Assembly (NCBI RefSeq): GCF_030817075.1 | Contig: NZ_JAUSYU010000001.1 | Coordinates: forward strand, 1,798,001-1,862,000 | Length of the DNA stretch: 64,000 nt | Direction of reading: 5' to 3' | From: Arthrobacter sp. V1I9 | GTDB taxonomy: Bacteria > Actinomycetota > Actinomycetes > Actinomycetales > Micrococcaceae | Part shown: positions 1 through 64,000 of the stretch, piece after piece | Layout: each line of letters begins with the position of its first letter | Position numbering within the stretch: the stretch's first letter is position 1 | Position numbers and translations under genes: made by a program | Notes under the pieces: model-generated | The model's database searches: none | The model's input: only the letters and a program-made list of their open reading frames with translations | What the model was told of the DNA's origin: nothing

Positions 1-609
1 CTGAGCAACCAGCCGGCCCAGTTCGGCCTTCCCAAAACTGCCAAGAACCTTGAAGGGTACCTGGCCCCGGGTGAGCACCGTTACCCACTCGGCACGTCGG
101 CGAAGGACATCCTCCAATCGCTGGTCAAGACCACCGTGGACGAGCTTGAGTCCCAGGGCATCACAGATCCGGCCAAGCAGTACAGGGCCGTCATCGTGGC
201 CAGCATCGTGCAGGCCGAGGGCGGCCAGGCTGAGTACGGTGACGTGGCCGGTGCAATTTACAACCGGCTCAAACCCAATGACCAGACCAACGGGTTCCTG
301 CAGGTGGACTCTGCTGTCACCTACGGCCTGGGCACCAAGAGCTACAACTTCACGGACGAACAGCGCCAGGACAAGTCCAACCCGTACAATACCTACGCGA
401 ATCCGGGCCTGCCCCCTGGCCCCATCGGTTCTCCGGGAAAGGCAGCCATCGACGCTGCTGCCAAGCCCAAGTCCAACGACTTCCTGTACTGGGTAACCAT
501 CAACCTGGACACCAAGGAAACGAAGTTCTCCCGGACGCTGGCTGAACACAACACCTACGTGGACCAGTACAACGCCTGGTGCACGGCGAACGTTGGCCGC
601 TGCGCATGA
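1..609 (+). CDS. mltG: Endolytic transglycosylase MltG, C-terminal part (5' end outside window)
   Basis: The reading frame is open from base 1 and its start lies upstream of the window; 202 residues are visible. MltG is a membrane-anchored lytic transglycosylase that cuts nascent peptidoglycan strands and so sets glycan length. The family signatures seen are LEGYLAPGEHRY near residue 18, corresponding to the EGYL-P-TY block, and ASIVQAEGG near residue 68, which holds the glutamate I take as the candidate catalytic acid. These are followed by YNRLKPND and LQVDSAVTYGLG. The C-terminus contains an unusual Cys pair (WCTANVGRC). The stop overlaps the aroE start as ATGA. An mltG-aroE-aroC order is common in actinobacteria, so the identification is secure although the N-terminal membrane anchor cannot be seen. 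Confidence 0.93.
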   Translation: MSNQPAQFGLPKTAKNLEGYLAPGEHRYPLGTSAKDILQSLVKTTVDELESQGITDPAKQYRAVIVASIVQAEGGQAEYGDVAGAIYNRLKPNDQTNGFLQVDSAVTYGLGTKSYNFTDEQRQDKSNPYNTYANPGLPPGPIGSPGKAAIDAAAKPKSNDFLYWVTINLDTKETKFSRTLAEHNTYVDQYNAWCTANVGRCA

Positions 610-1466
610 GCCTGCGGGCAGCCGTCCTGGGCCACCCCATCAGCCACTCAAAGTCTCCGGCACTGCATCACGCGGCGTACAGCCAGCTGGGCATCGGCAT
701 CAGCTATACGGCCATCGATGTCACTGAACAGATGCTGCCCTCGTTGATGCGGCAGCTCCGCGACCAGCCAGGCTGGCGCGGCCTGTCCGTCACCATGCCC
801 TTGAAGTCCGCCATGGTCAGTGAGGTGGACGAAGTGCGCGGTGTCGCGCGGACCTTGGGCGTGGTGAATACCGTAGCTTTCGAGAAGCACGGGAGCGGTT
901 CCCGGGCCATCGGGTTCAATACGGACGTCACAGGAATCGTTAACGCCGTTCGCCATGCAGGCGGGGGGACGCCCGTTGAGCCCGTTATCTTGGGCGGGGG
1001 CGGGACGGCGGCCGCTGCTGTTGCAGCCCTGACGGAACTGGGAGCCGGCTCGGCGCTGCTCTTCGTCCGTGATCCCTTCCGCACCCCCGAAGTCCGCGCC
1101 GCCGCAGAAAGCCTTGGCCTCTCCCTGGAGATCCGCCCCCTCACGGAGGCGGCGGAACCAACGGCCGCTGCCGACGTCGTTATTTCCACCCTGCCGCCGC
1201 GCGCGGCAGACGGGCTGGCGGCAGAAATTGCGGCACTGAAGACTTCCACGTCCGGCGTTCTGCTGGATGTGGCCTACGATCCCTGGCCCAGCCTCATTGC
1301 GTCAGTGTGGGAGGCCGGCGGCGGCGCCGTGGTGCCCGGCCTCGAAATGCTGCTGTACCAGGCCGTGGAACAGGTGCGCCTGTTCAGCCACCTCGAAGAA
1401 GAAGTTAACGCATCTGTCATAGATGTGATGTGTGACGCAGTCGGCCTTCCCCGACGGGCGTTGTGA
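606..1466 (+). CDS. aroE: Shikimate dehydrogenase (NADP+)
   Basis: Reduces 3-dehydroshikimate to shikimate with NADPH in the chorismate pathway; cytosolic, 286 aa. The substrate-binding [10 protein letters not shown] lies at residues 9-18, the LSVTMPLK block carries the probable catalytic Lys67, and GFNTDVTG carries Asp107. The nucleotide-binding GGGGTAAAA loop follows near residue 130, and the C-terminal [10 protein letters not shown] is also typical. I chose the ATG at 606 because it overlaps the mltG stop (ATGA) and the protein then begins [15 protein letters not shown]; the GTG at 579 would add nine residues with no homology value. The stop overlaps the region just upstream of aroC, so the aro genes are likely one transcript. 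Confidence 0.93.
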
Positions 1467-1492
1467 CCGCCATACGTGGCAGGATGGAAAAT

Positions 1493-2692
1493 ATGTTGCG
1501 TTGGTTGACTGCCGGTGAATCCCATGGCCCGGCCCTGATGGGAATTATTGAGGGCGTCCCCGCCGGTGTGGAGATCACCAGCGGGCACATCGCTGATTCA
1601 CTGGCCCGCCGCCGCCTGGGCTATGGCCGCGGCGCACGCATGAAGTTCGAACAGGACGTTGTGACCATCCTCGGCGGCGTCCGGCACGGCCTCACGCAGG
1701 GCGGCCCCGTGGCCATCCAGGTGGGCAATACGGAATGGCCCAAGTGGGAGCAGATCATGTCGGCCGATCCGGTTTCTGCCGAACTGCTCGCCGACCAGGC
1801 CCGCAATGCACCGCTGACCCGCCCCCGCCCCGGGCACGCCGACTTCACCGGGATGCAGAAGTACGGCTTCGACGAGGCCCGGCCCGTCCTGGAACGCGCC
1901 AGCGCCCGTGAGACTGCCACCCGCGTGGCCATGGGCACCGTCGCCGCGCAGTTCCTGAAGCACCTCGGCATCGAACTTGTCAGCCACACCGTCTCCATTG
2001 CAACGGTCACGGTACCCGAGGGGCGTCCGCTGCCGGTTCCCACGGACGTGCTTGCCCTGGACTCGGATCCGCTGCGCTGTTTTGACCGGGAAACCTCAAA
2101 CGCAATGGTGGCCGAGGTGGACGCGGCGCACAAGGAGGGCGAAACCCTGGGTGGGGTGGTTGAAGTCCTCGCCTACGGACTCCCGCCGGGTCTGGGCAGC
2201 TACGTGCACTGGGACCGCCGGCTCGATTCCCGGCTCGCCGCAGCACTGATGGGCATCCAGGCCATCAAGGGCGTGGAGGTCGGCGACGGCTTCCTGACCG
2301 CCGCACGCCGCGGTTCGGCCGCCCACGACGAAATCGTCAGGGATTCCAACGGGCGCATCGTCCGCACCAGCAACCGGGCCGGCGGCATCGAAGGCGGCAT
2401 GAGCATCGGCGACGTCCTGCGCGTCCGCGCGGCCATGAAGCCCATCGCCACGGTGCCCCGTGCGCTGAAAACCATTGACGTCAGCACCGGGGAAGCCGCG
2501 AAGGCGCACCACCAGCGCTCGGATGTCTGTGCTGTACCGGCGGCCGGCGTGGTGGCTGAAGCCATGGTGGCGCTGGTCCTGGCCGAGGCCGTCACCGAAA
2601 AGTTCGGCGGCGATTCCGTGGCGGAGACCGCACGCAACATCAAGGGTTACCTGGACAGCATTCCGGCGTCCCTGGACTCGATCGGCCAGTAA
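1493..2692 (+). CDS. aroC: Chorismate synthase
   Basis: Catalyses the last shikimate-pathway step, anti-1,4 elimination of phosphate from EPSP to give chorismate, using reduced FMN. The protein is 399 aa, a normal family length. It begins [15 protein letters not shown], with the conserved SHG near residue 11, and continues with [19 protein letters not shown] and the C-terminal [14 protein letters not shown]. The ATG at 1493 is preferred: AGGATGGA lies just upstream and the family N-terminus [12 protein letters not shown] starts there. In-frame GTG 1463 and ATG 1484 would add non-conserved residues. The stop directly abuts the aroK start. Confidence 0.95.
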
Positions 2693-4346
<1,654 letters not shown>

Positions 4347-4347
<1 letters not shown>

Positions 4348-4865
4348 TGCACGGCGACATGGAAGGCACAGCAGACTGGCCGGACACCGGCTTCCCGGGC
4401 ATCCGCATTAACCCGGAAACCCTGCTGCCGCAGATCGTGAACGAGGACGCCTGCCGCCAGGCGCTGGCGGTGTCCACGGACCCCGCCGACCACATCTTTG
4501 TCCTGCTGGTGGAAGGGCACTCGGCGGAGGCGGCGGAACTGCTGGCCGAAGCGCGTTTCAAGGATCCCGAATCCTTCAGGCTGCGGGCGTTCGAGGCCGA
4601 AGTGCTTCGGGTTTCGAACCGGCCGGACCGTGCCGTGGAACTGTTCCGGCAGCTCCTCGCCGAGGTGCAGGGGACGCCCCGCGAAGCGCTGGTCCTGCAG
4701 TTCCTGGGCAAGACCCAGTACACAGCGGGCCAGACATCCGCGGCAGTCGAATCCTTCGCCCGCGCCCTGGACCTCCGGGTGGCCGAGTCGGCCGACGCCG
4801 CCCTCATCTACTCATCTACAGTGGCGCTGCAGCGTGCCAGGGACGTCCTGGACCTGGCCTGCTGA
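4347..4865 (+). CDS. TPR-like conserved protein of the aro cluster
   Basis: A 172-aa soluble protein with no signal peptide or membrane segment. From residue 50 on it is almost all amphipathic helix: ILLVEGHSAEAAELLAEARF, then RPDRAVELFRQLLAE, then GQTSAAVESFARALDL. Each resembles a tetratricopeptide helix pair, with the A-x-x-x-F-x-x-A-L-x-L pattern in the last one. The N-terminal 40 residues hold PGIRINPETLLPQIVNEDACRQAL, which does not look like TPR. The start overlaps the aroB stop and a hairpin follows the gene, so it is the last cistron of the aro operon. TPR modules mediate protein contacts; the partner is unknown and I assign no function. Confidence 0.75.
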
Positions 4866-4874
4866 CGGAGTTCG

Positions 4875-4899
4875 CCTGGCCGTCCCGAAAGGGGCCAGG
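4875..4899 (+). terminator. Hairpin after the aro operon
   Basis: CCTGGCC (4875-4881) and GGCCAGG (4893-4899) form a perfect 7-bp stem with an 11-nt loop, 10 nt after the stop of the TPR-like gene. There is no U tract directly after it, so it may be a weak or factor-assisted terminator. A T7 run occurs later, near 4927. Confidence 0.45.
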
Positions 4900-4910
4900 G
4901 ATTAACCCGG

Positions 4911-4987
4911 TAGAATGGTTCTTGAATTTTTTTCGAAGACCCGATTTTTGACAAATACGCGCTGGCAGGCCGATTGGCTGGCCTGCC
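4911..4987 (+). promoter_or_regulatory. Putative efp promoter and structured leader
   Basis: TAGAAT at 4911-4916 is a good -10 hexamer, with no convincing -35. The region after it is unusually AT-rich for this genome (T7 run near 4927, TTGACA at 4948). GGCAGGCC (4964-4971) and GGCCTGCC (4980-4987) form a perfect 8-bp hairpin with an 8-nt loop, about 50 nt before the efp start. The sequence shows the elements; promoter activity is inferred. Confidence 0.4.
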
Positions 4988-5038
4988 CGGCATACAACGT
5001 CTGACAACGCGACCAGACAAAGAAACCAGAGGAAACCA

Positions 5039-5602
5039 GTGGCAACCACTAACGACATCAAGAACGGAACGGTCCTGAAGCTCGAGGGCCAGCTCTGGAA
5101 CATCATTGAATTCCAGCACGTCAAGCCGGGCAAGGGCGGCGCTTTCGTGCGTACCAAGATGCGCAACGTGATGTCCGGAAAGGTCGTGGACAAGACGTTC
5201 AACGCCGGGCTCAAGATAGAGACCGCCACCGTTGACCGCCGCGATTACCAGTACCTGTACCAGGACGGCGCGGACTTCGTGTTCATGGACACCTCCGATT
5301 ACGACCAGATCACGGTTTCCGGCGCTACCGTCGGCGACGCCACCAACTTCATGCTCGAAAACCAGATGGTCAACATCGCCATCCACGAGGGCAACCCGCT
5401 CTACATCGAACTGCCGCCGAGCGTCGTGCTCGAAATTACCTACACCGAGCCTGGCCTGCAGGGCGACCGCTCCTCCGCCGGCACCAAGCCCGCCACCCTG
5501 GAAACCGGCTACGAGATCCAGGTTCCGCTGTTCATCGAGAACAACACCAAGGTCAAGGTTGACACCCGCGACGGCAGCTACCTCGGCCGGGTCACCGAGT
5601 AG
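5039..5602 (+). CDS. efp: Translation elongation factor P
   Basis: EF-P binds between the ribosomal P and E sites and rescues ribosomes stalled on polyproline; 187 aa with the usual KOW-like N-domain followed by two OB-like domains. The tip loop reads PGKGGAF with the conserved lysine at residue 32. The C-terminal signature [12 protein letters not shown] is present. The GTG start at 5039 follows AGAGGAAACCA. The stop overlaps the nusB start by one base, so efp-nusB is a two-gene unit. No epmA or epmB-like modification gene is in the window, so the state of Lys32 cannot be judged from sequence. Confidence 0.95.
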
Positions 5603-6012
5603 TGAGCGCACGCGGTAAAGCCCGTAACAGGGCCCTGGATGTTCTTTTCGAGGCCGAGCAGCGTTCGGTTTCAGCCTTCGACGTGCTCCGGGCACGCCGT
5701 GAGAAGACCGACCAGGTGGTCAACCCGTACACCCTGGAAATCGTTGAGGGTGTGCTGTCCCAGCAGGCAGCGATCGATGAATTCCTCGAAACGTACTCGC
5801 AGGGCTGGACCCTTGAGCGGATGCCGTCCGTGGACCGCATCATCCTGCGGATTGGAACCTGGGAGCTCCTCTACAACGACGACGTCCCGGACGGCGTGGC
5901 AGTGAGCGAAGCAGTGGCACTGGCCAAGACGCTTTCCACCGACGAGTCGCCGCAGTTCATCAACGGCCTCCTGGGCCGCCTGCAGCAGCTGAAGCCTTCC
6001 TTGCTGGCTTAG
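5602..6012 (+). CDS. nusB: Transcription antitermination factor NusB
   Basis: An all-helical RNA-binding protein of 136 aa that, with NusE (S10), binds boxA in rRNA leaders and prevents premature termination. It opens SARGKARNRALDVLFEAEQR, a classic NusB helix, and later has RIILRIGTWELLYNDDVPDGVAVSEAVALAK, which matches the conserved helix containing the EA-E-A pattern. The GTG start shares its first base with the efp stop. A strong hairpin lies just past the stop. Confidence 0.95.
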   Translation: MSARGKARNRALDVLFEAEQRSVSAFDVLRARREKTDQVVNPYTLEIVEGVLSQQAAIDEFLETYSQGWTLERMPSVDRIILRIGTWELLYNDDVPDGVAVSEAVALAKTLSTDESPQFINGLLGRLQQLKPSLLA

Positions 6013-6024
6013 TGTTTGCAAAAC

Positions 6025-6064
6025 GCGAAGGGCTGGCCTACCACCGTGGAGGCCAGCCCTTCGC
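6025..6064. terminator. Bidirectional hairpin between nusB and prsW
   Basis: A perfect 15-bp inverted repeat (6025-6039 with 6050-6064) encloses a 10-nt loop. The core is AAGGGCTGGCCT/AGGCCAGCCCTT. It sits between the convergent nusB and PrsW-type genes, 12 nt after the nusB stop and 7 nt from the prsW stop, so it can serve both strands. There is no long U tract on either side. Confidence 0.8.
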
Positions 6065-6071
6065 AGTTAAC

Positions 6072-7352
6072 TCAGCGGGCGACGGCGTCCCGCAGGGCAA
6101 GGACGCGCTGCAACTGCTGGCGCTCTTCAGCCTGGTGCACTTGGACGTCGCGACCGCTCAGGATGCGCTGGCGGGTATTCGCCAGCTGGGTGGCCTCCTT
6201 CAGGAACTCCTTCATCTGCCGCTTTTTGCCGTAGCTGCCCGCCCAGTTCAGGGCTGTACGCCGGCCGCCCAGCGTCGCCAGCAACTCCACCTCCGCAGGG
6301 GTGAACCACCCGGCGGCGGAATATTCGAGCAGGCGCTGGCGGGTCAGCCGCTTTTCCGCAACACGCAGGAGGATGATGCCTGCGACGGCGAGGAAGAAGA
6401 TGGGAACCTGCACCAGGATGTAATCCACCAGGAAGCCCTGGCCCATGCTGTTCCAGCGGTTATGCAGGAACATGGCCGGCAGCAGCCCCACGAAGAAAGC
6501 AGCTACCGAAGCGCCTGAATGCCAGCGCCGGGCGGCGAAGCCCATAATGAGCCCGGTGGTGCCGGTGAAGATCGCGTGGGCGAAGGGGGACATGACACCG
6601 CGGAGGAAGAACACCTGGGCGAAGTCGCTGGCCGGGTCTGCCGATTCCGCGATGGCCCTGCCGAAATACAGGATGTTCTCCGTGAAGGCGAAGCCACCGG
6701 CGATGGTGAACGCAAAGACCACGCCGTCCACCGGTCCGTCGAAGTGCTTCCTGGCCAGCAGGAGCAGGAGCAACAGCCCCAGTGATTTGGCGAACTCCTC
6801 CACAATCGGGGCCTGCACAGTGGCCATGTAGGTCTGCAGGTCGGCTCCGTCCGACAATTGGAACCCCAGCACGAAGAACGGCTGGATGAGCAGGGTGACG
6901 GCGATGGACACCGCAGCGCCCCAGGTGAAGGCGAAGTACAGGAGCCGCTTTGGCTCGGGTTCCCACTTGTCGATGACGTACACGGCCAGGAGCACCACCG
7001 ACAGGGGAATGAGCGAGGCCAGGAATCCCACTATGAACCCCGCCGGTCCCGTGTTCGAGAGCAGGAACGGCACCACCAGGAACAAGCTGAGGAAGGCCAG
7101 GACACTGCCGCCGATGGTCAGTCCCAGCAACCCGCCGCTGCGGGCCCTGCCGGCCCGGACCACCGTTCCCTGGACCTGCGGCGGCACCACCGTATCCACG
7201 GGGCGGCCCTGATGCCCCGGCGCGGACCGGTAGTTCTCCGGCAGCACGTGCCCCATCCAGCTTGGGTTGGCATCGCGGGGGAGCGGTGCGCCGGCTCCGC
7301 GATACGGATCTTCGGGTTGCCCGGACGCCGGGTAGCGGGGATGCATCGACAT
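6072..7352 (-). CDS. PrsW family intramembrane metalloprotease
   Basis: A 426-aa polytopic membrane protein. The first ~75 residues are polar and Pro-rich (cytosolic), followed by about eight or nine hydrophobic helices. PrsW-family marks are the VEEFAKSLG motif near residue 185, AFTENILYFG near 222 and the HAIFTGTTG segment near 260, which together supply the Glu and His residues conserved in this CAAX-protease-related family. B. subtilis PrsW cleaves the anti-sigma factor RsiW, but the actinobacterial substrate is unknown and no anti-sigma gene is nearby. I chose the ATG at 7352; an upstream TTG at 7388 is less likely. It is divergent from pyrR and convergent with nusB. Confidence 0.82.
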   Translation of the reverse strand: MSMHPRYPASGQPEDPYRGAGAPLPRDANPSWMGHVLPENYRSAPGHQGRPVDTVVPPQVQGTVVRAGRARSGGLLGLTIGGSVLAFLSLFLVVPFLLSNTGPAGFIVGFLASLIPLSVVLLAVYVIDKWEPEPKRLLYFAFTWGAAVSIAVTLLIQPFFVLGFQLSDGADLQTYMATVQAPIVEEFAKSLGLLLLLLLARKHFDGPVDGVVFAFTIAGGFAFTENILYFGRAIAESADPASDFAQVFFLRGVMSPFAHAIFTGTTGLIMGFAARRWHSGASVAAFFVGLLPAMFLHNRWNSMGQGFLVDYILVQVPIFFLAVAGIILLRVAEKRLTRQRLLEYSAAGWFTPAEVELLATLGGRRTALNWAGSYGKKRQMKEFLKEATQLANTRQRILSGRDVQVHQAEERQQLQRVLALRDAVAR

Positions 7353-7460
7353 ACCCGAAAGCCTAGGTGGCTCCCGCCAAGGGTCCAAGGATCCCGGCCA
7401 CGAGCCGCGGGAGTGTGATCATCAACGCGTCCTCCCGGCACGGGTCCCGCCGGGCCCGTG

Positions 7461-7469
7461 TGGTAATTT
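7461..7469 (+). promoter_or_regulatory. Putative extended -10 of the pyr operon promoter
   Basis: TGGTAATTT has the TGn-TAnnnT form of an extended -10, which would start transcription near 7476. That leaves a leader of about 55 nt before the pyrR start, containing the PyrR-loop sequence. An inverted repeat CACGGG/CCCGTG lies directly upstream. Confidence 0.45.
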
Positions 7470-7494
7470 TGGAACGCACATGATCCTTTTTTAA

Positions 7495-7516
7495 TTCCGT
7501 CCTGTGAGGCGGGGAA
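7495..7516 (+). promoter_or_regulatory. PyrR-binding loop in the pyrR leader
   Basis: GTCCTGTGAGGC (7499-7510) fits the core of the published PyrR RNA-binding consensus ARUCCNGNGAGGYU at every constrained core position (RUCCNGNGAGGY). The flanks TTCC (7495-7498) and GGAA (7513-7516) can pair to hold it as a hairpin loop. It lies 20 nt before the TTG start and runs into the Shine-Dalgarno region. No terminator follows. This arrangement points to translational repression of the pyrR message, as described for mycobacterial PyrR, rather than Bacillus-type attenuation. The match is seen directly; PyrR binding is inferred. Confidence 0.75.
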
Positions 7517-7530
7517 AGGGGAGACGAGCG

Positions 7531-8118
7531 TTGACTTCTGTCACCAGCGCACCGGTTCCAGCCAGGGTTGTCCTCAGCCAGGCGGACATAGACCGGGCCC
7601 TCACTCGTATCGCCCATGAGATCCTCGAGGCCAACAAAGGTTCCCAGGACCTCGTCCTGCTCGGCATTCCCCGCCGCGGTTACCCGCTGGCCGCGAGGCT
7701 TGCCGAAAAAATTGCCGCCGCTGATCCCGGCGTGGATGCCGCCGCGATCGTTGGCCAGCTGGACGTCACGATGTTCCGCGACGACCTCTCGCACCAGGGC
7801 ACGCGCCCACCGTACCCCACCAAGCTCCCGCGAACAGGCATCGATAACAAGGTGGTTGTCCTCATAGATGATGTCCTGTACTCAGGCCGCACCATCCGTG
7901 CCGCGCTTGACGCCCTCGTCGACCTGGGCCGGCCCCGCATCGTCCGGCTTGCTGTGCTGATCGACCGCGGCCACCGCGAGCTGCCTATCCGCGCTGACCA
8001 CGTGGGCAAAAACCTGCCCACGTCATCCGCGGAAAAGGTCCGGGTCCGGCTCGAGGAAACTGACACCGCCCCGGGCGGCACTCCGGTCAATGAAGTAGTC
8101 ATCGAGGGCCGCTCGTGA
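7531..8118 (+). CDS. pyrR: Bifunctional pyr operon regulator / uracil phosphoribosyltransferase PyrR
   Basis: RNA-binding regulator of the pyrimidine operon with a phosphoribosyltransferase fold; 195 aa from the TTG at 7531. The PRPP-binding motif [13 protein letters not shown] is clear, and [17 protein letters not shown] and [17 protein letters not shown] segments match PyrR. The TTG start is supported by AAAGGGGAGA just upstream. A GTG at 7504 is in frame, but it sits inside the PyrR-binding-loop sequence and is therefore unlikely. It is the first gene of a pyr operon, overlapping pyrB by 4 nt. UMP-bound PyrR would be expected to shut down its own message and the genes behind it. Confidence 0.93.
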
Positions 8119-9140
8119 AGCACCTGCTCTCCACTGACAACCTCAGCCTCACCAACGCCATCCGCATCCTCGACACCGCCGAGGAAATGGCAGCCGTGGG
8201 CGACCGCGAGGTCAAGAAGCTGCCCGCCCTCCGCGGCCGCACCGTGGTCAACCTCTTTTTCGAGGACTCGACCCGCACCCGCATCTCCTTCGAAGCCGCT
8301 GCAAAGCGGCTCTCGGCGGACGTTATCAACTTCGCCGCCAAGGGCTCCTCGGTCTCCAAGGGGGAGTCCCTCAAGGACACTGCCCAGACGCTGTCCGCGA
8401 TGGGTGCCGACGCCGTCGTGATCCGGCACTGGGCTTCCGGCGCTCCGCACCGGCTGGCCGCGACCGACTGGATCGACGCCGCCGTCATCAATGCCGGCGA
8501 CGGCACCCACGAGCACCCCACCCAGGCGCTGCTGGATGCGTTCACCATGCGCCGGCACTGGGCACGCCTGGCCGGCACCGGTTCCGAAGGTGCCGACCTG
8601 AAGGGCATGCGCGTGGCCATCGCCGGTGACGTCCTGCATTCCCGCGTGGCCCGCTCCAACGTTTGGCTCCTGCGCACCCTTGGGGCCGACGTCACCCTCG
8701 TGGCGCCGCCCACGCTGCTGCCCATCGGCGTCGAAAAGTGGCCCTGCAAGGTGAGCTACAACATGGACGAAACCATCGAGCACGGCGTTGACGCTGTAAT
8801 GATGCTCCGCGTCCAGGGTGAACGCATGAACGCCTCCTTCTTCCCGAGCACCCGCGAATACTCCCGCCGTTGGGGCTTCGACGACAACCGGCTGCGCGCG
8901 CTGGACGCACTGGGCATGAAGGACACCATCATCATGCACCCCGGCCCCATGAACCGGGGCCTCGAAATCTCGGCGGCCGCTGCCGATTCCCCCCGCTCCA
9001 CCGTCCTGGCCCAGGTGCGCAACGGCGTTTCCGTGCGCATGGCCGCCCTTTACCTGCTGCTCTCCGGGGACACCCGCGAACCAGCGGCCGCCCCCGACCT
9101 GGCGTATACCGGCACCCATTCCACCAAGGAGAGCAACTGA
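8115..9140 (+). CDS. pyrB: Aspartate carbamoyltransferase catalytic subunit
   Basis: Condenses carbamoyl phosphate with aspartate, the first committed pyrimidine step; 341 aa. The carbamoyl-phosphate signature [13 protein letters not shown] is at about residues 50-62, and [10 protein letters not shown] with the catalytic His lies near residue 138. [12 protein letters not shown] near the C-terminus is the aspartate-site loop. No pyrI regulatory subunit follows, as is normal for the actinobacterial type. The GTG start overlaps the pyrR stop, and the stop overlaps the pyrC start (TGATG). Confidence 0.95.
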
Positions 9141-10486
9141 TGGCAGGCAACACCGGTACCTATCTGATCCGCGGGGCCTCGATCCTGGGCGGCGAGCCGG
9201 CCGACCTGCTGATCCGCGACGGCGTGATCGCCGAAACCGGCACCGACCTTTCGTCTGAAGGGCAGGGCAGTGATGCCACCGTCATCGACGGAGCCGGCCT
9301 GGTGGCACTGCCGGGCATGGTGGACGTGCATACGCACCTCCGCGAGCCGGGCCGCGAGGACGCAGAAACCGTCGAGACAGGCACCCGCGCTGCGGCCCTG
9401 GGCGGCTACACCGCCGTGCATGCCATGGCCAACAGCACTCCCGTGGCCGATACCGCGGGCGTGGTGGAACAGGTGTACACCCTCGGCCAGAAGGCCGGCT
9501 GGGTGGACGTGCGTCCCGTGGGCGCCGTGACCGTGGGGCTGGCCGGCGAGCAGCTCGCCGAGCTCGGTGCCATGGCCGATTCCCGCGCCAGGGTCCGGAT
9601 GTTCTCCGACGACGGCATCTGCGTCCACGATCCCGTCCTCATGCGCAGGGCGCTGGAATACGTCAAGGCGTTCGACGGCGTGGTGGCCCAGCACGCGCAG
9701 GAGCCGCGGCTCACGGCGGGCGCCCAGATGAACGAGGGCGAAGTGTCCGCGGTGCTGGGACTCGCCGGCTGGCCGGCAGTAGCCGAGGAAAGCATCATCG
9801 CCCGCGATGTGCTGCTGGCCCAGCACGTCGGCTCACGGCTGCACGTCTGCCATGTTTCCACGGCCGGTTCGGTGGAAATCATCCGCTGGGCCAAGGAGCG
9901 CGGCATCAACGTCACGGCCGAGGTCACCCCGCACCACCTGCTGCTCACCGACGACCTGGTCCGCAGCTATGACCCCGTGTTCAAGGTCAACCCGCCGCTG
10001 CGGACCGACGCCGACGTCCAGGCCCTCCGTGCAGGCCTCGCGGACGGCACCATCGACGTCGTGGGTACAGACCATGCACCGCACCCCAGCGAGCACAAGG
10101 AATGCGAGTGGGCGCAGGCCGCCATGGGCATGACCGGGCTGGAAACGGCCTTGTCAGTCGTGCAGCACACGATGATTGAAACCGGTCTGTTGACGTGGGC
10201 CGATTTTGCCCGGGTGACCTCAGCCGCCGCAGCAAGGATCGGCCGCCTCGAGGACCAGGGCCGGCCGCTTGAAGCAGGGCAGCCAGCCAACGTCATCCTC
10301 GTGGACCCGGCCGCGCGCTGGACGGTTGAGCCGTCGAAGATGGCAACAATGGGCCGGAACTCCCCGTTCAAGGGCATGGAGCTGCCCGGCAAGGTTGTTG
10401 CCACGTTCTTCAAGGGACACCCCACCGTCCTCGACGGAGCCCTCAACACCCCGTACCCGCACGCCGCTTCCGTGGGCGCCGCCTGA
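9140..10486 (+). CDS. pyrC: Dihydroorotase
   Basis: Zinc amidohydrolase closing carbamoyl aspartate to dihydroorotate; 448 aa, class I type. The metal-binding [10 protein letters not shown] block, [18 protein letters not shown] and GTDHAPHP supply the expected His and Asp ligands in order. The ATG at 9140 overlaps the pyrB stop. The open frame extends far upstream inside pyrB but carries no family sequence there. The stop overlaps the next gene as TGATG, continuing the operon. Confidence 0.95.
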
Positions 10487-11007
10487 TGGACACCCAGCTG
10501 CTTTCGCTGGTCATCACGCTGGCCCTCATCGCGGCAGCGTTCGGCCTCATCTGGATGGGTTGGCGGAACCGCCTGAAGCGCCAGGCCGACGTCGAACAGT
10601 TGCCTTCGGTGCCCGAGGCGCCGGGGGAGCCGCACGCCAGAGCCGGGGGGCAGTACGTCGCCTCTACCACCGGCGGTGACTGGCTGGACCGGATCGCGGT
10701 GCACGGGCTCGGCATCCGGACGAATGCCACGCTGGGGGTCTACCCGCACGGCGTCCTCTTTGACCGTTCCGGAGCGCCGGCGCTGTACATCCCCGCCGCG
10801 TCCCTCACCGGAGTACGGCTGGACAGTGGCATGGCCGGAAAGTTCGTTGAAAAGGACGGCCTCCTGGTCCTTTCATGGGTCCACGGCAGCCACGAGCTGG
10901 ACACCGGCTTCCGGACCCGCCGCGCGGAGGACAGGAACGTTGTTTTCGCAGCACTTCAGGAATTGATTTCTTCGGCCCCCGCGGCTGAGGCCAATAGTGG
11001 AAAGTAA
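10486..11007 (+). CDS. Membrane-anchored PH-like protein inside the pyr operon
   Basis: A 173-aa protein with one N-terminal membrane helix ([20 protein letters not shown], about residues 5-24), a basic stop-transfer (WRNRLKRQ), a Pro-rich linker and then a compact beta-rich domain with [35 protein letters not shown] and [21 protein letters not shown]. The strand pattern looks like a bacterial pleckstrin-homology-like domain. The start overlaps the pyrC stop and the end lies against carA. A gene of this type in this position recurs in related actinobacteria as I recall, suggesting a link to pyrimidine synthesis or just operon hitch-hiking. The function is unknown. Confidence 0.75.
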
Positions 11008-11011
11008 AACA

Positions 11012-12318
11012 GTGACAACAAATACAGCAGTAACAGCCCCAGTTTCCGCTCCTGTATCAGCTCCCGCTGCGCTGGTGCTCGAAGACGGCCGCATCTTCCG
11101 CGGACGCAGCTACGGCGCCACTGGAACTGCCCTGGGCGAAGCAGTCTTCGCCACCGGCATGACCGGCTACCAGGAAACCATCACGGACCCGTCCTACGCC
11201 CGCCAGCTGGTGGTCCAGACGGCACCGCACATCGGGAACACCGGTGTGAACAATGACGACGCCGAGTCCCGCCGCATCTGGGTGGCCGGCTACATCGTCC
11301 GCGATGCCGCCCGGCGCCCGTCCAACTGGCGCTCCGAGCGTTCGCTGGACGAGGAACTGGTAGAGCAGGGCATCGTGGGCATCCAGGGCGTGGACACCCG
11401 CGCCATTACCCGCCACCTGCGCGAGCACAAGACCATGCGCGCCGGCATCTTCTCAGGCGAGGCCGCCCAGGCCACGGACAAGGAACTGGTTGACACCGTG
11501 CTGGCGAGCGCCCCGATGGAAGGCGCCCGGCTGGCCGAGGAAGTCAGCGTTGACGAGGCGTACGTTGTGGAACCGAAGGACCACGGCTGGGACGGGGACG
11601 CCCGCTTCAGCATCGCCGCCGTCGACCTCGGCATCAAGGCGATGACGCCGGTGCGGTTCGCCGAGCGCGGCGTCCGCGTCCACGTGCTTCCCGCCACCGC
11701 CACCCTGGATGACGTCAAGGCCGTCAACCCGGACGGCTTTTTTATGTCCAACGGCCCCGGCGACCCCGCCACCGCTGACACCCAGGTCAACCTGCTCCGC
11801 TCCGTCCTGGACGAAAAGCTGCCCTACTTCGGCATCTGCTTCGGCAACCAGATCCTGGGCCGCGCTTTGGGCTTTGGCACCTACAAGTTGCGCTACGGCC
11901 ACCGCGGCATCAACCAGCCCGTGATGGACCGCCGCACCGGCAAGGTGGAAATCACCTCCCAGAACCACGGCTTCGCGGTGGATGCCCCGCTCGACGGTGC
12001 CACCCAGGCCCCCGAGGAACGCTACGGGCGCGTCGAGGTCAGCCACGTCAGCCTGAACGACGACGTCGTGGAAGGCCTCGCGTGCCTGGACATTCCCGCT
12101 TTCTCCGTCCAGTACCACCCCGAGGCAGCAGCGGGCCCGCACGACGCCGCCTACCTGTTCGACCGCTTCATCGACCTGATGGAAGGTACGCGGGACGGCA
12201 GGACCGCGAATCTGTCCAAGGACCCGGTGGACTCTGCGCATCCCGCGCAAGCGGACAACAACAGTGCAGGCTCGGCAATGCCGATAAATTCCGACAACAA
12301 GACTGAGGACAAGAAGTA

Positions 12319-12319
<1 letters not shown>
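11012..12319 (+). CDS. carA: Carbamoyl-phosphate synthase small (glutaminase) chain
   Basis: Hydrolyses glutamine and passes ammonia to CarB; 435 aa from the GTG at 11012, which has GGAAAG seven bases upstream. GTG 10997 is an alternative that would overlap the previous gene. The N-terminal small-subunit domain starts [16 protein letters not shown]. The class I amidotransferase has [15 protein letters not shown] with the nucleophilic Cys, and [10 protein letters not shown] with the catalytic His and Glu. After the usual end ([10 protein letters not shown]) there is a polar tail of about 45 residues (Asp/Asn/Ser/Lys-rich) that is probably disordered. The stop overlaps carB as TAATG. Confidence 0.95.
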
Positions 12320-15640
<3,321 letters not shown>

Positions 15641-15648
<8 letters not shown>

Positions 15649-16501
15649 GCAGGTATCAGGCGCCGGCCGGGAGTCCTTTGGCTCCCGGCTTGGCGCTGCC
15701 ATGGCCGCGCGTGGCCCCTTGTGCGTGGGCATTGACCCGCACCCGTCCCTGCTGACCGGCTGGGGACTGAATGACGACGTCGACGGCCTGCGCGCGTTTT
15801 CCCTGACAGTCCTCGACGCGGTGGCTTCCCTCGCTGCCGCCGTCAAGCCGCAGGTGGCGCTTTACGAGCGCCACGGCTCTGCCGGAATGGCTGTCCTGGA
15901 GGAAGTCCTTGCCATCGCCCGTGACGAAGGTGTGCTCACCATTGCCGACGCAAAGCGCGGGGACATCGGCTCCACCATGGCAGCCTACGCCGATGCGTGG
16001 CTCCGCGACGGCTCGCCACTGGCGGCTGACTCGGTCACGCTCAGCCCTTATCTTGGCTTTGAATCGCTGCGCCCCGCCTTGGACCTCGCGGCTGAAACCG
16101 GGCGCGGCGTCTTTGTCCTCGCCCTGACGTCCAACCCCGAGGGTGCCTCGGTACAGCACGTTGGGGGAGCGGACTCGGTGGCGCGACGGATCGCCCTCGC
16201 GGCCGGCGGCGAAAACCGGCGCTACCCGGGCGGGCTCGGCTCAGTTGGCCTCGTGGTCGGTGCAACCGTGGGCTCTGCCCTCGCGGACCTCGATGTGGAC
16301 CTCGCCGCCATGCACGGGCCCATCCTGGCACCGGGACTGGGAGCGCAGGGCGCCACGCCGGCCCATCTGCGCGCCACCTTCGGCAGCGCGTACCCGCAGG
16401 TGCTGGCAACTTCCAGCAGGGAGATCCTTTCCGCCGGCCCGCAGCCGCGGGCATTGCGGGAGGCCGCCCAGCGGACGCTTGACGGGTTGCGGAGCGAATA
16501 G
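15641..16501 (+). CDS. pyrF: Orotidine 5'-phosphate decarboxylase (actinobacterial/type 2)
   Basis: Converts OMP to UMP; 286 aa. The type 2 signature [15 protein letters not shown] carries the catalytic Asp-Lys-Asp set, and the N-terminus has [24 protein letters not shown] and [12 protein letters not shown] are the phosphate-binding segments. The ATG at 15641 overlaps carB by 8 nt; the open frame continues upstream but only as a shadow of carB. This completes UMP synthesis except for pyrD and pyrE, which are not in the window. Confidence 0.95.
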
Positions 16502-16522
16502 CTGCCGTTTCGCTTCGATGCA

Positions 16523-16551
16523 TTGATTCGGGCAGCACCAAAGGGTAGTTT
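16523..16551 (+). promoter_or_regulatory. Putative sigma-70 promoter of mihF
   Basis: TTGATT (16523-16528) and TAGTTT (16546-16551) are separated by exactly 17 nt. They match a vegetative promoter at 4 of 6 and 4 of 6 positions. The predicted start is near 16558, giving a leader of about 55 nt before mihF. It lies after the pyrF stop, so mihF-gmk-rpoZ can be transcribed apart from the pyr operon. Confidence 0.55.
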
Positions 16552-16612
16552 CAGGACATGTCCAACGGCGGCCGCCGTGGACGTAACCACCCAGATCCGG
16601 GGGTGTCCCACC

Positions 16613-16930
16613 ATGGTGCTGCGACCCTTATCCGCATCGGAACGAACTGATGCCTTGAACAAGGCGGCGGCAGCGAGGGCAACACGGGCGGCGGCGAAGG
16701 AAAGCCTCAAGAACGGCGCGCGGTCCGCAGCCGACATCATCAATTCCGCCGTGGAGGACGACGCCATGGCGCGGATGAAGGTTTCGGAGCTGTTGGAGGC
16801 GCTTCCGGGCGTTGGCAAAGTCCGGGCCGCCGCCATCATGAAGCAACTCGGTATTGCGGCGTCCCGCAGGCTGCGCGGCCTGGGCGTCCACCAGCGCCGG
16901 GCGCTGGTAGATTTTATAGACGAAAACTAG
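16613..16930 (+). CDS. mihF: Integration host factor, actinobacterial type (mIHF)
   Basis: A small basic nucleoid protein of 105 aa. The N-terminus MVLRPLSASERTDALNKAAAARATRA is the family start; the C-terminal helix-two-turn-helix-like half has VSELLEALPGVGKVRAAAIMKQLGIA, then RRLRGLGVHQRRALVDF. It binds DNA with little specificity, stimulates mycobacteriophage L5 integration and shapes the nucleoid in streptomycetes. The ATG at 16613 is preferred over upstream in-frame starts that add unrelated residues. The position directly before gmk and rpoZ is conserved across actinobacteria. Confidence 0.92.
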   Translation: MVLRPLSASERTDALNKAAAARATRAAAKESLKNGARSAADIINSAVEDDAMARMKVSELLEALPGVGKVRAAAIMKQLGIAASRRLRGLGVHQRRALVDFIDEN

Positions 16931-16978
16931 CGCGGATACCTCCGGCGCTTTCCCCGAACTCCGGCACCAAAGGAATAC

Positions 16979-17575
16979 GTGAGTAAAAAACCTGGACTGA
17001 CAGTCCTCGCTGGTCCGACGGCTGTTGGCAAAGGCACCGTGTCCACCTTCATCCGGGACAACTACCCCGAGGTCTGGCTGTCCGTATCAGCCACCACCCG
17101 CGCACCCCGGCCGGGCGAAGTTGACGGCGTCCACTACTTCTTTAAGGCCAAGGAGGACTTCGAGAGGCTCGTCGCGGAGGGCGAGTTCCTTGAGTGGGCA
17201 GTAGTGCACGGCCAGAACACCTACGGAACGCTGAAGAGCACCGTGAACCAGGCCATCGCCGAAGGCCGGTCGGTGCTGCTGGAGATCGACCTGCAGGGCG
17301 CGCGCCAGGTCAAGGCAGCCGTTCCGGACGCCCAGTTTGTCTTCCTCGCGCCGCCGAGCTGGGACGAAATGGTCCGCCGGCTGGTGGGCCGCGGCACGGA
17401 AACACCCGAGGAACAGCAGCGCCGGCTGGAAACCGCTAAACTGGAGCTTGCTGCTGAACCGGAGTTCGACCATACCGTCATCAATGACGACGTTCGCCGG
17501 GCAGCGGACGAGCTAGTTTCACTCATGGGGCTGACCCCGCATCCGCACGGAACGCCGGAACGGTCAGCCCGCTAG
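16979..17575 (+). CDS. gmk: Guanylate kinase
   Basis: Phosphorylates GMP to GDP with ATP; 198 aa. The P-loop [10 protein letters not shown] is at about residues 12-21. The GMP-binding block [21 protein letters not shown] and the GEFLEWA and [13 protein letters not shown] segments are all present. The GTG start follows AAAGGAA. It sits 48 nt after mihF and 14 nt before rpoZ. Confidence 0.96.
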
Positions 17576-17589
17576 AATTTGGAGAATTC

Positions 17590-17850
17590 GTGTCCACGAA
17601 CCTTGAAGGCATCATCAACCCGCCGATCGACTCGCTGCTCGAAGCAGCAGATTCCAAGTACGGCCTGGTGATCTTTGGTGCCAAGCGTGCTCGTCAGATC
17701 AACGCTTACTACGCCCAGCTGCACGAGGGCCTGTTCGAATACGTCGGCCCGCTGGTAGACACCAAGCTGAACGAGAAGTCGCTCTCGATCGCCCTGCGCG
17801 AGATCAACGAAGGCAAGCTGGTTTCCACGCCGATCGAAGCTGCAGAGTAA
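17590..17850 (+). CDS. rpoZ: RNA polymerase omega subunit
   Basis: Omega (86 aa) helps fold and stabilise the beta' subunit. Typical sequence includes [32 protein letters not shown] and, near the C-terminus, [15 protein letters not shown]. The GTG start at 17590 has GGAGAATTC just upstream. The gmk-rpoZ-coaBC-metK order is standard in actinobacteria. Confidence 0.96.
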
Positions 17851-17885
17851 TACCTGCCGCCTGAGGTGCTGTTGACGGAGGTCAC

Positions 17886-19127
17886 GTGCGCATAGTCCTC
17901 GGAGTCGGGGGAGGGATAGCCGCCTACAAGGTGGCATCGCTCCTCCGGCTTTTTACTGAAGCCGGCCATCACGTCACAGTGATCCCCACCGAGGCGGCCA
18001 CCCGCTTCGTTGGCACCGCCACATGGGAGGCGCTGTCGGGAAATCCGGTCAGCAACAGCGTTTTCGACGACGTCCACCAGGTCAATCACGTCCGCCTTGG
18101 CCACGAAGCCGACCTGGTGGTCATCGCCCCGGCCACCGCTGACCTTCTGGCCAAGGCAGCCACGGGGCAGGCCGGGGACCTCCTCACCAATACCCTCCTG
18201 ATGGCCCACGGCCCTGTGCTGTTCGCCCCGGCGATGCACACCGAGATGTGGCAGCACGCTGCCACCCAGGCCAATGTGGAAACACTGCGGAGCCGCGGCG
18301 TTGCCGTCCTGGAGCCGGCAACCGGCAGGCTGACGGGCTCTGATTCCGGCCCGGGCAGGCTGCCCGAGCCTGAGGTGATTTTCGAGGCCGCCATGGCCTT
18401 GGTCCAGGGCCAGGCGGACTACCAGCTGCCGCTGGCCGGACGGACCGTCACCATCAGCGCAGGCGGAACCCGTGAGCCCCTGGACCCGGTACGGTTCCTT
18501 GGCAACCGGTCCTCCGGCAAACAGGGAGTGGCGCTTGCCGTCGCCGCCCGGAACGCCGGCGCCACCGTCCGCCTGCTCGCGGCACATATGGAAGTTCCGG
18601 CGCCGGCGGGCGTGGAAGTGGTCCCCGTGGAGACTGCCCTGCAACTGCGGGAGGCAGCGCTGGCAGCGGCGGCCGATTCCGACGTCGTGGTTATGTCTGC
18701 CGCAGTGGCCGACTTCCGCCCCGCAGAGGTCTCGGACACCAAAATCAAGAAGCGCGATGACAGCGCTGACCCGGTCATCACGCTGGTCCGCAACCCGGAT
18801 ATCCTGCATGAATTGGTGGAACTGCGGAACAGCGCCGGCCACGGAAAAGGGCAGCAGCTGATCGTTGGCTTCGCAGCCGAAACAGGCGACAGCGACGGCG
18901 ACGTACTGGCCTACGCCGAAGCAAAGCTGGAGCGCAAGGGCTGCGACCTGCTGGTGGTTAACCATGTGGGCGCGGACAAGGTCTTCGGGCAGGACACCAA
19001 TTCCGTTGTCATCCTTTCCCGGTCCGGTGCCGAACCACAGGAGGCGGCCGGAACCAAAACGGAAGTTTCGGCGGCCATCATCAGCCGGATCGGCTTTGAA
19101 CTGAATCACGTTTCGCCCCGCGCCTGA
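17886..19127 (+). CDS. coaBC: Bifunctional phosphopantothenoylcysteine decarboxylase / phosphopantothenate-cysteine ligase
   Basis: Two consecutive coenzyme A steps in one 413-aa protein. The N-terminal CoaC flavoprotein domain begins RIVLGVGGGIAAYKVASLLR, with NHVRLGHEADLVVIAPAT and APAMHTEMW, which includes the active-site His region. The C-terminal CoaB domain begins near residue 185 with TVTISAGGTREPLDPVRFLGNRSSGKQG and has AAVADFRP and VGFAAET. The GTG start follows TGACGGAGG. The gene lies 35 nt after rpoZ. Confidence 0.95.
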   Translation: MRIVLGVGGGIAAYKVASLLRLFTEAGHHVTVIPTEAATRFVGTATWEALSGNPVSNSVFDDVHQVNHVRLGHEADLVVIAPATADLLAKAATGQAGDLLTNTLLMAHGPVLFAPAMHTEMWQHAATQANVETLRSRGVAVLEPATGRLTGSDSGPGRLPEPEVIFEAAMALVQGQADYQLPLAGRTVTISAGGTREPLDPVRFLGNRSSGKQGVALAVAARNAGATVRLLAAHMEVPAPAGVEVVPVETALQLREAALAAAADSDVVVMSAAVADFRPAEVSDTKIKKRDDSADPVITLVRNPDILHELVELRNSAGHGKGQQLIVGFAAETGDSDGDVLAYAEAKLERKGCDLLVVNHVGADKVFGQDTNSVVILSRSGAEPQEAAGTKTEVSAAIISRIGFELNHVSPRA

Positions 19128-19214
19128 AGTGTTCCAGGCCACGTTCGCTTAGCACAGGGACATCTGCTGACGTCTCCTGCGGGGAGGACGGATCACAACC
19201 AGTAAGGTAGTTGA

Positions 19215-20450
19215 GTGACTTTACCGCTGCATCTTCCCCAGTCCCACGCGGCCACGCCCTCCGCGCTCCGGCTCTTCACCTCCGAGTCGGTCACCGAAGG
19301 CCACCCGGATAAGATCTGCGACCAGATCAGTGACGCCATCCTTGATGCCCTGCTGGACAAGGACCCGGAATCGCGCGTTGCTGTGGAGACCATGGCCACC
19401 ACCGGCCTGGTCCACGTGGCCGGTGAGGTCACCACTGACGCCTACGTCGAAATCCCGCAGATCGTGCGCGAGACCATCCTGGGCATCGGCTACGATTCCT
19501 CGGCCAACGGATTCGATGGCGCCCGCTGCGGCGTCTCCGTGTCCATCGGCCAGCAGTCCAACGACATCGCCGGCGGAGTCTTCAACTCCCTTGAGGCCCG
19601 CGAAGGACGCCAGGAGGACGACTATGACCTCCAGGGCGCCGGGGACCAGGGCCTGATGTTCGGCTACGCGAGTGACGAAACACCCTCCTACATGCCGACA
19701 CCGATCTGGCTGGCGCACCGCCTCTCCGAGCGGCTCACCGAGGTCCGCAAGTCGGGGGAGCTTGCTTACCTCCGCCCGGACGGCAAGACCCAGGTAACCG
19801 TCGGCTATGACAAGGACCTGCCGGTCTCCGTCGAAACCGTGGTCATCTCCAGCCAGCATGCCGAAGGCGCAAGCCTCGAACAGCTTCGCGCAGACCTCGC
19901 CGCCATCGTCATTGAGCCGGTTCTGGCAGGCGCCAACCTGGACATCTCCCGCGCTGCGAACATCCTGAACCCGGCTGGTGAATTTGTCATCGGCGGTCCT
20001 GTTGGCGACGCCGGCCTGACCGGGCGGAAGATCATCGTTGACACTTACGGTGGCATGGCCCGCCACGGCGGCGGCGCCTTCTCCGGCAAGGACCCGTCCA
20101 AGGTGGACCGCTCTGCGGCTTACGCCATGCGGTGGGTTGCTAAAAACGTTGTTGCCGCCGGCCTGGCCAAGCGCGCCGAGATTCAGATCGCTTACGCCAT
20201 CGGCCAGGCACGCCCCGTGGGTACCTACGTGGAGACGTTCGGCACCGAAACGGTTGACCCGGCCCGCATCAGCGCCGCCATCGCCGAGATCTTCGACCTC
20301 CGCCCCCGCGCCATCATCGACGCCCTGGACCTGAAACGGCCCATTTACGCCAAGACAGCCGCCCACGGCCACTTCGGCCGTGATGATCCGGACTTCACCT
20401 GGGAGCGCCTGGACCGTGTTGATGATCTGAAGGCGTTCTTCAACGCCTAA
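19215..20450 (+). CDS. metK: S-adenosylmethionine synthetase
   Basis: Makes SAM from methionine and ATP; 411 aa with three similar domains. Signatures are [18 protein letters not shown] near residue 25, [10 protein letters not shown] and [19 protein letters not shown]. The GTG start at 19215 has only a weak AAGGTAG upstream; the next methionine would remove the conserved N-terminus, so the start is kept. There is no SAM riboswitch-like fold in the 87-nt gap after coaBC. A hairpin with a tandem repeat follows. Confidence 0.95.
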
Positions 20451-20478
20451 AGGGCCGGCGTCCGGCTCCAGCAAAAGG

Positions 20479-20531
20479 CCGGCACCTGCAGAAATGCCGG
20501 TGCCGGGTGGAATGTCGGTGCCGGGTGTTTT
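20479..20531 (+). terminator. Repeat-containing terminator after metK
   Basis: CCGGCACC (20479-20486) pairs perfectly with GGTGCCGG (20499-20506). The region 20493-20510 is repeated in tandem at 20511-20528 with two changes, so the left arm has a second possible partner at 20517-20524. Only the second copy is followed by a T run (GTGTTTTA). Confidence 0.6.
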
Positions 20532-20574
20532 ACTTGCCAGGTCCACCCGGTGATGCTGAACGGAGGTAACCGAA

Positions 20575-22707
20575 GTGGTTGCTGACAATTCCGCACAACC
20601 TGCACTGGATCTTCCGGGAGCCGTGCAGCCGTCCCTTTTGCAGGGCTTCCCGTCCCGCCACCAGCCCATAGGCCGGCAGTTCGCGGACCACCTGCCGGTG
20701 GCCAGGGTGCTCGTGGAATCCTCCCTGCCCCACCTGGACCGGCCCTTCGACTACGGTGTTCCTGCCGCCCTCGATGAGGATGCGCAGCCCGGCGTCAGGG
20801 TCAAGGTGAAGTTCAACGGCCAGGACCTCAGCGGGTTCATCATGGAACGGGCGGCGGAATCCAACGCCGGACACACCCTGTTGCCGCTGGCGAAAGTTGT
20901 TTCCGCGGTTCCCGTCCTGGCGCCGGAGATCCGCGACCTTGTCACCGCCGTCGCCGCCCGTTACGCGGGGACCGTCAGCGACGTCCTCCGTGTTGCCGTT
21001 CCTCCGCGGGTTGCGCGGCTCGAAAAGACGTATCCGCCTTCCGCGGAGCCCGAAGCGGAAAGCCCGACTGAACCCGCCGGCGGCGCAGCGGACCCTTCCG
21101 CGGACAGTGCGTGGACAAGCTACCGGAACGGTCCTGCCTTCCTGCGGCATCTGAAGGACGGCGGCTCGCCACGGGCGGTGTTGAACCCACTGCAGGGCTA
21201 CGGCTCCGCCGGCTGGCCGCAGCTGTTGGCCCAGGCCATTGCCGCCGCCTACGCCTCCGGCCGGGGAGCCGTAGTGGTAGTGCCGGACAACCGGGACCTG
21301 GACCGGCTTGAAAATGCGGTGGAGGCTCTGCTGCCGGACCAGGCCGTAGCCCGCCTGACGGCCGAGGACGGACCCACACCCCGGTACCAGAACTTCCTGC
21401 GGGTCCTGGCCGGAACCGCCCGCATCGCCATCGGGACCCGGTCCGCTGCCTACGCTCCGGTCAAGGACTTGGGGCTCGTGGTGTGCTGGGACGACGGCGA
21501 CGACCTCCACATCGAGCAGCGTGCGCCCTACGCCCACGCCCGCGAAGTCCTGCTCCTGCGCGCCGAACAGGCAGGGGCGGCCTGCCTGATGGCCGGGCAT
21601 GCCCGCAGCACGGAGGTCCAACGGCTCGTCGAGACAGGTTGGGCCCTGCCTGTCGAAGCCGACCGCACGGTGGTCCGCCGCACCGTCCCGCGCGTGGTTA
21701 ATACGGCGGACAGCTTTGAGCAGGAGCGGGATCCGCTGGCCAGGATTGCACGCCTTCCGGGCGCTGCGTGGCGGGCCGCCAAGGAAGGTCTCGAGCGGGG
21801 GCCGGTCCTGGTGCAGGTGGCCCGGGCCGGCTACGCGCCGTCGCTGGTGTGTGACAGCTGCCGGGAGCCGGCACGGTGCGGTGCCTGCCAAGGTCCGTTG
21901 GCTGTGGCCGGGGCCAGCGGAACCTCCGCCCTGCCCCAATGCCGGTGGTGCTCCACCCCTGCACCGGACTGGCACTGCACGCACTGCAACGGCCGCAAAC
22001 TCCGCAGGGGCGCAACAGGCGTGATCCGCACCGCCGAGGAGCTGGGCCGGGCCTTCCCGGGTAAAACCGTCATCACGTCCTCGGGCGACCAGGTCAAGGC
22101 ACACGTCACCAGCGGCAAGGCCCTGGTGGTGGCTACGGTGGGAGCCGAGCCGATAGCAGAAGGGGGATATGCCGCCGCCTTGCTGCTGGACGGGGATTCC
22201 CTGCTCCGCCGGGAGACGCTGCGGGCGGGTGAAGATGCTGTGCGCCGCTGGTTCAACGCCGCGTCCCTGGTGCGGCCTGGCGCTGAGGGAGGCCTCGTGG
22301 TGGTTACCGCAACGGACACTGGCGCAGTGGGCGCGCTGCTGAGATGGGATCCGGCAGGCTACGCCCTGCGTGAGCTTTCCCTCCGGGAGGAGCTGCAGCT
22401 TCCTCCGGCGGTGCGCATTGCCTCAGTCACAGGCCCCCGCGACGCCGTCCAGCATTTCTCAGGTGCAGTGTCGGCGCAACTGGAACAAACCGGCTTCCTC
22501 CTCCGCACTGCAGGCCCTGCGCCTCTTATTCTCACCGGCCCGCCCTCCACCCGCGGCCCGGCGGAGGATGTCCGGACGCTCCTGTTCTTTCCTTATGGCC
22601 AGGCCGCGGCGGTGACCCGTGTCCTGCGCGCAACCCGTTCCGCGACGGCCGCAAAGCGGAGCGCGGAACCGGTCCAGGTGCGTCTGGACGGGGTGGACGT
22701 ACTGTAG
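20575..22707 (+). CDS. priA: Primosomal protein N' (PriA-like, helicase motifs degenerate)
   Basis: A 710-aa PriA homologue expected to bind stalled forks and load the replicative helicase. The N-terminal PriA domain has ARVLVESSLPHLDRPFDYGVP. The family Cys-rich zinc region is intact near residue 425: CDSCREPARCGACQG, CRWCSTPAPDWHCTHCNG. The helicase core is degenerate: where PriA has a GxTGSGKT Walker A there is LNPLQGYGSAGWP, and the DEEH box reads DDGD. This matches what is known of actinobacterial PriA, which is annotated as probably lacking ATPase activity. The GTG start follows an excellent ACGGAGGTAACC. Confidence 0.9.
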   Translation: MVADNSAQPALDLPGAVQPSLLQGFPSRHQPIGRQFADHLPVARVLVESSLPHLDRPFDYGVPAALDEDAQPGVRVKVKFNGQDLSGFIMERAAESNAGHTLLPLAKVVSAVPVLAPEIRDLVTAVAARYAGTVSDVLRVAVPPRVARLEKTYPPSAEPEAESPTEPAGGAADPSADSAWTSYRNGPAFLRHLKDGGSPRAVLNPLQGYGSAGWPQLLAQAIAAAYASGRGAVVVVPDNRDLDRLENAVEALLPDQAVARLTAEDGPTPRYQNFLRVLAGTARIAIGTRSAAYAPVKDLGLVVCWDDGDDLHIEQRAPYAHAREVLLLRAEQAGAACLMAGHARSTEVQRLVETGWALPVEADRTVVRRTVPRVVNTADSFEQERDPLARIARLPGAAWRAAKEGLERGPVLVQVARAGYAPSLVCDSCREPARCGACQGPLAVAGASGTSALPQCRWCSTPAPDWHCTHCNGRKLRRGATGVIRTAEELGRAFPGKTVITSSGDQVKAHVTSGKALVVATVGAEPIAEGGYAAALLLDGDSLLRRETLRAGEDAVRRWFNAASLVRPGAEGGLVVVTATDTGAVGALLRWDPAGYALRELSLREELQLPPAVRIASVTGPRDAVQHFSGAVSAQLEQTGFLLRTAGPAPLILTGPPSTRGPAEDVRTLLFFPYGQAAAVTRVLRATRSATAAKRSAEPVQVRLDGVDVL

Positions 22708-22735
22708 CGGGGCCTGCGTGCTGCTGCGCTCCGCG

Positions 22736-23845
22736 TCACTGCGCTTGTTCGCCGCGGCGCTGGTTAATTTTGCCTCCGCGCTGCGCGACGATGTCGTGGG
22801 CCACGTCCACCAGCTGTCGGGCAGACTCATCCCAGTTGAACTCCCCGGCACGTTCGACGGAACGCCGTGAGGTTTCCTCCCACCCCTCCCGGTCCTGCAG
22901 CTTTTTTACGGCTTCCGCGAACTGCCGGGGCGAGGCAGGGTCAACGTAGCTGGCGGCATCGCCGCCCACTTCCCGGAAAATGGGGATGTCGCTGGCGATG
23001 ACCGGTGTGCCCAGGGCCATGGCCTCGACGAGTGGCAGGCCGTACCCTTCAGCCCGCGAAAGGCTCACCAGTGCGGTGGCGGTTTTCAGGAAGGAGGCGT
23101 ACTCCTCGTCGGTGACGCCGTTATGGAAGACCACGCGGGCTCCGGGGGGAACGAGCTTCTCCAGTTCGGCGCGCCGCTGCGGGGTTACCCGGCTAAGCAG
23201 GTGCAGCGTGAAGCCGGGCAAGTCCGCCATGCCGGCCACCATGGTTTCCACGTTTTTGTACGGCATGAATGAGCCCATGTACACGAGGGAAAGTTCGGCA
23301 CCGGCTTCCGGGACGCGGGGCTCCTGGGCCGGCTGCGGCGCATTGCTGATAATCCGGACGGGTTTGCCCGTGAGCCGGTACTTGGCGATCAGGGCCTCAG
23401 TGGTCCGGCTGATGGTGGCGACGACGTCGGCCCGGTTGAGGAGCAGGCGCTGGGGCCAGTATGCCTTGTGGTAGAGCCGCCAGAGCAGCCGCACAGGCGC
23501 GGGCAGGAAACCCGGGGGTGCCGGGTGCTCGTAATAGATGAGGTCGTGCAGGGTCAGGACCAGCCCGTACTTGCGGCCCCAGGTGCCCATCGTCTGCATC
23601 GGGCAGACCACCACGTCCGCACCCAGCGGATTGATCCTGCGGGCAACGAACAGTTCCGCGGGGGAGAGGGGGCTGTTAATCAGCGTGTGCGGAACATCCG
23701 GCAGCAGGGCGAGCTGGCGGATGTCGGAGATCAGCATGGAAACATCAGCGATCTTCGAAGTGGCCGCGATCAGGCTGGCGCCGTAGCGGCTGATGCCGTC
23801 GTGGTGGTCGGTCCTGGTAAAACGGGCGTCGATGACAATCTTCAC
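22736..23845 (-). CDS. Glycosyltransferase family 4 protein
   Basis: A GT-B retaining glycosyltransferase, 369 aa, soluble or peripheral. It starts MKIVIDARFTRTDHHDGISRYGASL, has TLHDLIYYEHP in the N-domain, LVYMGSFMPYKNVETMV at the nucleotide-sugar boundary, and the EGYGLPLVEAMALGTPVIAS E-x7-E motif at the donor site. The GTG start overlaps the stop of the upstream hydrolase gene (GTGA) and has GAAGGA ahead of it. It is the last gene of a minus-strand operon and converges on priA. The acceptor and sugar are unknown. Confidence 0.87.
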   Translation of the reverse strand: MKIVIDARFTRTDHHDGISRYGASLIAATSKIADVSMLISDIRQLALLPDVPHTLINSPLSPAELFVARRINPLGADVVVCPMQTMGTWGRKYGLVLTLHDLIYYEHPAPPGFLPAPVRLLWRLYHKAYWPQRLLLNRADVVATISRTTEALIAKYRLTGKPVRIISNAPQPAQEPRVPEAGAELSLVYMGSFMPYKNVETMVAGMADLPGFTLHLLSRVTPQRRAELEKLVPPGARVVFHNGVTDEEYASFLKTATALVSLSRAEGYGLPLVEAMALGTPVIASDIPIFREVGGDAASYVDPASPRQFAEAVKKLQDREGWEETSRRSVERAGEFNWDESARQLVDVAHDIVAQRGGKINQRRGEQAQ

Positions 23846-24771
23846 GCGGGGTGGTCCTTCAGGAAGCGGCGGATGTAGCCGGCCGCGGGCTCCGGCGTCT
23901 CGTAGTGGATCAGATGGCCAACGCCCGGAATGACCTGAAGTTCGCCGTCGGGCAGCAGGGCGGCGAGCCGGTGCTGGTCCGGCAGCATGGCAATCTCGTC
24001 CTCCTCACCGGCGATGAGCAGCACCGGCAGGGTCAGGCTGCCGGCCACCTCGGCCACATGGCTGCTGACGGAGGCGGTGAACGATTCGAGGAGGCTGTCC
24101 CGGCTGGCAAACGCACTGAAGTAGGCGTGGTGCTGGCCGTGGATGAAGCGCCGGAGGTCCCGGTCGCCCGTCTTGGCCATGGTTTCGCTCATCACCCGGA
24201 CAATCGCGGGGCTGCGCAGCAGGGCAAGCCCAAGCGGGCGGGGCAGGCGGGCGGCAAGCCGGTAGTACAGCACGGCCAGCCTTGTCATCACTCCTTTGGG
24301 ACCTTCCAGCGCAGGCGCGGCGATGGGGTTGATGAGGACCAGGGGATTTACGGCGCCGGGATGGGCGGCCACGAAGTGGGCGGCAATGATGGATCCGAAG
24401 GAGTGCCCCAGCAGAACGGTGTCCGGCCCCAGGCCGAGGGCCGCCATGAACTCGGTGATGAACGCGCCGTAGCCCGGCACTGTGTGTTCACCGGACCCAA
24501 AAGCGTCTGAGCTGCCGAAGCCAGGCAGGTCCGGCATGATGATCCTCATCTCCGGAAGCTGATCGGCCACGCGAAGGAGTCCGTGGTGGTCGCCGCGGAA
24601 CCCGTGGATCACCAGGATGGTCCGGGTCCCAGGGGTCACCTGCACAGGCTCATAGGTCCAAAAGGCCACCTTCCCCCCTGCAAGCTGCAGGGATGAGTCG
24701 CGCGTACGGCCTGCCAGTTCCGGGCTGAAGAAGGCGGGCGCGGGGGACTGCCCCGGGGATGTGGTTTTCAT
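23842..24771 (-). CDS. Alpha/beta hydrolase
   Basis: A 309-aa alpha/beta hydrolase. The oxyanion segment VIHGFRGDHHG is near residue 55, PDLPGFGSSD near 80, and the nucleophile elbow LLGHSFGS places the catalytic Ser at 124. GEEDEIAML supplies the likely acid and VGHLIHYE the His, close to the C-terminus. The ATG at 24771 is chosen because the much longer upstream frame is only a shadow of the aldo/keto reductase gene. It lies 7 nt after that gene and overlaps the glycosyltransferase start. The substrate is unknown. Confidence 0.87.
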   Translation of the reverse strand: MKTTSPGQSPAPAFFSPELAGRTRDSSLQLAGGKVAFWTYEPVQVTPGTRTILVIHGFRGDHHGLLRVADQLPEMRIIMPDLPGFGSSDAFGSGEHTVPGYGAFITEFMAALGLGPDTVLLGHSFGSIIAAHFVAAHPGAVNPLVLINPIAAPALEGPKGVMTRLAVLYYRLAARLPRPLGLALLRSPAIVRVMSETMAKTGDRDLRRFIHGQHHAYFSAFASRDSLLESFTASVSSHVAEVAGSLTLPVLLIAGEEDEIAMLPDQHRLAALLPDGELQVIPGVGHLIHYETPEPAAGYIRRFLKDHPA

Positions 24772-24778
24772 ACAGATC

Positions 24779-25654
24779 CTAATTGACGTTATCCGGGTGG
24801 GAACCGGTGCGCTGTCCGCGGTCCAGCCCGGCGAGCGCATCCATGTCCCTGGCCGAGAGCTCGAAGCCGAAGACGTCCAGGTTTTCCCGGATGCGCGCCT
24901 CGGAGCTTGCCTTGGGGATGGCAATGTTTCCCAGTTGTATGTGCCAGCGGAGGATGATCTGCGCCGCTGTCCTGCCGTGTTCGGCGGCGCATGCCTGAAC
25001 GACCGGGTCGGCCAGCACGTGTCCGCGGCCCAGGGGGCTCCACGCTTCGGTCCTGATCCCGAGGTCATCGTGGATCTTCCGCAGTTCCTGCTGCTGGAGC
25101 CAGGGGTGCAACTCGATCTGGTTGACCGCAGGTGTTACCTCTGCCGTCTGCAGGAGCCGGTCAAGGTGTGCAGGCTGGAAGTTGCTGACACCGATGGCCC
25201 GCACCTTTCCCTCCCGGTAGAGCGTCTCCATGGCCCGGTAGGTTTCGGGAAACAGTCCGCGCCGGGGGCAGGGCCAATGGATGAGGTACATATCCACGTA
25301 GTCGAGGCCCAGGTTGACCATTGAGCTGTCGAACGCACGCAGGGTGGCGTCGTAGCCATGGTGGTCGTTCCATACCTTGGTGGTGACAAAGATGTCCTCC
25401 CGGGCGGGTGCAGGGAAAAGTTCACCGGAACCGCCGCTGCCCGGCTGCGTACCGGGCTCGGAACTGATGCCGCGCGCCACCCCCGACTCGTTTCCGTACA
25501 TGGCAGCGGTATCGAAGTGGCGGTACCCGGAACCGAGAGCCATGGCAACGAGTCCGGCCGCATCGGATGACGGCACCTTGTACAGGCCGTAGCCCAGTTG
25601 GTCGATCAGCACGCCGTTGTTCAGGCTCAGCCGCGGGGAGATCCTCATAGCCAT
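24779..25654 (-). CDS. Aldo/keto reductase
   Basis: NADPH-dependent oxidoreductase with a TIM-barrel fold, 291 aa. The catalytic tetrad is visible: Asp48 and Tyr53 in HFDTAAMYGNE, Lys93 in VTTKVWNDHHG, and His126 in MYLIHWPCP. AIGVSNFQPAHL and the C-terminal NIAIPKASSEARIREN block, which binds the NADP phosphate, fit the AKR5-like prokaryotic group. Between Tyr53 and Lys93 there is an extra Gly/Ser/Pro-rich stretch of roughly 18 residues. It starts 4 nt after the stop of the regulator gene, so both belong to one operon. Confidence 0.88.
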   Translation of the reverse strand: MAMRISPRLSLNNGVLIDQLGYGLYKVPSSDAAGLVAMALGSGYRHFDTAAMYGNESGVARGISSEPGTQPGSGGSGELFPAPAREDIFVTTKVWNDHHGYDATLRAFDSSMVNLGLDYVDMYLIHWPCPRRGLFPETYRAMETLYREGKVRAIGVSNFQPAHLDRLLQTAEVTPAVNQIELHPWLQQQELRKIHDDLGIRTEAWSPLGRGHVLADPVVQACAAEHGRTAAQIILRWHIQLGNIAIPKASSEARIRENLDVFGFELSARDMDALAGLDRGQRTGSHPDNVN

Positions 25655-25658
25655 GACT

Positions 25659-26652
25659 CTACCTACTTGCCACAGCCAGCCCCTCCAGTCCCACTAAGCG
25701 CCGCGCGGTGGCTTCGTCGAGGATCAGGTCCGTAGCGAGGCGCGCGGCCAGTGCGCCTTTGAGCCCGTTGATCTTGGAGACCCCGGAAACCACGCAGATC
25801 CTGCGGCGGACCTGCCGAAGTTCGGCGAGGGCCGGGCCGGTGGACCGTTCATTGAGGACGATCCCGTCCGAGGAACCGTCAGCACGGAAGAATACGGTTG
25901 CGACGTCGCCCACGACGTCGGACGTCGCCAGGGTGGTGAGGTCGCCCTCGTCCAGATATCCGCCGGCATAGACGTGGCTGGGGTAATCGGCGTCCACTGA
26001 TCCGACGCCGAAAATTGCGATGCTCATCTTCGCCTGGAGTTCAAGAATGCGCTGCACGCTGCGTTCATTCCACATGGCCGTTTTGGTGGCCGCGTGGTCG
26101 AAAAAGGCGGGTACCGGGAACTGTTCCACGCGCGCACCGTAGGCACTGCCGAAGCGGCGCATGATGTCGCTTGCGTAGGTAATGCCTGTTGTGTGCATAT
26201 TGCCGGCACCGTTCAACTGCACCACCACGCTGTCGTGGGTAATCTTCCTCGTCAGGTGCCGGCTGACGGCGCTGAGGGTGGAACCCCAGGCGACGCCGAT
26301 TATCGCATTGGAATCCACCAGCGGACCGATGGTGCGGGCCGCCTGCATCGCCACCCGGTCCAGGGTTTCAGCCTCATTAAGTGTTTCCACCACGGGCACA
26401 ACGTGGGCGTCAACCCCGTACCGGCGGCGGATCAGGCCCTCAAGCTCCGGTCCGGTGTCCAGGGGGTTGCGGATCTGGACCTGGACCAGTCCAGAGTCCC
26501 GGGGCCGAGGATAAGAGGCGTGAAACTGTGGAGCGGGATGTGCGCAGCTCGCGGGCGATGGCGTCCATGGTGAGGTCCTGCAGGTAATACATTTGTGCAG
26601 CTCGAAGGGCGTCAGCATGCCGGGAAGGGTCCACGGGAACTCCGTTCTGCAC
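25659..26652 (-). pseudogene. SorC/DeoR-type sugar-binding transcriptional regulator, frameshifted
   Basis: The helix-turn-helix half (HADALRAAQMYYLQDL, then MDAIARELRTSRSTVSRLL) and the effector-binding half (RDSGLVQVQIRNPLDTGPEL onward, with GVAWGSTLSAVSRHLT, ICVVSGVSKINGLKGAL and DEATARRLVGLEG) lie in different frames. The switch occurs near 26500-26503, where the minus strand reads TCGGCCCCGGGAC. Removing one C restores SSARDSGLVQVQI, the family sequence. The span is 994 nt, one more than a multiple of three. The start is uncertain: GTG 26652 is used here and GTG 26736 is also possible. It is divergent from glpD, so a role in glycerol control is plausible. It may be intact if the extra C is a sequencing error. 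Confidence 0.85.
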
Positions 26653-26653
26653 G

Positions 26654-26697
26654 TTTGTGCATATCGCTTGACTCCATTTTCCATTACTCCAAACAAT
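26654..26697 (+). promoter_or_regulatory. Putative glpD promoter with an adjacent candidate operator
   Basis: TTGACT (26668-26673) and AACAAT (26692-26697) are spaced by 18 nt, a plausible vegetative promoter reading into glpD. Immediately upstream, TTTGTGCATATCG (26654-26666) resembles TTTGTGCAGCTCG at 26592-26604 inside the regulator gene at 11 of 13 positions. The two could be operator half-elements for the divergent regulator. This is inference from position and similarity only. Confidence 0.35.
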
Positions 26698-26757
26698 AGT
26701 TGAGAACGGTGGATCACTTAGCTGTGTCCGCGCCACACAAAGCCCAAGGGAGTTGTT

Positions 26758-28572
26758 TTGGGACCCAAGGATTTACCTGCCCGCCCGGGAGCACCAAAAC
26801 CGGGAACCGAGCGCGCATCAGTGCACAACCTGCGGCTCCGTCCGCATGCCAAGGTGCTGGTGGTGGGTGGCGGGATCAACGGGGTGGGAACTTTCCGCGA
26901 CCTGGCCTTGCAGGGAGTGGACGTTGCACTCGTGGAACGCGGTGACTACTGCCAGGGGGCCAGCGGAGCGTCCTCGCACATGATTCACGGCGGCATCCGC
27001 TACCTCGAGAACGGCGAGTTCCGGCTGGTCCGGGAGTCAGTGGTGGAGCGCAACCGGCTGCTGCGGATCGCACCGCACTACGTCAAGCCCCTTCAGACCA
27101 CCATCCCCATCTTCAGTACCTTCTCGGGAGTGCTTGCGGCCCCGCTGCGTTTCCTCACCCACAAGCAGCAGGGGAAGCCCAAGGAGCGCGGCGCCTTCCT
27201 CATCAAGCTCGGACTCAGCCTGTATGACTCGTTTTCCCGCGACGGCGGCACGGTGCCACGGCACCAGTTCAGGGGCCGCCAACGCGCCCTCGCAGAACTT
27301 CCCGGCCTTCGTCCGGACGTCAAGTATGCGGCCACCTACTTTGATGCTTCCGTGCACAACCCCGAGCGGCTCACGCTCGATGTCCTGCAGGACGGCGAAA
27401 AAGCCGGCCGCGCATCCGGTACCAATGCCCAGGGCAGCACCGCCCGTGCCAGCAACTACCTGTCACTGATATCCATGACCGGCGAGCCCAACCGCGGCAC
27501 CGGCAGGGGCAGCACGGTCAGGCTGCGGGATGAGCTGACCGGTGAGGAGTTCAATTTCACCGCGGACGTCATCGTCAACACCACGGGCGCCTGGGTGGAC
27601 CTCACCAACGAAGCCATGGGAAGAACCTCCGCGTTCATGGGCGGTACCAGGGGTTCGCACATTGTGTTGGACCACCCGGAGCTCCTTGCCGCCTGCCGGG
27701 GACGTGAAATCTTCTTCGAGCACACCGACGGCCGGATCGTCCTCATCTATCCCATGGGGGACCGCGTCCTGGTCGGCACGACGGACGTGGACGCCGACAT
27801 GGCCCAGGACGCCGTCTGCACTGACGAGGAAATCGAGTACTTCTTCGAACTCATCGGCCACGTCTTCCCGACCATTGCCGTCAAGCGCGAACAGATTGTC
27901 TACACGTTCTCCGGTGTGCGGCCGCTGCCCCGCCATGACGCAACCCAGCCCGGATTCGTTTCACGGGATTACCGGATAGAGCGCCAGGGCCCGGGAAGCA
28001 GCACCGCCGGGGCGGGCGCCGTCGTTATGAGCCTGGTTGGAGGCAAGTGGACCACCTTCCGTGCACTGGCTGAACACCTCACCAACGACGTCCTCGCCGA
28101 ACTCGGCATGCAGCGGAAAGTCTCGACGGCGCAGCTCGCCATCGGCGGCGGCGCCGGCTTCCCCGCGGACGAGTCAGGCGTGCAGAAGTGGATCAAGGAG
28201 CACATGACGGACGGCCGCGACGCGGACCGGACCGCCGGGTTGCTGACCCGGTACGGAACGCGGGCGGAATCGGTCATGGCACACCTCGATGGCGGGCCGG
28301 ACCGCCTGCTGCACTCCACCCGCGAACTCAGTGTCCGTGAACTGGAGTTCATGGCGTCCCATGAGCAGGTTGGGCACCTCGTGGATGTCCTCATCCGCCG
28401 CACTTCCCTGGCCTTCCGCGGCCTTGTGACGGGAGAGCTGCTCAACGAGATGGCGGACGTACTCGCCGTTCCCTTGGGGTGGGATTCCGCAGCACGGGCA
28501 GCCGAGATCCGGCACGCGCAGGATGTGCTGCAGCGGTTCCACCGCGTAGAAACGCACAGCCTGGTCGCATAG
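26758..28572 (+). CDS. glpD: Glycerol-3-phosphate dehydrogenase (FAD-dependent, aerobic)
   Basis: Oxidises glycerol 3-phosphate to dihydroxyacetone phosphate and feeds electrons to quinone at the membrane; 604 aa. The FAD-binding VLVVGGGINGVGTFRDLAL near residue 35, ERGDYCQGASGASSHMIHGGIRYLE, and RGSHIVLDHPEL are typical. VGTTDVDADM and GVRPLPRHD are also conserved. A polar insertion of about 20 residues (GRASGTNAQGSTARASNYL) interrupts the middle. The TTG at 26758 is preferred because AAGGGAG precedes it; GTG 26821 is a possible shorter start. It is the first gene of glpD-glpF-glpK. Confidence 0.93.
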   Translation: MGPKDLPARPGAPKPGTERASVHNLRLRPHAKVLVVGGGINGVGTFRDLALQGVDVALVERGDYCQGASGASSHMIHGGIRYLENGEFRLVRESVVERNRLLRIAPHYVKPLQTTIPIFSTFSGVLAAPLRFLTHKQQGKPKERGAFLIKLGLSLYDSFSRDGGTVPRHQFRGRQRALAELPGLRPDVKYAATYFDASVHNPERLTLDVLQDGEKAGRASGTNAQGSTARASNYLSLISMTGEPNRGTGRGSTVRLRDELTGEEFNFTADVIVNTTGAWVDLTNEAMGRTSAFMGGTRGSHIVLDHPELLAACRGREIFFEHTDGRIVLIYPMGDRVLVGTTDVDADMAQDAVCTDEEIEYFFELIGHVFPTIAVKREQIVYTFSGVRPLPRHDATQPGFVSRDYRIERQGPGSSTAGAGAVVMSLVGGKWTTFRALAEHLTNDVLAELGMQRKVSTAQLAIGGGAGFPADESGVQKWIKEHMTDGRDADRTAGLLTRYGTRAESVMAHLDGGPDRLLHSTRELSVRELEFMASHEQVGHLVDVLIRRTSLAFRGLVTGELLNEMADVLAVPLGWDSAARAAEIRHAQDVLQRFHRVETHSLVA

Positions 28573-28585
28573 GACAGGCTGGCCG

Positions 28586-28607
28586 CCGGGGCGCTGGACC
28601 GCCCCGG
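28586..28607 (+). terminator. Intercistronic hairpin between glpD and glpF
   Basis: CCGGGGCG (28586-28593) and CGCCCCGG (28600-28607) form a perfect 8-bp stem with a 6-nt loop, 13 nt after the glpD stop. There is no U tract. It may act as a weak terminator or an RNA-stabilising element that sets glpF-glpK expression apart from glpD. Confidence 0.4.
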
Positions 28608-28661
28608 TCCACGGTCCTTCAACCCGCGAAGGACTGACAACAGAAAATAGAGGAGTCAAAG

Positions 28662-29411
28662 ATGTCTCTTGGAATTGTTTTCCTTTCCGAAGTCTTCGGA
28701 ACGGCGATGCTGACCCTGCTGGGTTGCGGTGTCGTCGCCAACGTTGCCCTGCGGGGAACCAAAGGCAACAGCGGCGGGTTCCTGATGGTCACCTGGGGAT
28801 GGGGTGTTGCAGTTTTCGCGGGTGTCTATGTGGCCGCGAGGTCCGGCGCGCACCTTAACCCGGCGGTGACGCTTGGCCTGCTCGCAAACGGAGCCGAGGA
28901 ATACGCCCCTGACGTTCCCGTGGATTTCGCGTCAACGCTGACCTACATCGGCGGGGAACTTCTGGGCGCGTTCCTCGGCGCCGTCGTTTGCTGGCTCGCC
29001 TACAAGCAGCATTTCGACGCCGAGGAGGAAGTTGCCAGCAAGCTCGCCGTTTTCTCCACGGGCCCGGCCATCCGTTCCACCCCGTGGAACCTGGTCACCG
29101 AAATCATCGGCACCTTCGTACTCGTGTTCGTTATCCTCACCTTCGGCGGGACGCCCTCCGGCCTGGGACCGCTGGCCGTTGCACTGCTGGTTGTCGGCAT
29201 CGGTGTATCCCTCGGCGGCCCGACGGGCTACGCCATCAACCCCGCCCGCGACCTCGGTCCGCGCATCGCCCACGCCCTGCTGCCCATCAGGGGCAAGGGC
29301 TCCAGCGACTGGGGCTATTCCTGGATTCCCGTGGTTGGGCCGATTGTCGGCGGCGTCCTGGGCGGCGTTGTAGCGCGGCTGGTCCCGATCATTGCCACAG
29401 CAGCAGCCTGA
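28662..29411 (+). CDS. glpF: Glycerol uptake facilitator (MIP/aquaglyceroporin)
   Basis: A 249-aa channel with six membrane helices. Both half-helix NPA motifs are present: SGAHLNPAVTLG near residue 65 and YAINPARDLGPRI near 190. The Asp after the second NPA (NPARD) is the residue associated with glycerol-conducting rather than water-only channels. The ATG follows AGAGGAGTCAAAG. It lies between glpD and glpK, fitting glycerol uptake followed by phosphorylation. Confidence 0.94.
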   Translation: MSLGIVFLSEVFGTAMLTLLGCGVVANVALRGTKGNSGGFLMVTWGWGVAVFAGVYVAARSGAHLNPAVTLGLLANGAEEYAPDVPVDFASTLTYIGGELLGAFLGAVVCWLAYKQHFDAEEEVASKLAVFSTGPAIRSTPWNLVTEIIGTFVLVFVILTFGGTPSGLGPLAVALLVVGIGVSLGGPTGYAINPARDLGPRIAHALLPIRGKGSSDWGYSWIPVVGPIVGGVLGGVVARLVPIIATAAA

Positions 29412-29465
29412 CCTCCCACCTAAGCCACTGCCAAAAACAGCACCGACACAGACAAGGACGTCACC

Positions 29466-30980
29466 ATGAGCCAGTACGTAATCGCCATCGACCAGGGAAC
29501 CACCAGCACCCGCGCCATCATTTTTGACCACAGCGGCAGCATCGTCTCCTCCGGCCAGATGGAACACGAACAGATCTTCCCCAAGGCGGGGTGGGTGGAA
29601 CACGATCCCGCCGAAATCTGGAACAACACCCGCGAGGTCATCGCCTCCGCCCTCTCCAAGGCCAGCCTGACGCGGCATGATGTTGCCGCCGTCGGCATCA
29701 CCAACCAGCGCGAAACTGCCGTGGTGTGGGACAAGACCACCGGCGAAGCCATCTACAACGCCATCGTGTGGCAGGACACCCGCACCCAGGACATCGTGGA
29801 CGAGCTGGCGAGGGACGGGGGAGCGGACCGGTTCAAGCAGAAGGTCGGCCTTCCGCTGGCCACCTATTTCTCCGGCACCAAGATCAAGTGGATCCTGGAT
29901 AACGTGGAGGGCGCCCGGCAGAAGGCTGAAGCGGGCGACCTGGTCTTTGGCAACACTGACGCCTGGGTCCTGTGGAACCTCACCGGCGGGGTGGACGGCG
30001 GTGTCCACGTCACCGATGTGACCAACGCGTCGCGCACGCTGTTCATGGATCTGGACACGCTGCAGTGGGATGAGGAAATCCTCGGCATCTTCGGCGTTCC
30101 GCGGTCCATGATGCCGGAGATCAAGTCCTCTTCCGAGGTTTACGGCACGGTCCACACCTCGCAGCTTCTGCGCGAGGTTCCCGTGGCGGGCATCCTCGGC
30201 GACCAGCAGGCAGCCACCTTCGGCCAGGCCGCGTTCCAGACCGGTGAAGCCAAAAACACCTACGGAACCGGCTGCTTCCTGATCTTCAACACCGGTGAGG
30301 AAATCATCCATTCGAAGAACGGGTTGCTGACCACGGTCGGCTACAAGCTCGGCGACGCGGCACCCCACTACGCACTGGAAGGCTCCATCGCTGTCACCGG
30401 CTCGCTGATCCAGTGGCTGCGGGACAACCTGGGCATGATCAGCAGCGCCCCGGAAGTGGAAACCCTCGCTGCGTCCGTCAAGGACAACGGCGGCGTGTAC
30501 ATCGTCCCGGCGTTCTCCGGGCTCTTTGCACCGTATTGGCGTTCCGACGCCCGGGGCGCAATTGTGGGTCTCACCCGGTTCGTCAACAAGAGCCACATTG
30601 CCCGGGCAGCGCTGGAAGCCACGGCGTTCCAGACCCGCGAGGTGCTCGACGCCGTCAACGCCGACTCAGGCGTTCCGCTCTCGGAGTTGAAGGTCGACGG
30701 CGGCATGGTGGCCAACGATGCGCTGATGCAGTTCCAGGCGGACATCCTTGGCGTTCCCGTGATCCGGCCGAAGGTGGTGGAGACCACCGCCCTGGGCGCG
30801 GCCTATGCCGCCGGCCTCGCTGTCGGTTTCTGGAAGGACCTCGGCGAACTGTCCTCCAACTGGTCCGAGGACAAGCGCTGGGAACCCCAGCTGGACCAGG
30901 CCGAACAGGACCGCCAGATGCGGCAGTGGAAGAAGGCCGTCACGAAGTCCATGGATTGGGTAGACGCGGACGTGCGGTAG
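29466..30980 (+). CDS. glpK: Glycerol kinase
   Basis: Phosphorylates glycerol to glycerol 3-phosphate, trapping it in the cell; 504 aa, FGGY family. The N-terminal phosphate-binding [15 protein letters not shown] is at about residues 7-21. The glycerol-site residues lie in NQRETAVVW and [17 protein letters not shown] carries the catalytic Asp region, and the C-terminal [16 protein letters not shown] is the FGGY signature. The ATG follows AAGGACGTCACC. It lies 54 nt after glpF. Confidence 0.96.
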
Positions 30981-30995
30981 ATCCTCACGACTCCC

Positions 30996-31127
30996 AAAAA
31001 GGGCCAGAGACTCCCCGCCCGTCCCCTGCTGCTCCCAACACTCGCAAGCTCGTGTCGGGGCCCTCGCAGCAGTGGGCCCCTCACGAGTGCCCACCACACC
31101 ATGGCGGGGGAGCCTCTGGCCCTTTTT
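30996..31127. repeat. Large nested palindromic element after glpK
   Basis: The outer arms are 30996-31019 and 31103-31127. They begin and end with AAAAAGGGCCAGAG and CTCTGGCCCTTTTT and pair over 24 bp with one bulge and one mismatch. Inside is a second hairpin: CTCGTG (31049-31054) and GGGGCCC (31057-31063) pair with GGGCCCC (31074-31080) and CACGAG (31082-31087) around a 10-nt loop. The right outer arm ends in T5, so it can work as a terminator for glpK, and the left arm gives T5 on the other strand for the convergent gene. The size and nesting suggest a dispersed intergenic repeat rather than a simple terminator. Confidence 0.7.
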
Positions 31128-31221
31128 GTTCACCGGGTCAACTTGGCCCTCGTGGCTGTGAGGTTAGGGGGCCGCCTCCCTTGCTATTTCTCTGTGCCGC
31201 CTTCACAAGCGGCGGGGTTCC

Positions 31222-33637
31222 TTAGCGGCAGTCCCCGTGGGTTTCGATGGTGCCTGCGTTGCCGTCTACTGTTACCAGTTGGCCTGTTCTAAGGACTTGG
31301 GTGGCGGTGCCTGTTCCTACTACTGCCGGGATGCCGTATTCGCGGGCTACCAGGGAGGCGTGGGCTGCCAGGTTGCCTCCGTCCGTGACCACCGCTGCCG
31401 CCTGGGCGAACAGCGGAGTCCAGGCTGGTGCTGTTGCCCTGGTCACCAGGACCTCGCCCGGTTGGAACTGTGCAAAGTCCCCGGGGCCTTCGACGATGCG
31501 GACCCGGCCCCTGGCCCGGCCGGGGCTTGCGGGGTGGCCCACCAGCGCGCCGTGGGGAAGATTGGCTGTGCTGCGGGCCGTGTTGGCCACCCGGTCGAAG
31601 GTGTTGCCGAACATCGGAAGCCCGCCAAGCACCAGCGGCGCGGCCAGTTTCCGTTGGCGAAGCCAGTCCTGCCGGCGTCCAGCTACATTGTCCTGCTGCG
31701 GCGGCGCGTCGAGCCGAAGATCCTGTTTTGTCAGGAAGTAGACGTCGTCCGGGCTGTTGATGATGCCCGCCTGTTCCAGCTGCTTCCCAATTTCGGCGGC
31801 GCAACGGCGAAGCAGCGGCCAGCCCAGGGTAAAGTCCCGCACCTGTTCCTCCCGGAGCAGGGCATAGTGCTGGGCAACCGCAAGTAAACGGTCGAACCGG
31901 CGCAGCCGGCGGGAGTCCTCGAGGATCGAGCGGCAAGCCTCCTCCGCTGCCCGCCGTCGATTGGCCGCGGCAGCAGCGGCGGCGGCACTCCGGAAGTCAC
32001 CAGCGGACGGGACCGCAGGGCCTGGCTCTTCGCCCGCCGTAGGGTGGTACCAGTCGAGGCTGTAGACGGCGTGGTCGACTCTGGCCGGCAACGCCGGGGC
32101 AAGGCCGCCGAGCAGCACCTGGTAGCCGCCGCCGTCGTACAGTCCCTGCTCCTGCCGGGTGGCTAAGGCGGGAGCAAGGTGCCTGCGCCAGAATCTGGCC
32201 AGGACCAGCTCCATTTTCCAGGCCGCCCCGCCCGTGGCGGCGAAGAACCAGAGATACTGTCCGGCCGCGCGCGCCACTTGTCCAATGAGGTCCATCCGCC
32301 CGGCCAGGGTTGGCGGCAGCGGGACACCCTTGTAACTGTCCACCAGCCTGCGGTAGGCAGGGAGGCGTTGGCTGCGCCATTCCAGCTCAAGGTCCCGCAG
32401 GACGGCGCGGTCTGCACCGGCAGGGTCGATCATGGGGCGGACCACCGAGGTGAAGAAATAGGGCAACGAGCGCGGCGCGCCGCCAAAAACCAGGTGGGGG
32501 AGGGGCCCGGGGTGTTGGCGGGGCCACGTAGTACCAGCCATTCACTGTGGCATTGCCCATGGGAACCCGAAGGCCCGTCGAGCGGAAAACGGCATCGTTG
32601 TAGGCGGCATCCATGCAGGAAATGATCCAGTCCATAAAGAGCGGTGTAACAGGTTCCGGCAGCCATTCACCGAGCCGGAAGTTCCGAAGCCAGGCGCCCT
32701 TTCCCGGGGCCCGCCACACCGCCGGTTCCGGAACGGCTGTCATCGGACGCGCCTGCAGGACCTGGACACGCCCGGAACGGTCCATCGCCCACTCCACGTC
32801 CTGCGGGCAGCCGAAGTGCCGGGCGACGCTGCCTGCCAAGGCGGCGGCCGCCGTCGCGCTTTGCCTCGTCAGCACAGATCCTGGCGGCGCGGCAGCAGCA
32901 CCACTCCTGCGGCTGACCCGTCCACTCCGCGCCAACCACTCCTCGCCGCGCTCCCGCCCTCCCACCAGACTTTCCCCGAGCCCCTTCACAGCGGAAATCA
33001 CCGTCTCGTCCCGGGCTCCGGTCAAGGGATTCGCGGTGAAGGCAACGCCGGCAGCCGCGGCGTCCACCATCTGCTGCACGAGGACCGCCATGGTCCCGAC
33101 GCCGGCGGGAGCTGCGTCGCCAGCGTCCGGCAGGGCGTCCGGATCGGCGTGTAGTACAACATTTGCGTGGTCGGCCGGCCGCAGGCGGAGGGATTCTTGG
33201 TAGGCCCGGACACGGCCGGCGTCAGCCGAACCGAAACAGCGGATGATGGCTGACGGAAGGTCTCCGCCCGGCACGTCCAGGTAACTTTCATACATCCCGG
33301 CGTAGGAGGCACCGGGCAGGTCTTCGGCCGCGGCCGAGGAGCGGACCGCGTACGGCCCGGGGCCGGCCATGAGGGCGGCGGCCTGCAGCTGGCGGTCCCA
33401 CGCATCCTGGTTGTCTTCCGACCGGGCGTCAAAAGCCGCGCGTGTGACGACGAAGCCGGGAGGAACGGGAAACCCTGCGGATTTCAGTTCGGACAGGGCT
33501 GCGGCTTTGCTGCCGGCCTCCTCCCGCGTCAGGGGAAGAGGTCCGCCCAGGCGCGGAAAAAGGGCGCCTCCAGAGGGGCCGGCACTGAAAGCAGCACCGG
33601 CGTCATCGCCCAACTCATCACCAGAGTCATTGCCCAA
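31222..33637 (-). pseudogene. PEP-utilising enzyme, rifampicin phosphotransferase-like, frameshifted
   Basis: The upstream frame (33637 to about 32500) holds the ATP-grasp domain: AVRSSAAAEDLPGASYAGMYES, LVQQMVDAAAAGVAFTANP, VQVLQARPMT, then LPEPVTPLFMDW. The downstream frame (about 32510 to 31222) ends in the phosphohistidine domain with TDGGNLAAHASLVAREYGIP, keeping the catalytic His, and VTVDGNAGTIE. The frames join at a C5 run near 32496-32503; removing one C gives APPHLVFGGAP. The total of 2416 nt is one more than a multiple of three, for about 804 aa. The domain order ATP-grasp, middle, His matches rifampicin phosphotransferases rather than classical PEP synthase. The start is a TTG behind AGGTGG. 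No rifamycin-associated element is seen upstream. Confidence 0.8.
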
Positions 33638-33741
33638 GGAGCCACCTGCCGGGAACGTAGCTGGATTGCCGGCTCAAGTCTAGTGACGCAGGGCGCCGGC
33701 GGTACAGGTCAGCCGCTCAACGTCCTGGCCCCGGGGTGCGC

Positions 33742-33747
33742 TAAAGT
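33742..33747 (+). promoter_or_regulatory. -10 hexamer of the leuS transcript
   Basis: TAAAGT matches TAnnnT. Transcription would begin about 12 nt after its first base, which is exactly the A of the leader ATG at 33754, so the leader peptide message is predicted to be leaderless. The -35 region is weak. Confidence 0.55.
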
Positions 33748-33753
33748 GGTTGC

Positions 33754-33780
33754 ATGCGTGCGATCCTTCTGCTTAGTTAG
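33754..33780 (+). CDS. Leucine leader peptide of leuS (8 aa)
   Basis: ATG at 33754 opens an 8-codon frame, MRAILLLS, ending at TAG 33778-33780. Three consecutive leucine codons (CTT CTG CTT) follow an Ile codon. CTT is a poor codon in this genome, whose genes use mainly CTG and CTC. It lies about 150 nt before leuS and directly ahead of a two-hairpin region. The sequence resembles the leader before leuA in this same window (RA-x-LLL-S), with the start codons aligned. I infer ribosome-mediated control of leuS by leucine supply; peptide synthesis itself is not shown by the sequence. Confidence 0.72.
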
Positions 33781-33838
33781 CCGCCCGGCATCCGAAACAA
33801 CGGATAACCGTGCGGCAGCCCCTCCATGGAGAGGGGCT
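33780..33838 (+). terminator. Attenuator hairpins upstream of leuS
   Basis: The first stem combines GCCGC (33780-33784) with GCGGC (33812-33816) and, inside it, ATCCG (33790-33794) with CGGAT (33801-33805). Directly after it AGCCCCTC (33817-33824) and GAGGGGCT (33831-33838) form a perfect 8-bp terminator stem with a 6-nt loop, followed by TTTTGTGTG. The first hairpin begins at the last base of the leader stop codon, where a translating ribosome would melt it. I found no strong alternative anti-terminator pairing. Confidence 0.7.
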
Positions 33839-33929
33839 TTTGTGTGTCCGGGCTTGTTTCCGGGCCGCGGCAGGAGGATCAGGCCGTTATGGCAGCACAG
33901 ATGCCGTAACAGAACAGAAGAGGGCAGCA

Positions 33930-36455
33930 GTGGGCGTTCAGCCGGAGACAGAGACCGGAACAGCAGCAGTGTCGGCGGAGGTGCCCGAGGAGGGTACGTA
34001 CAGTTTTGCCGCAATGGAGGCCAAATGGCCGCAGGTGTGGGAAGACCTCAAGGTCTTCACCCCTGTCGACGACGGGTCCCGGGAGCGGCGTTACGTGCTG
34101 GACATGTTCCCCTACCCGTCCGGGGACCTGCACATGGGGCACGCCGAAGCGTTTGCCATGGGTGACGTCGTGGCCCGTTACCTTCGCCAGCAGGGCTACG
34201 ACGTCCTGCACCCGATCGGCTGGGACTCCTTCGGCCTGCCCGCCGAGAACGCCGCCATCAAGCGCAACGCCCATCCCAGTGAGTGGACCTACGCCAACAT
34301 TGACACGCAGGCCGCGTCCTTCAAGCGCTACGCCATCTCCGCTGACTGGTCCCGCCGGCTGCACACCTCGGACCCCGAGTACTACCGCTGGACCCAGTGG
34401 CTGTTCAAGCGCTTTTACGAGCGCGGCCTGGCGTACCGCAAGGATTCACCGGTCAACTGGTGCCCCAAGGACCAGACCGTGCTGGCAAACGAGCAGGTTG
34501 TCAACGGCGCCTGCGAACGCTGCGGCACCACCGTCACCAAGAAGTCCCTGAACCAGTGGTACTTCAAGATCACCGAGTACGCTGACCGGCTGCTCGATGA
34601 CATGGATGAGCTGCGGGGCCACTGGCCCGAGCGGGTGCTGGCAATGCAGAAGAACTGGATCGGCCGTTCCGAGGGTGCGCACGTCAACTTCGTGATCGAA
34701 GGCGACGGCGGCAAGCCTGCCAAGGACGTCACGGTCTTCACCACCCGTCCCGACACCCTGTACGGCGCAACTTTCTTTGTCGTTGCCGCGGACGCGCCGC
34801 TCGCCGTCGAACTGGTTACGCATGAACACGCGGCTGCCCTGGACGAATACCGTGAGCAGGTCAAAGCGCTCACCGAAATCGAACGCCAGTCCACGGAACG
34901 GGAGAAGACGGGCGTCTTCACCGGCCGTTACGCCGTCAACCCGCTGAACGGGGAGAAGCTGCCTGTGTGGGCAGCTGACTACGTCCTGGCCGACTACGGC
35001 ACGGGGGCCATCATGGCCGTGCCCGCCCACGACCAGCGCGACCTCGACTTCGCGCGGAAGTTCGGCCTCCCGGTACGTGCCGTCCTGAACACCGGCGAGG
35101 AAGACCCCGCAGTGTCCGGCACGGCCACCGCGGGGGAGGGCACGCTGATCAACTCCGGGGACCTGGACGGACTGCCCAAGGCTGAGGCCATCCCGGCCGC
35201 GATCGCCATCCTGGAACGCCAGGGCACCGGAGAGAAGTTCGTGAACTTCCGGCTGCGCGACTGGCTGCTCAGCCGCCAGCGGTTCTGGGGCACCCCCATC
35301 CCGATCATCCACTGCCCGTCCTGCGGCGAGGTTCCCGTGCCTGATGAGCAGCTGCCCGTCACCCTGCCGGCAGACCTCCGCGGCGAGGACCTGTCGCCGA
35401 AGGGGACGTCCCCGCTGGCTGCCGCAGAGGCCTGGGTCAATGTTGAATGCCCCAACTGCCACGGACCGGCCAAGCGCGACACCGACACCATGGACACCTT
35501 TGTGGACTCGTCCTGGTACTTCCTGCGTTTCGTCTCCCCGGAGTTCACGGAGGGTCCCTTCGACCCGGCGAAAATTAACGACTGGATGCCGGTAGGCCAG
35601 TATGTGGGCGGTGTGGAGCATGCCATCCTGCACCTGCTCTACGCCCGCTTCTTCACCAAGGTCATCCACGACCTGGGCATGATCGACGCCGACGAGCCGT
35701 TCAGCGCCCTGCTCAACCAGGGCCAGGTCCTTAACGGCGGCAAAGCCATGAGCAAGTCCCTGGGCAACGGCGTTGACCTCGGCGAGCAGCTGGACAGGTA
35801 CGGCGTGGATGCCGTCCGGCTCACCATGATCTTCGCGTCGCCTCCCGAAGACGACGTCGACTGGGCCGATGTTTCGCCGTCGGGCTCCGCGAAGTTCCTG
35901 GCCCGCGCGTGGCGGCTGGCGCAGGATGTCACCAGCGAACCCTCTGTTGACCCCGCATCCGGGGACCGCACGCTGCGCTCGGTCACGCACCGCACCATCG
36001 CGGACGCCGCGGCGCTGCTGGACAACAACAAGTTCAACGTGGTGGTGGCCAAGCTGATGGAGTTGGTCAACGCGACCCGAAAGACCATAGATGCCGGTGC
36101 CGGCGGGTCTGATCCCGCGGTACGGGAAGCTGCCGAGGCGGTTGCCGTCATCCTCAGCCTCTTCGCGCCTTACACCGCGGAGGATATGTGGAACGTCCTG
36201 GGCCACCCGGCCTCGGTGGCGAACGCCGGCTGGCCGGCCCACGACGCGGCCCTGCTGGTACAGGACACCGTCACCGCGGTGGTTCAGGTCCAGGGCAAGG
36301 TCCGGGACAGGCTTGAGGTCTCGCCCGACGTCTCCGAGGACCAGTTGCGCGAACTGGCGCTGGCCTCGGACAACGTCCAGCGCGCCCTCGACGGCCGCGG
36401 CATCCGCACCGTGATCGTCCGCGCCCCTAAACTGGTCAACATCGTCCCGGCATAG
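33930..36455 (+). CDS. leuS: Leucyl-tRNA synthetase
   Basis: Class I synthetase charging tRNA-Leu, 841 aa from GTG 33930, which follows AGAGGGCAGCA. The frame is open upstream to 33810, but those 40 residues overlap the attenuator and carry no family sequence. The HIGH motif appears as HMGH at residues 68-71 in [15 protein letters not shown], and KMSKS as MSKS at 607-610. The CP1 editing domain has [14 protein letters not shown]. Paired cysteines in [10 protein letters not shown] and [10 protein letters not shown] suggest a zinc-binding insertion. Expression is probably controlled by the leader peptide and terminator upstream. Confidence 0.96.
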
Positions 36456-36462
36456 GCCGGAC

Positions 36463-36490
36463 CGGGCCGCCGGAATCCTCCGGCGGCCCG
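36463..36490 (+). terminator. Hairpin after leuS
   Basis: CGGGCCGCCGGA (36463-36474) and TCCGGCGGCCCG (36479-36490) form a perfect 12-bp stem with a 4-nt loop, 7 nt after the leuS stop. No U tract follows, so termination may need a factor. It ends just before the degV ribosome-binding site. Confidence 0.65.
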
Positions 36491-36511
36491 CTGTGACTCC
36501 AGGAGGCCCCT

Positions 36512-37492
36512 TTGCCCCACCGCGACGCCGCCGCCTGGCCCTGGGTCCGTGCACGCCTGCTGGCCCGCCGCCGGCAGGAAATTCCGGCAACCCAGCCGGA
36601 CGCCGTCGTACGTACTGCTGTGGTGACTGATTCTGCCGCCGCGCTTCCCGCCGACTGGGCCGCCGGCCTGAGTGGCGACGGACGGCTCACCGTCATTCCC
36701 ATGCCGGTGATGGTGGGCGAGGAGATCTACGGCGAGGGCGAAGACGATATCTCGGAAACCATTGCGCTGGCCCTGGCCAGCGGGATTTCCGTGAAGACCT
36801 CCCGGCCCTCGCCCGGTCAGTTTGAACAGGCCTACGCGGCAGCGCAGCGCAGGGGTTTTGAAGCGGTAGTGTCCGTGCACATCTCGGGCGGCCTGTCCGG
36901 CACGGCAGACGCCGCGCGGCTTGCGGCCGGCAGGGTGGGCATACCCGTGGAAGTGGTCGATTCCGGAACGGTCGGCATGGCCCTGGGGATGGCCGTCCAG
37001 GAAGCTGCGCGCGTTGCCGGCGAAGGCGCCGATGCGGAGGCAGTGGCTGCCGCTGCCGCCGGCCAGGCAGGCCGGACCAAGGTCTATTTCTACGTTCCGA
37101 GCCTCGAGCAGCTCCGACGCGGAGGGCGGATCGGCGCGGCTGCTTCCTTGTGGGGCACGATGCTTGCTATTAAGCCCATCCTCGGTGTCGATGGAGGAAA
37201 GATCGTTCCGTTGGAGAAGGTGCGCTCAGCCGTCCGGGCAGTTGCCCGGCTGGAGGAGATTGTGGCCGCGGATGCTTCTGCCCGCACCGCTTCTGCGGAC
37301 GTGCGCCTTGCCGTCCACCATTTCGGGAACGCAACGGAAGCGGAGGGCCTGGCCGAACGGTTGGCCGCTGCCCTGCCGCAGTGCCCTCCTGCTCAGATCA
37401 GCTCCCTTCCTGCCGTACTTGCTGCCCATGCGGGGCTGGGCGTTCTCGCCGTCATTGTGGGCGATAACTTTGCCGTGCACGACGCCCCCTGA
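36512..37492 (+). CDS. DegV family fatty-acid-binding protein
   Basis: A 326-aa DegV protein; the family binds a single fatty acid and can feed it to fatty acid kinase. The N-terminal domain has AVVTDSAAALPADW near residue 36 and the fatty-acid-site SISVKTSRPSPGQFEQAY-like segment, followed by HISGGLSGTADAARLAAG. The C-terminal lobe has YVPSLEQLRRGGRIGAAAS and LAIKPILGVDGGKIVP. The TTG start is set by AGGAGG five bases upstream. The first 30 residues (Arg/Pro-rich) are not typical of the family, so translation could begin later. Confidence 0.88.
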   Translation: MPHRDAAAWPWVRARLLARRRQEIPATQPDAVVRTAVVTDSAAALPADWAAGLSGDGRLTVIPMPVMVGEEIYGEGEDDISETIALALASGISVKTSRPSPGQFEQAYAAAQRRGFEAVVSVHISGGLSGTADAARLAAGRVGIPVEVVDSGTVGMALGMAVQEAARVAGEGADAEAVAAAAAGQAGRTKVYFYVPSLEQLRRGGRIGAAASLWGTMLAIKPILGVDGGKIVPLEKVRSAVRAVARLEEIVAADASARTASADVRLAVHHFGNATEAEGLAERLAAALPQCPPAQISSLPAVLAAHAGLGVLAVIVGDNFAVHDAP

Positions 37493-37559
37493 CCACGTCC
37501 TTTCCACATAGCGGCCTTTTGCCCTGTTGCCTGCTGTGACTTGTTCTTAGCGTGGGGGA

Positions 37560-38468
37560 ATGTCACGCCGCGATGCTGGAGCAGCAGGTGAACGGGCGCG
37601 CCACGCCAGGTCCCGGCTGCAGGCTACCCTGGGGGACAACTCCCGTGGGCTGCTGCTTGGGGACGACGACGGGCCCTCCTTCGAGTACCGGGGCACTGAC
37701 GGCGGGGAAAAAGGGAGCCGTGCCCTTACGGGGGAAGGTCCGGCCAGGGCCCCAATCGACGTGGGGCCCGCAGTTCGCTGGCGCCTCAGTTTTCGGCTGG
37801 GCGTGCTCCTGGGCGTCCTTGCGGTGGCTGCCGGTGCCTGGTTTTGGTGGCAGGCGGAGTCCGGCAGGCCGGAGGTCCTGCCGCTCAGCGGCGTCAGTCC
37901 CGGAACCGCCGACCCAACAGCCGCGGACAGTGCCTCGGGGGAGGAGGACAGCGGTGGCGGCAGCCGTGCGGGTCGCGAGCCCGACGCGCAGGAAAGTGCA
38001 CCCTCGGGCAGGGTTGTGGTTCACGTCGCCGGGTCGGTGCTTCGGCAAGGAGTGGTGCAGTTGCCGGCCGGCAGCCGGGTGCACGAGGCCATTGCCGCGG
38101 CCGGAGGGGCCGGGCCCCGCGCTGACCTGAACCGCCTTAACCTCGCCGTGGTTGTGGAGGATGGACAAAAGATCTATGTCCCGCAGCAGGGCGAACCGCT
38201 GCCAGCCGGCTCTGGGGATCCAGCCGGGTTGGTGGCCGGGGATTCCCCGGACGGAACTGCCGGAGGGCCGGCAGGATCGAAAATCAACCTGAACACCGCC
38301 GGGGTGGAGGAACTGGATGGTTTGCCGAAGGTGGGCCCTGTGCTGGCACAGCGGATCGTGGACTGGCGCAAGGAACATGGCCTGTTCAAGGCGGTCGAGG
38401 ACCTTGACGCCATTGACGGTGTCGGTCCAAAGATGCTTGAAGCATTGCTGCCACTGGTGACCATATGA
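37560..38468 (+). CDS. comEA: ComEA family DNA-binding protein
   Basis: A membrane-anchored DNA receptor-type protein of 302 aa. About 75 polar residues precede a membrane helix (FRLGVLLGVLAVAAGAWFWW, about residues 77-97), followed by an acidic/Ser-rich spacer. An SLBB-like domain is next (VVVHVAGSVLRQGVVQLPAG), then a C-terminal pair of helix-hairpin-helix motifs (INLNTAGVEELDGLPKVGPVLAQRI and LDAIDGVGPKMLEALLPL). The ATG at 37560 follows GGGGGA. It is paired with comEC, as in competence operons of Gram-positive bacteria. Whether the organism is naturally competent cannot be told from this. Confidence 0.92.
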   Translation: MSRRDAGAAGERARHARSRLQATLGDNSRGLLLGDDDGPSFEYRGTDGGEKGSRALTGEGPARAPIDVGPAVRWRLSFRLGVLLGVLAVAAGAWFWWQAESGRPEVLPLSGVSPGTADPTAADSASGEEDSGGGSRAGREPDAQESAPSGRVVVHVAGSVLRQGVVQLPAGSRVHEAIAAAGGAGPRADLNRLNLAVVVEDGQKIYVPQQGEPLPAGSGDPAGLVAGDSPDGTAGGPAGSKINLNTAGVEELDGLPKVGPVLAQRIVDWRKEHGLFKAVEDLDAIDGVGPKMLEALLPLVTI

Positions 38469-38513
38469 CACGACGGCAAGGTGCAATGATGACGATGGGC
38501 GTCGGGCGGCGAC

Positions 38514-40619
38514 ATGGATAACAGAACAGCGGGGACGGGGTCGAGCCCCTGGAGCCGCTATGTAGAGTCTGCAGTCCGGGGGCATGCGGCCGGCGGGCAG
38601 GACGCGCAGCAAGCCGGCGCCATGGAACGGCCGTCAGCAACCGGGGAGGGATCGGGGAAAGGTACCCCGGTACAACCGCACCGGACGCTGCTGGGCCCCG
38701 CTGGCCCTGCCGGTCGCCCCGGAAAAAGCCTCGAACAGGTTTGGGTTTCGCAGTCTGCCCGATTCCGGGAGGGCGCCAGGAAAGCGCGGCAGGACGCAGA
38801 CCCGGCCAGCGGCGGAACTCCACGCCGTCGCACTGACGTCCGGCTGGCGCTGCCGGCCGTGCTCGTCTGGAGTGCCTCCGTCGCCGGGCTCTGGCTGCCC
38901 CCAATGGCACTGGGCGGCCTTTGCTGCGCACTGCTCGTCCTTTCAGCCCTGCTGCTGCACCGTACCGTGAAATCCCGCACCCGCCGGGCGGCGAGGCAGG
39001 GCACCAGCAAACCGGCCCGGCGCAGCTTCCTGACCACTACCGCCGTCGCCCTCCTCCTTGCCGCGACGACGGCAGCACATTCGGCGGTGGCAGCCACCCA
39101 GCGGCACGACGGTCCCCTCGCTGCCGCCGTCTCTTCGGGAAAGTCAGTAGTAGCCATACTGGAAGTGGCAGGAGCGCCCCGTGCGCTGACTGCACCCAAC
39201 CAAGCCGGCCCGCCTGCACGCTGGTCCGTACCTGTATGGACGCGGGACGTCAGTACCGGCGGTGTTGTGCTGCGGACCCGGGCCCAGCTGCTGGTGGTTG
39301 GCGGCGGCGGTTGGGGCACTGTGGTGCCCGGCCAGCTGGTCCGGGCAACCGGAAAGCTTCGCTCCGCGGATCCCGGGCGGGAGGAGGCCGGCATCCTTAC
39401 AGCGTCCTCCGGACCAGGACAGCCGGCTGGTCCGCCAGTCTTGCAGGGAGCAGCCAAGGAACTGCGGGAACGGTTCGTATCCGCTGCCTCTTTCCTGGCC
39501 CCGGATCCCCGCGGCCTGCTTCCGGGAATGGTCACCGGGGATACCAGTGCGCTCGATGAGGGCTTGAACGCTGCCATGAAAAGCGTGGGTATGACCCACC
39601 TGACGGCCGTCAGTGGGGCAAACTGCAGCCTGGTCCTCGGCGCGCTGCTGCTGTTGTGCCGGCGTTTCCGCTTGCCCCGGCTGGCTTCGGCTGTGCTGGC
39701 TGTGGCGGGCCTCGGGCTGTTCGTGCTCCTTGTTGGGCCGGATGCGAGCGTCCTGCGGGCAGCAGTGATGGGCGCGGTGGCAGTACTCGCCCTGGCGGGT
39801 GGCCGGTCCGGGCGTGGCCTGAGCTTCCTGTGCCTTGCCGTGATCGGCCTCCTGCTGGTTGACCCGGGGCTGGGATCGAGTTTCGGGTTCCTCCTGTCCG
39901 TCCTGGCAACATTGGGGATCATCGTCCTGGGCCAGCGCATCATGGCGTGGACCCCGGCATTCATTCCGCGCTGGGCAGCGGCTGCGGTGGCTGTTCCCCT
40001 GTCCGCCCAACTGCTGTGCGGGCCGGTGATTGTTGTGCTGCAGCCCCAGTTTTCCACCTACTCGCTGCTGGCCAACGTCATTGCGTCGCCGCTCGTGGCA
40101 CCCGTGACGCTGCTGGGGACAGCTGCCGTGCCCCTGGTGGTGCTGGCCCCATGGGCAGGAACACTCCTGATCGCCGTGGCGGGCACGTTCAGCGCGGGGG
40201 TGGCGGCGACCGCCAGGTTTGCCTCGCAGCTTCCCGGCGCGGCCCTTCCCTGGCCCGAGGGTATGGCGGGCATGCTGACCATGCTGTTCCTGTCAGTGCT
40301 GACGCTCGTGGCTGTCGCGGCCGTGGTCCGCCCGCACCGGCTCATTCGGTGTGTGGTGGCTTTGCATCAGCGCACCGTTTCCCTGATCGAAGTGCTGGAG
40401 CGGAACGCGGCCGGAGGGTTACCGCGCCGCAGCCGGGAGCCGCTGCGCAGGTCCGCTCCGCGAGTGTTGCCAACGCGCGGTCCCGGCTTTGACCGGGCCG
40501 CCGGACATGGCAGGCTGGGATACTGCACAAAACTATCCGGAAGGAAGCCCCGATGGCCGCTGCGCAGAAACGTGCAACCCGTTCGCCGGCGTCGAACGGC
40601 CCCACCTGGCGCGACGTAA
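38514..40619 (+). CDS. comEC: ComEC/Rec2 family competence channel, lacking the metallo-beta-lactamase domain
   Basis: A 701-aa polytopic membrane protein proposed to carry single-stranded DNA across the membrane. About 110 polar residues are followed by two membrane helices, an OB-like extracytoplasmic region (residues ~190-310), and the competence domain with MTHLTAVSGANCSLVLGALLL and many helices. The last helix ends near residue 605. The C-terminal nuclease-like beta-lactamase domain of B. subtilis ComEC (HxHxDH) is absent; there is only a ~90-residue Arg/Pro-rich tail that runs 67 nt into holA. The start is ATG 38514, 45 nt after comEA. Confidence 0.88.
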   Translation: MDNRTAGTGSSPWSRYVESAVRGHAAGGQDAQQAGAMERPSATGEGSGKGTPVQPHRTLLGPAGPAGRPGKSLEQVWVSQSARFREGARKARQDADPASGGTPRRRTDVRLALPAVLVWSASVAGLWLPPMALGGLCCALLVLSALLLHRTVKSRTRRAARQGTSKPARRSFLTTTAVALLLAATTAAHSAVAATQRHDGPLAAAVSSGKSVVAILEVAGAPRALTAPNQAGPPARWSVPVWTRDVSTGGVVLRTRAQLLVVGGGGWGTVVPGQLVRATGKLRSADPGREEAGILTASSGPGQPAGPPVLQGAAKELRERFVSAASFLAPDPRGLLPGMVTGDTSALDEGLNAAMKSVGMTHLTAVSGANCSLVLGALLLLCRRFRLPRLASAVLAVAGLGLFVLLVGPDASVLRAAVMGAVAVLALAGGRSGRGLSFLCLAVIGLLLVDPGLGSSFGFLLSVLATLGIIVLGQRIMAWTPAFIPRWAAAAVAVPLSAQLLCGPVIVVLQPQFSTYSLLANVIASPLVAPVTLLGTAAVPLVVLAPWAGTLLIAVAGTFSAGVAATARFASQLPGAALPWPEGMAGMLTMLFLSVLTLVAVAAVVRPHRLIRCVVALHQRTVSLIEVLERNAAGGLPRRSREPLRRSAPRVLPTRGPGFDRAAGHGRLGYCTKLSGRKPRWPLRRNVQPVRRRRTAPPGAT

Positions 40620-41569
40620 CCCCGGCTGCGGTCGTCCTGGTCACCGGACCTGAAGAATACCTCGGCATCAGGGCCATGGACCGTGTCCGCGCAGAGGTAC
40701 GGGCAGCCGCCCCGGACGTTGAGGTCAGCCGCATCAACGCCGCGGCCTACGAGGCGGGGACCCTGCTTATGCAGGTCAGCCCGTCCCTTTTCGGCGAAAG
40801 CAAGCTCATCGAAGTCGAGGCTGTTGAATCGATGAACGACGCTTTCCTCGCCGACGCCCTTGCCTACCTCGGCCATCCGGAGTCCGACGCTGTCCTGGTG
40901 CTGCGGCACGGCGGGGGAGTGCGTGGCAAGAAGTTGCTCGATGCGATCAAAAAGGCCGGCTGGCCGGTGGTGGACTGCCAGCCGCTCAAAAAGGACGCGG
41001 ACAAGGTGGCGTTTGTCGCCGCCGAGTTCAAAGCTGCCGGGCGGAGGATCGAGCAGGACGCCGTGCAGGCGCTGGTCAATGCCGTTGGAGCGAACCTTTC
41101 AGAGCTGGCGGCGGCATGCAGCCAGCTGATCGCGGACGCCGGCACGACGGTGACCACCGACATCGTTGACCGCTACTACGGCGGACGGATCGAGGCCACG
41201 GCCTTCAAGGTGGCCGACGCCGCCATGGCAGGAAACGGCCCGCTCGCGCTGTCCACTCTGCGCCATGCCCTCGCCACAGGAGCTGATCCCGTTCCGCTCG
41301 TAGCCGCGCTGGCGGCCAAGCTGCGGACCGTGGCCCGGGTGGCCGGCGCTTCGGGTTCTTCAGCCCAGATAGCCGCTGACCTTGGGATGCAGCCTTGGCT
41401 CGTTGAACAGGCTCAGCGGGACGTCCGGCGCTGGACGCCGGACGGCTTGGTCCGCTCCATCCAGGCAACCGCGGAGGCTGACGCCCAGGTCAAGGGCCTG
41501 TCCCGCGATCCTGTCTACGCCGTGGAACACGCGGTTACGGTGATCGCGATGTCCGTCCAGGGCAGGTAA
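40553..41569 (+). CDS. holA: DNA polymerase III delta subunit
   Basis: Clamp-loader subunit that opens the beta clamp; 338 aa. Signs are VVLVTGPEEYLGIRAMDRV at the N-terminus, LIEVEAVESMNDAFL, VLRHGGGVRGKKLLDAI, the helical NAVGANLSELAAACSQLI lid region, and LGMQPWLVEQAQRDVRRW in the collar domain. The ATG at 40553 has GGAAGG ten bases upstream and lies inside the end of comEC. The comEA-comEC-holA order is conserved in many Gram-positive genomes. Confidence 0.93.
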   Translation: MAAAQKRATRSPASNGPTWRDVTPAAVVLVTGPEEYLGIRAMDRVRAEVRAAAPDVEVSRINAAAYEAGTLLMQVSPSLFGESKLIEVEAVESMNDAFLADALAYLGHPESDAVLVLRHGGGVRGKKLLDAIKKAGWPVVDCQPLKKDADKVAFVAAEFKAAGRRIEQDAVQALVNAVGANLSELAAACSQLIADAGTTVTTDIVDRYYGGRIEATAFKVADAAMAGNGPLALSTLRHALATGADPVPLVAALAAKLRTVARVAGASGSSAQIAADLGMQPWLVEQAQRDVRRWTPDGLVRSIQATAEADAQVKGLSRDPVYAVEHAVTVIAMSVQGR

Positions 41570-41640
41570 TCCGCGCCCGCGCCAGGCAGGCACCCGAACA
41601 AGCGGCGTAACCGGAAACCGCACCCCGGTGGTTAAAGATG

Positions 41641-41670
41641 TGTGGCCGGTACCAACCGGTACCGGCCACA
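41641..41670. terminator. Bidirectional hairpin between holA and rpsT
   Basis: TGTGGCCGGTACC (41641-41653) and GGTACCGGCCACA (41658-41670) form a perfect 13-bp stem with a 4-nt loop, between the convergent holA and rpsT genes. Neither side has a clear U tract. Confidence 0.75.
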
Positions 41671-41696
41671 ACCATCAGTTCGAGGAACTGGAAACC

Positions 41697-41957
41697 TTAC
41701 AGTGCGTTGACCTTCTTGGAGATCGCCGACTTGCGGTTAGCTGCGTTGTTCTTGTGCAGAACACCCTTGCTGACAGCCTTGTCCAGCTTGCGGCTGGCAG
41801 CAACCAGGGCAGCAGCAGCTGCATCCTTGTCCGTGGACTCAACGGCGGTGTTGACGGCGCGGATGGCCGTCTTCAGCTCGGACTTGACTGCGTTGTTGCG
41901 CAGGCGTGCCTTCTCGTTGGTGAGGATGCGCTTCTTCTGGGACTTGATATTCGCCAC
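41697..41957 (-). CDS. rpsT: 30S ribosomal protein S20
   Basis: An 86-aa basic helical protein that binds the 5' domain of 16S rRNA. It starts [21 protein letters not shown], the conserved S20 N-terminus, and ends [17 protein letters not shown] ([21 protein letters not shown]). The ATG is preceded on the minus strand by AAAGAGAG. It is transcribed alone, against holA. Confidence 0.97.
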
Positions 41958-42126
41958 GTGTGAACTCTCTTTTTAATGCGGAAATGGTCTAGAGGGCTTT
42001 CAGATTGGCCATTGACTGAGCGGCGTGGGGATACCTATGGCGGCCAACCATCAGTGGCCGTCGACCTGCACGGACACACAGCTATAAAGAATAGCAGGTC
42101 AGGCGCAGGGCTGGCCATTTGGGCAG

Positions 42127-42663
42127 CTAACTCCAGCCGTGTCGCCGGCGCAGCCCATCAGCCACCCGTTCAAACCGTTCACGGTCCAGCACGGCGCCTT
42201 CCCGCCGGATGCCGTCCGGCCGAAGCTGAACAATTCGGTCCAGCCGGGCTTCGCTGGGCCGGCCCTTCCGGTCCCATCCGCCGGTGCCGATGTCCACATA
42301 GTCTGCTGATGCTCCCAAACCGGGCGTCCGGTCCTTACTGGTGAGCATCAGCCCAAGAAGGTACCCGCCGCTTTGGCCCACCAACAGCACCGGACGGTCC
42401 TTTCCGCGTGTGTGGTCCTCCTCGTAGGGGACCCAGGCCCACACCACCTCACCCGGATCCGGCTCGCCGTCCCGCTGCGGTGCGTAACGAATGGCGAACT
42501 GGCGTTGAAAGTCGCCGGGGTACTGTCCGGTCCCCTGACTGGCGGCGGAGGGTGCGCGGCGCGCTGGGCCGGGGGTGCCGGCCGGTGTGCTCCTGCCCGG
42601 CTTCTGCAGCACGCGAAGGCCGGCTTTGACGGCGTTTGCCAGAAATCGGAAGTTGATAGCCAT
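42127..42663 (-). CDS. PemK/MazF-like family protein
   Basis: A 178-aa protein. After a basic and Pro/Ala-rich N-terminus of about 60 residues the MazF/PemK-like fold is visible: GEVVWAWVPYEEDHTRGKDRPVLLVG matches the G-x-V-W-W-x(n)-G-K-x-RP-x-LV core of these RNases. It continues with YVDIGTGGWDRKGRPSEARLDRIVQL, corresponding to the W-x(4-6)-S-x(3)-D segment. No antitoxin-sized gene overlaps or neighbours it, unlike true toxin-antitoxin pairs. Fold assignment is good. Toxin activity is doubtful, and a housekeeping role near rpsT and lepA is equally possible. Confidence 0.75.
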   Translation of the reverse strand: MAINFRFLANAVKAGLRVLQKPGRSTPAGTPGPARRAPSAASQGTGQYPGDFQRQFAIRYAPQRDGEPDPGEVVWAWVPYEEDHTRGKDRPVLLVGQSGGYLLGLMLTSKDRTPGLGASADYVDIGTGGWDRKGRPSEARLDRIVQLRPDGIRREGAVLDRERFERVADGLRRRHGWS

Positions 42664-42837
42664 CCAGCAACCCTAGCGTCGGCTTCCATCGCAGGCATGG
42701 AACATCAAAGGGCGCGTAATGCAGTGCCACCTGCCCGGACGTGGGACACTTGAGGTTCCAGATGTGCGGCGCGTCCGCAGGGTGCCCTTCGTGCGTCCTG
42801 GCGGCGCCCGCGTGAATGCCAACAGTAAGGACCCTGC

Positions 42838-44691
42838 GTGTCTCCCATGGCCCGCACCGCCCCGGTGCCCGCCGCGACAGATCCGGCCATCATTCGGAAC
42901 TTCTGCATCATCGCGCACATTGACCACGGCAAGTCCACCCTGGCCGACCGCATGCTGCAGTTCACCGGCGTCGTGCAGTCCCGCGACATGAAGGCCCAGT
43001 ACCTGGATCGCATGGACATCGAGCGTGAGCGCGGCATCACCATCAAGTCCCAGGCTGTCCGCATGCCGTGGGAACTCGAGGGCACCAGCTACGCGCTGAA
43101 CATGATCGACACCCCTGGCCACGTGGACTTCACCTACGAGGTTTCCCGCTCCCTGGCGGCCTGCGAAGGAGCCATCCTCCTGGTCGACGCAGCGCAGGGT
43201 ATTGAGGCCCAGACCCTCGCCAACCTGTACCTGGCCATGGAAAACAACCTCACGATCATCCCGGTCCTGAACAAGATCGACCTCCCGGCTGCCCAGCCCG
43301 AGAAGTATGCGGCGGAACTGGCCAGCCTCATCGGCGGGGACCCGGAGGACGTCCTGCGTGTTTCGGGCAAGACCGGAATGGGCGTTGAAGCGCTGCTCGA
43401 CAAGATCGTCCGCGACCTGCCGGCGCCGGAGGGTGATGCGAATGCGCCCGCCCGCGCCATGATCTTCGACTCTGTGTATGACACCTACCGCGGTGTGGTC
43501 ACCTACGTCCGCGTAGTGGATGGGATGCTGCATCCCCGCGAACGCATCCAGATGATGTCCACCCGGGCCACCCACGAACTCCTCGAGATCGGGGTCAGCT
43601 CCCCCGAACCCACCCCTTCCAAGGGCCTGGGCGTCGGCGAAGTGGGCTACCTCATCACGGGTGTGAAGGATGTCCGCCTGTCCAAGGTGGGCGACACCGT
43701 CACCAACCTCGCCAAGCCGGCCGCCGATTCGCTTCCCGGCTACGCCGATGCCAAGCCGATGGTCTTCTCCGGCCTGTATCCGTTGGACGGCACGGACTAT
43801 CCCGTGCTGCGCGATGCACTGGAAAAGCTGATGCTCAACGATGCTGCCCTGGTGTACGAGCCGGAAACTTCCGCGGCGTTGGGCTTCGGATTCCGCGTAG
43901 GCTTCCTCGGACTGCTGCACCTGGAAATCACCCGCGAGCGCCTCGAACGCGAGTACAACCTGGACCTGATCTCCACCGCCCCCAACGTGGAGTACGAGGT
44001 AACGCTGGAGGACAAAAAGGTGGTCCACGTGACCAACCCCAGCGAATACCCCTCCGGCAAAATCTCCGAGGTCCGTGAACCGATGGTGTCTGCCACCATC
44101 CTGGCCCCCAACGAATTCGTCGGCGCCATCATGGAACTGTGCCAGAGCCGACGCGGCGTTATGGGCGGCATGGACTACCTGTCCGAGGACAGGGTGGAAA
44201 TCCGGTACCGCCTGCCGCTGGCCGAGATCGTGTTCGACTTTTTCGACATCCTCAAGTCCAAGACCCGTGGCTACGGTTCCCTGGACTGGAAGGCCGACGG
44301 CGAGCAGGTGGCCGATCTGGTGAAGGTGGATATTATGCTCCAGGGCGAGCAGGTGGATGCCTTTTCCGCCATCACACACCGCGACAAGGCTTACTCCTAC
44401 GGGGTCATGATGACCACCAAGCTGCGCGAGCTCATTCCACGCCAGCAGTTCGAGGTGCCCATCCAGGCCGCTATTGGCTCCAGGATCATCGCCCGGGAAA
44501 GCATCCGCGCCATCCGCAAGGACGTCCTGGCCAAGTGCTACGGCGGCGACATCTCCCGTAAGCGCAAGTTGCTGGAGAAACAGAAGGAAGGCAAGAAGCG
44601 CATGAAGATGGTGGGCCGCGTCGAGGTCCCCCAGGAAGCCTTCATCGCCGCCCTCACCACCGACGAGTCCAAGGACAAGGCCAAGAAGTAG
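42838..44691 (+). CDS. lepA: Elongation factor 4 (LepA GTPase)
   Basis: A translational GTPase that can back-translocate ribosomes and aids initiation or assembly; 617 aa. G1 is [13 protein letters not shown] near residue 27, G2 is [10 protein letters not shown]3 is DTPGHVDF and G4 is NKIDLP. The LepA-specific C-terminal domain has [35 protein letters not shown]. The GTG at 42838 follows AAGGACC; the ATG three codons later is an alternative. Confidence 0.96.
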
Positions 44692-44727
44692 TGAACAACG
44701 CGTCCGGCAACACCGGGGGCCCTTGCA

Positions 44728-45957
44728 ATGCCTAGCACTCTTCCCCTCGGCGACCCGGCGCCGTCGGACGGTCTGCTGCCTGCCCAGGCAGTGGACGGTT
44801 CGGTGGACCGGGCGTTCGGACTGTATGTGCACATTCCGTTCTGCGCGGTGCGCTGCGGCTACTGCGACTTCAACACCTACACCGCAACGGAGCTCGGCGG
44901 CGGCGCCTCCCAGGACGCGTATGCCGGCACGGCTGCCGCGGAGGTATCGATGGCGGCCCGAGTGCTGGCCGAATCCGGCCTTCCCGCCCGGAAGCTGAGC
45001 ACAGTGTTCTTCGGCGGCGGCACACCCACCCTGCTTCCCGCGGAAGATCTCGCACTGATCCTCCGGAGGGCCATCGAGCAATGGGGAATTGACGACGGCG
45101 CTGAGGTCACCACGGAGGCCAACCCCGATTCCGTAACGCCGGAATCCCTCGCCATCCTCAAGGACGCCGGCTTCACCCGGGTCTCCTTTGGCATGCAGTC
45201 CGCCGTCCCGCACGTCCTCAAGGTGCTTGACCGTACCCACACGCCCAGTCGGGTCCCGCAAGTGGTTCAATGGGCACGCGAGGCCGGCCTCGCAGTCAGC
45301 CTGGACCTGATCTACGGAACACCGGGGGAATCCCTCGCCGACTGGCGGTGCTCGTTGGAGACCGCCCTGTCCTACGAGCCTGACCACATCAGCGCGTACG
45401 CTCTGATCGTGGAGGACGGCACGAAGCTCGCCGCCCAGATCCGCCGTGGTGAGGTCCCCGGAATCGACGACGACGACCACGCCGACAAGTATGAGCTTGC
45501 CGACCAGTTGATCACCGAGGCAGGCCTCGGCTGGTACGAGGTCAGCAACTGGTCGCGCACCCCGGAGCAGGCGTGCCGCCACAACCTTGCCTACTGGCGC
45601 GGCGATGACTGGTGGGGTATCGGCCCGGGCGCGCATTCGCATGTGGGGGGAGTCCGCTGGTGGAACGTCAAACACCCCACGGCCTATGCCGGCCGCCTGG
45701 CGCAGGGACTGTCGCCCGCTGCCGGGAGGGAAACGCTGGATCCGGAAACCCGGAACGTGGAGCGGGTAATGCTCGAGGCGCGGCTGCAGTCCGGCCTGGA
45801 GGTTTCTGCCCTTGGCGCTGAAGGGCGACACCAGGTCGCAAGCCTGATCGCGGACGGACTGGTGGAACCGCACGCCGCTTTCTGGGGGCGGCTCGTCCTC
45901 ACCCTCAAAGGCAGGCTCCTGGCGGATGCTGTTGTCCGCCGCGTACTTCCCGCTTAG
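44728..45957 (+). CDS. hemW: Radical SAM heme chaperone HemW
   Basis: A radical SAM protein of 409 aa. The [4Fe-4S] motif is CAVRCGYCDFNTY near residue 36, followed by FFGGGTPTLLPAEDL. HNLAYWRGDDWWGIGPGAHS is the HemW/HemN conserved region. The protein lacks the extra N-terminal features and additional cysteine of the oxygen-independent coproporphyrinogen oxidase HemN, so HemW, which binds heme and hands it to apoproteins, is the better name. It follows lepA by 36 nt, a common pairing. Confidence 0.9.
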   Translation: MPSTLPLGDPAPSDGLLPAQAVDGSVDRAFGLYVHIPFCAVRCGYCDFNTYTATELGGGASQDAYAGTAAAEVSMAARVLAESGLPARKLSTVFFGGGTPTLLPAEDLALILRRAIEQWGIDDGAEVTTEANPDSVTPESLAILKDAGFTRVSFGMQSAVPHVLKVLDRTHTPSRVPQVVQWAREAGLAVSLDLIYGTPGESLADWRCSLETALSYEPDHISAYALIVEDGTKLAAQIRRGEVPGIDDDDHADKYELADQLITEAGLGWYEVSNWSRTPEQACRHNLAYWRGDDWWGIGPGAHSHVGGVRWWNVKHPTAYAGRLAQGLSPAAGRETLDPETRNVERVMLEARLQSGLEVSALGAEGRHQVASLIADGLVEPHAAFWGRLVLTLKGRLLADAVVRRVLPA

Positions 45958-45959
45958 AT

Positions 45960-46463
45960 TTACGGGGAGCCGCCGAGGGGGGTGGTGGTCCTGGTGGAGC
46001 TGTCCCAGAGGCGGGCCTCGATGCATTGCCCTTCTGTCCGCCCATCCAAGGCATCCATGGCGGGGCCCAGCAGGTTACCGGGGATCCGGCGCGCGAGGGT
46101 GACGTGTGGCGTCCAGGCGTCCGGCAGGGTGTTTTCATAGGCGCCGGCACACCGCTGATGCAGCTGCGCGTGCAGTTCGAGCAAACCCGCCGCCGGCACA
46201 ACCAGGCGGGCCAGCACGTACTTGCCGGGACCCGCGGGGAAGACCACCAGGCCGGAAAACTTGATGTCGAGCGGAAGCCCACCCCACAGATCCTGCACGG
46301 ACCCGACGTCCAGAGCGGTGCCGGCGGCCAGCGTAATGTGCGGCCTGTTGCTCGGTGAGGTGTGCGCGGCAAGGCTCGGCAGCCCGGCTTCCGCGAGCCG
46401 GGCCCAGTCCGTTCTGATTGAAGAATCGATGGATTCTCCGAAGGTCAACTCGACGCTGCGCAT
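45960..46463 (-). CDS. 2'-5' RNA ligase / cyclic phosphodiesterase family protein
   Basis: A 167-aa member of the 2H phosphoesterase superfamily. Both H-x-T catalytic motifs are present: RPHITLAAG near residue 41 and TPHVTLARR near residue 120. Such proteins hydrolyse or ligate 2',5'-linked or cyclic RNA phosphates, but the natural substrate is usually unknown. It converges on hemW with a 2-nt gap and no terminator between them. Start at ATG 46463. Confidence 0.82.
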   Translation of the reverse strand: MRSVELTFGESIDSSIRTDWARLAEAGLPSLAAHTSPSNRPHITLAAGTALDVGSVQDLWGGLPLDIKFSGLVVFPAGPGKYVLARLVVPAAGLLELHAQLHQRCAGAYENTLPDAWTPHVTLARRIPGNLLGPAMDALDGRTEGQCIEARLWDSSTRTTTPLGGSP

Positions 46464-46523
46464 GCACCCATCATGCCGGACGCTGGCGTCAGGTTCTTCC
46501 GGAAGGCCCGAAGCCTCCCTGCG

Positions 46524-46940
46524 CTACTTGATCCAGCGCAGGTTGTACGGGTAACGGTGCGGTTGGCCCTTGTTGACGTGGATGCCGGCGGCCACCGAGA
46601 AGCATGTCAGGCCGATCCAGATCAGTGTGGCGATGACGGCAAAGACGTTGCCGATCACAGGCACGAAGACCAGGATGTTGGCAACCACTGCCGCGATGGT
46701 GGGCGGCAGGCTGAAGTTCAGCGCTTCCTTTGACTCCTGCGCCGTAAACGGGCCGCGGTCACGGAAGATCAGGTAGATCAGCAGCGAAGGAACGCAACCC
46801 AAAATGCCGCCGAAGTGGGCCAGCGTAGCCCACTGCCGGTCTTCGCTTGCCGTCAGGGGCAGCGCATTCGCCGGAACGCCGTGGTACTCCGAACCGCCCT
46901 GGCCCTGGCTGTCCCTGTGATCACGCGCGTTTTCTGCCAC
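46524..46940 (-). CDS. DUF4870 family small membrane protein
   Basis: A 138-aa protein from the GTG at 46940, which has AAGGAA upstream on the minus strand; the longer frame back to 47027 lacks support. After a polar N-terminus the DUF4870 core begins SEDRQWATLAHFGGIL, with three or four hydrophobic segments (VPSLLIYLIF, PPTIAAVVANILVFVPVIG, VFAVIATLIWIGLTCFSVAA). FTAQESKEALNFSL between them is the family's conserved polar loop. The function is unknown; it probably lies in the inner membrane. Confidence 0.8.
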   Translation of the reverse strand: MAENARDHRDSQGQGGSEYHGVPANALPLTASEDRQWATLAHFGGILGCVPSLLIYLIFRDRGPFTAQESKEALNFSLPPTIAAVVANILVFVPVIGNVFAVIATLIWIGLTCFSVAAGIHVNKGQPHRYPYNLRWIK

Positions 46941-47096
46941 AGTCTGTTCCTTCTGAAGTGCAATGGTGCTGACTAGGAGTGCCATGTCTGCTGCGGGGTC
47001 CTGCCATCGCAGACACCGCTGTACCAAGAATACTGGGTGCAGCGGTATTAGCTGACCTCACCCACCGGCGGGAGCGCTAATCCGGCCCGCCCAATG

Positions 47097-47951
47097 CTAG
47101 GGGACTGTGAGGAAATCAATGACTTCTTCCACCCTGCCCAGCAGGGACGCTTCCAGGTCGGCGTAACTGCGGACGGCTCCCAGCAGCTTCTGCCACCCCA
47201 GGCCGATGTCCTCTTTCGTCTCGTGCGGCCAGCCAAAGGCGGCGAGGACGCCGGTCTTCCAGTCCTGGCCGCGCGGCACTACCGGCCACTTCTCGATGCC
47301 AAGGACAGCAGGGCGGATGGCCTGCCACACGTCAACGTAGGGGTGTCCGACGATCAGCACATTCCCCGCAGCGCCGGGAGAGGCCATTACCGATCCGGCG
47401 ATGCGGGACTCCTTTGAGTCGGGTACCAGGTGGTCCACAAGCACTCCCAGGCGCCTGCCCGGCCCCGGCCTGAAATCGGCCACGGCGGCAGCGAGGTCAT
47501 CAATGCCGTGGAGCGGTTCTACGACGATGCCCTCCACCCGGAGGTCATCGCCCCACACCTTCTCGACAAGTTCGGCGTCGTGTTTTCCCTCTACCCAGAT
47601 GCGGCTCGCCTTGGCAACCTGTGCTCGCTGCCCTGCCACACGGACAGAACCCGACGCCGTCCTGCCGCCTGCGGTGCCCGGCCCCGCCGGCAGCCGCGGG
47701 GCCGGGGGCATCAGGCGGATTGCCTGGCCTTCAAGGAGGAACCCGAATCCCAGCCGGAAGGACCTGGACTTGCCGCGGCGGTCTTCCAGTGCCACCACGT
47801 GCATTCCTCCCGACTTCTCCACCCGGGTTACCGCGCCAACCCACCCGGACTGGACGTCTTCCAGCACCATGCCACGCTCCACGGGCACCTCGGGCAGTTG
47901 CGCCCTGGCAGGTGCGGACAGGTCCTGGGCTCCCCAGTTCTGGTAATGCAT
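47097..47951 (-). CDS. DUF3097 protein with a TOPRIM-like region
   Basis: A 284-aa soluble protein found across actinobacteria next to hrcA. The N-terminal half has VERGMVLEDVQSGWVGAVTRVEK, a small beta domain. The C-terminal half contains IWVEGKHDAELVEKVWGDDLRVEGIVVEPLHG and LGVLVDHLVPDSKE, which resemble the acidic E and D-x-D-like steps of a TOPRIM fold. The ATG at 47951 begins MHYQNWGAQDL, the typical family start; upstream in-frame codons overlap the hrcA control region. The function is unknown. Confidence 0.8.
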   Translation of the reverse strand: MHYQNWGAQDLSAPARAQLPEVPVERGMVLEDVQSGWVGAVTRVEKSGGMHVVALEDRRGKSRSFRLGFGFLLEGQAIRLMPPAPRLPAGPGTAGGRTASGSVRVAGQRAQVAKASRIWVEGKHDAELVEKVWGDDLRVEGIVVEPLHGIDDLAAAVADFRPGPGRRLGVLVDHLVPDSKESRIAGSVMASPGAAGNVLIVGHPYVDVWQAIRPAVLGIEKWPVVPRGQDWKTGVLAAFGWPHETKEDIGLGWQKLLGAVRSYADLEASLLGRVEEVIDFLTVP

Positions 47952-48027
47952 GGAATCACTCCGCCTCGTGCTGGTCCTGGCCCGGAATTTCGCCCGGAGC
48001 GGTACCAATGCTAACAACGAGGCGAGT

Positions 48028-48066
48028 CATAATAGACTGTTAGCACTTAGGCATGTCGAGTGCTAA
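48028..48066 (+). promoter_or_regulatory. hrcA promoter with CIRCE operator
   Basis: TTAGCACTT (48040-48048), nine bases, then GAGTGCTAA (48058-48066) matches the CIRCE operator TTAGCACTC-N9-GAGTGCTAA with a single mismatch. CATAAT at 48028-48033 is a good -10, placing the transcription start on the operator, so bound HrcA would block the promoter. A separate TGCTAAC half-site occurs near 48009. Confidence 0.9.
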
Positions 48067-48126
48067 CCCCTGTAGACACACGGTGCGGGCGGAACGGCTG
48101 CCCTGAACCCTTGATGGAGGTGGAGT

Positions 48127-49140
48127 GTGAGCGAGCCGCGCAAACTGGAAGTACTGCGGGCGATCGTGGAGGACTACGTCCACTCCCGCGAGCCGGTGGG
48201 GTCCAAGGCCCTCGTGGAGCGTCACCATCTCGGCGTTTCCAGCGCCACCATTCGCAATGACATGGCCGCGCTTGAGGACGAAGGACTGATTACCGCCCCG
48301 CACACCAGCGCGGGCCGCATCCCCACGGACAAAGGCTACCGGCTCTTCGTCGACCAGATTTCCGCGGTGAAGCCGCTGTCCCAGGCGGAGCGGCGGGCCA
48401 TCCAGTCACTGCTGGAAGGCGCAGATGACCTCGACGACGTCCTGGAACGCACCGTCCGGCTGTTGTCCCAGCTGACAAACCAGGTGGCCGTCGTCCAGTA
48501 TCCGCACGTTAACCGAGCACTGGTCCGACACATCGAATTCGTTCTCCTTGCCCCTCGGAAGGTGTTGGTGGTGCTGATTGCCAACAGCGGCAAGGTTGAA
48601 CAGCGGGTCATCGACGTCGGGCAGGACCTGGCTGACGACGCGATCGCTGCGCTGCGCGGCCAATTCCTTGGATCCCTCGCCGGCACTCCCTTGGCCCAGC
48701 TTGGGCAGTCACTGCCCGCAGTGGTGTCCGGCGTAGCCCCCGGGCAGCGGCAGGCAGCCCAGGCGCTGGCGCACGGGCTGGAGGGCCTGGCCCACAGCAG
48801 CCGGGAAGACCGGATGGTGATGGCCGGCACGGCCAACCTGGCCCGTTCCAACGTTGACTTTCCGCTAAGCATCGGGCCGGTGCTGGAGGCGCTCGAGGAG
48901 CAGGTGGTGATGCTCCGCCTGCTAAGCGAGATGGCACAGGACCACCGCGGAGTGGCCGTGAGCATCGGCCGCGAAAACCCATACGACGGCCTGGCGGAGG
49001 CTTCCGTCGTCGCAACGGGCTATGGCCCGGACAGCGTCGCCAAGATTGGCGTGCTGGGTCCCACCAGAATGGACTACCCCACCACCATGGCGGCAGTCAG
49101 GGCTGTGGCCCGTTACCTGTCACGGATTCTGGGACCCTGA
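48127..49140 (+). CDS. hrcA: Heat-inducible transcription repressor HrcA
   Basis: A 337-aa repressor that binds CIRCE and is released when GroEL is occupied by unfolded protein. The winged helix is at the N-terminus ([25 protein letters not shown], then [19 protein letters not shown]). [20 protein letters not shown] follows, and the GAF-like domain ends with [17 protein letters not shown]. The GTG start follows GGAGGTGGAGT. The CIRCE site just upstream shows autoregulation. It is in an operon with dnaJ and rsmE. Confidence 0.96.
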
Positions 49141-49219
49141 CCACAGTTCAGCGCCCCAGGGCGCACAGCAGTGTATGCAGTTCGACTGCAGGCAGAACAA
49201 CAAGGAAGAGATACTAACT

Positions 49220-50347
49220 TTGAGCAGCCACTACGAAGTCCTTGGAGTCGCACCGGATGCCACCGGGGAAGAGATCAAGAAGGCCTACCGAAAGCTGGCC
49301 CGGACCCTTCACCCGGACGTCAATCCCGGTGAGGATGTTGCGGACCGCTTCAAGGCAGTGACCCATGCCTATGAAGTCCTCTCGGATCCCCAGAAGCGGC
49401 GGGTCTATGACACCACCGGAAACGAAAACGGCACGGACAACGGATTCGGCGGGGGAGCGTACGCCGGGCAGGGCTTCGCCTTCCAGGACATCTTCGACAC
49501 CTTCTTTGGCGCGGGCGGCACTACCGGTCCTGCGTCGCGGGTCCGGCGCGGGCAGGATGCGCTCATCAGCGTCCGGATCGAGCTCCGCGACGCCGTGTTC
49601 GGAGTCAACAAGAAGCTCGAAGTGGACACGGCGGTGGTCTGCCCCACCTGTGAGGGCTCATGCTGCCAGCCCGGAACCCACCCCGAGCGCTGCGATATCT
49701 GCGGCGGCAGCGGCCAGGTCCAGAGGGCCGTGCGTTCAATCCTTGGCCAGGTCATGACTGCCGCTCCGTGCGGCACCTGCGAAGGTTTTGGAACCGTTAT
49801 CAAGGACCCGTGCAACGAGTGCAGCGGACAGGGCCGCATCCGCAGCCGCCGTTCCCTGACCATTAAGGTTCCTGCCGGCGTCGCCACCGGGACACGCATC
49901 CAGCTCTCGGGCCAGGGCGAAGCAGGTCCCGCCGGTGGCCCCGCCGGCGATCTCTACGTGGAGATCCGCGTCAACAACGACGCCACGTACGTCCGGGAAG
50001 GTGACGACCTGCACGCCACCCTCAACATCCCCATGACAGCAGCCGCCCTGGGCACCGACGTGACCCTCGAAACCTTCGACGGGGCCCAGGAGATCGATGT
50101 GAAGGCCGGCACGCAGTCCGGAGAGATCATCACCCTGCGCGGCCTGGGCGTCACCCACCTGCGCGGGTACGGCCGCGGTGACCTGAAGGTCCATCTCCAG
50201 GTCGAGACGCCCGCCAAGCTTGATGCGGCGCAGGAAGACCTGCTGCGCCAGCTCGCCAAACTCCGCGGCGAGCAGATCACGGAGGGAAAGCTTGCTGCCA
50301 GCGGCGGCATGTTTGCCAAGCTCCGGGACCGGCTCGGTAACCTGTAG
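49220..50347 (+). CDS. dnaJ: Chaperone DnaJ (DnaJ2)
   Basis: Co-chaperone that stimulates DnaK; 375 aa from TTG 49220, preceded by AAGGAAGAG. The J-domain begins SSHYEVLGVAPDATGEEIKKAYR and has the essential HPD (LHPDVNPG). A Gly-rich linker (GGGAYAGQGFAFQDIFDTFFG) precedes the zinc region: CPTCEGSC, CDICGGSG, CGTCEGFG and CNECSGQG. The first repeat ends in Cys rather than Gly, a small variation. The C-terminal substrate-binding domain is complete. Position after hrcA marks it as the CIRCE-controlled second DnaJ of actinobacteria. Confidence 0.94.
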   Translation: MSSHYEVLGVAPDATGEEIKKAYRKLARTLHPDVNPGEDVADRFKAVTHAYEVLSDPQKRRVYDTTGNENGTDNGFGGGAYAGQGFAFQDIFDTFFGAGGTTGPASRVRRGQDALISVRIELRDAVFGVNKKLEVDTAVVCPTCEGSCCQPGTHPERCDICGGSGQVQRAVRSILGQVMTAAPCGTCEGFGTVIKDPCNECSGQGRIRSRRSLTIKVPAGVATGTRIQLSGQGEAGPAGGPAGDLYVEIRVNNDATYVREGDDLHATLNIPMTAAALGTDVTLETFDGAQEIDVKAGTQSGEIITLRGLGVTHLRGYGRGDLKVHLQVETPAKLDAAQEDLLRQLAKLRGEQITEGKLAASGGMFAKLRDRLGNL

Positions 50348-50349
50348 CG

Positions 50350-51132
50350 GTGAGCAACCCGGTCTTTTTCACCGCGCCCGGGTCCCTGGACCGGATGGTG
50401 CCGGACGGCGTCTTTATCCTGGAGGGAGCCGAGGCGCGGCACGCGGTCACGGTTAAGCGGCTCTCTCCGGGCGAGGCGGTGGACATCGTTGACGGCGCCG
50501 GTACACGGATGAGCGGCAAGGTTACAGCCGCTTCCTCCTCCGGACTTGAAGTGGCATGCGCGTCCGTGGTTGTTGAGGACCGGCCACTCACCAGGCTCGT
50601 GCTGGTCCAGGCCCTGGCCAAGGGCGACCGGGACGAGCTTGCCATCGAGACGGCCACCGAACTGGGGATTGACGCCGTTATTCCCTGGCAGTCCGAACGT
50701 TCCATCGTGCGGTGGAAGGGTGACCGGGCAGCCAAGGCACATGGGAAATGGCAGTCCGTTGTCACCGCCGCCGCCAAGCAGGCGCGCCGGGCCTGGATAC
50801 CCGAGGTGCGGGCCGCCGTCGACACCGCCGGCCTCGCCGCCGCCGTCGAGACGGCAGCCCTGGCCGTTGTCCTGCACGAGGACGCGGTACGCCCCTTGCG
50901 GGCGGTCCTGGAAACATGGCTGGAAACGGGCGCTGCTGAAGCTGTGCGGGAAGTATTCCTGATCGTAGGACCCGAGGGCGGCATCAGCCAGCGTGAAGTT
51001 ACCCGGCTGTGCGGCCAGGGTGCCGTGACGGCCCTCCTGGGGCACCATGTGCTGCGCTCATCAACGGCCGGTCCCGCCGCCGTCGTTCTTGCCAGCGACG
51101 TTCTGGGCCGCTGGGCTGCGCCGGTACTTTGA
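50350..51132 (+). CDS. rsmE: 16S rRNA (uracil1498-N3)-methyltransferase
   Basis: A SPOUT-type methyltransferase of 260 aa acting on U1498 of 16S rRNA. The N-terminal PUA-like domain has FILEGAEARHAVTVKRLSPGE. The knotted SAM site has LIVGPEGGISQREV and LGHHVLRSSTAGPAAVVLA. It starts 2 nt after dnaJ, with GTG as start, and ends the hrcA-dnaJ-rsmE operon. Confidence 0.93.
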   Translation: MSNPVFFTAPGSLDRMVPDGVFILEGAEARHAVTVKRLSPGEAVDIVDGAGTRMSGKVTAASSSGLEVACASVVVEDRPLTRLVLVQALAKGDRDELAIETATELGIDAVIPWQSERSIVRWKGDRAAKAHGKWQSVVTAAAKQARRAWIPEVRAAVDTAGLAAAVETAALAVVLHEDAVRPLRAVLETWLETGAAEAVREVFLIVGPEGGISQREVTRLCGQGAVTALLGHHVLRSSTAGPAAVVLASDVLGRWAAPVL

Positions 51133-51151
51133 GCTGCAGTAACAGCGGGGG

Positions 51152-52111
51152 CTAGCGGACCCTGAAACTCCGGGTGTCTTCGTTGCCGTCTTCCGGGCCT
51201 TCCGGATTTGAGGTCTGGGCCACCCGGAGCTCGAAGTCACCCTCAGGCAGGGTAAGGGCGAGGGTGAACACTCCCGCCTGGGCCGGATCCGCGGCTGCCG
51301 TTGTTTCCCCGGTCAGGAAGGGTGTCTTGTTCCCGTCTTCCTCGGACCGCAGGATCTGCCAGCGGAGCTTGCCTCCCGGCACTGTGCTTCGCCCGGTGAT
51401 CTTGACACTGCCGTCGCCCACTTCCACGTTTTCCTGGGGGTCTATAATCCAGACGGGAGCCACCAGTCCCGAGGTGCGGGCCATGAGGGAACCCAGCTGT
51501 ACATGGTTGAAGGCGACGTAGTCGGTGTGTCCGTCCACGAGGATCCGGACCCGGATCTGCTGCCCGGAGTCGATCAGCCCCGAGCTCGCGGCCGCCGCGG
51601 TGGCTGTATACACCAATTGCTGGATGGCCCGGGCGGCCATATCGGCGTCGAGGTTACTGTTGAAGGCATCTTCCGAGACGTCCACCGTGATGACGTCCTT
51701 GCCGGAAATCGAGGTGGCCAGCTGGCTGGGGTTCTGCCATGGGGTAAAGAAGTCGGGATCCAGCGGCTTTTCGGACATCATGGCGCGCAAGGCCCGCGTC
51801 ACGGGATTCTCCTGCTCGGGAACGTCCCGGAACTCCCGGTAAAGGAAGACATTGCTGTCGCTGCCGCCGATCCAGTAGACGGGTGCCTTATTGGAGGACT
51901 GGGTGGTTTCCAGGGGAGCGCTCGTGGAGGGGGCGCCGGATGTGCTTCCCGGGCCGGCGGGGCTGGCGGACAGTATGCCGGTGGGGGCCGGGCCCGGTTC
52001 GGCGATGCAGCCCGCAAGGGCAGGAATTACCACCAGGAGACCGGCAAGGACCGCCGAACGGGCGCCGTTGAAGGCTCCTCGGGCGCGGCGGGGCGCTGCG
52101 GTTTCCGGCAA
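51152..52111 (-). CDS. GerMN-domain lipoprotein
   Basis: A predicted lipoprotein of 319 aa from TTG 52111. With this start a basic n-region (RRARGAFNGARS) and a hydrophobic core (AVLAGLLVVIPALAGC) lead to a lipobox LAGC near residue 35; AGGG lies eight bases upstream. ATG 52195 would give an implausibly long n-region and has no ribosome site. After a Ser/Pro/Thr-rich spacer comes a GerMN domain (VYWIGGSDSNVFLYREFRDV, ALRAMMSEKPLDPDFFTPW, ISGKDVITVDVSEDAF, AIQQLVYTATAA). An immunoglobulin-like Gmad2 domain is at the end (ENVEVGDGSVKITGRSTVPG). It is probably attached to the outer face of the membrane; the role is unknown. Confidence 0.78.
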   Translation of the reverse strand: MPETAAPRRARGAFNGARSAVLAGLLVVIPALAGCIAEPGPAPTGILSASPAGPGSTSGAPSTSAPLETTQSSNKAPVYWIGGSDSNVFLYREFRDVPEQENPVTRALRAMMSEKPLDPDFFTPWQNPSQLATSISGKDVITVDVSEDAFNSNLDADMAARAIQQLVYTATAAAASSGLIDSGQQIRVRILVDGHTDYVAFNHVQLGSLMARTSGLVAPVWIIDPQENVEVGDGSVKITGRSTVPGGKLRWQILRSEEDGNKTPFLTGETTAAADPAQAGVFTLALTLPEGDFELRVAQTSNPEGPEDGNEDTRSFRVR

Positions 52112-52468
52112 CTTGATTGCCCTGTCCTTTCCTGGTCGTTTAGGCCGATCCCCGGTCGGCCCTGGTGCTCCAGCATCAGGCTGGATTTCCAGCATCGCAC
52201 AGCCACGGGAAGCATTCGTGCCGGGCTGCCCCGAGCCGTCCAACTGCAACTGGAACGATATAAGGCCGATATGAAGTTGATACCTAAGACGGGACAGGCG
52301 TGGTGCCCGTGCCGGAGCGGACGCAGCGCGTTGGTGCGGTATGGGGTCAGGAGTGCCTGCTGGCGTAGGATGGAAGGTACCGCTGGAAGCGACGGCAGCA
52401 GCCGCCGCAAACCAGCCAACAGCTACTGTTTCGACATCGAGGGGATCACAGGCCTGCGGGCCAGCACT
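52112..52468. other. 357-nt divergent intergenic region between the GerMN lipoprotein and phoH
   Basis: No convincing gene lies here; the open frames are low-quality continuations of the flanking genes. GGCCGA/TCGGCC (about 52143-52161) can form a short hairpin. TATAAG near 52258 and TAGGAT at 52366-52371 are possible -10 elements for phoH, without matching -35 elements. Part of the region may encode an extended N-terminus of the lipoprotein if ATG 52195 is used. Confidence 0.5.
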
Positions 52469-53557
52469 ATGACTGAATCAGCTAACGGAAAGCGCAGGCT
52501 TGTCACCGGCGAGGGCGCAGCAGGGGAGTTTCCCCACACACTCCCTGGCGTCCGTACCGAAGTAGTCCTCTTCGACAATTCCGACCAGATGGTTCAGTCG
52601 CTGGGCAGCCACGACGAGGCGTTGCGGTTCATTGAGGAACAGTTCCCTGCCGTCAATTTCCATGTCAGGGGAAACGAGCTCTCCATCAGCGGTCCGGCGG
52701 CGGACGTGCCGCGGATCATGCGGCTCCTGCACGAGGTCCGCGGACTCGTTGCCCGCGGTACCGTCATCAGCCCGGCCGTGCTGCAGCAGCTCGTGGCCCT
52801 TCTGCGTACCCAATCCCTGCAGAATCCCGTGGATGTGCTGACCCACGACATCCTGTCCAGCCGCGGCAAGACAATACGTCCGAAAACGCTGAACCAGAAG
52901 AATTACGTTGACGCCATCGACGCCAACACCGTCATCTTCGGAATCGGGCCCGCCGGAACCGGCAAGACCTACCTGGCGATGGCCAAAGCGGTCCAGGCCC
53001 TGCAGCAGAAGGAAGTGAGCCGGATCATCCTGACCCGCCCGGCAGTCGAAGCTGGGGAGCGGCTTGGTTTCCTTCCCGGCACGCTGAGCGACAAGATCGA
53101 TCCTTACCTGCGTCCGCTGTACGACGCCCTGCACGACATGATGGATCCGGAATCGATTCCGCGGCTCATGGCGGCGGGGACCATCGAAGTCGCGCCGCTG
53201 GCCTACATGCGTGGCCGTACCCTCAACGACGCCTTCATCATCCTTGACGAGGCGCAGAACACCACGCCCGAGCAGATGAAGATGTTCCTCACCAGGCTTG
53301 GCTTCGGATCCAAAATGGTGGTCACGGGCGACGTCACGCAGGTGGACCTGCCCTTCGGCACCCGGTCCGGCCTGCGAATTGTGGAAGAGATCCTGCAGGG
53401 CATCGACGACGTGAACTTCTCCGTCCTGGACGCGGCCGACGTCGTCCGGCACCGCCTGGTGGGCGATATCGTCAACGCCTACAGCGTCTGGGATGACGTC
53501 CAGCGCAGCCGGGTCAAGCATTCCGCAAGCCGGGAAAAGCGGGGGGAACACGCGTGA
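52469..53557 (+). CDS. phoH: PhoH-like ATPase
   Basis: A cytosolic P-loop ATPase of 362 aa, possibly an RNA helicase-like factor. The N-terminal KH-like part has MVQSLGSHDEALRFIEEQFP and VRGNELSISG. Walker A is GPAGTGKTYLA near residue 170, TRPAVEAGERLGFLPG is the PhoH signature, and Walker B is FIILDEAQNTTPEQMK. The ATG at 52469 is chosen although its ribosome site is poor; the frame is open much further upstream but without homology. It overlaps ybeY by 4 nt, and phoH-ybeY-corC-era is a well-known order. Confidence 0.93.
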   Translation: MTESANGKRRLVTGEGAAGEFPHTLPGVRTEVVLFDNSDQMVQSLGSHDEALRFIEEQFPAVNFHVRGNELSISGPAADVPRIMRLLHEVRGLVARGTVISPAVLQQLVALLRTQSLQNPVDVLTHDILSSRGKTIRPKTLNQKNYVDAIDANTVIFGIGPAGTGKTYLAMAKAVQALQQKEVSRIILTRPAVEAGERLGFLPGTLSDKIDPYLRPLYDALHDMMDPESIPRLMAAGTIEVAPLAYMRGRTLNDAFIILDEAQNTTPEQMKMFLTRLGFGSKMVVTGDVTQVDLPFGTRSGLRIVEEILQGIDDVNFSVLDAADVVRHRLVGDIVNAYSVWDDVQRSRVKHSASREKRGEHA

Positions 53558-54023
53558 GCATCGAGGTAAACAACGAGTCCGGCATCCAGGTGGACGAATC
53601 GCAGCTTGTTGCTCTATCCAGGTACATCTTCGAACAGCTTTACATTCATCCGCAGGCCGAGTTGTCCATCCTCCTGGTGGACGAGCCCGCGATGGAGAAG
53701 CTTCACATTGAGCTGATGGATGAGCCCGGCTCCACTGACGTGCTGTCCGTGCCGATGGACGAGCTGACTCCGGGCACCCCGGACCGGCCCACACCCCAGG
53801 GCATGCTCGGAGACATCGCAGTGTGCCCGCAGGTTGCCACTGTCCAGGCCGGCAACGCAGGCCACTCGCTGCAGGATGAAATGCTGCTGCTGACCACCCA
53901 CGGCATCCTGCACCTGCTGGGCTACGACCATGCCGAGCCTGAGGAGAAGGCCGAGATGTTCGGCCTCCAGCGCGAACTCCTGTCCGGCTTCACCGGCAAA
54001 GAAGCGCCCGCCGAGACCACCCA

Positions 54024-54027
<4 letters not shown>
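53554..54027 (+). CDS. ybeY: Endoribonuclease YbeY
   Basis: A zinc-dependent RNase of 157 aa used in 16S rRNA 3' maturation and ribosome quality control. The metal motif HGILHLLGYDH near residue 110 has all three His ligands. LMDEPGSTDVLSVPMDE and MLGDIAVCP precede it, as in the family. The GTG start overlaps phoH and the stop overlaps the next gene by 4 nt. Confidence 0.95.
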
Positions 54028-55338
<1,311 letters not shown>

Positions 55339-55355
<17 letters not shown>

Positions 55356-56298
55356 GGCCGCAGGCGACGAGGATTTCGGCGGCTTCCGGGCAGGGTTTTC
55401 CGTCCTGGTGGGCCGCCCCAATGCCGGCAAGTCCACGCTGACGAACGCGCTGGTGGGCAAGAAGGTGGCTATTACCTCCGCCAAGCCGCAGACCACCCGC
55501 CACACCATCCGCGGGATCGTCCACCGCGAGGACGCGCAGCTGATCCTTGTGGACACGCCGGGCCTGCACCGTCCCCGGACCCTTCTGGGCAAGCGCCTGA
55601 ACGACCTCGTAGCGGACACGCTCGCGGAGGTGGACGCCATCGGGTTCTGCCTGCCCGCCAACGAAAAGATCGGACCCGGCGACAAGTACATCGCCGCCCA
55701 GCTCGCCGCTGTTGGCCGCCAGCCTGTTATTGCCATCGTCACCAAAGCGGATCTGGTCGACCGGCAGGCACTGACCGAGCAGCTGCTTGCTGTGGCTGCG
55801 CTTGGGCGGGAAGTGCTGGGGGAGGAAGGCTGGAAGGACATTGTTCCGGTGTCGGCCGCCGACGGCTTCCAGGTCAAAACCGTAGCTGACGTACTGATCA
55901 GCCACATGCCGCCGTCGCCCCCGCTGTACCCGGACGGCGAGCTGACCGACGAGCCGGAAGCCGTTATGGTCGCCGAACTGATCCGGGAAGCGGCGCTGGA
56001 AGGTGTCCGCGACGAACTGCCGCATTCACTGGCGGTGGTGGTCGAAGAGATCGTGCCCCGGGAGGACCGTCCGGACGATAGCCCCCTGCTCGATGTGCGC
56101 GTGAACCTTTACGTCGAACGCCCGTCCCAGAAGGCCATCATCATCGGTAAAGGCGGCAGCCGGCTGCGTGAAGTGGGCACGAACGCACGCAAGGGAATTG
56201 AGGCGCTGCTGGGGACCCGCATCTACCTTGACCTGCACGTGAAGGTGGCAAAGGACTGGCAGCGGGATCCGAAACAGCTGGTCAAGCTGGGCTTCTGA
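55339..56298 (+). CDS. era: GTPase Era
   Basis: A GTPase of 319 aa that binds the 3' end of 16S rRNA and checks 30S maturation. G1 is VGRPNAGKSTL near residue 24, G2 PQTTRHTIRG, G3 DTPG and G4 TKAD. The C-terminal KH domain has QKAIIIGKGGSRLREVGTNARK. The GTG at 55339 begins SKKNKAAGDEDFGGFRAGF and lies 17 nt inside the upstream gene behind a CAGGGAG. Together with ybeY it forms a ribosome-maturation group. Confidence 0.95.
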
Positions 56299-56394
56299 CA
56301 GTTTGATACGTACGGCCGCGGGGCCGGTCCGGGGATTTCCCAGCCTGGACCACTAAAATGGACCGAATTCGGAATCTAGAGGAAGGTTCACCAC

Positions 56395-57969
56395 GTGGGG
56401 CGAGGCCGCGATAAGCGCGAAAACGGAGCTGACGTGTCAGCAGGGGGACCGGTATCCCGGCACGCGGAGGATGGCACCGTTGGGGCCGCCCGCCACCTTG
56501 GCCCTCTCCGCAGGATGCCGCTGTGGTTGAAAATCACCACAGGCGTGCTGTCGGTGGCCCTCGTGGGAGCCCTCGCGTTCGCGGGATTCTGGTTTTTGCG
56601 TCTCCAGAACAACATCTCCAAGGCTCCGTTGAATGCGGGCGGTGTAAATGCCGAACCGGTCAGCGGAGCGACCGGGCGGATGCAGATCCTGATCCTGGGA
56701 TCGGACACCCGCGACGGCAAGAACGCCGGGTACGGCACCGCGGACGATTCGAAGGGCTATGGCAAATCCGACGTCATGATGCTGATGGACATTTCCGAGG
56801 ACAACAAGCGCGTCAGTGTCATCAGTTTCCCGCGCGACCTGCTGGTGGACATTCCCGAGTGCACGGACGGGCAGACCAATAAGACTTTTCCCGCCCGCAG
56901 CGGTGTGATGATCAACGAAGCGATGAACGAGGCCGGTATTGGCTGCGCCGTTGACACCGTCAACCAGCTGACTGGACTGGAAGTGGACCACTTCATGATG
57001 GCGGACTTCAATGCGGTGAAGGAACTGTCCAAGGCAGTGGGCGGCGTGGACGTATGCATCAGTGACGCCGTCCATGACCCTGATTCCGGACTCCGGCTCC
57101 CCAAAGGCACGTCCGCGGTAGAGGGTGAGATGGCCCTCGCCTTCCTGCGGACCCGCCACGCATTTGCCGACGGCGGCGACCTGGGACGCATCCGGGCCCA
57201 GCAGGGGTTCCTGTCCTCCCTGACCCGGAAGATCAAAGATGAGGGAACCCTGTCAGACCCCGGCAAGATGCTGAGGATCGCCGATGTCGTCACGCAGAAC
57301 CTGACGGTGGACGAGGGACTCGCGTCAGTTCCCAGCCTGCTCACCATCGGTAACCGGCTCAAGGACATCGACATCAGCAAGGTCGCGTTTGTGTCGGTTC
57401 CCACCACGCCCGCCCTTATTGACCCGAACAGGCTCCAGATGGCCGAACCGGCCGGTTCCCAACTGTTCGCCGCGATGCGGAACGATATTGACCTGACCGA
57501 CCCCACCGCGCCGGCCACCCCTGCGCCCTCAAAAACCACTGCTCCACCCACGGCGGCTCCCAGTGAAACGGCCCCTCCGCTGCCGCCCTACGACAAGGCG
57601 ATCCAGCCTGTTACGGTGGCCAACGGCAGCGGCGTGCCAGGCCGGGCACAGGAAATTGTGCAGGCCCTGATCGCCGGCGGATTCACGCAGGCGGCACAGT
57701 TTGAGGCGACGGCCGTGGAACAGTCCGTTGTCTACTATGGCGCCGACTATAAGGACGTTGCTGTTGACGTTGCCGCGAAGCTTAAAATCCCGGCGGCGCA
57801 GGTGCTGCCGGCTCCGGCAGTGTCGGGCGTCCAGGTTTACCTGGGTACCGACTTCACGTCCGGGGCCACCTACGGCGGCTCTGTGGCGCTGCCGAAAGAC
57901 ATCGTCAACCAGACAGCCGGAGACGCCCGCTGCCAGCAGGCCAACCCGTTCCTCATCGTGCCCAGCTAG
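56395..57969 (+). CDS. LytR-CpsA-Psr (LCP) family cell-wall ligase with LytR_C domain
   Basis: A 524-aa protein with a cytosolic basic N-terminus, one membrane helix (LWLKITTGVLSVALVGALAFAGFWF, about residues 43-67) and an extracytoplasmic LCP domain. LCP hallmarks are ILGSDTRDG, KSDVMMLMDI, SFPRDLLVDIP with the catalytic Arg, and LRTRHAFADGGDLGRIRAQQ. These enzymes transfer lipid-linked polymers such as teichoic acid or arabinogalactan to peptidoglycan. After an Ala/Pro/Thr linker, a C-terminal LytR_C domain starts QPVTVANGSGVPGRAQEIV. The GTG follows AGAGGAAGG. A strong terminator follows. Confidence 0.93.
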   Translation: MGRGRDKRENGADVSAGGPVSRHAEDGTVGAARHLGPLRRMPLWLKITTGVLSVALVGALAFAGFWFLRLQNNISKAPLNAGGVNAEPVSGATGRMQILILGSDTRDGKNAGYGTADDSKGYGKSDVMMLMDISEDNKRVSVISFPRDLLVDIPECTDGQTNKTFPARSGVMINEAMNEAGIGCAVDTVNQLTGLEVDHFMMADFNAVKELSKAVGGVDVCISDAVHDPDSGLRLPKGTSAVEGEMALAFLRTRHAFADGGDLGRIRAQQGFLSSLTRKIKDEGTLSDPGKMLRIADVVTQNLTVDEGLASVPSLLTIGNRLKDIDISKVAFVSVPTTPALIDPNRLQMAEPAGSQLFAAMRNDIDLTDPTAPATPAPSKTTAPPTAAPSETAPPLPPYDKAIQPVTVANGSGVPGRAQEIVQALIAGGFTQAAQFEATAVEQSVVYYGADYKDVAVDVAAKLKIPAAQVLPAPAVSGVQVYLGTDFTSGATYGGSVALPKDIVNQTAGDARCQQANPFLIVPS

Positions 57970-57999
57970 CCGAGACTGCGTCTGGGCGATTAATAAAGT

Positions 58000-58031
58000 G
58001 GGGCCCGCCGTACGTCAGAACGGCGGGCCCC
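58000..58031. terminator. Terminator between the LCP gene and the M13 peptidase gene
   Basis: GGGGCCCGCCGT (58000-58011) and ACGGCGGGCCCC (58020-58031) form a perfect 12-bp stem with an 8-nt loop, followed by AGTTTTGTT. On the other strand the stem is followed by ACTTTATTAAT, so it can terminate the convergent peptidase gene too. Confidence 0.85.
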
Positions 58032-58041
58032 AGTTTTGTTC

Positions 58042-59994
58042 TCACCAGATGCTGACGCGCTCCTCCGGTGGCATCCACATGCCGTCCTGGTCGGTGACCT
58101 CAAAGGCGCCGTGGAAGGCGTCCAGGTTCTTTGCGATCGCATTGGTCCGGAACTCGTTGGGCGAGTGCGGGTCCGTTGCCAGCCTGCGGATGGCCTCTTC
58201 GGTCCGGATCACCTGCCGCCAGCCTGCTGCCCAGGACGCAAAGAAGCGCTGGTGCCCCGTGAGGCCGTCCAGGATCTCGGGCTCCTTGCCGTCGAGACTG
58301 ATCAGGTACGCCTTGTAGGCGATGGCCAGTCCGGCGAGGTCGCCGATGTTTTCGCCCAGCGTGAGGCGTCCGTTGACGTTATGTCCTGGTGCAGCGTACG
58401 GGGAGAGTGCATCGTATTGCGCCACCAGTTTGGCGGTGAGCTTTTCGAAGGCCTGGCGGTCCTCGTCGGTCCACCAGTTCCGCAGCGCCCCGCCGCCGTC
58501 GAACTGTGACCCCTGGTCGTCAAACCCGTGGCCAATTTCGTGCCCGATGACTGCCCCGATGCCGCCATAGTTCACTGCGTCATCCGCGTCCGCAGTAAAA
58601 AACGGGGGCTGGAGGATCGCCGCCGGGAAGACAATTTCGTTCATCATGGGGTGGTAGTAGGCGTTGACCGTCTGCGGGGTCATCAGCCACTTGTTGCGGT
58701 CCACCGGCTTGCCCACCTCATCAAGGTGCCGGTCGACGTCGGCATTATGTGCCCTTTCCACGTTGCCCAGCAGGTCGGTAGGGTCGATGTCCACCGCGGA
58801 GTAGTCGATCCATTCTTCCGGGTAACCGATCTTCGCGCGGAACCCCTCCAGCTTCCGCAGTGCCTCGGCCTTTGTGTCCTCGCCCATCCAGCCGACGGCG
58901 GTAATACTCCGGCGGTATGCCTCAATAAGGTTGGCGACGAGCGCCTGCATGCGGGCCTTGTGTGTTTCGGGGAAGTGCCGCGCGACATAGATCTGACCCA
59001 CCGCTTCGCCGAGGCCGCCTTCCACGACGCCCACGCCGCGCTTCCAGCGGTCCTTGTTCCGCGGGGTGCCGCTGATGGTGGTCCCGTAGAACGCGAAGTT
59101 GGCGTCAACGAAGGCCGAGGAGAGGTAAGGGGCTGCGGCGCTGACGACCCGCATGGCGAGCCATTCCTGCCAGTGGGCCAGCGGCTCGGACTCGAGAAGG
59201 CCGGCTGCGCCGTCGAAGAACGGGGGAGTGCTCACCACGATCTCCTGCCGCTTCTCCTCATCAATCCCTGCAGCGTCGAACCAGATGGGAAGCAGCGGGA
59301 ACAGGGCGGAGGCTTCGTCCGCGGTCTTCAGGTTGTACGTCTTTTGCGGGTCCCGGAGAGTGACGTTGTCCCAGTGGTGGGACGCCAGCCTGGTCTCGAG
59401 CGCTACCACCCGCCCGGCAGCAGCATCCGCGTCCGGAATGCCGGCCAGGCCGAGCATCGTCTTGACGTGTGCGCCATAGGCAGTGACCATCGGTGCGAAC
59501 TTTTCTTCGCGGTAGTAGGACTCGTCGGGCAGTCCGAGACCGCCCTGGCCGGTGTAAAGAAGGACCCTGTCCGGGTTGCCGGCGTCCGGAGCGGGATAGA
59601 TGTAGAAGAGTCCGCCTACATCAGCCCGGAACAGGCGGCCTGCGAGGGCAACCAGGTCCGTCACGGAAGTGGTGGCAAAAACGTCTGCAAGCCGCTGGCG
59701 GACCGGTTCCATGCCCTTGGCTTCGACTGCGGCTTCGTCCATAAAGCTGTTGTAGAGGTCGCCGACCTTCTGCTCGATGCCGCTGGCGGCCGCGCCCTTC
59801 GCCGCTGCTTCTTCGATGATGTCCCGCACTGCGATTTCAGAACCATCCCGCAAAGCGGTGAAGGTGCCCTCGAGCGGCCGGTCATCGGGAATTTCGGTAG
59901 CCTTCAGCCAGGCGCCGTTCACGTGCTGGTAGAGGTCATCCTGCGGCCGGACGGTGTTATCAAAGGTGGACAGGTCGATCCCCGAAATGGGCAC
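58042..59994 (-). CDS. M13 family zinc metallopeptidase (neprilysin-like)
   Basis: A 650-aa oligopeptidase. The zinc site is GHEIGHGFDDQGSQFDG near residue 480 (HExxH), with ENIGDLAGLAIA carrying the third ligand Glu. NAYYHPMMNEIVFPAAIL is the substrate-binding N-A-Y-Y motif. The N-terminus DDLYQHVNGAWLKATEIP matches the family; there is no signal peptide, so it appears cytosolic. The GTG at 59994 is chosen because AAAGGAGC lies just upstream; the longer frame is not supported. Confidence 0.94.
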   Translation of the reverse strand: MPISGIDLSTFDNTVRPQDDLYQHVNGAWLKATEIPDDRPLEGTFTALRDGSEIAVRDIIEEAAAKGAAASGIEQKVGDLYNSFMDEAAVEAKGMEPVRQRLADVFATTSVTDLVALAGRLFRADVGGLFYIYPAPDAGNPDRVLLYTGQGGLGLPDESYYREEKFAPMVTAYGAHVKTMLGLAGIPDADAAAGRVVALETRLASHHWDNVTLRDPQKTYNLKTADEASALFPLLPIWFDAAGIDEEKRQEIVVSTPPFFDGAAGLLESEPLAHWQEWLAMRVVSAAAPYLSSAFVDANFAFYGTTISGTPRNKDRWKRGVGVVEGGLGEAVGQIYVARHFPETHKARMQALVANLIEAYRRSITAVGWMGEDTKAEALRKLEGFRAKIGYPEEWIDYSAVDIDPTDLLGNVERAHNADVDRHLDEVGKPVDRNKWLMTPQTVNAYYHPMMNEIVFPAAILQPPFFTADADDAVNYGGIGAVIGHEIGHGFDDQGSQFDGGGALRNWWTDEDRQAFEKLTAKLVAQYDALSPYAAPGHNVNGRLTLGENIGDLAGLAIAYKAYLISLDGKEPEILDGLTGHQRFFASWAAGWRQVIRTEEAIRRLATDPHSPNEFRTNAIAKNLDAFHGAFEVTDQDGMWMPPEERVSIW

Positions 59995-60095
59995 GAAAGC
60001 TCCTTTATACGCAGACGACGCCGACAAAATACCGGTCGGCGTCTGCATGGTGGACGTAACGGACGGTACTGCCCTTTCATCTTACGCACCCGTGT

Positions 60096-60101
60096 TACTC
60101 T
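60096..60101 (+). promoter_or_regulatory. -10 hexamer of the leuA transcript
   Basis: TACTCT fits TAnnnT. Its first base is 12 nt before the GTG at 60108, the same spacing as in the leuS leader, which predicts a leaderless leader peptide. The -35 region is weak. Confidence 0.5.
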
Positions 60102-60107
60102 CAAATG

Positions 60108-60136
60108 GTGCGTGCAGAGCTTCTTCTTCTTAGCTG

Positions 60137-60164
<28 letters not shown>
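60108..60164 (+). CDS. Leucine leader peptide of leuA (18 aa)
   Basis: GTG at 60108 opens MRAELLLLSCRGEASDAI, ending at TAG 60162-60164. Four consecutive CTT leucine codons (60120-60131) stand out in a genome that prefers CTG and CTC. An ATG one codon upstream (60105) is also in frame, but GTG aligns with the ATG of the leuS leader and sits at the predicted transcription start. Leucine-dependent attenuation of leuA is expected in actinobacteria. The downstream hairpin begins 5 nt after the Leu codons, where a stalled ribosome would mask it. Confidence 0.8.
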
Positions 60165-61985
<1,821 letters not shown>

Positions 61986-62006
61986 CGCGCTAGCCGAAAA
62001 CGCGCT

Positions 62007-62039
62007 TGTTGTGCCGCCGGATCCCACGGCGGCACAACA
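62007..62039 (+). terminator. Hairpin after leuA
   Basis: TGTTGTGCCGCCG (62007-62019) and CGGCGGCACAACA (62027-62039) form a perfect 13-bp stem with a 7-nt loop, 21 nt after the leuA stop. No U tract follows. Confidence 0.7.
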
Positions 62040-62096
62040 GCACCCCGCCCGGTGGTCCGGCAGGCCAGTGCCCGCAAAGGATGGGAAGATAAAGGC

Positions 62097-62849
62097 GTGG
62101 CCCAACCCTCTTTCGCTTCCCGCGCGTACCGGGACGACGCCGTCGTGCTCCGTACCCACAAACTGGGGGAGGCGGACCGCATCATCACGCTGCTGACCAA
62201 ACACCACGGCCAGGTCCGTGCTGTTGCAAAAGGAGTCCGGCGCACCAGCAGCCGCTTCGGCGCGCGCCTTGAACCCTTTATGGTGGCGGACCTGCAGCTT
62301 GTGTCCGGAAAGACGCTGGACATCGTGACCCAGGCCGTGGCCAAAGGGGCCTACGGCGGAGACATCGCGTCCGACTACGGCCGCTACACCGTGGCTGCCG
62401 CCATGACGGAGACGGCGGAGAAGCTCACCGACGTTGACGGCGAATCCGGAACCGCCCAGTACAACCTGCTGGTCGGCGCCCTGGCGTCGCTGAGCCGGAA
62501 CGAACACGCCGCCGGGCTGATCCTTGATTCCTACCTGCTGCGGGCACTCGCCACCGGCGGTTGGGCGCCCAGCTTCACGGACTGTGCCCGCTGCGGGCTG
62601 CCGGGCCCGCATAATGCCTTTTCCGCCCCGGTGGGCGGTATGGTCTGCGGCGGGTGCAGGCCGCCGGGGTCTCCGGCGCCGGCGCCGGAAACAGTGGTCC
62701 TGCTCGCGGCGCTGCTGACGGGGGACTGGGCTGCGGCCGATGTTTCCCTGCCCGTGCACCGCAAGGAAGCCGCCGGCCTGGTGGCCGCTTACCTGCAATG
62801 GCATCTTGAACGAGTACTGAAGTCCCTCAAACATGTGGAGCGCAGCTGA
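62097..62849 (+). CDS. recO: DNA repair protein RecO
   Basis: Recombination mediator of 250 aa that works with RecR to load RecA. The OB-fold starts [27 protein letters not shown], followed by [20 protein letters not shown]. The Cys pairs in CARCG and CGGC near residues 162 and 187 form the zinc site seen in some RecO proteins. The GTG at 62097 is preferred, with GGGAAGATAAAG upstream. It lies 2 nt before uppS. Confidence 0.94.
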
Positions 62850-62851
62850 CA

Positions 62852-63694
62852 GTGGCCCTGGGAAAAAAGAACAACGCACCCCGAAAGCGCAGCCAGCCGG
62901 TGGTTGCCCCGTACCCGCATCCCTCAGGCGCGGTGGCACCGTCCATCCCGGCGGAATTCATACCCCGGCATGTCGCGATCGTCATGGACGGCAACGGCCG
63001 GTGGGCGAACCAGCGCGGACTGCCGAGGATAGAAGGCCATAAGGCCGGCGAGCCTGCCCTCCTGGACGTTATGGCCGGGGCCATTGAGCTGGGCATTGAG
63101 TACGTCAGCGTCTATGCCTTTTCCACGGAGAACTGGCGCCGCTCCCCGGAGGAAGTCCGCTTCCTGATGGGATTTAACAAGGATGTGCTGCGGAGGCAGC
63201 GGAACCAGCTGGACGAGTGGGGCGTACGGGTCCGCTGGTCCGGCCGGCGGCCCCGGCTCTGGGGCTCGGTGATCCGGGAACTTGAAGAGGCTGAAGAGTT
63301 CACCGCCGGCAACAGCACCTGTACGTTGACCATGTGTGTTAATTACGGCGGCCGGGCAGAGATCACGGACGCCGTCTCAGCCATTGCCGCCGAAGTTGTT
63401 GCCGGCAGGCTCAAGCCCGGTGCCATCACTGAACGCACCATCCAGAAGTACCTCGATGAGCCGGACCTTCCGGACGTGGACCTGTTCCTGCGCAGCTCGG
63501 GGGAGCAGCGGTTGTCCAACTTCCTGCTCTGGCAGTCCGCCTATGCCGAGTTCGTGTTTATGGACACGCTGTGGCCCGACGTCGACCGCAGGACATTGTG
63601 GGCGGCGGTGGAGGAATACGCCCAGCGGGACCGCAGGTACGGCGGCGCAGTGGACGCGGCGAAGCCTGTCAACGGGGCGGGCCCGGCGCAGTAG
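62852..63694 (+). CDS. uppS: Isoprenyl transferase (undecaprenyl/decaprenyl diphosphate synthase)
   Basis: A cis-prenyltransferase of 280 aa making the lipid carrier for peptidoglycan. The catalytic [13 protein letters not shown] near residue 46 carries the essential Asp, followed by [27 protein letters not shown] and the C-terminal [24 protein letters not shown] are substrate-binding signatures. The basic, Pro-rich N-terminus of about 40 residues is typical of actinobacterial members. Product chain length cannot be judged here. Confidence 0.95.
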
Positions 63695-63716
63695 CACGGT
63701 CTGGAACATGGCCCCT

Positions 63717-64000
63717 TCAGGGCTGTCGCGGACTTTCTCCGTCCGCCAGGTCCCGGTCGGCCAGGTCCCCGTACGCGCGGAGCCAGCGCGCCAGCCGCGC
63801 ATAGGCGTCGGCACGCACGGCGGCGGGGGAGAGGAACACATCGTGCAGGGCACCCTCGATCCGTTCGACCGTCACTGTGCGGCCAAGGGTGAGGGCCCGG
63901 GCAGCAATGACGTTGACGTCCAGGACGGCGTCAGTTCGGCGCATTTCTTCGGACCAGAAGAGCCCGTTCGCGCTGCCCCGGGACAGCATCACCAGGATGG
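63717..64000 (-). CDS. Alpha/beta hydrolase, C-terminal end (continues past window)
   Basis: The frame is open to the window edge on the minus strand, giving 94 codons. The sequence LVMLSRGSANGLFWSEEMRRTDAVLDV resembles the strand carrying the acid residue. VERIEGALHDVFLSPAAVRADAYARLARWL carries the probable catalytic His in the G-x-LHD-V-x-LS motif of serine aminopeptidase (monoacylglycerol lipase)-type hydrolases. The nucleophile Ser would lie outside the window. It converges on uppS with a 22-nt gap. Confidence 0.75.
   Translation of the reverse strand, partial: ILVMLSRGSANGLFWSEEMRRTDAVLDVNVIAARALTLGRTVTVERIEGALHDVFLSPAAVRADAYARLARWLRAYGDLADRDLADGESPRQP

Follow-up and report, generated by a model that had tools for sequence, protein, structure and literature searches.

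A conserved leucine leader peptide with two hairpins upstream of leuS in Arthrobacter sp. V1I9, a probable ribosome-mediated attenuator

The leuS gene of Arthrobacter sp. V1I9 lies downstream of a short leader frame with a run of leucine codons and two successive hairpins, an element that is real, conserved and very probably functional (Table 1). Its best explanation, which we hold with high confidence, is ribosome-mediated transcription attenuation that responds to the leucyl-tRNA supply, with leader and hairpins probably switching leuS on when leucine runs short. Elements of this kind are already known from the leuS leaders of Streptomyces. What is new here is the fixed distance to the first hairpin (P1), the preference for CTT, the abutment of P1 on the terminator hairpin (T) without conserved overlap, the position of the TAG stop, and the occurrence of isoleucine and valine versions. 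Positions are those of the window, the whole stretch of 64,000 nucleotides that was analysed.

Table 1. Parts of the leuS leader region in the window
Feature	Position	Strand	Basis
-10 hexamer TAAAGT, putative leaderless promoter	33742..33747	+	sequence reading; spacing conserved
Leader MRAILLLS and stop	33754..33780	+	same-genus conservation; putative transcript start at A33754
Control codons CTT CTG CTT	33766..33774	+	Leu run of leader MRAILLLS
Hairpin P1, likely antiterminator	33780..33816	+	GCCGC/GCGGC, CGG/CCG, ATCCG/CGGAT; dG -19.5 kcal/mol
Intrinsic terminator T	33817..33841	+	8-bp stem AGCCCCTC/GAGGGGCT, then TTTT; dG -15.0 kcal/mol
leuS, leucine--tRNA ligase, GTG start	33930..36455	+	TIGR00396 E 1.7e-291, 969 bits (cut-off 548)

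The sequence-only reading that drew attention to this region had described a frame with three tandem leucine codons, a distance of 12 nt from the first base of TAAAGT to the ATG at 33754, and a stop-adjacent hairpin followed by a perfect 8-bp stem with TTTT; all of these were found again at the same coordinates. P1 starts within the leader stop codon TAG (33778-33780), 5 nt past the last leucine codon, and adjoins T with zero gap. The arms of T (33817-33824 and 33831-33838) pair perfectly around a six-base loop, and the first T of the TTTT tract (33838-33841) still belongs to the stem. Folding of 33780-33845 gave a z-score of -5.07. The long ORF upstream of the leader (32387-33637) is on the opposite strand, so T does not obviously terminate a plus-strand gene lying upstream.

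Two further stretches were observed between the terminator and leuS. Just past the T stem, 33838-33850 reads TTTTGTGTGTCC, which the majority of leaders in the window's family share with hardly any change. On the plus strand at 33889-33909, a short frame, MAAQMP and stop, stands behind GCAGGAGG, and its start (ATGGCAGCACAG) was found again in several same-genus loci.

Conservation of the leader was assessed in 153 fetched leuS loci. A strict scan for peptide and -10 element required TAnnnT 4-8 nt before ATG, GTG or TTG, together with leucine codons that were adjacent or separated by a single I, L, V or M. It detected a leader in 103 of the 153 loci and none in 46, while four had no leuS anchor. 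Reading of 36 loci, mostly scan misses, revealed extra leaders whose leucine runs are broken, such as MHTRLPLN, MFALSLS, MSALELSQPR and MSAVLRLS, and also loci without a leader. Within the genus, MRAILLLS or a close variant was present in 44/44 loci, these being the best 44 LeuS matches of the 85 genomes searched.

Most counts below refer to 99 leaders, obtained from the 103 by dropping L140 and L141, in which the script found no P1, and L084 and L134, which were weak or misparsed. Among them, 91 start with ATG and eight with GTG, and the stop codon is TAG in 80, TGA in 18 and TAA in one. The -10 element lies 6 nt from the start codon in 87/99 and 7 nt in 12/99, where the scan had demanded 4-8 nt, and is exactly TAAAGT in 54/99.

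A covariance model covering both hairpins (R1) was built from 30 leaders, the window leader not among them. In the window's own genome (4.05 Mb, single contig), the leuS leader was the only significant match, at E 8.9e-14, with the next best at E 4.05. At E 7.5e-5 or better, R1 matched 63/100 and 47/53 leuS loci, that is 110/153, including 80/123 outside the training set; the other 43/153 gave no match at this threshold. Of 31 genera sampled from the window's family, 18 matched and 13 did not (a 32nd genus was not fetched). A class-wide search at 1e-3 matched 106/246 genomes and 49/103 genera. Among the 30 class-wide matches listed, 29 are followed on the same strand by the LeuS N-terminal motif, and for the remaining one the contig ends too soon. 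Loss of the leucine codons and stem in close relatives had been named beforehand as an observation that would speak against attenuation; instead, the parts of the leader are retained within the genus and also well outside it.

Both hairpins are supported by covariation. Alignment A1 comprised 30 leaders picked for a short P1 loop and began at the leucine codons. In it, 91.2% of cells were paired (92.2% for P1 and 90.0% for T), with changes on both sides at 10/17 pairs, and 0/500 shuffles reached any of five measures. Sliding the partner by 1-3 columns lowered pairing to 42-55%. The outermost T pair forms in just 10/30 A1 leaders. Unaided, RNAalifold recovered nine P1 pairs and four core T pairs from A1. 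Compensating P1 variants include GCCACAC/GTGTGGC, GCTGTGCC/GGCACAGC and GCCGTACGGG/CCCGTACGGC. P1 was found at its expected place in 96/99 distinct leader segments, compared with 389/19,800 mononucleotide shuffles. The bare pattern GCCGC..GCGGC..CCCCT is not above chance in the genome (12 matches versus 24 in a reversed control), and significance is therefore limited to the whole element only.

The geometry of these parts is strikingly regular. P1 was searched for at offsets of 0-15 nt from the last leucine codon, and among 101 leaders with P1 the distance was 5 nt in 86 and 4 nt in 12, with one leader each at 3, 6 and 7 nt. Among 55 distinct arm pairs in the 5-nt register, 54 form the first P1 pair and all 55 form pairs 2-5. 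Of the 99 leaders, 85 have 2 nt from P1 to the CCC of T, 11 have 3 nt, two have 1 nt and one has 4 nt. The inner loop of P1 is variable, from 3 to 48 nt, and the peptide ahead of the leucine run varies too. The last leucine codon is CTT in 92 of the 99 leaders, CTA in four and CTC in three, preceded mostly by CTG (57) or CTC (24). In a crude set of 29 ORFs from the window, CTT accounts for 250/1437 leucine codons (17.4%), with 3/68 in leuS itself, which makes it a minority codon, not a rare one. P1 is missing in L055 and L114, from another genus, where a leader with a single leucine codon, MAYFLG, runs directly into a terminator; these loci may offer a natural test of the role of P1.

As expected of a ribosome-mediated attenuator, conserved leucine codons lie in a short leader ORF before leuS, and a covarying predicted intrinsic terminator stands between the leader and the gene. 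Under the proposed attenuation, transcription would begin at the A of the ATG at 33754 and the ribosome would load on the 5' end. When charged tRNA-Leu is scarce, the ribosome would wait with a leucine codon in its A site. With the last leucine codon in the A site, P1 starts 8 nt beyond the first base of that codon, and its first base is the 12th from the first P-site base. The 12th base from the start of the P site is where the ribosome's mRNA helicase works. This position relative to the A site implies that P1 can persist for as long as the ribosome is held at a leucine codon, whichever of them it is, and is melted once the ribosome moves to the stop codon. At the last leucine codon, the first base of P1 would lie just beyond the mRNA entrance, allowing P1 to form. 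The lowest pairs of T must presumably close deep in the RNA exit channel of RNA polymerase, and a stable P1 flush with the 5' foot of T should block this closure, giving read-through into leuS. When leucine is plentiful, a ribosome at the stop codon would cover and melt the 5' arm of P1, T would close and transcription would stop.

P1 is thus placed to respond to stalling, yet has no conserved base-pair overlap with T. Extension of P1 across the boundary is impossible in 77/89 distinct leaders, and reaches 1 bp in five and 2 bp in seven. A search of A1 with RNAalifold found no further conserved helix from the leucine codons to the terminator in its 30 leaders, and an antiterminator with strands common to P1 and T was rejected, since neither RNAalifold nor the count of boundary extensions showed a conserved one. 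The sequence-only reading had seen no obvious anti-terminator pairing. That holds in so far as no shared strand is conserved, but P1 itself is likely the antiterminator. A physiologically sensible direction of control demands that P1 oppose T, and as no base is regularly common to the two, exclusion by abutment is favoured. In free RNA, P1 and T both have a pair probability of at least 0.5 in 95/99 leaders. They can therefore coexist there, and the proposed mechanism has to assume that a steric or kinetic effect within RNA polymerase makes them mutually exclusive.

A classical overlap attenuator, in which the 3' arm of P1 is the strand common to T and abutment itself has no effect, is a less likely arrangement, although it deserves some weight. 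Here, the G-rich 3' arm of a melted P1 would pair with the U-rich tract and lengthen T, which would be shorter and weaker whenever P1 is formed. When the window leader was folded without the 5' arm of P1, GCGG did pair with UUGU below T. Similarly, the antiterminator and terminator hairpins of the Corynebacterium glutamicum ilvBNC leader, where mutants support three hairpins, are reported to be adjacent and to have a GCC in common (PMC11857589), whereas the leuS leaders have no conserved shared boundary. Pairing of the G-rich arm with the U-rich tail is also no commoner in real leaders (63/90) than with shuffled tails (1338/1800), so that a T lengthened by the freed P1 arm, while possible, was set aside.

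P1 might alternatively serve chiefly to pause transcription, keeping RNA polymerase in the terminator loop until a ribosome has caught up, with the switch set by another structure. A TG step at such a distance from the hairpin is a feature of the hairpin pauses of the his and trp leaders. In the leuS leaders, a TG step lies mostly 10-12 nt past P1 (65/122 TG steps, counted over offsets 1-22 of 74 distinct segments and without a control). Nevertheless, RNAalifold finds no other conserved helix between the leucine codons and the terminator, and a pause alone would not raise leuS under leucine shortage, making this account rather improbable. P1 may pause RNA polymerase in the terminator loop in addition to acting as antiterminator.

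The same layout recurs before other genes of branched-chain amino acid synthesis. From the R1 matches, 20 places chosen as second sites, weak or doubtful were examined. Sixteen of them precede other branched-chain genes (10 cimA, four ilvB and two ilvA; L196-L210 and L212), three precede leuS, and one is on a contig that ends too soon. At least 10 of the 106 R1-positive genomes match solely at non-leuS genes. Gene identity was checked through NCBIfam for one each of cimA, ilvB and ilvA (TIGR00977, E 9.9e-120; NF005860, E 6e-190; NF005600, E 2e-66), these being matches of partial frames below the curated cut-offs, and the remaining genes were assigned by similar protein starts.

In these leaders, the control codons follow the gene. 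Those before cimA (citramalate synthase) carry isoleucine codons, as in MQRTAIIIP and MLHHGIIIN, two with valine among the isoleucines. The four before ilvB (acetolactate synthase) carry isoleucine, leucine and valine codons, as in MHRILVVSEHVV and similar peptides, and the two before ilvA (threonine dehydratase) carry isoleucine codons and end in MAIT. A script that allowed P1 only at 4 or 5 nt and stepped back through isoleucine, leucine and valine codons found it behind the expected last such codon in 14/16 non-leuS leaders, this codon being ATT, GTT or CTT except for ATC in L210. In L201 the script took a neighbouring codon and in L208 it found no P1; by eye, both look like the rest. The amino acid of the control codons therefore tracks the gene while the RNA layout stays constant, as ribosome-mediated attenuation predicts.

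The genome of the window also has such a leader before ilvB (L216, contig position 1454868). It encodes MTFVTVGTVVVLIQRVAH and stop, and by eye a GCGCGTG/CACGCGC stem lies 5 nt after CTT and abuts a AACCCCTC...GAGGGGTT terminator; R1 did not list this leader at E 10 or less. A mixed alignment of leuS, cimA, ilvB and ilvA leaders (A2) failed to bring the P1 arms into register and therefore yielded no model and no conclusion.

The correspondence between codons and genes also bears on whether the element is regulated at all. Leader and T could merely set a constant low level of leuS, the leucine codons being incidental, and it has been told that altering the presumed control codons of the Streptomyces coelicolor ilvB leader had no effect (PMC1262725). 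However, the leucine codons are retained while the rest of the peptide changes, and isoleucine or valine codons occupy their place before cimA, ilvA and ilvB, which renders an unregulated leader very unlikely. Control of leuS by a T-box or riboswitch can be considered in view of the T-boxes predicted before ileS in several Actinobacteria (PMC1262725), but is hardly credible here, as the window has no Rfam match at gathering score. At the same score, none was found in 20 other leuS loci missed by the strict scan, two of which (L137 and L138) were later matched by R1.

Comparison with more distant loci suggests, from their common register, that one ancestral leader lies behind the forms in the window's family and those resembling Streptomyces. 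Six loci of one genus (L096, L098, L099, L102, L106 and L111), taken as Streptomyces from the peptide MRAVRLLLS[ERG]PR, have a TGA stop and P1 in the same position as in the window; P1 abuts T in five of them and is 3 nt away from it in L096. R1 detects the window leader and all six of these loci, none of which was used to train it. Tails in other families include LTGPR, LPEPR, LTWPR, LNEPRR and IRPR, and in ...PR-tailed leaders the codons NNG-CCG-CG are the 5' arm of P1. Where the Streptomyces-like leaders have GAG, CGG or GGG, most leaders of the window's family read TAG-CCG-C, which ends the peptide right where P1 begins and keeps it from running through the 5' arm. In seven same-genus leaders (L003, L006, L007, L008, L015, L043 and L050), CAG or AAG replaces this TAG, and the frame continues across the 5' arm of P1, ending at a second stop close to its 3' arm.

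Control of leuS by a leader peptide had been taken, in the sequence-only reading, to be less familiar in actinobacteria, and this must be corrected. In 2005, Seliverstov and colleagues predicted attenuators with antiterminator and terminator for the leuS genes of S. coelicolor and S. avermitilis (PMC1262725), and the leuS leader LeuL2 of S. lividans, MRAVRLLLSEPR, is reported to be leaderless and to have a hairpin and a U stretch downstream (PMC8079986). Its attenuation reading is thus borne out in part: leucine codons, stop-adjacent hairpin and terminator are conserved, but attenuation of leuS, including a leaderless case, had already been published. The window leader resembles LeuL2 in its gene, in a leucine-rich peptide starting MRA and in a hairpin and U-stretch terminator, and the leucine run and P1-T layout before leuS are also present in the window. 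LeuL2 is leaderless according to the published account, and the window leader is putatively so, from the spacing of its -10 element. A search of open-licence PMC literature, mostly at title level, turned up neither a cimA leader nor any leuS leader beyond Streptomyces.

Other known systems share some of these features. The C. glutamicum ilvBNC leader, which is also reported to be leaderless, and the ilvB-II motif described in PMC10272879 have branched-chain control codons, with antiterminator and terminator side by side, and an anti-antiterminator that extends into the leader has been proposed there (PMC11857589, PMC10272879). The LEU element before leuA likewise has a leader peptide with a leucine run, but differs in having a pseudoknot and leucine codons that pair with a Shine-Dalgarno box, and leuA leader mutants of S. 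coelicolor are described as inconsistent with classical attenuation (PMC1262725). The window has a leuA leader of the LEU-element type, putatively leaderless from its -10 element, at 60108-60164 on the plus strand, with a GTG start, the peptide MRAELLLLSCRGEASDAI and stop, and a TACTCT -10 element six bases upstream of the GTG. In the trp-type attenuators of Proteobacteria, the position of the ribosome chooses between two RNA structures. The leuS leader is unlike these in having no overlapping helices in the part examined and, if its transcript is leaderless, no room ahead of the start codon.

Taken across the class, these observations could describe an Actinomycetes attenuator whose antiterminator has no bases in common with T: a ribosome halted with the final control codon (CTT, ATT or GTT in most cases) in its A site would let P1, 5 nt on and with its foot against T, sterically block T inside RNA polymerase, in a module reused with leucine, isoleucine or valine codons before leuS, cimA, ilvB and ilvA. 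This combined description is offered tentatively and has somewhat less than even chances of holding in full.

The leuS leader of Streptomyces is suggested to belong to an old and widespread design, and the R1 covariance model can be used to find more such leaders. An explanation is offered for the ...PR tail of the Streptomyces-like peptides, which is encoded by the 5' arm of P1, and for the TAG stop in most leaders of the window's family, with whose G P1 begins. Should P1 indeed act by abutment, attenuation would need no overlapping helices.
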